DNA from: Dictyophora rubrovolvata
Lineage: Eukaryota; Basidiomycota; Agaricomycetes; Phallales; Phallaceae
Assembly (NCBI GenBank): GCA_029959195.1
Contig: CP114119.1
Coordinates: 806,001 to 870,000, forward strand
Length of the DNA: 64,000 nt
Reading direction: 5' to 3'
The notes under the pieces are model-generated. The model did no database searches. It was not told the origin of the DNA and worked only from the letters and a program-made list of their open reading frames with translations. The position numbers were made by a program, and so were the translations under genes. Below are positions 1 through 64,000 of the stretch, one piece after another; the stretch's first letter is position 1; every line of letters begins with the position of its first letter.

Positions 1-525
1 CGCAGTAATCATTTGATATTCCTCAACTGCGATCAAGGAAGACTTCCAAGTTGTTTTAATAAGCCCCAACCTGTCCATTGTGTAGTATGTTTCAATCATC
101 ACTTCGATTTATGTTCACATGACGATCACCATTCCCCCAGCAGTATGTCCGAGTTTAGTGAATGCCAAGAATGTAATGATAGTGAACTGCGCTCAGAGTA
201 GCTGCGCCGTAGACATACATACGCCCTCACTGCGCTATTCTATCCGGTAATCTACAGTGAGCCCGTGGTTAATTACTGACCCAGGTTTGGTGAGTTAGCC
301 GTCTAACTTCACTTTTTATGTCAACACTGTGACGTGAATTTGTATTGGCCGCATGAACGATTCTTATAGTACACACCCGGCTTACACTCTAGCGACTACG
401 TGACGTACTCCTTTGCCGGAGACATTCGTAATCCACTCCCTGGCAGGCCCTGAAACGCTAACTTGGAGATTTAAACTCGAAGTAGGACCGCGTATGCTCT
501 CTGCCTTTGTACTAGCAGTTTCATC
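1..525. other. Left-edge intergenic sequence, no gene seen
   Basis: No open frame in this stretch looks like a conserved protein. It probably holds the promoter of the dehydrogenase that starts at 526. I saw no repeats or RNA genes. A 62-codon open frame at 13-201 has no recognisable features. Confidence 0.5.
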
Positions 526-2066
526 ATGGCACACATCCTAAACAATATCCTGGCTCGCTGTGCTCCGAATTCTGAGCTATCGATGACGATACTTCCTCCC
601 CCTAGAACATTTATTCCACGCCGTGATTTACCTGACCTTTCTGGAGAGGTATGTACCTATCCCGAGACATTACAAACTACTACATAACATAATATCCATT
701 CAGATCATTTTTATCACCGGCGGAAATACTGGAATTGGCTACGAGACCGTCAAAGAGCTTCTATTGAAGAATGCCAAAGTTTACTCGGCATCTCGTTCAG
801 TCGAAAAGGCCCAAAAGGCAGCTGACAAGTTAAAAGAGGATACGGGAAAAACTCCCGTTTTAATTCAGCTAGACCTGGGGGACATTCCAAGTGTTAAAAG
901 AGCTGCTGCTGAGTTTTTGAGCCAGGAGGATAGATTGGATGTCTTGTTCAATAGCGCGTGAGCCAAATTTCAGTGAATGTCAGTAAAAATTGACGAGGTT
1001 CTCATATAGAGGCGTGATGTTGCCACCAACAAATGAACTTACTGCGCAAAAATTCGATCTTCGTAAGTACTTTGTTTTTTGGTACCAGACACATCCTTTC
1101 TAATTTATTCAAGAATTTGGTATGTTTTTGTACCCAATTCCTAATTTTTTTTCTTATGCGGCGGAAAGGTACGAATACTCTGGGTCATTATTATTTAACG
1201 GTAAGGCCTTTTTTCATCTTCAAATGACAGCTCCAAAGATAATATTATATCCTAGACATTATTACTTCCGGCCTTGAAACAATCAACATCTACTCAAGGA
1301 CATAAGGCTCGAATTGTTAACGTTTCGTCTTCCGGGCACGCATTTGCTCCGGGAAACGGTATTGATTGGAGCGTCCTGAAAGATAGTCCAGAACGTACTG
1401 CAAAGATTAAAGAATGGGGGCCATCCAAAGTCCCTGGAAGTGGTGCTCAATGGCATCTTTACGGCATCAGCAAAATAGTATGAACAAATACACTTTTGTG
1501 GTACGAAGGAACCACACCTTATCACGATTTTAGGGCAACATTATGCTAACGGAACTATTTAATCGTTATTATCACGAATTTACTGCGTCATACTCTGTCC
1601 ACCCGGGGGGAATTCGTACCGAGCTTCAAAGGTAAGCGTGTCTTGAGTCTTCTTTTCCCGTCTAAGCTAACATCCGTACTTTGGCAAGATACAGCAGCGT
1701 AGCAGTGAGAGCCGTCAGATTCCTGTTATTTCCTTCTGAGTGGGGATCTGATTTCTTTGCTCACCTGGTTGTCACTAAAGTATAAATTTAAGATACGGTC
1801 CTATTAATCAATTATGGGCAGGAATTATGCCCGAAGCTGAGGGTGCAGTTGGAGCCGTAAGTTATTATGATAAATTGTACAAGAATCTATTGTGTTGCTC
1901 ACGGTTGGCTGTCTTGCAGTATATCATTCCCTGGGTTAGAATCTGGCAGCCCGATCCTAGGTCGAAAAATAAAGAATTGCAAGGAGAATTAAAGCAATAT
2001 CTTGATGAACAAATTCGTCTGTTCGAAAACACGGGAAACCCCAACAATAATGAAGCTCTGATTTAG
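526..2066 (+). CDS. Short-chain dehydrogenase/reductase (retinol dehydrogenase-like)
   Basis: NAD(P)-dependent oxidoreductase of the classical SDR family; the substrate cannot be told from sequence. The model has ten exons: 526-648, 704-957, 1010-1062, 1114-1119, 1169-1200, 1256-1477, 1534-1631, 1689-1739, 1793-1856 and 1920-2066. They sum to 1050 nt (349 aa), about the usual family length. Visible motifs are the Rossmann TGGNTGIG near the N-terminus, NSAG (usually NNAG), a VNVSSSGH strand with the catalytic Ser, and YGISK with the catalytic Tyr and Lys. Exon 4 is only six bases long and is needed to keep the frame through QKFDLQFGTNTLGH. The start at 526 gives about 40 residues before the Rossmann fold, as in fungal relatives. 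The protein looks complete and active. Exact splice sites of exons 8-9 are the least certain part. Confidence 0.85.
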
Positions 2067-2450
2067 TCTGAACTGCTCATAGGAAAGTCACGTATGTTCG
2101 CAATTACTGCACCAGTTCAAATAATATGTACATACATTGTGAATTGAGTTGAGATATTTCATTGTATCGGGGAAAATTGAGTTGCGGTGCATAAAGAACC
2201 TCAGCTTAAATATCTAGTAATACACGGCGCATCATTCCCTATAAGTTGGATCGATTTTTCTCGGTTGGTTTACCGAAATTCAAAGGAGAACTAACACAGC
2301 CCACATCCCGCAGCCGCAGGTAGTAGCACTGAGCGGTCCTGGGGAAACATTGATTACGTAAACCGCTCCGCCAGGTGTCGCAGTAATATTGCTTAGTTCC
2401 CGAACGTTGAACATTAAACTTCCTGGCCTTTTTGTCATCACGCTGTCAGT
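2067..2450. other. Intergenic spacer, SDR to VPS35
   Basis: 384 bp between two plus-strand genes. It should contain the dehydrogenase 3' end and the VPS35 promoter. I see no other feature. Confidence 0.5.
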
Positions 2451-5400
2451 ATGGCCACCTCCTCAGATACAGAAGGTAAATTATTAGGTGAGGCGCTGAG
2501 CACAGTAAAGATACAGGCGCAACATATGAAGCGATACTTGGTATGCATCGTCTTTCGGCATTTCTTCTTATTTTTGTTTTGACATAGAGCGCGAATACAG
2601 GAAACCGAACAATTAATGGATGCTTTAAAAAGCGCGAGCACTATGTTGGCTGAGCTACGCACCAGCTCTCTAACGCCTAAACAGTACTATGAATTATGTG
2701 GGGGCATCCGTATTATCTTCATGTTTATACTTCATTCTCGAATTTAGATATGGCCGTATTCGATGCACTTCGCTTTCTCGCAAATTATCTATATGAGGCG
2801 CATGTTCAAGATCGTCACCACCTTGCTGACTTGTATGAATTGGTTCAATACGCAGGCAACATTGTTCCGCGACTATATTTAATGATAACTGTCGGTTCAG
2901 TATATATGTCTATACCAGGAGCACCCGTGAAAGAAATAATGAAAGATATGCTGGAAATGTCCAGAGGTGTACAACATCCTACAAGAGGTCTTTTCTTACG
3001 ACACTACCTTAGTGGTCAAACTAGGGATCACCTTCCCATAGGTGAGGAAGACACGTATGTTGTATCATTATGTATATGACCACTATTTCTCTGTTTAACA
3101 CTCAACTAGGCCACTCGGGAATTTGCAAGACTCGATATCTTTCGTTCTTACGAATTTTATTGAGATGAATAAACTTTGGGTCCGTCTACAACATCAAGGA
3201 CATTCGCGGGACAGGGAGAAACGAGAGGTGGAACGTCGAGAGCTCCGTATATTGGTCGGAACCAATTTAGTCCGTCTCAGTCAGTTGGAAGGAGTTGACC
3301 TCGAAATGTATCATACAAATATCCTTCCGAGCATCCTCGAGCAGATAGTCAATTGCAAAGACATCATCGCTCAGGAGTATTTGATGGAAGTGGTGATTCA
3401 GGTTAGCAAATATATACATTCCTTCAATACATTTCATCTACTAACACTTTTTTCCGTAGGTCTTCACCGATGATTTCCACCTTCACACTCTCGGACCATT
3501 TTTGTCAGCCACCGCTCAATTACATCCCAAAGTCAATATCAAACAAATTGTAATTGCACTTATCGATCGTTTGGCCGCATATGCTGCACGTGAAGCAGAG
3601 AACGAAGATCCGGAAGAAACAAAACGTCAAGAAGAGGCAGCCGCAAAGCGCTTAGCGGAGAAGGTTAATGCTCAAAAGAAGGCTAGACAGAATGGTATCG
3701 CTGGAGAGGCTGTCAGCTCGGATTGGGAAGGAAAAAACAGCACTCTTCTCTCGCCCACCTCTTTTTCTAACGGCGATAAAGGTAAAGAAGTCAGTAACGG
3801 TCAGGTTAAAAAGTTCCGAGGAATACCAACCGATGTCCGGCTATTTGAAGTCTTTTGGCAACAGGTCGTGGAATTGATCAAGGTAAATATCATGTCCGGG
3901 TTAACTGTACATTTGGTCTAAACGTTATCTCTAAGGCTCGACCGGATCTTCCGTTTCCTGATATCACAGCGTTGCTGGTGTCACTTACAAACCTGTCTTT
4001 GAGCTGTTATCCCGATCGCCTCGATTATGTCGATCAAATTTTAGGATTTGCTCGTGATAAAATGCAGGAGTACAAGGATAGGTGAGCTTGGTTCAACGTT
4101 GTCCATTCATCCTCTCAAACTCTTGTTCAGTCCTGATCTGTATTCACCGCAAACGATCCAAAATTTGGCCAATCTTCTACTAGCACCTGTCAGTTCTTAT
4201 CAATCGGTTTTAACACTTCTTGCTTTACCCCAATATCCATCACTGTTTTTCTTGCAACCTCTATCAACCCGTCGTTCGCTTGCACATGGACTTATATCAT
4301 CAGTTTTGAAAAACGAAACTATAATTGAAACCCCGGAAGACGTTGATGGTGTTTTGGAGCTTTGTCAAGTTCTAATTCGAGAACAACCTGAAGAGAGTAC
4401 TCAACAATACTCGAAAGACGGTAGACGATCCGGATCACATGGACAAGAGTCCGAAGAGCTCGCAGAGGAACAAGGTTGGGTAGCTCGCATGGTACACTTG
4501 TTCCGTTCAGATTCTCTGGATGTGCAATTTGAGGTGAGCAGCTTTTCTGGCCAAACTGTCTTGACTTCATTACGAGGTAAATCTTTCAGCTATTACAAAG
4601 AGCTCGCAAACATTTCGAAGCTGGTGGCGAACGAATGCGTTATACATTCCCATCGCTTATCTCGTCTTGTATCAAGTTGGCCCGAAGGTACAAAGAATCC
4701 GAAGCTGTGGTATGTCAATCTGCTATCTTCGCTTGGTTTCTTCGCAGCGAAATGACGGGTTCATTTTTTCAGGAACCCGATTGGATGACAAAGGCCTCAA
4801 ATATTCTCAAATTCACCCGGCAACTTATCTCAATCTTGGCAACTCAAGTTGAAGCACCCACAATCGCCCTGCGGTTGTTCCTTTTAGCTGCGCAGATATC
4901 AAACGAATGTGATTTTGAAGATCTGACGTATGAATTTTTCGTGCAAGCGTTCTCTGTGTATGAAGAAAGTATCTCGGAAAGCAGGGCCCAATTGCAAGCT
5001 ATAGCTTTGATAATCAAAACCTTACATGGATCTACAGTATTCGGGCCAGATAATTATGATACCCTCGTTACTCAAGCCGCTCGTCATGGTTCGCGACTAT
5101 TAAAAAAATCTCATCAAGCCACTGCCGTGCATCTTGCAAGTCATTTATGGTGGCAAACAGCTGATTCATCTAAAACTTCCGAAACTGAAGAAAAAGATTC
5201 TACGGAAGGTGCAGACAAACCACGAGCAGTAAGAGCCTTCCCATTCTAATATCATTACGAAAAGATTGATATTCCCTTTTTTATCAAGTATCCTCATTGG
5301 GATAGCAAACGGGTGTTGGAATGTCTACAGAAGTCCTTAAGAATCGCAAACGCAGCCATCGAAGAAATTGTTACTGTCCAATTATATTGCGATGCCTTGG

Positions 5401-5784
5401 ACCAGTATCTCTACTATTTGGATCACGACGCGCCAGCTGTAAGCACTTATTTTGTTAAATTTATATATAGAATGAAAACGGTGACTTTTGGTTCTGTAGG
5501 TTACACCTAAATTTGTCAACAGTCTCGTGGAATTGATAACTTCGAGTATTGATAACATCGCTTCCCCTGATATACATCCCTCCGCACGAGCACCCCCGGG
5601 CCTTATAGAAGGTGTCCAGACTCCCGATATGATTATTAGGCACTTTCGTAATACGTTGCTCTACATCCAATTAAAAAAGGATGCATTGTCAAATTCCTCG
5701 GAAGAAGCGGGTGAGAAAATTCGACAACGATGGGAAGAGGTTGACGTAGTCGGCGCGACATTAAAAATGGGTATCGAGCGTTGA
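2451..5784 (+). CDS. VPS35: Vacuolar protein sorting protein 35, retromer subunit
   Basis: Core cargo-selective subunit of retromer, which returns receptors from endosomes to the Golgi. Eleven exons (2451-2540, 2601-2697, 2748-3054, 3110-3401, 3460-3882, 3936-4081, 4131-4533, 4590-4709, 4773-5228, 5289-5438, 5500-5784) sum to 2769 nt, or 922 aa, close to the normal fungal size. The N-terminus ([18 protein letters not shown]) and the [10 protein letters not shown] motif, known to be needed for Vps26 binding, are present. The alpha-solenoid runs to the C-terminus with family signatures such as [17 protein letters not shown] and QAFSVYEE. A Lys/Glu-rich insert of about 80 residues follows the PRLYL region. 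The 63-nt intron at 4710-4772 stays open in frame, so it could be retained without a frameshift; homology favours removing it. Confidence 0.96.
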
Positions 5785-6143
5785 AACCATATAAATTCTT
5801 CTATACTACTATTGTACTTTCGTATTCTACCGCATTCTATTTTATTTTTGATATTCCCCGACAAAACCTCTACTAAACATAAAACCTGTGTTTTCTTTTC
5901 GTTCGAGTTGGGACCATGTGCGAAGAAAAGTTGTCTAAGCGAAATATGGAATGCTGCCGTTATCTTCTTTATCTTCCTTGAGAAGTTTCTGAGATTTGCT
6001 AGAGTGGTCAAATGGTCCTCGTGACAAGGTGGCATAGATCCCCATCCCCAGGGGGAAAATGAGAAGCGACTGAAAATAAAAATGCATATTCACATAGAAA
6101 TCGACTTATTGTTTCTTTCCTGGAGTACGACTGATCACCGATC
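5785..6143. other. Intergenic spacer, VPS35 to M28 peptidase
   Basis: 359 bp with several T-rich runs. It is probably the VPS35 3' UTR plus the promoter of the peptidase gene. An open frame on the minus strand here has no protein-like features. Confidence 0.5.
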
Positions 6144-7796
6144 ATGCTATCGAGTGTTTCTAAGGGATTGTTCCCTTGTCTTGTTGCTGCTATTCTTTCG
6201 TGTATAACATATGCCGGTGCTCATCCTGGCCATGGTAAGAGTGGTTTATAACAAATAATGTTGCATTTTTGCGTACCTGATTTGGTATAGAACATGAAAG
6301 AGACACTTTATCGGTCAGAGACCTTGGTCTTGATCAATGCGCATTTGTTGGGGATTGGCCCCCTGGCGTAGGACAACAATTCATCCCTCAAGCCCCCGAT
6401 GCAGAGCTACAGGAGATTATGGCTCAAATAGACCCTAACCGTGTCCAAGCGATCATCGAGAAATTGGTAGCATTCGGAACACGACACACCGAGTCGTCTC
6501 AAACGGATCCCGTTAGAGGTATTGGGGCAGCTCGCGATTGGATTACACAACAGATGCAAGGCTTTGCTGAGGCTTCTAATGGACGTATGGTAGTTACCAC
6601 GCAAAGTTACATCCAGCAACCCGTTCCGAACCAAATCGTCAATGCAACTAACATCACAAACATTCTGGCTACGATCAAAGGCTCGGTAGACCCCAACAGA
6701 GTGTACATTGTCTCCGGGCACTACGATTCAAGAGTAACCAATCTTTTAAATAACATAGACGATTCTCCAGGAGCGGATGATGATGCCTCTGGCGTTGCTA
6801 TTTCTATGGAATTGGCACGCATTATGGCGACCCATATACCAAGAGCAACCGTCGTGCTGGCGGCCGTCGCAGGGGAAGAACAAGGACTATTCGGATCAAC
6901 ATTCATGGCGCAACAATTCTTCAACGCCGGTGCAGATGTCCAGGGAATGTTTACGAACGACATAGTGGGCAGTTCTACGGCAGATGACGGAACGAAAGAT
7001 CCCAATGATATCAGGCTGTTCGCTCAAGGGATACCTTCTCAAGATTCCCCTACTCTTGCAAATGAGATAGTATCGTTCGGAGGGGAGAATGACTCTCCAG
7101 CCCGTGAGCTAGGACGTTTCGTGGCGGAAGTTGCAACCAACAACGACACGGATATGACAGGTACATGATCCGAGTATGTTTTGAGATGAGATAGTGCTAA
7201 CTGTCGACGATCATTGTTCAAAGTGCGAGTCATCTACCGTGCAGACCGATTCTTGCGTGGTGGAGATCACGAGCCTTTCTTGGCCCTTGGTTTTCCAGCA
7301 GCACGATTTACAGAACCGAATGAGAATTTTGCACATCAGCATCAGGATGTGCGAGTCGTAGACGGTGTACAATTTGGAGACCTGACCGAGTTTGTCGACT
7401 TCCAGTTTACGGTAAGAGCAGGTAGAGTCAACGCGGCGGCCTTGTGGTCGTTAGCACAAGCACCCAGTAAGGACCAGTGCAGATCTGGGAAAGAAGTGTA
7501 ATTCTCATGTGCTTCTGCTAGGAACCCCAAGAAACGTCACTATTGATATATCTGTTCTGACGAACAACAGTACCTTAACCTGGGCCCCGGGCAGTGATGT
7601 TGACGACGACAACTTGGCAAGCTTTGAGGTTGTTTGGAGACCGACGACGGAAGCCTTTTGGACACATGTTATTCCCGTTGGATTGGTTAACGCAGTGACG
7701 GTTCAGCTCTCCAAAGATAATGTAATTTTTGGTGTTCGGGCTGTGGGTAAAAACGGATTCAAGAGTCCCGCTGCTTATCCATTCCCCACTGGCTAG
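6144..7796 (+). CDS. Secreted M28-family zinc peptidase
   Basis: Probable secreted aminopeptidase of peptidase family M28. Four exons (6144-6234, 6291-7160, 7224-7466, 7522-7796) sum to 1479 nt, 492 aa. The first exon encodes a short hydrophobic signal peptide ([12 protein letters not shown]) ending near a small-residue site. The co-catalytic two-zinc set is visible in order: His in SGHYDS, bridging Asp in GADDDASG, the general-base and ligand Glu pair in AGEEQGLFG, Asp in TNDIVG, and a His late in the domain, most likely that of [11 protein letters not shown]. The last exon adds about 90 residues ([11 protein letters not shown] onward) with a beta-sandwich, fibronectin III-like pattern. Domain order and length look complete. 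The true substrate is not inferable. Confidence 0.92.
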
Positions 7797-7975
7797 TAGC
7801 TTTAGTTTCTCTGCCATTGTCGATGATAGTTTGTACGAAACAATGAATGCAATGCAATGTTTCTTGTAGTGCCATTTGCGAGAACCAGGAGTCAGATCTC
7901 AGAATCTTAATCAGCGGTGACTGTGGAGGTCCACCAAGTTCATGTGTGTTCTGGTCCGGGTGATGTTCCGACAGC

Positions 7976-10141
7976 ATGGTCCTGCTCCGCTTCGCACCGT
8001 CACCCACCGGCGCACTACATCTCGGAGGACTGAGGACTGCCTTGTTGAATTATGTACTGGCCAAACAGCTCAATGGAAAATGGATTCTGAGAATCGAAGA
8101 CACGGATAATGTCAGTATTCTTCTATCACACCACGAGTACAGTGCGGTGCTTACTTTCAAATTTTGCCAGACCAGGTTTGTGCCAGGCTCCGTTGAAATC
8201 ATACAAAGAGGCTTGGAATGGGCTGGACTGAATTATGATTATGGCATGTTATCAGCTCTTACGTTGTCTGATTTTTTGTAACTCGTTTTTTAGGTCCTGG
8301 CATCGGCGGGCCACATGGTCCCTATTTCCAAGTATTGTGGTCCCAAATTCATTGTTAACAGCTAATTTATCGCTTTTCTAGTCACAAAGGCTGGGTATTT
8401 ACCGCGAATTTGCCAATAAATTACTAGAGGTCAGCTGGCATGGCGTCTTTTTCCCTTCCTTCAGAAGACGTATGAATTTGGCGATATTTTCCAGAAAAAT
8501 CATGCCTATCGTTGTTTCTGCTCGCCTGCTCAATTGAGTGCTACAAAGGACAGATTAATGAAGGTGGGATCCTTGGCAACGTATGACAGAGCCTGCTTGC
8601 ACCTTACAGAGGAGGAAGTTGCTCGTCGCATTCGATCTGGACAGACATTCACTGTCCGCCTTCATGTGACTTCTCCCTAATATGAAGGGCGTTTTTTTTT
8701 CTGAAATCTTCCTCCCATTAATTGTAGGATGCCTCTGTCCCGAAAAGACCTACACCTTCTGATATCGTTTTCGGAGAAATTCGTGAAGCTCGTCAATCTC
8801 TCCCTACGGATCCCATTTTACTTAAATCTGACTCATTCCCCACCTACCATCTTGCCTCCGTGGTTGATGATAATCAAATGGGGATAACACATGTTCTCCG
8901 CGGTGAAGTCAGAATAATCAGAAAAGTGAGGTTTTCTCTTCCGCTAACAAGCATCTGACAGGAATGGCTGCCTTCCCTCCCATTACATCTGGACCTGTAT
9001 GCTTGTTTTTCATTATCACCACCCAAATTCGCTCATTTGCCTTTATTACTTAACCCCGATGGTTCAAAAATGTCAAAACGCATGGGTGACGTTCAAGTGA
9101 ATGATTACATAGTAAGTGCTGTAAATGTTTTCATTGATCCTTTGTTGACGTTGCTAACAGAAAAGGGGGTGGGAACCTGAAGCTGTGATAAATTGGTTGG
9201 CATTGATAGGATGGGGGAATAGGAGTGTAGAAGAGAACGCCAAACTGGAACGTGGTAAAAGTGTTCCGGACGTTTTCACTCTTGAGCAACTCAGTTCAAA
9301 GGTAACTTCTAGTCCATCTTTATTCGAATACCCGAACGAGTGTATCTTTTAGCTCCGTTTATCCAAACTCACGAATCGTCGCGGGATATTGGATCCCAAT
9401 ATATTACGACATCTCAACAAAGAACACTTATCACTAAAAATCAAACAGCCGTTAAGCTTGAAACAACTAACCAAAAAGGTTATACCCATTCTCTCAGCTT
9501 CCTTTCCAAGCAGGTAAGCTGGTTCAGACACGTGCTTTAGGCTTTCTCATTTACTTAGACAAGCAGTGGACTTATCACCCCCGATTATGTTGGGAAAGTC
9601 ATAGAGGTACTAGAGGTAAGTACCTTATTTGTACCACTCCCCTTGGCAATATCCATCTGAGAGCCTAGGATCGAATAATCAATGTCTTTGATTTACCTGA
9701 TATAGCGCCATATTTTTTCGTCGATCCTTTATGGTCTTCTGAAACTGCCGAAGGGATGAAAAGGAGTCTTGCTGAAGGAGTGTATGGTAGGTCAATGTCT
9801 AAAAAAGGTGGAGTTTTATTAATTCCATTTTGTAGAACGTTCTATAACACAGATCATTTCTAACCTCGGTGGGATTGAGAACCGGGATTGGAATCATGAT
9901 CAATTGGTTCATGCAACCCAACTGACCCGCAATGCTCTCGGTTGCACCTCTAAAGAGGTCATGACCCCATTACGGCATGCCATAAGTGCAATGAAGGTAC
10001 TATTTTGCATTAATAAAAAATTTCTGTGGAAATAAATTTTTCTGATATTTATGTGATTAGGATGGACCGAGTGTCATCAAAATTTTGGAACTCGTTGGTA
10101 AAGAACGAACATTAAGTCGGCTGCGACAATGCCTCGCTTAA
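7976..10141 (+). CDS. MSE1: Glutamyl-tRNA synthetase, mitochondrial type
   Basis: Class I aminoacyl-tRNA synthetase of the bacterial/organellar GluRS type, charging tRNA-Glu in mitochondria (EARS2/Mse1). Thirteen exons between 7976 and 10141 sum to 1506 nt (501 aa). The HIGH-type signature is in [14 protein letters not shown] at the very N-terminus, and the KMSKS-type loop reads [15 protein letters not shown], the adenylate-binding region around YHLASVVDD, and a C-terminal anticodon-binding helical region are all present. The second intron starts with GC at 8244-8245 rather than GT. The predicted start lies only a few residues before the catalytic motif, an in-frame stop lies just upstream, and no transit peptide is seen. 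Either an upstream coding exon is missed or targeting is internal. Confidence 0.93.
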
Positions 10142-10327
10142 AAGTCACCCCCTCAAATAACCGTGCGTGATGCAGTGTGTGAAAACCACATACATATTTT
10201 GTATACAAAAATAATATAATACAATGGCGGTTGTAACACAAAAGATGCTTCAACTCCCGTGAGATGTCTGCTTAAGTTGTGGTGTGTATCTAAGCGAACT
10301 TACATAACCCTGACCTCAGCTCGACGA

Positions 10328-12409
10328 ATGACCAAACACTCAAAAAAAAGACAACGACTAAAGTCGGAAAAGGAGTCAAAGCCTGCAGCTCCGCTTGGTT
10401 CCAAATTACATGAAATTTACGATGATGCTGAGAAAGACGAAGAAGAGAAACGGCTAGAAGCACTTCTGTTTGGGAAGTTTTCTACCGCTGAAGCGACAGT
10501 CGACACCGACCGACAGGAGAATGTCGCAAATGGAGGACTATCCAATCTTCTTGATTCTGATGTACGTAACTTTGCTCTTGTCTCCTTTATATCATGGAGC
10601 TTCCTTATTTACCCTATCGTTAGCTATTCGTCATTGACGAGGGAGCCGACTCTTCCGCCATACCAGAACACATACCCAACTTGCTGCACAGTGACACAAC
10701 CCGAAACAAGCAAAACGGAGAAGAAATAGGACCTTCTTCAAACTCTATCTCGACTACCTCGATAACTGCACCTGAGCCCAAGTCTATTTTGCAATCTTCA
10801 CATTCCTCCCGAACAGCAGCCTGGGCTGACCCGGACGATGCTACTATCCATGTTAATATTGCTACAGACACAAGGCTACGTAAGCTTCGAGATGCCCCTA
10901 CAGAAAATGAGGTCGGAGGACGCGACTATGAAGCACGTTTACGTCGCCAGTACGTATAACGTGACCAGCTCATAAAGGAACCCCCTAACATACTGAATAC
11001 TCCTCGGTTCCATTCTCTAGGTACGAAAAAATACATCCTGTACCCAATTGGGCCAGCGCAGCTCGAGATAGCGTACGAGGCAAAAAACGTCGTTTATCAT
11101 CTCCAGGGTCGGATGACGAGAATAACGATGGACATCTGTTAACACTCCTAAGTTCTTCGGGTGCATTATTATCCTCCAATCAACCAAAACTATTACCTCC
11201 GAACGAAATTTCTATCGAACGACTGCGTGATGCTAATCAAACAGCAAATGCTGACACAGAACTTGTCTCAGTGCAGTTCCACCCGTCACCCGCTGTCCCC
11301 GTGCTTATGACAGCAGGCAAAGATCGCAGAGTACGATTGTACAATGTGAATTGATCCATGTGTTCCATACGGAGTACTATCATTTTGCTCACCAGATATT
11401 GTTTTTTTTTAGATTGACGGCCATACTAATCCACATTTGCAATCCGTTCACTTTCCCGAACTACCCGTAACCACAGCAATGTTCCATCCTTCCGGTTCAT
11501 CGATATTACTAACAGGTAATCGGCCGTTTTACTGTACCTATGACTTACAAAGCGGGGCGTGCACTCAATCTCCTCGGGGACTATGGGGCTCAAATTCCGG
11601 CAATCCAGACGGTGCAGACTTGAGCATGGAGACTTGTGCTTTTTCTCCGAACGGTGATTACTTGGCTGTTGCTGGACGGAGAGGTTATGTCCATTTGGTG
11701 GATTGGCGTCGAGGTGGCGGACAGGTTGTTGGTAGTGTCAAAATGAACAATCCCGTGAAGGATCTACATTGGGCCGCTGATAACCGGCTCTTGAGTCTTG
11801 GAGCAGACTGCGAGATATTTTTATGGGATATAGACAACTATCGGTGCTTGCGGCGATGGAAAGACGATGGCGGATTCGGAAGCGCCATCATGACTGGTTC
11901 AAGAAACCAAAATCATCTGGCTATAGGGTGGGTTTCCCTGAGCGTTTATTGTTCTAATAAAAAAAACATGACACTGTTTCATAGTGCTACTACGGGTTTA
12001 GTTAACTTGTATGGCACTGATGGCTTCGCTGAAGTGGGATCAAGTGCCCCCAAACCCCTAAAAACTGTCGAAAATTTGACAACAGCAATTTCATCGATGT
12101 GTTTCAACCACGATGCCCAGATTCTTGCCATTAGTAGCCATACCAAGAAGGACCAATTGAAACTGGTTAGTTTACTTCTTTTTTTCTCTCTCTACTGTTG
12201 TGAAATATATATTACCCGTCTTATCGATCCTCTTTGCATACCAGGTTCATTTACCTTCCAATACAGTATTTTCCAATTGGCCGACTTCGAAAACACCCTT
12301 GGGTCATGTTACCTCGATGGATTTTTCTCCCAGAAGTGATTACGTTGTGATCGGAAATACCCGCGGTCGAGCATTATTATACAACATTAGACACTTTGGT
12401 TTGAAATGA
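10328..12409 (+). CDS. UTP18: U3 snoRNP-associated WD40 protein Utp18
   Basis: Component of the small-subunit processome that acts in 18S rRNA maturation in the nucleolus. Six exons (10328-10561, 10624-10949, 11021-11345, 11413-11927, 11985-12165, 12245-12409) sum to 1746 nt, 581 aa. The N-terminal 200 residues are charged and low in complexity, with Lys/Arg-rich (KKRQRLKSEK) and acidic stretches and the Utp18-type segment DYEARLRRQYEKIHP. The C-terminal half is a WD40 propeller: VSVQFHPS, MTAGKDRRVRLYN, METCAFSPNGDYLAVAGR, LSLGADCEIFLWDI, MDFSPRSDYVVIGN. The gene ends 53 bp from the 3' end of the convergent kinase gene. Confidence 0.94.
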
Positions 12410-12462
12410 CACCTATCATTACACCTGCGCCGCATAATACATTTACATAAAAAAATTTCAAG

Positions 12463-13527
12463 TCATCTGGTTAGCTGGCACAGGTCATGATCTTCTACAT
12501 TCAGGATCTCTTTTGTCGGTGGAAGCATGTTGGCTTCTATAAATTCACCGTCTATTCGCAAAAGATGACAATTTAGTACTCCAGAATGCAAGGGCGCTGA
12601 TTTCATGGGCAGGGAAGTGTGTGGGTCCCGCCTACGTACTTACTTGGTATGTCATTGCTTTCCGTTCTCCACACAGCTTCTTCCCAAGACCCGGCTACAC
12701 CCGTCTCGACATGGCGGTGACAAAGTCGTTCTTTCCCTTGTACTGGATCTACTCTGACGAACCATCGTTCGTCCAGAGATCTCCCGGCCTTAATCCATGG
12801 CTGGATGTTCAGAAACACATACAGACCTTCGATTATAACGATCCGATGGTGAGGACGAATTACTACATCATCCATTACGGGGTCTTTCAAGGAGTGGGAG
12901 AATGAGGGTGCCGTCACAATGCTATTAGTGAGCATGACCTGAGTATCTCGAAGACGCTCAAGGAACGACACGTAGCCTTCACCTTTTTGATTCGGAAAAC
13001 ACACATTAGCTTGCATTGCCAAATATGACTTTGGGAGAAATATAAAAGCAAAATGAAATACCGTTGAATGTCCAATAGGCACCACGTCGGTCATAAGCCA
13101 GCTTAGGGTCAGGAAATGTATCGAGTGTGCTGCGCGGTAAATGCCAACCATCCAATGGAACGACGGTTCCCACAGGATCCTGCGCCTCGGGATTAAAAGA
13201 CTTGTAAAGACGGTTCACGTGAAACTCTATTCTAGCTGAGATTGTCGTCTATAAGATTCCGAAACGATCAACTGATATTCACAGCCACGGCTCTTTTGCC
13301 CATTGAATCTAAAGTAGTGTGTACCTTGCCCGAACCGGGAGTACCAGATATTCCAACACAAAGCCGAGTATATTGCGGAAGGCTGTTGTTTGAAGGAAGT
13401 AATTGTTTGTTTGTTTGTTTTTTCAAATATCAGTGCATGCTCCATAGACAGCTAAGATAGACGACTGGACTTGCTCCTCTAATCGTTTCAGAAGGCATAC
13501 GGCTAGCTCCAATGCCACATGGTCCAT
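12463..13527 (-). CDS. P-loop kinase of the Yfh7 / uridine kinase-like group
   Basis: Predicted ATP-dependent small-molecule kinase, physiological substrate unknown; yeast Yfh7 is the nearest family I recognise. Five exons read on the minus strand (13463-13527, 13325-13382, 13062-13248, 12644-12982, 12463-12578) sum to 765 nt, 254 aa, normal for the family. The Walker A motif GISGTPGSGKTT is split by an intron right after the Lys codon. Other signatures in order are VVPLDGWHLPR, APSFSHSLKDPV, the strand VIIEGLYVFLN, DERWFVRVD and the lid region RLCHRHVETGVA. The second intron contains a (GTTT)n run near 13403-13420. The start at 13527 gives a helical N-terminal leader, as in relatives. Confidence 0.85.
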
Positions 13528-13869
13528 GTGGGGGCACACGAAGAGATATCAGAGTTATAGAATTGAAACAAGAGACGAAATAAATTGGTGTGGCAGCCGA
13601 TGCGAACTGCGTCAATTAATGTCGTTGTGGTTGTTTTTGACAGGATTCAAAACACCAGGATTGGCAGATACAGTGTATGACAGGGCTCTCCCACGGTCTT
13701 CTCTCTCTGGCCTTCCATATTGCAATGCCAATTTGCCTTCGTGTTTACCACGGATCTATTGAAAAACATTGTATAATGGCAGAAGCCATTCGTGAATGAC
13801 ACATAAACCACAGCTACAAAGCATTGAAATAACAATCTATCAGTCAAATTCTTAGTTTCGTTTCCTTTT
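13528..13869. other. Intergenic spacer, kinase promoter and SPO22 3' end
   Basis: 342 bp. It lies upstream of the minus-strand kinase gene and downstream of the minus-strand SPO22 gene. No further feature is seen. Confidence 0.5.
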
Positions 13870-16800
13870 TCATCCTTGATTCTCCTTCCTCCCATAGCGC
13901 GCGAGAAGATTGCTGTAAGTTTCCGATATCTATTGAGGTGACATGAAATAGATATCCGGGTCATTGACTGTTTCCCATCAGGTAACTTCAGAGTCTAACC
14001 TTTTGGGTCTTTTCCTTACTATCGGGCACGTATCGGGCAATCACCGTCGCACATTCGAACCACCTTCTGGCTTCATCCAAATACGAGGCTCTGTCATGGT
14101 ATCGCGATGAGATTATTTGTTCCAAGATACCAACTGATGTATTTGATCTTCTAAAGATCACAATCACTTACGCTAAACATTCCACCCCTGTGTTATATGA
14201 TGTGCTAAGAAGCCACTGCCTTTCATCTATGGGATATCTCTGGTCTCCCAGTCAACTATCTGATGGGTTATAGAAGGGAGATATCCTGGGACTCAACTTG
14301 AACCTCAGGTTCTTCCGTAGTACTGCTTTCTTCAATCACGTTCACAGCTTGCTCCACGTAGCCTATCGCCTTTGTCCTATCCGAGCTGGTATTTTTGGCC
14401 AACAAAATAGTGCAAATAGCCCTAAGCCATCTGGAAAATTTCTCTACCGACACGTAATCCCGGTCGAGGCAAGCGTGCAAAATAGCTTCCAGTGCCGAAT
14501 ATAGGACTTAGCAAATAATAAAAATGATATATCAATATTTATTAGGCTATAACGAACGCAAGGGCTTTTATATTATATTAAACTCACCATTCACTGGGCA
14601 GTTCTTATTCACCCACTGAATGTATAATCTCGTTGAATACGGGAGTAATTAAGAAGCAGGTAATATCTCAACTTACCAAGATATCCGCGATAGCTTCAAA
14701 TGTGCTTGCTTTCACCTTTGGCAACTGTGATGCTTCCTAAAACAACAACATTGTTTAGACATCAAAAGTGATTTCCCAAAAAGTCCAGATATCAAATCAA
14801 ACCTCAATGGAACCTAAAACGCCTTGCCAGTCTTTCAGGAAACATCGTTGCTCTGTCTCGAACACAAGCGAGACGTGTATCAATGAGTCCACACGGTCTT
14901 CTTCAATCGTATCATATAATTGTCCGTTATTAACAGCAAGTTTGACACTATTTTTGAACTCGTCAATATCACGGCAGATCCGCTTGCGTAGTAGTTCCGC
15001 CTGTATAAAAGAAAACAATGCAGGTGTGCTTAGTATAACTTGAATTTCAACACGAATCAAACGGGAAATGAGTTCAGGAAGGAAGAAAGGTGACCTGTTC
15101 AGCATTTGTCCCTAATTGGCGAACGGCGAAGACACGACATGAGATACTCGAAAAGGAGGCTAAAATAATGTGGCCATGCACAAGCTTGTCTGGATCCGTG
15201 ACTGACGCCTTGCAATACAAGTCCATAAACTAAATATAGCCCCTCAGGTCAGTCAGAGAAGTCAGAGAAAAACTCCACGCGACGTGAGATATATTACGGC
15301 ACGAGATAAATCAAATAGCTCAGCGAGCTGTTCCTCGGAATCTGTCCATTCCGAACATCCTTGAACTGCGGTATTGTACGCTGTTCGCCACAGCCAAGAC
15401 ACCTCTTTCACCATGGCAGGGAAGTCTTTCTTTTCTTGCGCCGATTCGCACACGGTTTTTCCTAAAAATCGGAACGTATGGAGATATGGTGTGTAAGATG
15501 ATAGAATTGCGATGGTGTTCGTATATCAAATTCTGTTCAAAAAGGGTGTTTACCTGTGTTAAAGTGCCCAATCAATGTCTTCACCAGATTCTTTCTGTCT
15601 CGACTAGTGATCAGCCCGACCGAGATAAACACTATGATATCAAAGAAACGCCAAATCGAGACGTACGTATCGGCAGCCGGTTGTTTTAAAAGCTCAATTA
15701 CTAGACGTATGATGCAACTGTCATGATGATGACTCAGATCCCAAGCAAAAAAGGGTCCCATCTCGCGTCAAAAAGAAAAAGATTTCTCACCGAATCATTG
15801 TGAGAGCTTCGATATCATTGTCAAACCCATTTTGCGCTGTTAGGAACTGTAAAAGGGAAACTAAAACTGTCAGAAGAACTGTTTTTAATCCAGCGTCGTG
15901 AGCCAGCTGAGTTGCGAGAAGAAGCATCCTCCGATCAAAATCTTTGGCCTGAACGAGATCTTGTACCGCGCGTATAGCTGTCAAATTATGTAAATGACAA
16001 AACGAATCGATTCCGAAATAGTTTGGAATTTAGAGCCTAGGTAATAAAACCAAAGCCAGCTGCAGCACCACATACCTTCGGCTTCTAGACCTAAGAATAA
16101 TAATGATATTTAAAGAGGGATCCCGTAACAGACGAAGTTTTAGGTGGGATGATGATGATGAAGACAAAAATAAATAACCATTCCTAAAAAAACACAAACA
16201 AACAACTTTTTACCTTGGTTAATAGCGATCAAGAAGACAATATAGTGAGTGGCTGCTTCATTGTTACGACAAAGTCGCGCCACAGCCGTGGCACGACCAT
16301 ATTCCTGCTGTTGGAGATAACACAACGCCGCCTTTCGAAAACATTTTGCATTATTGTTTCGAGCCATTGATTTGAAGACATCGTGAGTTCCCAGGGTGAA
16401 CCAATCCGCAGCCTTATCCCAAGCCTTGGCGTTGTAATGGCGCTCACCGAATTGCCACAATAACTAAAGCGGGAGAAAAGAGAGAAAATACGTAAATAAA
16501 AATGGAAACAAACCCAGAATCGAACCAATGTTAGGCATGGGGGGCATGGAGTATTAAAAGAAGGGTTCATACTGATTGACATGCTGTGGTTGGGACTTTC
16601 GGAAGTTCATAGTCTCCACGTTCAGAGATACCTATAGATATGCAATGCATGTTTGTCAGAGGGGTGGGTCCTATTGATCCATCAATCACATGGAGTTAAT
16701 TACTCTCACTCACAAGAACATGCGTCTCGGATTGCCTTAATGGCTCTTCCGTGATCAGTATCTCGAGAACAGTGAAATATCAAGGCCAACAAAATCTTGT

Positions 16801-19800
16801 CAATAGCAGCTCTCCCCGCAACTTCGGGAATGGCTAACCCCGTTTCCAGGAGGAGTCGATGAACTTGCGTTACTAGCACCCTTTGTTGAGGCAAAAGATA
16901 TCATTCGGAAAAATAAATCAAAAGAAGCAAACAACGACAAAGGGTGGATTTCAACGGACTGTTGTTGTGCCATACCGCGCAATTCCTGAAGAAGTCTGTA
17001 TGTACATAGTGTACGCACCAGACGGATATTCTTGTTTAAGTGAACTGTTTCAACGAAAAAAAAATTGGCGTGCGACGTCTTACTCTGAAACTTCTGTTTC
17101 CTTAAAACTTGCATGTCCGATTATAGATCGAAAGGCTGTTGAGAAATGATTTCCGTATCAAGGGGTGGAAAGTGTATAATGTGTAGCGTTGGAAGGTGAT
17201 TCGAAATTAGTATTGAAAATTTTAAAAATAGAGCATAAGATGAGTGATGTTCTTTTTTTTCTTGACCGGAGCCATGGTAGGGGCAGGGCGCACCTTCAAA
17301 CAACTCATTATCGGGAGCCCCTTTCCGCTTCAATACGGCGAGACGCATCCATCGCACCGGCTGAAAATCCGAGTGCCTCTGTTCAACATTAATGATTGAT
17401 AATAAAAAGAAGGGATTCATGTGTGAAAACATAAACCAATCCGGTTAGTGATGAAGAACCCACAGTATCAGGCGTATCATCTATTGATGTTATTAGTTCG
17501 TGTAGAGTGACTTCAGCTCTGTTCAGATTTTCTTGATCAATGGACGAAGCGAGATAGTACACCCTGGCTACAATAATGATGTAACAAAAGTCAGTCAAGG
17601 GTTGGAAGTGCCATGTTCCCTTCGGCGATCGTGAGCCAATATATGAAAAGGAGTCTAACCTAAATTTCGGAGAATCGTCCGCTATAGTAATTCAAAAAAC
17701 AAAACAGAACAAAACAAAACACAAGAAGGTTACCTGAATAAAATCACAAGCTACTTTTTAATATAAGTAACATTGGTTTGCTTACTTTAAGTTCCAATAT
17801 GCCAGGTGTTTCTGATGCAGCCAGGTTCTCAACTAAACTCAAAGCTTTCTGTATCCACTTGATAGCATCTTGGGCATATTTTCCGTCGGAAACCGCATTT
17901 GACGACGTTGGTTGTTGTGGCTGTTGTCCCCTTTTGACTGCTTGCCCGCCCGCGACACCTTTGCCAATTCCCAGAAGTTTGGACGCTAGCTGCTCTCGCT
18001 TAAGAAGAAGAAAAGAGTTTAAAGTTAGCTTCCTTCCTTCCTTCACCCCACATTTCCTTTCAACATAATGGCACACGGCTTTCTAGCCGACCGAACGGCA
18101 ATTCTACCCAAAGGCAAATCATAACGATAACTTACATCTTGAGCCGGCAAACTAGATAGACGATGCTCATTTACTTCTGTTGTCGTTCAGTGGGTTTCAA
18201 AATCATATAAAATAAAGGAAAAGAAATAATGATGTCAGCCAGGCGAAGAAAACAGCCTAAGATGGATCATGTGCCTGTAATTTTGCGGAGCATAAACTGA
18301 GCAACGCCTTCGTTTCCTTCCTTCCATGCCTTAAAAAGGAATGGGGAAAATCCATAAAAAAAGCGCGCGATAAGAACGCGGCCGCAGGTAAACAGAAAAT
18401 AAGGCGAGGTGAACGTACAGCTTCCATTCGACAGGTGTAATAGACAATGAGGGCACGATCTCTTGATTGCGTGTGAACCTCGTCAAGTGCATCCGCATTA
18501 ATCACGAGTTCTTCAATCTAACAAAGCATATAATAAGTAAAACTATTAGCCCTCATAATCAGGAATACACCATGGCATCGCTTTTAAGCCTTATCAAACT
18601 ATTGACCGGCGTTTTTATTTTAGAGGAAGAAGGGCAAAGGTCGGGTGGATGATGGCTGAATGCAACTATACTAACCTTCGCAGCCGCTGAAAGAACGGCA
18701 CCGGCGAGAGCATGGTTTCCGATGTCTAAAGGCGGACATGAAGTTCACACGCAAAACGGGAAAAAGAAGATTCAAGAGAAAAAGGGAAATAATAAAGGAA
18801 GTAAAGACGTGCGAAAAAAAAGACCAGGACAGTTTCGGATGGTTTCTGGGCGTATTATGAAAAAGAAAAGATAGCGCGGGTTGGGCGGCGGCCACACCGG
18901 TTGACCAATGGAGGAAGGGGGAAAAGCAAACAGAACAAGAGATCGAAAGAGATCGAAAGCACCTGAAAGAGCGGATCCTGTTTTGCTTGCCAATTGTAAC
19001 ACGTGTAGTAGCGCTAGAAACAAGAACCAGAGTGGGACAATATGGCGCGTCAAAACAAAAGAGGGAAAAGGCCCTAATTTCGTTTGAATTGAGATAGGAA
19101 CGGGATGCGTACTTTGTATTCCAGGCTTCTGCTCCAAACCTGCCTCGACCAATCGGAAAGCGGCCAGCCGGACTTGATATATTTCATGTCATACCAAAAC
19201 AGTAATAAAAAGGAGCGGTAGCTCATCCGTCGGCATAAAAGGATTCTTTTTGTTTAGGGCGAACAGTTTACTCACGAGCGGCAAATAACCTGAGGCGTCC
19301 TTCTTGATCCTTTCCTTGACGAAGAACGGCCGACATATTCCAAAGATTGACGCCTGATTGACATTAGCCCCCGTGCGAAGAGGAGATAAAAGAGCCACAC
19401 GAGTGGGGAGGAGAGACGTGGAGAAGAAATGGGATATAATGGTTGGTTGGGTGGGATAGATTGAAAAATTGCACGTGTTGTGGTAATATAATAGATGATG
19501 TTTCTAACCTTCCCTGTCAAGTTCATCAGCTAAGGATGACCACCCCTGTTTCTTTGAACCTTGACGGTGTTCAGTGAAAGATTCGGCTAGGTTGGCAAGC
19601 TTGTACAGGTCAGCAATCACGGTAACATCGTTTGAACTTTCGGCTGATAGTTTTGGCTTGATTTGCACCAATAAATCTGTTTCAAAGAGCCAAGGATTGC
19701 CGAGACATTAGCGAGAAAGAATGGAGCAGGGGGAAGGAGCAAAGTTGTTAAACAAAGAAAATTAATTGAAAAGGAAACACGCCTGTGATGGAGTTGTATA

Positions 19801-19849
19801 CTTCTTGAGGGCCTAGAATGACTTCCGACTTGCGTTTCTTATTGGACAT
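13870..19849 (-). CDS. SPO22: Meiosis protein Spo22/Zip4-like (TPR)
   Basis: Homologue of Spo22/Zip4, a TPR scaffold of the ZMM group that promotes class I crossovers and synapsis. The gene spans about 6 kb with some twenty or more short exons; by eye the protein is roughly 900-1000 aa. Recognisable pieces in order are LWNMSAVLRQGKDQEGRLR, RLAAFRLVEAGLEQ, a Gln/Pro-rich linker near 17.9 kb, QPVRWMRLAVLKRKGAP, the TPR stretch WQFGERHYNAKAWDKAADWF, a C-terminal YPIDERQWLLSTSYNTGVEC and a terminal SETYSNLLARYG before the stop at 13870. The start at 19849 begins MSNKKRKSEVILGPQEVYNS. The first intron begins with GC at 19781-19782. Several introns of 150-200 nt, longer than elsewhere in the window, lie between 18.2 and 19.8 kb. 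Every exon border was not verified. Confidence 0.87.
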
Positions 19850-20680
19850 TGGAACGGGTAATATGATGACGCGAAAAAAATAAAATAATAAAATAATATG
19901 TAGGAGAAGCCACAAGGGATTGGTATTATATCGGATGGAACACTAATAATGCATACAGGGGACAGGGAGAGAGAGGAAGGAGGAGAGTGAAAAAGGCGCT
20001 CAAATTGACGTGTGTACCCACAGGTGCCCCATCCGGCACAAGCCAACTGCAAGCTTTACAAATGAGCACTGTCATACAGTGCTGAACCCGGTGCACGCCC
20101 GATTGTAAAAGAAACTCTGGTTCTATTCTATAATACAAATGCATTCTAGTGACAAGGGAAAAAGGGAAGTTATGATATACAGCGACAATCATTACGATTA
20201 CTCATCCAACAAGGCAAGTTTCCGAAGTGAAAACCACTACTTATACATATTATTGTATTGATATTATATTGCATTATTGATATTCCCGCCAGTGCCTCAA
20301 GGCTTCGATTTGCATCATGAATTTATCCTTCTAGTCAACAAAACGGAAGCCATACAGATTCGCCGGAAGAGAGCTAGTAGCCAGTGACTCACTGGCAGTT
20401 CTGCCTTCGATTTTTGGCGCTCCACATGTCAAGACATATAGCCTACTCACTTTACGCCAGTGCGGGTTAAGTATATATATGTATGTACGTTATGGTTCAG
20501 TGAACGATGGTTCTATTTCAGGCTATGCCATGGCTTACCTGTCAATGTCATCCATGGCCACCGTACCGCTCAGGCTCCGAAGGCCAGATTGGCTGGCTGA
20601 CCGCTGCCATAGAGAACACAATTGGCTCATAGATAGATAGTACTATTTCACCCGAAACCATCGTAATAATAGCCCTTACT

Positions 20681-20710
20681 TCCCATCCCATCCCATCCCA
20701 TCCCATCCCC
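20681..20710. repeat. (TCCCA)n microsatellite
   Basis: Five perfect TCCCA units followed by a TCCCC unit, in non-coding DNA. Confidence 0.95.
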
Positions 20711-21950
20711 ATGGCTCCATGTGCGTCATGACTTGACGTTATCATTTCGTCGGGTATTCGGTTCATATCGTGGAACGTTTTCGAGCTATGTATGTATGTA
20801 CGTTACATCCGAGTCTATAACATAACAGGGGGCACTGCGTATTTGAGTGTATTTATATCATCGACTCGGTCCTCTCTCAGGCTCAGGCTGGGAATTTCAT
20901 AACCAGGCCGAAATTGTTTTCAGGGGGGTCAATCGTGCACAAGTGATCTGCTAAATTATTGCCTTGGGCCTGGGTAATACCGTAATGCACTCCTTTCGGC
21001 ATCCAATTCCGTAACTGCAGGAGAGAGGGCTTTATTTCTTCTTTCTTGCATATCTCCGTCAGAACTTATGTAGAAAACCCATAGCCATGGCTGTACATCG
21101 CACCCGAAAATAGAGCTATCCTGTCCCTTGTGCGCTGCATATATTTCCAGTCCTATAATTGTAATCTGAATCTGTAATCTTTTTATTTTATTCTATTTTA
21201 TTTTATTTCAATTATCTCCTTTATTGATTTCCAAAACTAGAACTTTTTTATCCCTAGCAGATATGAGCATTGAAAGAGAAAACAAAAACTATTTTATCTC
21301 GAAATGAATTCAAAGTGTCAATCGGGTGTCAAATGCTCAAACACCGAACGGCCAATTTTCCCAGACAGAACAATGAGAAAAGGACGATCATGGCTGGCAG
21401 GCATAGAGTTACATCGCATTAGTCTTCTTGAAACTCAGTTCTCCCGGAGTATTATGACGGGTGTACATATTTATATGTACAATTCAAACCACTTACTATT
21501 AGGGTTTACAACAACAATCTTACCAAAAAAATTCTCCAACATCGGACAAATGGTAAATTAACTGAGATCTGGAATAGAATTGAAGGGCCAAAAAAAATTT
21601 ACCGAGGCAAAAAAATATGACTTGGTAACAATGATATTGTAATGACTAGTGCTAGTGACATGCAATCACCGACAGTGGAGCGGGACATCGGAACAATAGA
21701 GGCAGAAGGGCAGCGCACAGACTACAGAAGATAAAAAAAGACGAGGTCGGATCCGGACCTCGTAGTTTCAAATACATACCATGGCCACTTCCCTCGCATA
21801 AAAATCATTCCCATTTCGAAACAAACAACTCGAAGGACTTATTGCGGTCTCATTGCCCCGATAACGCTAGGATATACAAATAGGGTAAAACATGCTCAAG
21901 ACAGGGGAAGAACGAAACTAAAAAAGGACCTGGAGCGGGGCACCCTGATC

Positions 21951-21987
21951 AAGACAGGACAAGACAAGGACAAGACAAGGACAAGGC
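21951..21987. repeat. Short tandem repeat, unit close to AAGACAAGGAC
   Basis: About three imperfect copies of a purine-rich unit of roughly 11 bases, in non-coding DNA. Confidence 0.85.
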
Positions 21988-22530
21988 ATGGGTGGAAATG
22001 TATGTATTATTTAAAGCTAAGACATTTTTACTAAACATGGTATGCATTCCAATTGCAATCTCCACGTCCAATTGTCGAACAGTAAACTTCCCCACTAAAA
22101 GAAGGATATATATGTCAAAAAAGAAACAATAATAAATTTCCCCGATAGCACTGCCGTTATTCAATAAACGAAAAAATCCAACTTGGCATCCAAATAAGGC
22201 CATGATCGTGCGCCGTCTCGTCACGGCTATACACACGTGTCACAGTCACATAAATGTCACACTTGTCATCATTAATGAATCGATGATAAATCCCCTCCAT
22301 GTGAATGTTGCTCAGATGGCCCTATTAGCAGCAAATAGTATATACACAAATAATTTTTTTTTTCTCTCCTTGTTGTTGTGTGGATTCCAATTCCCGCAAT
22401 ATTCGGCTATTAGATCCACTTCAGTCTCGGTGCGTAGCAGATGATCGAATATGTATTTCCTTAGCTTACACATATATCTACCTTTCCCCGAATCCGAGTC
22501 CGAAGCCGAATAATTTATTTATTATATAAA

Positions 22531-22552
22531 TAATATATATATATATATATAT
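22531..22552. repeat. (TA)n microsatellite
   Basis: An uninterrupted TA run of about 20 bases within an AT-rich stretch. Confidence 0.9.
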
Positions 22553-23244
22553 GTCATTGCACCCCTGCATAGCGTATACATATACCGTCCTGATGACAAA
22601 CTTCACATAAAATATCGGAGCGAAACCGAAATCGAAATCATGTCATGCATGTTTATATAAAACCCATATTGTCATTGCTGTTTAATACAAATGATACAGA
22701 TGGAACAAAAAGAGAAAAATAATCGGGATCCGGGGAGAAAGAATCATGCAGACAGTAATTTATAATGTGTTGCGTGTGGAAAAACAAAGACCATAATGTA
22801 ACAATGAAAACATGCGAGCATCGAGACAGAATATAAAATCGTAAAAAAAAATGCTAGACGATGAAATGTGGAGTGACTTTTTGTAAGGTCCGTTTTGATA
22901 ATCGAGAATGACAGGGATGAATGGCAAAAAAAAAGGGGAGCCGAACGGGAAAGCGAATATAAGTCACCATTTTTTTTGTAATGCAAATTCGATGAGCTGA
23001 GGTGAATGAAAGGGAAAAAAGGGGGAGAAAAAAAAAATGAAGTAGGACTGGCTTAATATGCGTGCGATATGACTCTAGAAGAGAGAAAAAAGTAGAAAAA
23101 GCATAGAAACACGTAAGGTCGTTTCATTACTCGGCTGTAGTAACAAGATAAAGAGAAATGTCAATGAAATGGAATGGAACGAAAGGAAAAAAAAACGTTT
23201 CAGAGTATATTATAAATATGAAAAACAATAATAATGCGCGACGG

Positions 23245-25759
23245 CTAAATCTGGCCCATTGAATACCGCGTATGCGGGTAAGCATGATGACTCAAAGGTT
23301 GCGTGTACTGCGCCTGCGCCGATGGCCAATGATGAACTCCAGGAGGCCCAGCATTAGCAAAAGGCGCAATAGGCACACCTCGGCTGGCCATTCTCAAGCT
23401 TGGAGGTTGAGGTTGAAGTGGTTGACACGCTGCCACCGGCTGAATGTAAGAAGAGAAGGAATCGTCGTCGCTTGTACTTGATGGCTCTCGTACACGTATC
23501 GGCGGCAGTGCCAACGAGTCCATGCAATTATTACCACTCTGATGGTGGTAGTGAAGATGGTGTTGTTGTTGATGATGATGGTGGGTATTACTATTAACGT
23601 AGGATGGATGACCCGATTGATGAATTACGGGATGCGGATAACTTGTCGTAGAGGTCGGAAGATGGTAGGATGGCAAATATCGACATGAAGGTAATGAAGG
23701 ATGAACGGGACTAGCGCTTGCTGATTGTGTGTATGTGGGATGGATTGGTGCTGGAGGACGCAAATACCCCACTGGTTGATATGTCGGTGGAAGATGAGAA
23801 CGTAAAAGAGCCTTATGTACACGATTATCACCCTCACAATGTGTAGGAGAGCTGGCGAGTGTATAGTAATATAAATGCTAAAAAAAGTGTCAATTGCCTA
23901 TTCTTCTTTGTTGTACGAGAATATGAAAAAAGCTTACCTGAGGATTTGGACCAGATCCACGATCCTGAAGGGTATATGGAGCAGCTAGTGTTTGAGCACT
24001 TTCTGTCGTCGATTGTTGCTTTGATTTTGACGGCGTCTGTCGAGACGACACCGCCACCGAATTATTAGGCTTATTTAGCGATAGTTCTGCAAAAGCAGAT
24101 AAGGGATAAGCCGAGCCAGCACTAACAGGCCCTTGAGTCGGTCGGACAAGGCTCATATTCAACGATATCGGTCGTTTAGTAGGACCACCTTGCAGAGTAG
24201 CCGAAGGAGGTGAAAACGCAACAATGGCAGGTCGTTTTACACCGGGTAAAGAGGGAGGGGTGATAGGAGGCCGCGCACGACTATGCACCGCTTCCGAACC
24301 AGAAAAAGGGTTGGTGAAGCTCGGAGCGACAAATGTGAACGGGTAGGAGGCCTTGAGAGAAGGTAAAGGAGACGACGATCGCGCACGTGGTAGTGGATAG
24401 GTTACACGATCCAAAGAAGGTGAAGAAGTGGAAAGACGGGGAACAGGAGCATGGAATGAAGTATTGTATCGTCTCGAATAGTGCCATTGTCGCTGATCAC
24501 GCTCCTTGACTGCAACGAGCCCTTCTAACAAATTCACCCACGCCTTGTATGTATCGGTATTAACATAAAGGCGGAAAGCGACACCACGAAGAAATTCGCG
24601 TTCCATTTTATTAATCTCTTGCAGCTCGATCCCAGACACCTCTGACCATGTTTTGTTCGTGTATGTGTTACTAAAAAAAACGGGCCAATTAGTCAGTATG
24701 AAAACCAAAAGAAGGAAGAGGGGAGGCCTTGATACGCACTCGTCAATGAACTTGTTGGCTAACATTAAAGCCACAACGGCAACTCTAAATTCACTCCCGG
24801 GTTTTCCATTTGTAAAATGGTTCTCCTCTTTTAACCGATAAATATAATGTAGGGACAAGACGATGACCGACTGGCTAACTTGGGTCGTTTGCAGTAATTT
24901 TTGCATGAAATTGATGAATTGCGGGGATGGAGCGAACTGAAGGGCGGCTGTCGTCGCGTCACTTAGACCGGTCAACGGTTCTGCCAAGGAATAGGAAGAT
25001 GAAGGTGTAGAGGTGGATGTGGCAGCCGTGGTGGTACCGCTGTTCCCAGTGCTGCTACTACTATTAGACCGCAACGTCCGTTTTGACGACACGGCAGTAG
25101 TTGACGAAACTGAAGATCTCAACGCCGCCGTCGATTCGCGATAATGCGGTGAACTCTTCGGTGCGCCGAGTGTATTCGAAAACCACAAATAGCAGACCAT
25201 TTCGCAAGTCTTTTCAGCAATAGCCTGAGCGGACGGATGCGGTCCTACCCAAAACCATTGATTCGCTGTACCGGCAGTTGCTGGAGTTGCCGACTCCAAT
25301 GAAGACGAGGAAGAAGATGATGACATTTTAGTCGTCGGTAGGTATGGAGGAAGCATAACGTTTGTTGCGGGAGTAGCAGGATGCGACTGCTCCATCGGCG
25401 AGGGAGGGCTCGAACTATCATCTGGAATTATTGGACTTGATTCATACGAGTCGAATGCATACGACGAGTCTCTCCATTGTGTTGCAGGAGCTGAATAAAA
25501 AAACACGTCCACAGTTTAGCAAATAGTTCCCTGGATGACGTCTGGGCGACGTACTATTATGATATTGTCCAAACGATTGGATGGACGGTAATTGTAAAGG
25601 GGAGTTTCTTTTTGAAGGTGCACTTGTGGTTGTGGTCGTTGTTGTCGTGGCCCTTTGGCACCATGGGAGAAAGGAGGCGGAGATGGGGAGATTCGAGGAC
25701 AATGAAGACATGAGCGAGGACGGTGTTGGCAAGTAGAATGAATCGGCACAAGAGGCCAT
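23245..25759 (-). CDS. Pho80-like (PCL family) cyclin
   Basis: Cyclin of the fungal Pho80/Pcl group, expected to partner a Pho85-type kinase. Four exons on the minus strand (25555-25759, 24740-25490, 23938-24670, 23245-23877) sum to 2322 nt, 773 aa. The cyclin box sits in the middle: FINFMQKLLQTTQVSQSVIV, then SEFRVAVVALMLANKFIDD, then NTYTNKTWSEVSGI across an intron, then MEREFLRGVAFRLYV. Both flanks are long, Ser/Thr/Pro-rich and probably disordered. A His/Gln-rich tract is encoded near 23.53-23.59 kb. The start at 25759 (MASCADSFYLPTPS) is chosen because it splices in phase to the conserved TPATQWRDSSYAFDSYE block through a GTACGT donor. Confidence 0.87.
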
Positions 25760-26139
25760 ATGAGGAGGAAGAGGAAAGAAAAAAGCGCAAAGTGCTGAAG
25801 AAATATATGTACTGTAGATAAAGAATATAAAAGAAGGGAGTAGTAAGTAAGTAATACAGCGACAAGAGCAGAGTAAATTAGCAAAAAAAGAGAGACATGG
25901 GATTTCATTGCAGGCGGGGTCGATTGACCATTTTTGCTAAACTAAGATCTCATCGGGTGAAAAATTTGATCAGTAAGGGTTTTTCACCCGAATCCGGCTA
26001 AATTTCACAAAGATTACAAAAAATAATAAATGATTATTATGATTATTATAAATTTCCATTATTTTTATATCATTTTTTGGAAATAATAAAAATATTATAT
26101 TTTTCAAAGTCCGATGATATGCAAATATGATCTAACTCC
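25760..26139. other. Intergenic spacer with AT-rich core
   Basis: 380 bp between the 5' end of the cyclin gene and the 3' end of CHS7, both on the minus strand. The part at about 26015-26105 is almost pure A and T, with repeated TTATTATGATTATTA-like runs. It probably combines the cyclin promoter and CHS7 polyadenylation signals. Confidence 0.6.
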
Positions 26140-27493
26140 CTATCTGTAGGTGGGTTCCTGTCTATCCGGATAACCCGGATATCCTTGCGGTGGATACCCG
26201 TGGGAATACATGGTTGCACCTGTCATTCCTCCCACGATCGACGCTGGCGGTCCGTGGTATGTGGTGCTATGGTCCTCTTCCGAGTAGTCTGCTCCTCCTG
26301 CTCCAGTCAGCAGCGGATCTTTCACCTCCCAGACCGCCGCTTTGCTTCCCACACTAAACTCAAGATCCTCCTTCGTGATCGAGTCCCAGTATTTATACAC
26401 CATCATCACGCTAAGCAGCATGCACAGTGTGAAAAAAAACAGCCCATCAATGTAGTGTTTCACCCCGTTACAGATCGTCACGCTGAATACGAACAGCACG
26501 ACCTGTGCCGCCACGAAGAAAAATCCGCCGAAGAATATGTCCCCCAATGGCCATCGGTCGTCTAGCGTTCGCCACACCAGCAATAGCTGTGACAACACGT
26601 AAACTACGACACAGATCAATGGCCACAGAATGTAAACGATCCACAGCGCGATTGGATCGGTGAAACTGAACCCGGCGAAGCTCTTGAACGTCGCAATTGC
26701 GAGGAAGAACGAGACCCCAAACACGACCAAGCATGTCAGCCGCAGGAACTGAATAACACATCAAAGTGAAAGTAGACGATGTCATTATCATCATTAGCTT
26801 TTATTGAACACGCAGCACAACCAGTCACTGTTCGCACTTACCCATAGCGATAGTGGCGTTCCATCTTCGGCAAATTGGAACCCAACGAATCCATTAATTA
26901 ACAGACATGTATACGCTGCCGCGACCAGTCCCGTATAAACCGCTGCGAACCACTACAGAGGAATATTATTATTCAATTTCGCTCAATTTCTTAATCAAAA
27001 AAAAAATCAGTTATACACACGGGGTATGGTGCACTTGCAGTTTGGATAATCCCAGAATCGAGGAAGATAGCCAGGAATTCAATGACAGCGTACATATAGA
27101 AGAACGTCACGATTTCCTTGCGACCTAAGCGAAAAGCAATCGTTAGTTGTCTTTCCCTGTTCCTTCGCCCTGAACGTCATTGATATCATTACTCACCGAC
27201 AGCAGTATATTTACTACGAATATGGAGTATCATGATAATGGTCATTATAATGGCGACAATGTGTATGAAACATGTCGCTGCGCAAAATAAAAAGAGTCAT
27301 ATCGATGCTTCAGCCTCAGTCGTCATCATAATAAAGATCCCCACGTACACGGTTGAAAAATGAGTGTAGATGATATTTGAACATTCCGGCTGTAACAGGT
27401 TGGCTCAATGCCCTGTGCTGTCCCGACCAAAGGGCAAATTATGAGCGCGGCGGTTTGACATATATGATCGAAAGAGCCGAATTCCAATCCCAT
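26140..27493 (-). CDS. CHS7: Chitin synthase export chaperone Chs7
   Basis: Polytopic ER membrane protein needed for export of chitin synthase III. Five exons on the minus strand (27349-27493, 27197-27277, 27021-27124, 26842-26952, 26140-26748) sum to 1050 nt, 349 aa. Family signatures are the N-terminus [17 protein letters not shown], the [20 protein letters not shown] segment, [39 protein letters not shown] and [16 protein letters not shown] near the end. About seven hydrophobic segments can be seen. The cytosolic tail is Gly/Pro/Tyr-rich. The region upstream, at 27494 and beyond, is the long gene-poor block and must contain its promoter. Confidence 0.94.
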
Positions 27494-30400
27494 CGTGCGT
27501 GTTCAGAAACGGATATATTAGAAGCGAATGGAGAAACTTTTTTTATCAGGTATAGATGGATGGATATTCTATGGGCAGAAAAGGCCCTGTTGAAAGAGAT
27601 TTGGCTGCACCGGAGACAGTGGTGAGGGTTTGATGTGTTCAACGGTGCGTATAGGAACGTGGCCCCGTTGTCGGAGTTTCAAAATTGTAACGAATTGTCA
27701 CTCTCTCCTCGCCCCACATCTAACTCGGACGAGAGGAAAATCTGATTCACAAAGAAAGTTCTGCTGCAAAGGTGCTCCTGTTGTTGATGAAGAGATTTAA
27801 GTCCAAAGGGTTAACAATACCCGACTATTGTTTGTTTAGAAAGGAACAACGGGATCAGTGACAAAAGGGGAAAGGGTTTTTGGAAAGTGGTGGCCAATGG
27901 CACGCGCTTCAACAGCCCAAGCAAGCACGCGCATGCTATGCACAATGGAACTTGCACTCCTCTCTGTCGCAACTATGTAGCTAGCCTGACTTAAATTCAA
28001 AGCTTAAGCTTAAAATGTCAAGTCCCTTTCATGTCATGAAGGCAAACACTTCTTCTCCCCACGCCCACTCCTAACCGCAATCAAAATTCTTTTGGGGAAA
28101 GTAAAGTAAAAATAAAATAAAAAACCATGTACCTTGAACCTGGAACATGTAGTGCCATACTTTTCCCTACCTTTGCTTGGAAGAAAAGACTAAGATATCA
28201 AAGTATCCTGGATACTCCTCATCCTTCGAATGTACTATCCCAAAACTCGCTTTGTCAGCCTCGCTAAACCGGTTACTCCGTTAACCTGTGGATGTGGACA
28301 ACGAAACACAAACGATTAAAAAAAGCCCGAATAGCTAACGTAAACCCGACAGCCATCATCTCGAAGAAAAAGGAAGGATGTATGGACAGAAACGAAAAAG
28401 AAAACATGGGTTGGTTCTCTTTCCTTTTTCCAACTTGGTACATAATATACATACAACGAACAAAGATGAACAAGGAAAGATCCGACTTCAAAATGGGGGC
28501 TTCCCAAATTCTCTCGTTCTTTGTTCGAGATGTCCCCCTGCCATGTTTTTTTTTCTTCCAAAACTCCTCTTTATTTCAACCTACAGGTGACTCCGGTGGG
28601 AGTCTAACCCGAACCTGTTTTTTTTTCCTTTTCAAAAAAGAATGGTCGTTTCTTTTCCTCCTTTGTGTGACACTGCGCCTTAATTTATTTTGTTCATCGT
28701 AATTCGCAAGACATGTCAATGGGTCGTGTTGTTACACGTTGAGACTCTGTCTGAGTCATGCCATGTCAAGATCCGGCACTGGTCACGGCGGCCCTTCGAA
28801 CCAGCAGCGTTCATCATGGGACGAGGTATCTATAATAATACAACTGAGACACTGCCAGCGGTAACCATTCTGAAACACGGTACGGTAAACGGAGAAGAGA
28901 AACAACAGCCCGTAGTCGTTCGTCGTGTGCTCTGGATTAGTAAGTAGCCTAAGCGCAATAAATTTACTTTCAAGACATCCGAGCCTTTTTTTTTTTGAAA
29001 AGAAGGCTAAGGGGGAAACAGATTATTAGATCGAGAAAAAAAAGGCTGCAGTAGAGAAATTGCCGAGATAATATGGTTCGGTCAAAGGTTAAGACATCTA
29101 GGATCATCTTCGCCCCTTTACGTAAGAGATTTGACGCCCAGTGTTTAAATTACCCGTGAGTAAATAGGACCGGTGACCTGTGTGTCTATAGGGGTAAACA
29201 ACAGCAACAAAAACTTTTTGCGGAAATCGAGTATCGGAACTTGTAATGCTCCAAGATTTTGCAGGAGAGGAAAGTTTCTTTTTTTTGCCCTGCTAAAGAA
29301 ATTATACATACGTACAAATGTATTACCGGCGGTTGAGAGGATTATACCTGATTGTAAAGATCAGTGGAGTTCGGGTGAAATGTTTTGTTTTTAGCCTGGG
29401 AGTCCGCCTCTTCTCATGATTGATTTGAGTTCTGGTTCATAAAAGGCAAAAAAGACACCAACGCAACAGGGATATAATTTCGTAGATCACATTTATTTAC
29501 CGCGCGAATGTTCGGTCCCTCGGTTCTTGAAAACGCCACATTTAGTTAGACGTCGAGGCGCGCAAGCACCGCAGAACAAAGAATCAAATTATTGGCAAAA
29601 CATTCATTCGACCTTTGTACCAGAGGGGATTGCTTCTTGCTTGTCAAACACAAATCAATATCAAGATATCACCCAGTACTCCGCCGAAGATAGAGGGAGG
29701 GAAAATAGAAGAAATGATGGCCAGAGTCGGGTTTTGCGATGTCATTCCATGCCATGGCATTGCCTACAAAGGATCGCGTCTACGGAACTGTGGCACCCTC
29801 GTGTCTTCATTTCAACCCTATTCGACGACAAGCTCAAGATCATCGTATCGTGCAATCTATTTATCTATCGTCTATTTATTTATTTCTTGTATATCAACCC
29901 AAGCCTAAAACTGTGGCCAGCCATGGCCTTGAATATAAATACATTATTCTTGTCTATCGTTTCCGAGTCAGTACCGCGCTCCAAGATACGTGGTCATAAG
30001 GAGGCCGTGTTCCAAGCAAAGATCCAAGAAGACAATAAAGATAACATGACTGGAAGTAGTATAGGCTGCGTGCGCTGTGCTTTCCCATATTGAACGTCAC
30101 CGCCCGCGCGCGAACGCAAAACGCGACAGCTCGGAGCAAAGTGCCAGTGTTATAATAAAGTCTCGTAGCAATTACGTAAAGGATCCTGATTTACCGTTTT
30201 TAGTTGTCAGAATAATCGGACCAAAAAAAAATGGTCCTTATCCCATAATGAAAATAATAATTTTTGGGGGCAGTGGGCATCACCAGCCGTGGCCCAATCA
30301 GCTGTCTCGGTTCAATTGTTGCATCCATCCGACTCCGGCGCTCACTCACGCGTTAGCTCGTTCCTCGACGCTCCGAAGCTAGAAGTCATACAAAAAGATC

Positions 30401-33400
30401 ATCGATAAGCAACTAAGCAATCGTGTGCGTTGCACGTATGTATATTGGTTTGTTGATTGCATTTTGGGTGTGAGGTACTTGCTTACAAGAATAGCTGCAT
30501 GGAAAAGGGCCATTCCCTCCATTTTCTCCTGGAGTAAAATAATAATAATAATGACAAGCTGCAGGCAGAACGTATTACCAACCATCCCTTAATAGATTAT
30601 ATCAACTCGTTACATTCATTTGCAAGTCCTCAACCCTACCCGGACTCGGAATCGATCCTCACTTCATGATCTGCCTCTGCTGCTGTTTGTCTTCCCTTAA
30701 AAAAAAAACTGTCAAAAAGGCTACGCACGGAGATATCCGGAGTGGGGGTATCTTTTGTTTTCCTACAGGGTGTCTCAGTTGCAATTTCAAGGAGACAGCC
30801 CTTCTAAAAAGATTACATTATCCCTGATTTCATACAGGTCTGATCTTCCGATTTTGTGAACTCATATGGCAAGCAGGTATATGAGATACTTCCTTTGGTT
30901 AGAAGCCTGCCGATTCGCCATTTTCCCCCCTCTCCTCCAATCCGCCGTGTGTATTATGTATGTATGTAAGTATAGCTTCCCGACCTCAGCCCCAATACTT
31001 GTTCCAGCGCAATTCAAAAAAAAAAAAAATCAATGTCAACCGATGAAACGGTCTCTTTTTATTTTTCACACCAAAGAGGCTATTTCTCTCTCTCCCTACT
31101 GATATGACTTTTCCGATCTCTCGGAATGCGTCGGGTCTTTTGGCGGTTGGTCTAAAAAATATTATAGCGGTCAACAATGGGATGGGACTCGGATGGGATG
31201 ATGGCGGATGGAGGATGGCGTGGCGGTCCGGTGCTTCCTTTCGATGGGGAGCAAATGTAATAATTGCAAGTCACTGCACGATACGCGTTGCATGTTGGTT
31301 AATTGCAATGTATCAGACAAATGCCCATTATAGTCATTTTTTTTCTTTCTCTCGACAATGAATATATTGAATGATGGGAAAACAGGCATGGCTACGGACA
31401 ATGTAGGACCCACGTCGTGTCGTATCCATAATAATATTACGTTCCATATGTTCCGTATGTACATATAATTGTTGTGAGCACATAGTGGTATGTATGGCCG
31501 TGGGTTACTAAGAGTCTTTGTCCTTTTTTTGGCGCACAAGCAACATGCCATACATTTTGTGATTTTGTGATACGTGGAGCTAAATGTTCACGTCACCACC
31601 TCAAAGGATCTTTAGCGTCGGCGAACGAATGTATGGATATATTCTATATATATAATCTATGAGCCTTGCAATCTCGTTTCATTATTGTCTTGTGATTGAT
31701 TGAAGATGGTTGTGTCTTTTCGCGACGGATATTCTCAAGTATGTATGGCAACACCTTGCGCCGAAGTCGAACCAGTGAGAGCTTAAGCTCTTTTAAGGGG
31801 GAAGGGTAAGCTAAGCTAAGGTAAAAAAAGGGGGGAAGTTATCTGATCCTTGGGTATAATCCTGAGATCTTTCCATGTTTGGGATAGTCTGTGTCTTCAA
31901 TGGTTGAGTGATTTTAAAATTGATTGGTGCCCTGGCCGGAATAGGAACTCAAACCTGCCCATGTTGAGGAAGGAAAAACACGGGGAAAAGAAAAGAAAAA
32001 AAAAACAATACCGTCATGCAGTTTTCGTCTTTTTAGCCCGAATAGAATATTACAAGGAACTGATAGGGCCAAAAATGAAAATGAAGAAAAGAGTTTCACC
32101 CTACTAATACTGCCGAGCGCGAGACTAGCTCATTCAAATAACGAAAAGGATAATCCAATGCTACTTGGGCAGGATCGATGGAGTTGCGGCCGGACGGAAT
32201 TTCCTTTGCCCTTTCAACGGTCACCGGTCATAACTGACGACGTCGCTATCAAGCCCAAACATTGATAATATAGGATCACACACATTGAATCAGAAACACA
32301 CAACCAACAGTTCTCCAAATTGATTCGATCACCCGATTGCATGGGATCCGGATAGGGAAATTAGGAACAAAGAAAAACAAACCCAGCCATGACGATGAAA
32401 AAATTCAAGTGTACAGATGGAAAATTGTAATAGCGACGCCGCGTTGAGATGGTATCTGCGATTGTTCATCTGAAATTGAATGATCTCAAGAGTTTATTAC
32501 GGTATGTACTACCGCAACAGGATTGACTTACAGATATTATTGTTGCTTAATCTCGAGCGACCTCCGTTCCGGCGGTCTTCCTATTAGCACGATATGCAAA
32601 TGCAGGCGCAGGCCATTGTTCATAGCTTTTTTTGTCACTTTTCACGGGTTTCCTATTAGAAGAATTTATTTTTTCTTATTTTTTCAAGAATTTCTGAACG
32701 ACTGAATTACGCCAATACAGTGATAAATAAACCCCTATTCCAAACGGTATTTTGTTTTGACTTTTGGCTTTTGAACCAGGTACGACTGTTATTAATTACA
32801 TACCGTGGAAGCACTACGTACGGACATCCTAAATTTCTTTCACCAACGGCTTAGTTCTGGTTCGAGTAATTTCGACTAGGACCCATCAAACTCCTTTCCT
32901 TTCTCGTGCACTACCCCTCCAAGGTGTTTTCCGAACTGCCTCAAGGCTGCGCTTACGAAAACGCTATAGCAGTTAAGCCTTCACAAGATCAAATTTGGAA
33001 TAGCCTTTGCAATTCCACTAATAACTTGTATTCAAATTCGCCACACCACCCTACCAGAACCAGATAATATATAACCGTTTGTTTGTTAATGGCATGTAGA
33101 TTCGGGCAAAACGGTTGTTCGAGGAGCGATACTACATATTATTGATTACTATGGAATGTATAGCTTGCGCGTGCATCGATCTTACACATGCTCTGCCATA
33201 TCAGGGTTGTTCGCTTCGAGACTTCATCTCTAAAATTAACACCAAACAAATGATATCACCTAGTCGAGAAATTATAAGTGTAAGTGAATCTTGCGCGTGA
33301 ATCTCATCTTACATGAGCCGCATCTCTCATAGATAAGATTAAATTCCTTGATCAGACCGGTTAAGGCACGCCATAAATTTATTGCACCATAACACAACCA

Positions 33401-33742
33401 TTGTCTTTGAATCTGGGTGTCCGGAATGTAGGGCATGGACGTTGTTGGTTCAGTTCAGTTATCAGTTTGAATCGTTTGGCTGGATTGAGTTGTTGGTGTT
33501 GAACGAGCGAGGACGCCATCTATCACACGAAGAAAATGAAATGCTGTCAACCCCGAAAACGTCTGAACTGGCTCGATTACAATTGACATGGAGCTATGCG
33601 GCGCGTCAACCTATGCCTCATTCGCCCCCAACTTCGTAATCCTAGGACACCCGCAGCTGCATGCTATGCCGCATTCAACGGGGATCACTTCATGCAACAA
33701 ACAACCTGGCGTCAATGATATAGATGGCCCAGAGGCCGGTTA
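27494..33742. other. Long gene-poor block downstream of the CHS7 start
   Basis: About 6.2 kb without a recognisable gene. The longest plus-strand open frame (29530-30093, up to 188 codons) has low-complexity, untypical composition and is probably chance. The sequence has many homopolymer A/T runs, scattered TATGTATG words and an (AAT)n run near 30540-30553. On the minus strand a short frame starting MASSLVQHQQLNP around 33.39-33.53 kb looks faintly protein-like but cannot be extended. No reverse transcriptase, transposase, terminal repeat, tRNA or rRNA signature was seen. The block may carry long regulatory sequence or untranslated RNA, but nothing shows this directly. Confidence 0.55.
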
Positions 33743-35414
33743 TCAGCAAGCGTATCCATTAAGGATTTCCTTTGCGCATGCCATGGTCACGTAACACTAT
33801 ATGTAGACACATACATAACATGCTAATAAATCTCCCTTGATTCGCCCGTTTCTCGGGAATCTAATTATAATAAATCCATGCGTACTTACCATTCCTTCTT
33901 TGTTGTGCTGCCCTTCAGTTGACATCGAAATGGAGCTGATTTCGAGGTGTGGTTGTAAGACAGGCGCGCCAAGCGAGACGTACATACGAATATATTTGTT
34001 GTCTATAGGAGATCGGTTGTGCCCACCAGTGATGCGTACCACGGTACTCATGTCAGATTCCGTGAGATGGAAATTGAGAAGATATCTCAGAGCATGATCA
34101 AGTTCTGTCGTTTTGGTTTTGTTGAGCTAAAATGTTGACAGCTCGCAGGCCAAGTTGTACGTTACTTCTCGTAAATTTGATTTACGACTTGGCTGCAAGT
34201 CTTCTGATCCACGTTGCTTAGGAAGGAAAAGCGGGGAGTTGGCAAAATAGAAATGCTGGGTAACTAGAAACTGGCTTTGAGTTCCTTTTTTTTCCCCTCG
34301 TGAACCAACGGGCTTAGAACCTAAAACCTATATCACAGATATAATGCCGGAGTAGTGAGTGGCGTGAGTAAAGGGAAAGTGGCTTTGAAAGTCGACACAC
34401 GATCTCACAGTACGTTGGGTACAGCAAACAAACAAACATTGTTTCCACCACGCAACCAATAAATGTCCATGGATATTAGGTTTGTTCTGAAATGAGTGAG
34501 TATAAGCACAACCGGAGCTAACGCAGAACCGAACAAACAGGTCAACATAATACATGATACAGATTTCCATAAACTGACTAGACGCTCGTCAACCCCCATC
34601 AATCTTCCATGATGATAGATAGATGCTTCAGCCGAATCAGCTTGTGGGGAGAACTCACCGTCCCAAAAAAAAACCTCATTACCAACAAAAATCTGAAACT
34701 TGGCTTGCTACTAGGAGGGTTGAGAAGGACTAGTGATTTTGTATATCAAAGACACGAGCTAGTAATCTGAACTAAGGTGAAAAATGAATAACATACTTGG
34801 GAGTCTATGGTCCGGAATGCCACGCATTGCAAGCCCGCGTGTATTGAATGAACAGATCGGCTCTGGGATAACTTTTGTCTGTATATATATATAACCATTG
34901 TCCGAACGTGGATGCCATGAAAGGAGCACAAACTGGCCGTTCCGCGTATGCAATTTTTCAACGGCAATGTTCCACAAGCGTCTGTATGTAGAGCACAAAA
35001 ATTCTTCCTTTTGGCGATGAAAACGCAAGCACTAGATTGGAAACACATTCCCGTATGTCCCGTGTTCAAAACAGAAAAAAAAGTACGCGAACCAAATCGA
35101 AAGAAATACCGCGGCAGGAAGACTCGGAGAGATAGATAACCATTACTCATGCGATACACCCATGATAGTTCAACAAAGGCAAGGCGGTGCCCAGAAACCT
35201 AAGTCATCAGTGATTTTTTTTTGAACTTAAGGACGATAACAAGTTCACATTTGACATCGATAATTGACTCAGTAGACGGCAGAAAGTTAGGGGCTCGCCA
35301 AATTTCCTCAAAGTTGATTGACGCCAACCGGCGTCTGAACATACGATTACGTAATCTACATGAAATTGAGTTTGCAGTGTCCTTGCACTGTGTGAATGTT
35401 ATCCTATTCCCCAT
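33743..35414 (-). CDS. Candidate multi-exon gene, function unknown
   Basis: I do not recognise this protein. On the minus strand, candidate exons at 34797-35031, 34409-34703, about 34176-34281, 33890-34126 and 33743-33796 join in one phase with GT-AG borders and end in a TGA. Readable stretches include RRLWNIAVEKLHTRNGQF, FQIFVGNEVFFWDGEFSPQA, one hydrophobic, possibly membrane-spanning segment VSCIMLTCLFGSALAPVVLI, and YIRMYVSLGAPVLQPHLEI. The 5' end is unresolved; an open frame starting at 35414 may supply it. A competing 137-codon frame overlaps the second part, so the whole model could be wrong or the locus could be a decaying gene. A search of spliced or unspliced transcripts would settle it. 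Confidence 0.25.
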
Positions 35415-35838
35415 GAGGAGCTAGAGTGCTGCCAGGCTTAGCTCTTATAAATCCCGCAAATGAATTATAAATTAATTGTAAATCAGACAGACTTTTGTTA
35501 CCCCTTCGCCAAGCAGTGGAATTTGTTTTTGCGAATAAAATCCATGAGCCATTTGTACAACTTGTGGCTTTTGCAGGCTAATCGAGATGATCAATCATCA
35601 CATGCATGACATATGTCATGCGGGCACGGTCGCCAGTTTGTTGTCGAGCAATTTGTGTGTACATATTTATCAATGCATATTTAAGGCTTTCGCAGCACCA
35701 CTAGTTACTTTACTCATAACGATAAGGGGCGGCGGGCCGCGTCTCTGATGAATACTAAAGAATTGAGCCTAAACTTATTGTAGCTTCCCTGTCATCTAGT
35801 AAAAATTAACGTGCATGGATATAATTATATTGCCGTCA
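35415..35838. other. Spacer downstream of the branched-chain aminotransferase
   Basis: About 420 bp containing the BCAT 3' end. No feature is visible. Confidence 0.4.
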
Positions 35839-37517
35839 CTATTCGACGACCACGCTCCATTCATGGGTAATTCTTCCTTCCTGAATCTCAAGAAGGCGAT
35901 CGTAGAAAGCCTTCCCGATCTCTCCCAAACCGTTGATGTCTTTTTCGCCATCTTTCAAAATGTCTTCCAAACCAGGAGTGACAACGATATCTTGATCCTC
36001 CCAACCGACTTTCCAAATTCCTGCCACGATGGCGGCTGTCCCAGTTCCGAACATTTCTATTAGTCTGCCTTCCTGTGACCACCGCGATATATCAGATACA
36101 TAGATCACTTGCTCTTTTACCTCGAGTCGAAGATTAGGAGAAAGGCCCGGAAGCGGTGACCCTTTGTTGTGTTCGGTTGCAAGCTTCAAGATGGAGTCCC
36201 GCGTTACTCCTGGCAGAATAGTTCCGTCAAGCTCGGGAGTTAAAATATCAACGCCTAACGGGTAACAGTAAATGTAGAACAAAAAAAAAGATCGTCGTCA
36301 GCCACTATAATAACCAGAATCCAAAAAAAAATAAAATTAACCTCCATCATCGCGTCTGATAGCACACATAACATTCATGTTCCCAGCTTCGCATACTTGC
36401 CAGTCTTTTCCCTTCTCAGTATTAACAGGGAGAACCCAAAGGATTTGTGAATAACCTCGCTTTGCTGCCTCACGTTGCGGAGAGAAGCAAGGAGAGTAAT
36501 TTAATCCCAATTTATACCCCCCTGTTCCGCCCGGCCATGCTCTCACCACTGACGTAGACGAGGAAGCAAGCAATCTGATCCAACTTCGTCTTCTGGGGGT
36601 ACTTTGAGAAGGGGAAAAATAAGGACCGGTAGGGGAAAGTATCACGTAAAGCAAAGCATGGTTCGATTCCGTAACCCCAAGACCTACACGGGTACCGATT
36701 ACAGTCGGGCGGATATACAGGCTGTATCCTGGCGAGCTTGGAATCCAACGACGATCAATCAAAATGAGCCTTTTGATTAAAGTTAAAAGGGAATCAATGT
36801 CGAAGGGCTGTAATGGATATTTTGAACAAATTTCCCCCGGAAATAAATCAAATAAAGGGCGGTAGCAGTAGGCGGCAGAACGTAAGTGAGTGAGTGGTCT
36901 ACGTAATGCGATGTGATGAACAGTTGGCTCACCGGCAGGGCAAGTCTTTCCATAGAACGAGACATTCTGGCTAAATTCATGCCTGGACGGAACAAGCGGG
37001 GTTTACCATCCGCACCAAGGTAAGCCTATACAAAATGCAAAGGTTGTATTTGTATTCAGAAACATTGACATTCCATTCAAAAACAATGGGTCCGGTGAAT
37101 TCAAGTATCCATGTACCTACCTTTGTCCCTTCAAACAAATTTGGACAATACTGAAAGCATGAACTTGCAGGGTCCAGGCTAAGTGGGCCATAAGGTTTTA
37201 TTTCAGGAGCTGACCAACCCGTTTCAGGATCGAAGCTCACGGTAAGCATATGATCAGTCGTGTGCTGCGGCCACAAGTGAGACCAGTGAAATTTTCCTGA
37301 AAAGAAGACTACTTTACTTTTCCGAAAGTCATCGATTGCAGAGGTGGAATGGGTTTCAAATCGGATGATAATGTTACCTTCAGCTTCGATACCTACGAAA
37401 AAAAAAACATTGATCCGTTTCTTTGGAGATAAGTGAACATGCATGGAGATTACGAACATCTATTTTTCTCAGGTCAGGCTGCCCTGCGGCACCTCCGTTA
37501 ACGGATAGTTGAATCAT
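35839..37517 (-). CDS. BAT1: Branched-chain amino acid aminotransferase
   Basis: PLP-dependent class IV transaminase that interconverts Leu, Ile and Val with their 2-oxo acids. Six exons on the minus strand (37458-37517, 37318-37392, 37121-37264, 36933-37025, 36342-36807, 35839-36254) sum to 1254 nt, 417 aa. Signatures are DVSKLKV..LKPIPPLQSMTFG, TTDHMLTVSFD, FEGTKAYLGADGKPRLFRP, VVRAWPGGTGGYKLGLNY with the PLP lysine, and VCEAGNMNVM. I chose the start at 37517 because a TATA-like element lies about 75 bp upstream. An in-frame ATG at 37631 would add 38 residues rich in basic and polar residues with almost no acidic ones, which could serve as a mitochondrial presequence. So the cellular location is open. 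Confidence 0.93.
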
Positions 37518-37588
37518 GATCAGCAGTTGAGGGTGTTGTGTAAAGCAGTATAATTGAGATTCACTGCAGTTAGCGTTTTTGGGAATGG

Positions 37589-37596
37589 TTTTTATA
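37589..37596 (-). promoter_or_regulatory. TATA-like element upstream of the aminotransferase
   Basis: On the minus strand it reads CTATAAAA, about 70-80 bp before the ATG at 37517. The spacing suits a promoter for the shorter form. The same bases would be coding if translation started at 37631. Confidence 0.4.
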
Positions 37597-37631
37597 GCCG
37601 CTTTTGAATGGGCCTGAGCATGCCGAGTCAT

Positions 37632-38395
37632 ATCGGACCCTGAAGCTTATTGGCTTAAGCAACTTTGTGTGGGGGAACATATTTTGAGACGAGCATTCCC
37701 AACCAGTCCCAACCCCAGACCCATCTTTATGTACATGTCAACTTTCGTTTGATTCACTGGCATCAAGCATAATATTCTGACTCATTTCGAATGTTTTTCG
37801 AGTCTTGCAGATGGGGGTTTTGCCTTTAAAAAATACAGTTTCACTATGACACCTTGCAAGCATCATGCACCTCCTGTTGACAAGATCGCATGTGTGAGTG
37901 TCTCTCCCAGAATCGCGCAACGATAAGGCAGAAACCAGCAAATCAGAAGTTCTTTACTAGTCCGCCATCGATTAGACCTAACATAGACGGGGTTCTCAGA
38001 CCGCGACGGCAGTCTATTTCATCCTTTCGCCAACTGAGATTTAGGCACAAGTGAGAGAATTTACTACGCTTAACTCCCAGCATTGAGGCCACCTTCGCGT
38101 GCAAAACAAAATTACGGCACTCACACGAGGGTCGACTGAAGAAATACGAAAGACGAGGGGTTGAAGAGGAGAAGCTGCAGCTGCAGAAAAAAGACAATGA
38201 ATGAATGAACGACCAGTACCAAATTCAAATACCAAACACAGTTTTTCTATCAAGGCCGTTGGCGTCCAAAAATCCACGTGTTTGATACACGGTGTGACCG
38301 TGACACGTTCACCACTTGCCGCGCTGCAGCTCACGACAAAAACTCTAGTACTTTAGCTCTAACGCTTCATTCGGACTCTTAAAAGTCAATAACTC
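37632..38395. other. Divergent intergenic region, BCAT and ArfGAP
   Basis: 764 bp between two head-to-head genes, holding both promoters. Minus-strand open frames here (up to 97 codons) have no conserved features. Confidence 0.5.
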
Positions 38396-39930
38396 ATGTC
38401 AAGACAAGAAAAGTCAATCACTGAAAAACATGCGAAGATTTTACGTGAGCTAGTGAAACGGTCGGATAACAAAGTCTGTGCGGATTGCAAACGAAATGGT
38501 AAGCGTTTTCTAGTCATAACTTCTCAACACCACTTGACGATTCATTGACCTTTGAATGTAGATCCTCGGTGGGCTTCGTGGAATATGTATGTTCTGATAA
38601 AACTATCTGCGCACAGCACAAGTGAAATGATCCCCTTTTTTTGTTCAGAGGTGTTTTCCTGTGCATACGATGTTCGGGCATCCATCGCAGCATGGGTACT
38701 CATATCAGCAAAATCAAGTCTATAGATCTAGACATTTGGACCCCGGAGCAAATGGAAGTAAGTTATATGACAATACTCTATCTCGATTCTAATACTGATC
38801 CTCGAAATTGAAAACGTGAAGTCTATCCAGAAGTGGGGCAATGCAAGGGCGAACCTGTATTGGGAGGCTCATCTGAAAGCAGGTCATGTTCCTCCAGATC
38901 AGTATGTTTTGTTTTTTGTCTGTTTGTGGCTTTGTTTACCACCATTCAATCCTCTAGCAAAATGGAGTCATTCATACGCTCAAAGTACGAGTCGCGTCGA
39001 TGGGCTCTAGAAGGACCGCTTCCCAAAGATCCGTCAGTTCTTGAGAATGGTTCAGCTAGACAGGTTATAATCTATTGACTGATTCATGTTCAATTAGACA
39101 CTTACTCGTCGTTTTTTTAGAATACATCTTCTCCTCCACCACCACCTCCGGTATCACAGAAACTACCAACTGCACTCCCAGCACCATCCACAACGACAAC
39201 CTCGACCCGCGCAGCACAAAGACAAACAACCACACCCCGTCAGCTTCTTTCTTCCCAGACACGGTCCCTTCCAGCAGCCCCATTAAGCCCTCCACCTTCA
39301 TCCCAATCTCAACAACAAAAACAACAGTCACAACCGGGGGCACAAGCACAGCAACCTGTTAGCTCTCCTCAAAACGATTTGTTTAGCTTAGATTTCCACA
39401 GTCCACCACCTGCTAGTTCTCAAACTCAGATAACATCCTCACAGCCACAGCGGAACGTTAAAGACGACATTTTGTCACTATTCTCTGCAGCACCTCCGGC
39501 AGGAGCTGGCGTACTGGGCGGTGGCGGTGGCGGCGGCGCATTCGGGAATCCCGCCGCAACAAGTATGGTGGGAAACGCAGGAACAGGGATGTGGGGCGTA
39601 CAGTCTGGTTGGAATGGCGGCGCACCACCGGCAATGCAGAGTCCACAGCAGCCGAACATATGGGGTCCACCACAAGCAAACGCGTGGAGTCAACCGACTG
39701 TTCCACAGCAGCAATCGCAGCAGCCTTTTGGAACGTTCGGGGGTGTTCCATCTACCACCGTGACTTCGTTTGGTACGCAGGATATTTGGGGTAACGCCAC
39801 TTCTCCCGCATTAGCAACGGCTGGTGTAGGAGGACAAACCAACGATCTTTTTGGCGGTTCATTCTCAACAGCCACAACTCAACAGAAGAAAGACGATGCT
39901 TTTGGTGATATTTGGGGAAGTTTCAAATGA
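38396..39930 (+). CDS. AGE2: ArfGAP protein, AGE2/SMAP type
   Basis: GTPase-activating protein for Arf at the trans-Golgi/endosome. Six exons (38396-38498, 38562-38586, 38649-38757, 38822-38901, 38958-39063, 39121-39930) sum to 1233 nt, 410 aa. The N-terminal ArfGAP domain carries the zinc finger [20 protein letters not shown] followed by [20 protein letters not shown], with the arginine finger in GIHRSMG. Exon 2 is only 25 nt. The large last exon encodes a Pro/Gln/Ser-rich tail with a Gly run (GGGGGGG) and repeated NDLFSL, DIWG and FGDIWGSF motifs, of the kind that bind clathrin adaptors. Confidence 0.93.
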
Positions 39931-40053
39931 TACTTGATTGGTTTAATTTTCCTTACATTTGTCGGGCCATCATTTTGTTTTTATTAAAATACAATTTGCC
40001 TATATCCTCCCCCCCGCTCATCCCTATTTGTATTCCGGTATACCACCACCAAT

Positions 40054-42814
40054 TCAAGCTAATCCAATGTCCTTTAGATTATTTCAGTCTTCATTTCCCT
40101 TCGATTTCGAACAACAGGAAGAGAGAAACTCACCTTCTTAATCAAAGCAACAGCAATAGGATGAAATTCGGACGCATGAGCAAGGAAAGTTTTCTGAGCC
40201 AGTTCTGGATCTATTTTATAAATCGCACGGAAAGTAGGCCTGCAGAATTTCATACGTCCTTTAAGACCTTTTTCATCGTTCACAAGCCAATTGGCAGCAT
40301 CGTTGATAAAGTCCTTGGCAGCTGGTGACGATAATGCTAGTTCATACCAACGGAGACGAATTTCAGCATTAGGAGACGTGTTCAGAGAGTAAACGTCCGC
40401 CAAGTGGTGGACATGGGTTGAAGGGAGTGGTTCGAATGATGAGAGGCGTTCGAGGAATACAACTACAAAGAAAATTCTTTTTTAGGTTTTCGAATGTACT
40501 TCCGGGTTACAAACATATGTACCTGTTTGGTTTCCATTAAAACTGGCCAAATCATCGGGCTTGAATGAAAGCTCAGAAATTGAGATTTCACGGGCAGAAT
40601 CCCATCGAGCTGCCAATGCGTACGCCTGTTCTGCGAGTGTTGTATCGTATTTCATTTCGACAGGCAACGTGATACCTTCTCCATAAAACCAAGACTATTA
40701 TATTAATTAGTGAATGAGTTTGAATGATACAATAACAGTTTCTTGATAAGTGCACCGTGACATACCTGCCAATCGATCGTATCTAACAATTTAACCTTCT
40801 CAGGATTATTTTTCTGAAAGTATCCGTACAAGTTATCCTTCCACTCTATTGCGGATATACTTTTTCCAGTGAACGTATTGACATAATATTTGACATAAGG
40901 GAGTAACACGTCCACCCCTCCGAGCATCCTTTCTTCAAAAGGAATGTTTCCTTAACTCAATTGAAGCACGGCAGTAAAATATTAACTTACCTATATGCAA
41001 TATCAGATTAGCACCTTTTTCGTACGGAACTTGAGAATATGCATCATCGGGGTCTTCGCCTTTCTCAAAATCAATGACAAGTCGCTGATATCTGGGACGA
41101 TTTTCGTATCCTATCAGATCGTCGATCAAACTTTTGTAGCCGATGATGAACGAGAAACCACGGTGGCCATGTCCCTTGATTTTTTGGAGAAGATAACGTT
41201 CGGTGTAGGTTGTCCAGCCTTAAATATACATTTTTTGGTTTGTCAGCTAAAACGTTTTAGAAAAAATGAAAGGACAAGCCTTCATTGAGGAAGAATGAAG
41301 ATGCAGTTTTATGTCTAAGATTGTCGAATTAGATACTCTCTCCATTAATGAACGAGGACTGCTCACGTTACTCCATTCCCGAACCATGAGTGGGAGAGTT
41401 CGTGGATAATCACATCGTTTAGACTACGATCTCCAGTTAAAACGGCTTTTTATTCAGAGAAAATTAAAGTCAGCATATACAATGACTATAGCAACAGAAT
41501 CTTACTAGGTGTCAGAAATGTCAGACAAGCGTTTTCCTGAAGTGAACATTGATTTCAGACTTTTATATTGACCTACACTCTTCACTTACCATTCCTCCGT
41601 ACGGGAAAGAGGGAGGTAAAACTAACAAGTCATAAACCGAGAATCTATATGGTGTGAGCGTGTCTTCCGCGGCTGAAAGATAGCTAGACGTAATACAATT
41701 AGAAAAATCAGCTGGCAGAATAAAATATTGAACGCATACGTACGTTACAGTATCCTCGCTGAACTCATTATATGCGAAGTCAATGAGACTTGGTTCGGCC
41801 CATACGCCAGATGTCCAGTTGCGATTTTTGACAGGGAATGGACGATATCTCACATCTCCAGCTGCAATCGCAATCAAATAGGATGGAATAGGTACTGGCT
41901 AGGGCGAGTTATAGCACCGAAATGGTTTGTTTAAAAAAATTACGAACCTGTTCGTATTTGTATGTCACAGTTTCTTTCCCTATCTCTTTACCGTTATGTG
42001 CTGGTCCCGTGGACGGTGGAGATTGTCGAACTGCCGAAAGGAGGACTGGGAGCGTCGAAGTTACCGATGCCGAATATGTCTACGTGCACTATCAATAACT
42101 TATACTTGGCAGGAAAAATCAATGGTGTAACCTGTTTGACAGAAGGGGTATCTAGAGAAAATTCAGACTTTGAACTTGGTAAGTGGGATTTCTGCGACAT
42201 ATGTAGTACCTTGGACAGGTAGGAGGCTACGGGCATAAATAGGCTGACACTGGCTGAAGAGATACGGATGTTTTTTGCCTTGTGTTTGTCTGTTAGAAAT
42301 AGCTTCTTAAGAAGAACTGGTAAATTAATCAGTATTCAAGGGACATACTGAGGATCTAGCCATTGCAGAGCAGTTGACTTTGTTGAGGTCGAGTAGTCGA
42401 TGTTGACAGATACCGTGTTCCCTGATGAGATGACTTCAGATAGTGAAATCGAGAGGGGAGAACCCATGACTGGATGTTCTTTTCCGAGAGCATACTAGAA
42501 CCTCCTCATTATAGAGAAGATTGAAAAGAATGATGGTAAAGACTTGCTGAAACTTGCTCATTATCAACCTGCACATTGGTGATATTCAACCCAAAGGTAT
42601 CGAATCTAGCCTGATGTTGAATACTCCGAAAGACTTGAGATCAGGGAGACACTCACACTATCTCGTTGACATCTTTTTTGGCGAGAAGTTTGTGCCGCAC
42701 TGATCCAGCGATGATTTTCGCTTTGAAATCAATATTCCAGATAAGCTCGATATGCGTCGTGGCAATGTCGAGATAGTTTGATTGCGTCGTTGGATCGATT
42801 TCCAGGCTGCCCAT
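40054..42814 (-). CDS. LTA4H: Leukotriene A4 hydrolase / aminopeptidase (M1)
   Basis: Zinc metallopeptidase of family M1, bifunctional epoxide hydrolase and aminopeptidase in characterised homologues. The gene has roughly a dozen exons; the protein is about 630 aa. The N-terminus reads MGSLEIDPTTQSNYLDI and the end is IKKDIGLA after a final 54-nt intron. Catalytic elements are the substrate-binding PPSFPYGGMENACLTF, the zinc motif HELSHSWFGN with the third ligand Glu in FFLNEGWTTY, and the VPYEKGANL tyrosine region. The intron after FFLNEG begins with GC (41279-41278 on the minus strand) if the reading frame is kept. The C-terminal helical domain is complete. The gene is tail-to-tail with the ArfGAP (123 bp) and head-to-head with the F-box gene. 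Confidence 0.94.
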
Positions 42815-43169
42815 GATGATAATCTGATGCTGTGAGCCTGCGAGTGACTAGGAACGTGACTTTGTGCTTTGAGCTCTCAGGCTGAATCGAACGTGTCTCG
42901 ATTAAGTAGGATGCTCAATCTCAATGCTGGAATTCTTCAAACTTTTCTTGGTGTTTAACGAGTCATTTCTTATCAGTTTCTCATCGACTCGGAAATCCCT
43001 CGGCCTCAAATTCCGAGTCGTTGCACCGCCCGTGTCAGCTGGCGGAGTAATGTGGACGCATGTGGGCGTATGACATCACACAATAATGCCTCCGGAGTCT
43101 GCCAACGTTCCAGCTCAACTCTTTAGGTTTGACCACCACCCTCAAACTACCCCGAGAAGATATTAAAAA
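42815..43169. other. Divergent promoter region, LTA4H and F-box gene
   Basis: 355 bp between head-to-head genes. No further element is recognised. Confidence 0.5.
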
Positions 43170-44133
43170 ATGTCTTCGACCCTTCTTCACGACGTTTTGC
43201 GACCCTATGGCATAGATCACCTCAATCGCAAACTCGCACAGGCTTCCTTAAACGCGTCCACTCAGGCATCCGAAGATGACCGCGACTCAGAAGATGAAAT
43301 CGTCGGCGTTGTGAGTCTCAATCCTAGCTAATTCATACTTCGATCCGTCTTCATGAACTTGTCTCTTTTTTCAGCAATCGTTGCCAGGAACACCATCCCG
43401 ATCGAGGGCACCTTCACGACCTTCATCCAGACCCAGCTCGAGAGCTGCTTCACCGACAAAAGGGGCATCCAAACGGCCCATACCAGGGCCACTTCACATA
43501 ACCAAAGCGGTCAGCGCAGACCCACTACGGATATTGCCTACAGAGCTGAGTCAACGTATATTTGGCCTCCTCAGCGTTGGTGACCTTGCTCGTTGTTCGC
43601 GGACTTGCAAGAAATGGAATAGAAGTCAAACACTAAATTATGGTATGTATCCCCATGCCATCCGTATCGTATCAGAGTGTACTTACTCATTTAACTCCGC
43701 GACGCAGTTTGGTTCCAACAGTATAGAAAAGAGACATTTAGAGATGACAAATTGCCGCCTGGCAAATGGACTAAGCGGGAATCTAAGCAAAACTGGGTAT
43801 TTAACTCTCCTAGTATTTCTTTTTCCACCCATGTGTTGATCTTGCCGGCAGCGCCAGGAATATGTCCGCACTATACGGGCACAAGAAGCTGAGCTTGTGC
43901 AAACTCCTTTTTCACATTCGTCTACGCCATCAGGCTATCAGACACCTCGGGAAATACGGGAAGAGCAATGGAGAATAGAAAACGAGTCGATAGCTAAACC
44001 CGGTAAACTTGAAATGAGAGAAATGTACAAGGAAATGGGAGGCAGAAAGTCTCGCACGAAACCCAAGTTTGGATCAACGATAGTTGCGACACGCGATAAG
44101 GGCGGGTGGCAATTCGGCGATGATTACCTGTGA
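43170..44133 (+). CDS. F-box protein
   Basis: Likely substrate adaptor of an SCF ubiquitin ligase. Four exons (43170-43310, 43375-43642, 43708-43796, 43852-44133) sum to 780 nt, 259 aa. The F-box is at about residues 80-120: LRILPTELSQRIFGLLSVGD then LARCSRTCKKWNR, followed by a WFQQYRKETFRDDKLP segment. A Ser/Arg/Pro-rich repeat (SRPSSRPSSR) precedes the F-box. The C-terminal half is charged and has no repeats such as LRR or WD40, so the target is unknown. It ends WQFGDDYL, a small conserved-looking tail. Confidence 0.82.
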
Positions 44134-44422
44134 CTCATAGAATTTTTAGCCACACGTTTCTTGCATATGTATCATATGCTAGTCTGTTTTATTTAACCTG
44201 TATGACCTTGAGAGTTTGTTTAATTTATTATCCCAGACGTCTCGCAGGGGATTTCGTCCCTTGCGATTGGCGGATACCTGATATGGCAATTTTATCGGTC
44301 GGATAAACGTTCAAGCAGGCCCTTGTGTGGAATATTTATAACGAGGACTCGGAAGGAATTATAAATCTTCTAGTGTTTTTTTCCTCACCTTGACCACCGT
44401 TTTACAGTTTAATCTTCTCGTC

Positions 44423-45780
44423 ATGGCTTCTGAAGCACAAATGAAAAATCCGCTACTTGTCGGGAAGGCAATCCGAGCACAATTAGAGCATGAAATACCT
44501 CAAGACTTGCCTCTCGAACGCGATTTCCGTGAAGGAACTGACCATACCATTACAGATCAGTAAGCATGAATAACAAATCATACGAACTGATCAACTAGAC
44601 AGATCAAACAGTGTCCTGGACTTGCATGAACGACTTACACCAGATCCGAGGATTAAACAAGTCTTCAAATCGCTCATTACCCACCTCCATGCTTTTGCCC
44701 GTGAAACGAATCTGTCACATGCCGAGTGGGCTCGTGCAATTGAACTGCTTACACGTGCTGGAAAAGAAAGCACACCTCATAAGAATGAATTTGTACTGTT
44801 GAGCGATTGCATGGGTCTTAGTGCGTTGATTGACGAGCTGGAACACCCCAAACCACCGGTATGTTCACTTTCCCTATGGTCAAAAGATCGATACTCAATA
44901 TATGCAGGGATGCACGGATTCATGCGAAGAAGGTCCTTTCTTTACGACGGACGCGCCTGAAGTGCCTTCTGGATCGGATATTGCTGCGCCGAATACTATC
45001 GGAGAGAGAATGTATTTTGAAGCCACTATTAAGAACACAAAGGGTGAAGGTATTGTCGGGGCTAAAGCCGATGTCGTAAGTATTGTCTTCTGCGATAAAA
45101 TGCACGTGGAATTCTCACATTTATTGGACAAGTGGCAAGCTGACGGAGATGGTTTGTACGATGTCCAATACCCTAACAGAAACGAGGGAGTACCAGATGA
45201 CCGGGCGACGATCGTTGCCGAGTCGAATGGATACTTTTGTTACCGCGGGAGATTGCCTGTTGCATATCCCATTGTAAGCTGTCTGGTTTCATTTAAGTTT
45301 CATTTCTCTCTTCTTACGTACTTGAAAAGCCTAGTGACGGACCTATTGGTGACGTTCTTCGAGTATTGGGTATGCTATTCCGTAACATTTTATAAAGCCT
45401 CGAATGCTGATTTAATACAGGTCGACACCCTCATCGTTCTTCGCACCTTCATTTTATAATAACGGCACCCGGCTATGACACGTACGTCGGTCCACCATCA
45501 TGTGCATCCAAATCCTAGACGATAAATTCCTTTGCCTCTCAGGTTAACTACTGCCGTATATCCCCACCATTCACCTTTTTTAGGAACCGATCCTGTCTTT
45601 GCAACGAAGAAAAGCCTTATTTGTCATCTCCAAGAAGTGACAGACAAAGCTGAATGGCGTAAGATGGGTTTCAAAGAGGGAGATGTGCCTCAGGGGCGTG
45701 TTTGGGTCTGGAAATTTGATTTCGTACTACCTTCCGTCGAAGAAGTGGAAAACTTGAAAAGTCAGAGGAAAACACATTGA
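44423..45780 (+). CDS. Intradiol ring-cleavage dioxygenase (catechol 1,2-dioxygenase type)
   Basis: Non-haem Fe(III) enzyme that opens catechol-type rings between the hydroxyls; probably a cytosolic catabolic enzyme. Seven exons (44423-44559, 44603-44858, 44908-45075, 45133-45273, 45330-45369, 45421-45481, 45543-45780) sum to 1041 nt, 346 aa. There is no signal peptide, which separates it from secreted lignin-related relatives. The expected iron ligands are visible: Tyr in DGDGLYDVQY, Tyr in RLPVAYPI, and two His in RSSHLHFII. The N-terminal helical dimerisation region (RIKQVFKSLITHLHAFARET) is present. Substrate choice (catechol or hydroxyquinol) cannot be decided by eye. Confidence 0.92.
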
Positions 45781-45959
45781 AAATGCGCTAATATTATAAA
45801 GTAACTTTTCAGTGTCGTAGCGTAACCCCCAAGTGACCCCCGAGACGTGTGTTGTTATTGATCATGATTACATAAGACATTACGTTTCTCAAAAGTTGAC
45901 GATTTCCATCTGTCGTTTTTTACTCTCTCAAAAATATCCCTTACGATTATCTTGAAATC

Positions 45960-47134
45960 ATGGATGATAAGGCAGCTCGTATTGCCGCTCGTCGTCAGGC
46001 TATTCTGAATGCTCGAGGAGACAGACTTGCACGATTAACTTCATCGGCCAGAGGTGACGATCCTGGAGGCGTATACGCCCAAGAAAGTAAGTCTAGTTGT
46101 GTCTCCTCTCACGGTGATTTTTAAGTGCTTTGAAAGCCCAGACTGCCACGAAAAGTAATCTTAATGCCTTTGTAGGAGAGGAGTCAATTTTACCACCACC
46201 TTCGCCGCCTCCGCCTCCTTCTGTCAATAATACACCTACCAAATCAGCGACAGCTCCAGAATCTACTCCTTCGAGTGCAACCAAAACTCCAAAAACTCCA
46301 GAAAGTTCGAGAATAAGAGCTGCTGCTGCACGAGAGTCGACAACACCTGAATGGACACCTCAGCAGCAAGAAGAGCTATTGAAAGCGCTTTTAGGCGCAG
46401 ATGCAGCATATTCTACTCAGCCTCGTCTTCCAGGACTATCTGCTACTACTAATACTGGTTCGGATGCTAACCCTGAAAATGCGGAGAATGTTCTCGCTCA
46501 GATGTTTTCTTCGTTTGGTGGGGGTCGTGTTGAAATGGCTCCGCCGCCTCCACGGACATTGGGCCAACGGCTTATTCCAGTACTCCATTTATTGAGCATG
46601 ATTGTTCTCGTTGTTTGGTTTGCGGTGTTCAAAGAGCCGGAGCAAGTTAGGCTCAATGTTGCGAGCGTTGGTGTAAAAGGGGTTGAGGTGGAGGATCATT
46701 TTGGATGGAAAAGATGGGCCAGGTTGACGAGTGTGAAGCCTACTGGGGATATGTGGAGTGTACCAATGATGGTAGGTGTTTTCTTTTTTCTTTTCTCAAT
46801 TCGAGGGTTTCTTATGTTCCAAGTCTTCGTTTTTTTGGGCTTTTACAACGATTGAGCTGGTGCTTCATTCACTACGGCTTGTTTCGAAACCAGTATGCCA
46901 TATTTCGTCAATCTTTCTTATCTTCAATGAACTACAGCACTGAAAAACTAGACTCCATACCGACCCCCTTTCCTTTTGGAGCTCGTGCTCCCCCATTTAC
47001 CACCTCCAGCACCTAGAGTCATAATTACATCCCTACAGTATCTCCAAATGGGGGGCATGGTTTTAAATGATCTCGCGGTTCTAATATTCGGGATCGGGAT
47101 GGTGGTCTTGGTATCTAGTTGGAAAGCTGGGTGA
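45960..47134 (+). CDS. GET2: GET complex subunit Get2-like protein
   Basis: Probable ER receptor subunit for tail-anchored protein insertion. Four exons (45960-46086, 46137-46771, 46824-46892, 46952-47134) sum to 1014 nt, 337 aa. The N-terminus has the Get2-type basic segment AARRQAILNARGDRLARLT, known to contact Get3. A Pro/Thr-rich linker follows. Three hydrophobic segments lie in the C-terminal third: VLHLLSMIVLVVWFAVF, FFWAFTTIELVLHSLRL and DLAVLIFGIGMVVLVSSW. The intron at 46893-46951 is required; reading through it stops the protein before the last membrane segment. The gene ends 60 bp from the convergent mitoribosomal gene. Confidence 0.82.
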
Positions 47135-47194
47135 TATGTTATCGTGTCTACTGATATTTTCACTATACTTGTCACTTCGGGATTGTGAACAAGT

Positions 47195-47737
47195 TTATAT
47201 CTTTATTTTGTGGCCTTGCTGCCTGGCGCTCCTGCTCAATTCACCTGTGCCGCTTGGCTTTAATTTAGCATCTGGTGCAACTTGGAAGTGCAAATCTAAC
47301 AGCTCCTGCAAGATGGTACCGCTTAGTTTGTTGTCCATGTTAATTGCTTTTGATTCTCCGTTTCCTAAACAAAGGGGTGTGTGTCAAGTTGTGTAAGAAA
47401 CGATGGAAAGTGAAAACATACGGAAAGTAACTTCCATCTCCGGTACAAGCACATCTTCTGGCTTTTTGGGTATCTTATTCACAGTGACGGCAAGGGAAGG
47501 ATTTGAATATGCAATTCGACATAAATCTTCTTTTACGAAATGTCTATGACATAGTTCAATAAGAAACCGAAGTGAAGGTTGAGTGGATGCATCTCCTTAC
47601 CGGGCCCCAAAATGGTCATTACGAAAGGCATACGTCAATTTCAAGGACTGAACTGCGGGCAAATATGGTCTTGGTTCTTTTTGAAGATGTTGAAGAATTT
47701 TTGAAAGCCGTGAAGGTTCTAAAGGATTTCGAGGCAT
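47195..47737 (-). CDS. Mitochondrial ribosomal protein with L51/S25/CI-B8 domain
   Basis: Small mitoribosomal protein of the thioredoxin-like L51/S25/CI-B8 family (Mrp49/MRPL43/MRPS25 relatives). Exons on the minus strand are 47601-47737, 47422-47543 and 47195-47365. The protein starts MPRNPLEPSRLSKILQHL and carries the hallmark RNDHFGARHFVKEDL, then RIAYSNPSLAVTV, then PEMEVTF. The tail continues MDNKLSGTILQELLDLHF to a TAA at 47195-47197. With the strong GTATGT donor after exon 2, the last exon is one base out of frame: the text should run F-R-N-G-E-S-K-A-I then N-M-D-N-K, with the slip at about 47339-47343. Using a weaker GTTACT donor 10 bases earlier restores the frame but drops V-T-F. 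Confidence 0.75.
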
Positions 47738-47840
47738 GGCTCCTTTCAGAGAAGATTCCGCTGACGTAAACTGAGGGCGCTTAGGAAACTGAACTTGACA
47801 AGTCAGTTTCGCCACTCTCTACAAGTTTGAGCTTTCGCCA
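47738..47840. promoter_or_regulatory. 103-bp bidirectional promoter (mitoribosomal gene / PRP16)
   Basis: The start codons of the minus-strand mitoribosomal gene (47737) and plus-strand PRP16 (47841) are only 103 bp apart, so both promoters and 5' leaders must share this space. No clear TATA element is visible. Confidence 0.65.
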
Positions 47841-52881
<5,041 letters not shown>

Positions 52882-53064
52882 ATGGCATTGTATATATCAT
52901 GTAATTATGTGGACGTAGATGTAAAACAAGATTATCAGTGTAATTGTTGCCAAGACGCCAGCCCAATTGGCGTAGACGCCGGACAATGGGAGAGATAATA
53001 ATTCGGCACCCGATATTGTCTTGGTCTCTTCTTTCCAATCTATTTCTCTTTACTTTTTCCTTTA

Positions 53065-55172
53065 ATGGTTGATACTTTTGTGTCAACGTCTTTATATCAA
53101 CGGTCGCCGCTGGACATTTTGAGCAGACAGTCTTCTGGAAAGATAGCATCCCCGGACGGTTTTTTTACTCCAAGCTCCTCTAAATTTGTCATTCGCCATG
53201 GGGATGCAACGACGGTGACACCTCACAGCCCTCCTTCTCCTCTCTTGCATACAAGATTCAAAGCACATTCTGGATCAAGCACGGCAGCGTCATCGTTTCT
53301 CGATTATCGCGAGGACTATTCAGCCGATTCGGTGGGTCGGGCCATAACTAAACCTTCCAGGAAGGACGACGACGTTTGGTCGCGGGACGAAGACGATAGT
53401 ATCCATTATGATACAAGCTATGATTCTCAAACCTTGACATATCCAACTCCAGGGTTCCAATATATCATTGACGCGATGAAGAACAAATCTGCCGATCCCC
53501 CTTCGCCAATACCGTCATCTCCTGGTATTGTGCCTGATGAGCAGAGGTTATCATATATGTCAGCTGCATCCGCATACACTGTCAAGGATGAGCATCCCCA
53601 CAATAATTCTGACAGCTACCTCGACGCCGCAAACGGTGTGAATAGCACAGATCAATCAATAGTACCTCAAGTTATTGTCTCATCACCTCCACCGTCCGTT
53701 CGAGGATCATTTAATACTGACAGGCCTTCGATTGATGGTTCTTCTCAAAGCGCTCCGCTCCGGGCGCCGACGCAATATAGCGTGTCCAACTTCTCTAGAC
53801 CAAGACGTCTTTTCAATCAAGGGGACGAGCAGAGGAAATTCGAAGTTTTGGAACGCAATCGAGCCAGAAGTCCGACTCAGACGTCAGCGGATAGTCGTTC
53901 GGGAACACCAACGGGTCATACTCAATTAACTCATTTAAATGGAGTTTCACACCAAACGTCGGCACCTTTTAATCACGGTGCCACTTCCACTTTTGAAATG
54001 TCACCACCTGTACAATTGCAATCGCAATCGCCGACATCAACTCGCCCCATTTCACCTAATGGGCTTTTTGTTCCGGCATCTCTGCAACCGGGACAACGCA
54101 GTGCCACTCCTACAGGAAGGCACAGCCAAAGTCGAAGCCCAAGCCCAAGCCCAGCAAATGTCATAACAAATATCAGTAGCGCCCAGCCTACACCGGATGC
54201 ACAATCAAAAGAACAGCGCGCAGAATCGAATTATATCAGACTCCCGAACTTACCACCATCTCCGCGTGTTACTTCTCGAGTATCCCTTTACTCTACCTAC
54301 TCTTATTATCAACTTGACGACAGTCGCACACCATCGCCTTCAACTCCCGGTCCAACCTCAACTGAGTTTGGCGTTATTATGAACAACCGCACTGCTCCTC
54401 CTTCCAACAACACCGGCAGAGCAACACCTGGTTCGCAAGCCCCCACTCCCATGCCAGCCACGCCCGGACCACCCGCAGCTGAGGAATACTTGGTCCTTGG
54501 AATACAACACCACGAAGCTAATCGATTACAAGACTCGGCCGCGTGTTTCGAACGTGCAGCCACGTTGGATGGTGGATGTGGCGTGGGTATGTTAATGTGG
54601 GGTCTAACTCTCCGACATGCTTGGGGTGTGGCGAAAGATGAAAAAGCAGCATTTATTTGGTTGAGACGAGCAGCGGAGTCGGCTGTGGAAGATTTGGAAG
54701 CGGCCAGAGAGGGGAAGGAACAAGTTGCTGTTAAGGTTTGTTGTCGGCTTTATGGTTTCTTGATCTAAAACAAAATAACCAAGCTACCTTTCAGGCTGAG
54801 CTTGTTCTCGCTATTTATGAAGTGGGCCAATGCTTTTTCCATGGATGGGGAGTTCACCAAGACAAGAAGATGGCCGTTGTATGTATTATTCGGGATTACG
54901 TCTGGTTGTCGGTATATTAACCCTTTCCTTTTTAGAGCTACTTTCAGGTCGCAGCCCGACTAGGGGATGTCGATGCTCAGCAGGAGTTGGCATTCTGTCT
55001 TGCCAATGGCAAGGGCTGCAAAAAGAACAGAAAGGAAGCTGCTAAATGGTATCGAGCCGCTGTATGTTCTATTTACTTCATTTTACTACCTCATGCTGAT
55101 AGGTTATCCTAGGTCGAGCAAGGAGCAAGCTCTGTCGGACTCGCATGGATTTACAAATCCAAACTTCAATGA
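53065..55172 (+). CDS. SEL1-repeat protein, Skt5/Chs4-like
   Basis: Probably a regulator of chitin synthase or a related cell-wall scaffold; the SEL1/HCP-like C-terminus resembles the Skt5/Chs4 and Dsf2 group. Four exons (53065-54735, 54795-54878, 54936-55061, 55113-55172) sum to 1941 nt, 646 aa. The first 460 residues are Ser/Pro/Thr-rich and probably disordered. SEL1 units begin near EEYLVLGIQHHEANRLQDSA and continue through MLMWGLTLRHAWGVAKDE, IYEVGQCFFHGWGVHQDK, LAFCLANGKGCKKNRKEAAK and a last unit VGLAWIYKSKLQ. No CAAX box is present at the C-terminus, unlike Skt5 of yeast. Confidence 0.72.
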
Positions 55173-55504
55173 TAAACATATACTTTTCTCAGTCCCGTCG
55201 TTGACTCTCACCACTCCTTTTTCATTCCTTCGATTTTGACTCATTTCCGCAGCATACAGGCTTGACGTTGTTTCTTTTTCTTCTTCCCTTTTACTGCAAG
55301 AACCGAAAGTGTATTAATAGATTAGGCTAGGCAGCCTGGTATGTAACAGACATCAACTCTACATAACATAAGTAAATTATAATACATGCACTTTCCTTTG
55401 TTTCGTTTTTTCGTCTCAATCGTGGCAGTAAGACTATGCATATTAGGATTAAGTAAACATGTCCGTGTCCTTCGCTTCCTCCTATCACAAACACGAATTT
55501 CATC
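55173..55504. other. Intergenic spacer, SEL1 gene to MEI4-like gene
   Basis: 332 bp between two plus-strand genes. No feature recognised. Confidence 0.5.
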
Positions 55505-57034
55505 ATGGAAAAGGTCGACAATGCATTGGTCCTGGCTATAGTAAGTCCTAAAAGATACATCACTTCGACAATGTTCACAAGTTATGCTGTTAGGCTATTT
55601 GTATTGTCCGCAATAAACCCTCAGACCAATCACTGGCTTGTTAGTGCATTTCATAGAATTCTCCTCGTAGCATCAAATTAACACCAGCTTAGCATATATA
55701 CTTGATTTAAGAGAAAAATTCCCATTACAGCCTGAGGAGGTACCAACAAGAGAGGAACAAAACCAATGGAGGATACGCGCGTTGGCATTCGAGAAAGAAA
55801 ACGAATTTTTGAAGCTTCGGCTGCAGAAGCATGAGATAGGTGTGCAATACAAAAAAACCATTTCAAGGACACTGAGTCTGATGAACTACTAACAGAATTA
55901 TTGGCATCAAAATCGTCAAACCAGGTGGACAACTCTTCATCCTCACAGGCCCCCAAAAAAAGAAGAAAAGTCGAGACGAAGGCTGCTTTTCCTGATCCAG
56001 GCTCGTTGAGAGGATTATTGGATGAATTAGCCTCGGGTATGTCTTTTGCATGCATCTACATCTTCTAAAGCATATTGACTCTAGTGCTAACGTCAGGGCC
56101 CGGACTCCCCCTATTACAGGATTCGTTCGATATTCTAAGCTCCTTCCGTACATTGAAGAACGTCAACACAAACAGTATCTCAGAAACGCGAGAATTTAAC
56201 ACAGAAACAGTCTTGATTCCAAATGTAAAGAGGTCATTGAAGGCATTGGGAAAATTACTCGATGCTCTTCTGCTCAGGAACGAATCGAGTGGGTCTATTA
56301 TCGCTCGTTCTACAAGCATACACGTCGCAGACAAGTTTCGGGAGCTATTTCTTTCTCTTTTACGTTCGACACTTCCTTTGGCACCTCGCTGTACACTTTT
56401 ATCCGAAATTATGGAAGAACTTTGTTTTGGTATACTTAGGCCGGTTATCCAAGGATTTCATTTGACATCGGCGAGGATTTTCGAGCCATTGAGTAATAAT
56501 GGGAAGAACAAAGAGATAGAGGTAGACGTTCGTCCAAGCATGTTGCGCGTCATACAACAGCTGTTGGATTGTTTGCATAGTTTAAAAGAGGAGACGCGAG
56601 AAATACGGGAGTTTCTGGTCCTCGAGACCGCGAGAGAGATATCATCTTTGTGGGGAAAGAAGAGTGCCTCAGAAACAGTCGGGACACTAAACGAAGGACT
56701 GCAAAGACTGGCACGAAAGGACTCGTTGTGGTATCATTGTGCTGTCATAAACATCGCGCTGGAGGATCTGCCACAGAGGCCAATTGAGGACAACGATTCG
56801 ACAGTACTTTCGGAAATGGCTGCTGATCTCCTCTACAACCTTCCACGACTTTTTGAAGAAGAGGATCCAGTAGACGTCATGGCTCAAGGAATGATTCTTG
56901 CGATTGTTGAAAAAGCGTGGTTGAAGGGACTGTACAACTGCGAGAGAGAAGAGGAAGAGAACGCGAATGAAGAAAACAGCGAACGGACGGAAGAAAATTC
57001 TACGATTCACGAGTTTTCAAGTTCTTATCTATAA
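55505..57034 (+). CDS. MEI4/Rec24-like meiotic double-strand break protein (putative)
   Basis: Candidate homologue of Mei4 (Rec24 in fission yeast), a partner of Rec114 needed for Spo11-dependent breaks. Five exons (55505-55540, 55594-55643, 55688-55839, 55896-56036, 56085-57034) sum to 1329 nt, 442 aa. The joined N-terminus contains AIAICIVRNKPSDQS, a segment closely like the LALAIIRSKPAD block I recall from animal MEI4. It is followed by NQWRIRALAFEKENEFLKLR, matching the family's WKSKVEALEAE coiled segment. A nuclear-type basic patch (KKRRKVETK) and a long helical, Leu-rich C-terminal region follow. The two small first exons are inferred from phase and are essential to the resemblance. Length and domain order fit Mei4, but the C-terminal part was not recognised on its own. 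Confidence 0.6.
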
Positions 57035-57094
57035 ATTAATTCGTTCGGTCAGGATCTTTGCTTTGAGGAAGAAAAGCACCATCATCTCACCACC

Positions 57095-57367
57095 TCACGT
57101 GTAAAGCGAACTGTCATCCTCCGGGGTAGTAGCATTAACGTACGCGACCAAATCGACTTCCGCCTTGGTGACGTACTTCCAGGGTATCAAGATCATACCT
57201 ACGAATCGACCGCCTTGTTGACCTTGTCTGTATTCGTCCGCGTTTGTTAGAATGATATTCTTTTCTTTATCAGTACAAACGAGTGTCCCGACAAATACTC
57301 GACCGTCTTGAATGCCAACTTGCCACGTACAACCCAAAAGCTTTTTAAGTCTGTCGATAGACGTCAT
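57095..57367 (-). CDS. NAA38: LSM-domain NatC auxiliary subunit Naa38 (Lsmd1)
   Basis: Small Sm-like protein, an auxiliary subunit of the NatC N-terminal acetyltransferase. A single exon of 273 nt encodes 90 aa. It starts MTSIDRLKKLLGCTWQV and has the Sm1 pattern IQDGRVFVGTLVCTDKEKN with the IILTNADEY turn, then the Sm2-like strand GRFVGMILIPWKYV. The start at 57367 is the first ATG in frame; the frame stays open upstream but only with GTG. It is tail-to-tail with the MEI4-like gene (60 bp) and head-to-head with DPM1. Confidence 0.85.
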   Translation of the reverse strand: MTSIDRLKKLLGCTWQVGIQDGRVFVGTLVCTDKEKNIILTNADEYRQGQQGGRFVGMILIPWKYVTKAEVDLVAYVNATTPEDDSSLYT

Positions 57368-57464
57368 AAGTAAGAATGTCGTTGGTTGGTGATCGGTAGA
57401 CGGATGCACAGCGACGAGTCCCGAAGTCACGGTGCAACACGTCACACTCCTTACTTTTCGTTGT
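57368..57464. promoter_or_regulatory. 97-bp bidirectional promoter (NAA38 / DPM1)
   Basis: The NAA38 start (57367, minus) and the first DPM1 ATG (57465, plus) are 97 bp apart. If DPM1 starts at 57495 the shared space is 127 bp. No TATA element is visible. Confidence 0.6.
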
Positions 57465-58601
<1,137 letters not shown>

Positions 58602-59308
58602 ATTATGTTCCCCTGCATTCTCCTCTCCCTTCAACTAGATTCACTCAGCGAAAACTATATTCATAGCCCGTGAATTTCCTCCAGCAGGCTCAATATGGCG
58701 ATCCTCAGGCCTGTCCAAGATTTATTCTCCCGTCGGTTGATCCCTCTGCGCAGCTTTGGAAACAGGGGAATCCTCATCTTTCATTTTTGCATTTTTGCAT
58801 TTTTGCGTTTTTTTCCACTATGTATCGAACGGAAGGACATGGCCCGTGGTCTAGGGAGCTTAATGCCTTGTGCAAACTCGACAATCGGCTGTGTACGGGT
58901 CTGATGCAAGTCTGATGGGACCGTCCGAGAGCCACTTTTTTATAGACTGGAGCGGCTCCCGGCGAGCATCAGCGTGAGTTTCCCATTTTACGACAAATAA
59001 TTCGATATGCTTCGTGAATAACCAAGGCGATGCACTTGGATCCGCATTTCTTTCGAAGAAATCAAAACAGACCTCGAGTCCTTGCTGTATACACCGACCT
59101 GCCTACCAACGACGTACCGCCATTTGTCGATAAACGGGTATTTCACCCCGAGCAGTAAATAGATACTGCGCAAACCGTTCTTTGCTTATGGCTTGTTGTC
59201 ATTTGTTGAGCGCGGACTAATTACCTCATATCGAGCTAAGTAAGCGTCTGCCCTAATAGGTCATCGCCGTTTCCTTTTCTCTTAGAATTTTCGAGCATTT
59301 TCTTTTAG

Positions 59309-59315
59309 TATAAAA
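59309..59315 (+). promoter_or_regulatory. TATA-like box upstream of methyltransferase A
   Basis: TATAAAA about 194 bp before the start codon at 59509. If used, the 5' leader would be about 160 nt. Confidence 0.4.
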
Positions 59316-59345
59316 CAAGAGGTCTTTGTTCTGAGTACGAATTCT

Positions 59346-59474
59346 TAGTTGCCTTTTACGAACTGAGGAGTGAGTACATTATTCACTAATTACCGTTGAT
59401 ACGAATATCGACTTCTTGTAGACTCTATTATAGGTCAGTTAATTATACATTAGTTGTCTTTCACCAACTGAGGA
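59346..59474. repeat. 24-bp imperfect direct repeat in promoter/leader
   Basis: The words at 59346-59369 and 59451-59474 both follow TAGTTG-CTTT-AC-AACTGAGGA and differ at three positions. Their starts are 105 bp apart. A shorter word, ACTCTATTATA, also occurs twice nearby. Confidence 0.8.
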
Positions 59475-59508
59475 ACTCTATTATACTAGTCGTACTCTAT
59501 TCCTATTG

Positions 59509-61024
59509 ATGTCTGCACAACATCAGGCTACAACAGGGGGTGCTGGCTTCGCCTTTTCCCAACAAGCCTACGATCATATCAGTACCGTTTATCAAAAGGC
59601 TCTCGTATCTCATCATGAACATGCTCAAGTCGTACTCGATCGTCTTACTTCCTCGGTTTTGAAACCCCGATCTCGTATTTTGGATGTGGGTTGCGGAACG
59701 GGTAGACCCGTTACAGCTCATTTTGCTGACCATGGACACGACGTCCTCGGCGTAGACCATTCGGCTGGTATGCTCAGCCAAGCTCTCGCCAATGTTCCCA
59801 ATGCAAAATTCTTGCAAGTCGATATGACTTCCTGGGAACCCTCCGACCCCGGTTCATACGACCTGGCAATCGCATCTCATTGTTTGTACAACCTGTCTAT
59901 TGCTCAAATCAAGTCTTTGATATATAAACTTTCGCGATGGATTAAAAAGGACGGTCTCGTTGTCATCGGCATGTCCTATAACCAAGGAACTTTGGACAGC
60001 CGCGGTGCAAAGTTCGATGAAAACGGCTGGTCAGAAGGTTTTCGTAATACTTTTCTCGGATACGACTTTTACGATGCCACGTTCGGAAATGAAACCGCGT
60101 GGGTCGAGTTAATAAAGACTACGGGTTTGGAGATCGTCGAGGTTGATCGCGCGATTTGCACGAAAGCGAACAATCCTGATCCAGATCAACAATTTTATAT
60201 TACGTCGAAAAGAGTTCAGGATAACCCGCTTTTGGGACCGTTCCCTATTCCTAACGAGTTTGGTGGTCCTCTGAAGCTTCGGCCCGGTCCTTGGGCTGAG
60301 TTGGCGGCCAAACTCGATGCGGACGCTGTCAGAGGGGTTACATTCAAAGCGTTACTCCAACAACCTAGCTGTCGCAAAGTTCTTTACTTTTCTGAATCAA
60401 TCACTCCTCTTCCCCCAAGTAAGTTTATAGAAAGTATTACCAGATTATGTATTCTCTTTGTTTAACATTACGTTTCCAGTTCCCAAGGAGTTCAACATTG
60501 AAATACATCAGACGTTAGATCTGCCTTCTCCTGACATCGAACTCGGTTCCTATGACGGAATTATGCTCGGTGCCGTCCTTCAATCTGTATCTTCACCTGA
60601 AGATTACCTCGACCGTGCACTTCGAGCACTCTCGCCGACTGGTCCTGCTAAAATTCTTGTCATCCAGGCGGCTCCTGATAACGAATTAATGAACATTTTC
60701 AACCAGACCTTCGAGGGACTCGATTTTCCACATGTACATCAGGGTTATATCCTAAGAGAAGCGGAGAAGAAATGCAAAGCTGCTGGACTCCAGAAGGTAG
60801 AGTATTCGTATATCAGGAGTGCTGTTAACTTTGGCACTGTTGAAGGCGAGGAGAAGATTGGGGCCGTGGCGCAGCTTCTTTCTAGAGTTTTGACGGATGA
60901 TGCGAGTGTTCAGGCACAGTTTGAAGGGCGTTTGAGGAAACTTTTGAAGATTCAGTTTTTGTTCAAGTCGAATGGGGAGATTGCATCTCAAGCGGTTCTT
61001 CTCGTTGCAGAACGCGAAACTTGA
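59509..61024 (+). CDS. SAM-dependent methyltransferase with C-terminal methyltransferase-like half (paralogue A)
   Basis: Class I SAM methyltransferase of unknown substrate. Two exons (59509-60418, 60480-61024) sum to 1455 nt, 484 aa. Motif I is RILDVGCGTG at residues 56-65, followed by VLGVDHSAGMLSQA, FLQVDMTSWEP and YDLAIASHCLYNLS, ending the first half with WIKKDGLVVIGMS. After the intron the second half shows SYDGIMLGAVLQSVSSPEDY, LSPTGPAKILVIQAA and AEKKCKAAGLQKVEY, a pattern like the late part of a methyltransferase fold but without a motif I. This resembles the degenerate fold of anamorsin. A close paralogue follows in tandem. The ATG at 59509 directly precedes SAQHQ. Confidence 0.85.
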
Positions 61025-61620
61025 GTGAGAAGGACTTGGATTGGTTGATCGAGGACATTACAACATTAAAATACCAACAGAAGAAATGAAACCATGAATG
61101 TATTTTAGATATATCGGATATGCTCTACATGTGATTAGGACATGTTCAAATAAACACAAGGTTACCCTTATTCTATACTATTTGAAGTCGGAGCTGGAAC
61201 CGACTTGTAACTAGAACTTCAAGACAGGACATCCAATTACTAGTATATATTTTATCTTTTTCCTAATTGCAATAACTGAAATATTCATATTTAGTTACAC
61301 CTAGGCTGAACTTCCTCACCAAGTCGAGAAGCATGCAGGTGTGAAAATTTCTCTCGGATTTTCAACTTCATCTAAACACGAACCCCATTGGCAACGACAG
61401 CGCTCATTTATGAATTCATTCATACATATTCCTCGTTTACGTTCAGTATTTGCATAACTAGTCCATTCAAGTGATCGACCGATCCTGTTTTGGTCAGTTT
61501 GGGGAGTATCCAACGCCGCCCAGTCCAAAAGAGACATGCAAAATATGAACGCTTCGTAGAATACAAAAATCTCCCAACACTATACCATAAGCAGCAAATT
61601 CCCTCTCCCTATCCCACTTT
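61025..61620. other. Intergenic region between the tandem methyltransferases
   Basis: 596 bp. It does not share the 24-bp direct repeat found upstream of paralogue A, as far as I can see. No gene-like frame. Confidence 0.5.
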
Positions 61621-63167
61621 ATGTCTGCAACGCAGGGAAGCGGCTATGTCTTCTCCCAACAAGTCTACGATACCATCTGCACAGTCTACCACGACTTTGT
61701 ACTTCCCCACAATGAACACGCTCAAAACGTACTTGACCGTCTCTCTTATCACGGACATCTCAAACCACACTCTCGCGTGCTCGAAGTAGGGTGTGGACCT
61801 GGCAAACCTATAACAGCCTTTTTTTCTAATAACGGACATAACGTTACCGCCATAGATGCTTCGTCTGGCATGCTCGATATCGCTCGCAAGAATGCTCCCT
61901 ACGCGAAATTTCTGCAGGCTGATATGACGTCTTGGGAGCCGTCCGAGTCTGGTATCGAGACTCCTTGTTATGACGTGATTGTCGCCTCCCATTGTCTGTA
62001 TAGCATGTCGGTATCCCAGGTCAGATCGTTGTTCTACAAATTCACTCGTTGGGTTAAGAAAGATGGGATAGTTGTTATCGGCATGTCTTATAACCAAGGC
62101 AATTTGAGAAGAAACAATCGCGAGCTTGACGAGCGCGGTTGGGCCGAAGGTATAACGATTAATTTTCTCGGATACCAGTTCGAAGATTCCTCGTGTGGGC
62201 GGGCAGATGCATGGGTTGATTTAATCAAGTCCACGGGGTTGGAAATCGTTGATGTGGACAGTAGTATGCTTTACAGAGCGGATGAATCCGATCCGGACGT
62301 GCAGTTTTATATTACAGCAAAGAGGGTTCAGGAGAATTCTTTTTTTGGACCGTTTCCTATTCCTAACACGATCGGCGGTGGTATTCCTTCAAAGTTTCGA
62401 GGAGATGTCGATGCTTGGGTTGAGTTGAGAGGAAAACTGGATACGGTTAAACTTAAAGAGGCTATACTCGATGCCTTGATTCAAAAACCCAAGTGTAACA
62501 GCGTACTTTCCGTGGCAGGCCAAATTACTCCGGGTAAGTTTTTTTTTTTGATATATTCGAATCCTTCTTCGTATTCAACGTTCTGCCACACGCAGTTGTC
62601 GAAGAATCAAGCGTTAGAATACAGCAAATACCAGAATTACCTTCTCCTGACATTCAACTCGCCTCTTTTGACGGTGTTTTACTCGGCGATGGCGTTCTCT
62701 GTACTGCTTCTTCACCTGAAGATTATCTCGATAATGCAATACAGGCAATCACACCGACCGGTCCTGCTAAAATCATCATTGTCGAATGTGCCCCCGATAA
62801 CGAATTAATGAACATGCTAAAGGACGCTTCTAAAGGTCTCGATTGCGATATTCCACTCGGGCATTACAGTGGTTATTTATTACAAGAGGCCGAAAAGAAA
62901 TGCAAAGCATGTGGACTGGGAAAAATAAAATATTTGCATGCTGGATGTACTCTTAATTTTGGTGTTGCTCTTGAGGGAGAGGAGAGGATTGCGTCTGCGG
63001 CACGTTTGCTATCTCGGGTGTGCACTGACAATGTTGACGTTCAGGCAGAATTAGAAGGACGGTTTAAGGAGCTTTTGAAAATTCAGTTTTTGTTTAGACC
63101 TCTGGGGGAGATATTTACTCAGATGGTTGTTCTTGTTGCTGAACGGGAAGCGATTAGCTCGCATTGA
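61621..63167 (+). CDS. SAM-dependent methyltransferase with C-terminal methyltransferase-like half (paralogue B)
   Basis: Tandem paralogue of the gene at 59509. Two exons (61621-62533, 62596-63167) sum to 1485 nt, 494 aa, and the intron lies at the same place and phase as in paralogue A. Motif I is RVLEVGCGPG, with VTAIDASSGMLDIA, FLQADMTSWEP, YDVIVASHCLYSMS and WVKKDGIVVIGMSYNQGN. The second half again lacks motif I (SFDGVLLGDGVLCTASSPED, AEKKCKACGLGKIKY) and ends QMVVLVAEREAISSH. Both copies look intact, so both are probably used. The substrate is unknown; nothing nearby makes a clear biosynthetic cluster. Confidence 0.85.
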
Positions 63168-63875
63168 TGAAAAACAGTGTAGTCGGGAAGAGATCAAGAA
63201 ATATTTCTTGGAATATTAGTTACTAGTGGTTGTTTATGCTTTATTTGTACAAATAAGAAAAATATGCAAAGACAGGAATGAAGCTTTCAGCTTGTCTATA
63301 TTCAAGCAAGAGAGTCGAGACTCTGAGCCCAAATAATAAGTTTCCCGCTTTCTGGACTAAAGTGAGTTTTACAGGGTGGCATCGCTGTGCTCGACCACTT
63401 CGTGTGTAATACATTCAGAATATGTCTTCGGCTTCGCGCCATTTTTTATGCGCTCTACGATTCCGAGAACTACGTAATCATTCTGGAACTGAGCAGTGAT
63501 TGGATGTGTTTGAAGGTGCTCCTAACCAGTCGCGTGAGATGAGACGGGCACAGTCTTATTTGATCGCGACGGTCTATGGTAGGTCCATATGCGAATGAAG
63601 AATGAAGAAGCAGGTTGTGAACACAGCCCTGTGAGGTAGAGACAGCTTGAACTCTGTGCAAAAAAACCATCTTCGATGTCTTTGTTATTGTTGTTGATAT
63701 ATCTTCAGCTTCAGGGAAGAGCGTCAATATCTATGACCGTCGTGTCGTTGTTATTATGAGACTAGCACTGAAGGGTTGTCTGACGATTCGCTAACAGTGT
63801 TCTCGTCATCATTGATCTCCACTGTACAACTAGAATCATACTGAGCAAATGATTGACGAGTGATACTCAATTTAC
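63168..63875. other. Right-end intergenic sequence
   Basis: About 700 bp downstream of the methyltransferase pair. An open minus-strand frame at 63470-63727 has no recognisable features. Confidence 0.45.
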
Positions 63876-64000
63876 TCACAATTCGGACAGGGGTTGGAGC
63901 GGGTGTGAAAGTTTTCCTTCTAACAACATTTCGTCGACTTTTTTTTGATCGAATATACGCTTAGACACAAGGGTAAAATCCGTCCATTCCACAGGCTTCA
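63876..64000 (-). CDS. Possible C-terminal end of a gene running off the window
   Basis: On the minus strand the window end is open and reads KPVEWTDFTLVSKRIFDQ and then KKVDEMLLEGKLSHPLQP before a TGA at 63876-63878. The composition looks like real protein. A GTGAGT donor overlaps the stop, so the gene may continue through an intron instead of ending here. I do not recognise the product. Confidence 0.3.
   Translation of the reverse strand, partial: KPVEWTDFTLVSKRIFDQKKVDEMLLEGKLSHPLQPLSEL

Follow-up and report, generated by a model that had tools for sequence, protein, structure and literature searches.

Spo11 has three conserved helpers, and among them is Mei4, with whose aid cells cut their chromosomes at the outset of genetic exchange in meiosis. 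Mei4 diverges so fast that its homologues get missed. Kumar et al. reportedly defined the Mei4 motifs in 2010 and may already list basidiomycete members. In the literature that we searched, mostly without subscription titles, no paper was found that deals with a basidiomycete or mushroom Mei4 together with Rec24 or Rec114. Mouse and yeast Mei4 share 8% overall identity and six short motifs, according to the accessible part of a 2010 review (PMC3966222), and the Sordaria Mei4 is reported as not identified in the available portion of another paper (PMC6288613). Yeast Mei4, as described in the available excerpt of PMC10393192, binds Rec114 via an N-terminal hydrophobic helix (SSM1, helix 1) with hydrophobic residues at every one to two positions, and a nearly invariant Trp opens SSM2. 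A mushroom Mei4 would make the Rec114–Mei4 model testable in fungi with synchronous meiosis.

Here, we describe a gene in the window (the whole stretch of 64,000 nucleotides that was analyzed) that probably encodes the Mei4 homologue of this fungus, the counterpart of fission yeast Rec24, Arabidopsis PRD2/MPS1, and mammalian MEI4. The candidate is probably a divergent member of the known Mei4 family rather than a new kind of protein.

Results

The Mei4 candidate is a five-exon gene at 55505–57034 (+), and its present model encodes a 435-aa product. The start codon at 55505 and the stop codon at 57034, both proposed in the first-pass annotation, were retained, and an in-frame stop is present upstream of the start at 55454. 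All four introns (53, 53, 56, and 60 nt) are of the GT-AG type, the splice junctions being predicted ones. Exon 1 (55505–55540, +) encodes MEKVDNALVLAI, in which the hydrophobic helix begins, and is followed by the GTAAGT donor at 55541. Exon 2 (55594–55639, +) encodes AICIVRNKPSDQSLA, an SSM1-like block that resembles human MEI4 (ALAIIRSKPADKS). Joining of these two short 5' exons gave LVLAIAICIVRNKPSDQS in translation, hence the N-terminal block expected from such a junction was recovered. The Trp-containing segment expected to follow was also found, as EEQNQWRIRALAFEKENEFLKLRL (55752–55823, +) in exon 3 (55693–55839, +), which encodes the second helical block. Exon 4 (55896–56036, +) encodes a Ser-rich linker including a basic stretch; PKKRRKV (residues 96–102; 55952–55972, +) resembles a classical nuclear localization signal. 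The C-terminal region is encoded by exon 5 (56097–57034, +). The final reading frame extends over 321 codons, and about 4e-5 such frames are expected per 64 kb of random sequence of the same composition.

The first three introns allowed 100 open splice combinations, of which 12 kept the core motif IVRNKPSDQS. Nine combinations shared the top place in a crude donor score, and the block was kept in two of them, the 435-aa model and a variant with intron 2 at 55644–55687. The length of 442 aa given in the first-pass annotation could be reproduced by placing the donor of intron 2 at 55644, its acceptor at 55688, and the acceptor of intron 4 at 56085; that these were the sites behind the earlier model is our guess, and the present model is the shorter one. 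Such freedom in splicing favors a rather unlikely explanation, namely that the product is some other helical nuclear protein, unrelated to Mei4, and that its N-terminus came to look like MEI4 by chance, aided by the choice of splice sites. However, IVRNKPSDQS lies inside exon 2 and the second core, EEQNQWRIRAL, inside exon 3, so both are independent of the splice choice, and their order and their place near the protein start are those of human MEI4. The helix preceding IVRNKPSDQS starts in exon 1.

The search of Pfam profiles with the 435-aa model returned Mei4 (PF13971) as the sole match up to E = 10. The score (18.5 bits, E = 0.0015) is sub-threshold, since the gathering cut-off of this family equals 25 bits; hence, we put the candidate forward as a family homologue and make no claim to its membership in PF13971 as curated. 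The match joined residues 8–117 of the protein with positions 16–110 of the 340 in the profile. Residues 1–79 alone also matched Mei4 (E = 0.0096), and residues 77–435 alone matched no Pfam family. The 439-aa splice variant retained the Mei4 match (E = 0.0019), and no Pfam family was matched by the 442-aa and 438-aa variants. Detection of Mei4 by the profile thus hinges on three residues at intron 2. The profile comparison therefore upheld the proposed family for the 435-aa model, below the cut-off, and not for the 442-aa length, which is not the model that supports Mei4. Both the sub-threshold score and its disappearance in the two variants agree with the chance resemblance considered above, but Arabidopsis MPS1/PRD2, an accepted relative used as the positive control (sequence taken from the accessible part of PMC9957857), scored lower on the same profile (13.2 bits, E = 0.061, also below the cut-off). 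In the negative control, Mei4 was matched by none of the nine shuffles of residues 1–125, two of which matched other families with E of about 0.1. The NCBIfam search with the candidate gave nothing up to E = 1, and the PDB sequence searches gave nothing relevant. A match to the DNA damage checkpoint protein LCD1 (E = 0.013, below the cut-off) came from the first 124 residues of a splice variant skipping the block and was judged to be a chance coiled-coil similarity.

Direct comparison with human MEI4 spoke against a chance resemblance. The alignment score of the N-terminus was above that of all 20000 shuffles, and in the profile comparison with human MEI4 it exceeded 200 of 200 shuffles. The pairwise score was about equal for the variant in intron 2 and the 435-aa model (71 vs. 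72). These controls supported the similarity over approximately residues 6–70. When residues 1–71 of human MEI4 were used in tblastn on the unspliced window, the best place was that of EEQNQWRIRALAFEKENEFLKLRL in exon 3, which is weak evidence alone because of its low score (E = 0.56, 20 bits). The earlier view that the N-terminus is like that of animal MEI4 thus withstood the shuffling, and, judged on the sequence, the N-terminal homology to Mei4 is likely real. Together, the profile match, the shuffle controls, and the lower profile score of PRD2 support the identification of the gene as a likely Mei4/Rec24 homologue.

The C-terminal region offered the chance explanation its remaining support, as exon 5 had no family match. 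No similarity was detected between the C-terminus of the candidate, where the family has its motifs SSM3–6, and the human and Arabidopsis C-termini, and the latter two likewise had no detectable match to each other. Exon 5 folded alone without alignment gave a mostly helical model of low confidence (mean pLDDT of 45.8). A pattern search for relatives in a viral collection gave five pattern matches, none of them confirmed.

Two features described for the Rec114-binding part of yeast Mei4 have counterparts in the candidate. LVLAIAICIV (residues 8–17) displays the hydrophobic pattern of SSM1/helix 1 at the level of sequence. W53 (codon at 55767–55769, +) shares an alignment column with a Trp in both human MEI4 and Arabidopsis MPS1, in agreement with the Trp of SSM2. 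Judged by spacing, R48 may correspond to the basic residue R29 of yeast Mei4, since it precedes W53 by the same five residues that separate R29 from W34.

The genome around the window comprises 28.2 Mb in 11 contigs. DUF6533, presumably a family typical of mushroom-forming fungi, was found in at least 144 places when 150 out of the 217 candidates were scored, which supports the earlier assignment of the DNA to a basidiomycete. Many of these places are on contig C7. As another taxon marker, Mating_N gave a single genome match of 20.3 bits, below its cut-off. Among the meiotic genes, the Spo11/TopVIA N-domain had one match over the cut-off and HORMA had three, and a match to the Mnd1 family was present. 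In agreement with the SPO22/ZIP4 gene noticed earlier in the same window, there is a short match to PF08631 (16383–16466, −; 28 of 274 profile positions) just above the cut-off (28.2 vs. 27.5 bits, E = 2.4e-5). This SPO22/ZIP4-like gene occupies about 14280–17900 (−), with limits set by eye; some 39 kb separate it from the Mei4 candidate. In control genomes, sub-threshold signals appeared in the Mnd1 search (4/14) and in the SPO22 search (2/14).

Rec114 was not found in this genome when looked for with Pfam PF03525 and Arabidopsis PHS1 in intron-blind searches run without a positive control. The Mei4 profile found nothing in the six-frame genome search either, and the Rec114 negatives carry little weight because of this blindness and the lack of a working control. 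A missing Rec114 would suit a Mei4-derived protein with a lost or altered role, e.g., one acting without Rec114. We find this hardly credible, not only in view of the way in which Rec114 was searched for but also because the frame is open across 435 codons and the similarity falls in the part described as Rec114-binding. Searching the genome for a close paralogue of the candidate revealed none; three of the four places found were its own exons, and the fourth, on contig C8, similar to residues 219–280 (E = 0.02), was taken as a chance match.

Several other genes were observed in the window. A reading frame with a sub-threshold match to Sel1 repeats (E = 0.019) is located just upstream of the candidate at 53002–54768 (+). 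On its other side, a gene for an LSM-domain protein (PF01423, E = 2.3e-8) at 57095–57517 (−) is convergent with it. Two adjacent methyltransferase reading frames, at 59443–60465 and 61591–62808 (+), are perhaps a tandem pair, and a match to the Chs7 chitin synthase export chaperone was found at 26140–26760 (−).

Discussion

The order and place of the N-terminal blocks, the failure to find a close paralogue, and the set of meiotic genes matched in the genome suggest that the candidate is the Mei4 orthologue and acts as such. By analogy with yeast, residues about 5–30 would most likely form the hydrophobic helix, around which two Rec114 subunits would close with their C-termini, and W53 of the second helix would pack onto the same Rec114 dimer. 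The resulting 2:1 Rec114–Mei4 complex would bind DNA and gather on the chromosome axis, where it would let Spo11 make the meiotic double-strand breaks. Rec114 binding, DNA binding, a part in break formation, meiotic expression, and nuclear localization may all be predicted for the candidate.

A further idea, which we regard as very doubtful, is that mushroom-forming fungi have kept only the Rec114-binding N-terminus of Mei4, with a longer turn between the helices, and have replaced the rest of the protein, so that the C-terminal partner in their break-forming complex would differ from that in yeast and animals.

Among the known systems, human MEI4 shares with the candidate the LAxAxxIxRxKPxDxS block followed by the EEQxxWR segment near the protein start, with 34% identity in the N-terminal alignment. 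The two proteins differ in nine extra residues that the candidate has between both blocks, visible as a gap in the alignment, and in the C-terminal part of the candidate, which cannot be aligned. In Arabidopsis PRD2/MPS1, the elements LAIA, R.K, and then W follow in the same order with 27% identity in the N-terminal alignment, whereas the pairwise score hardly exceeds that of the shuffles. With Rec24 of fission yeast and Mei4 of budding yeast, the candidate shares the hydrophobic helix 1 and the SSM2 Trp, judged by the description of yeast Mei4 in the accessible part of PMC10393192.
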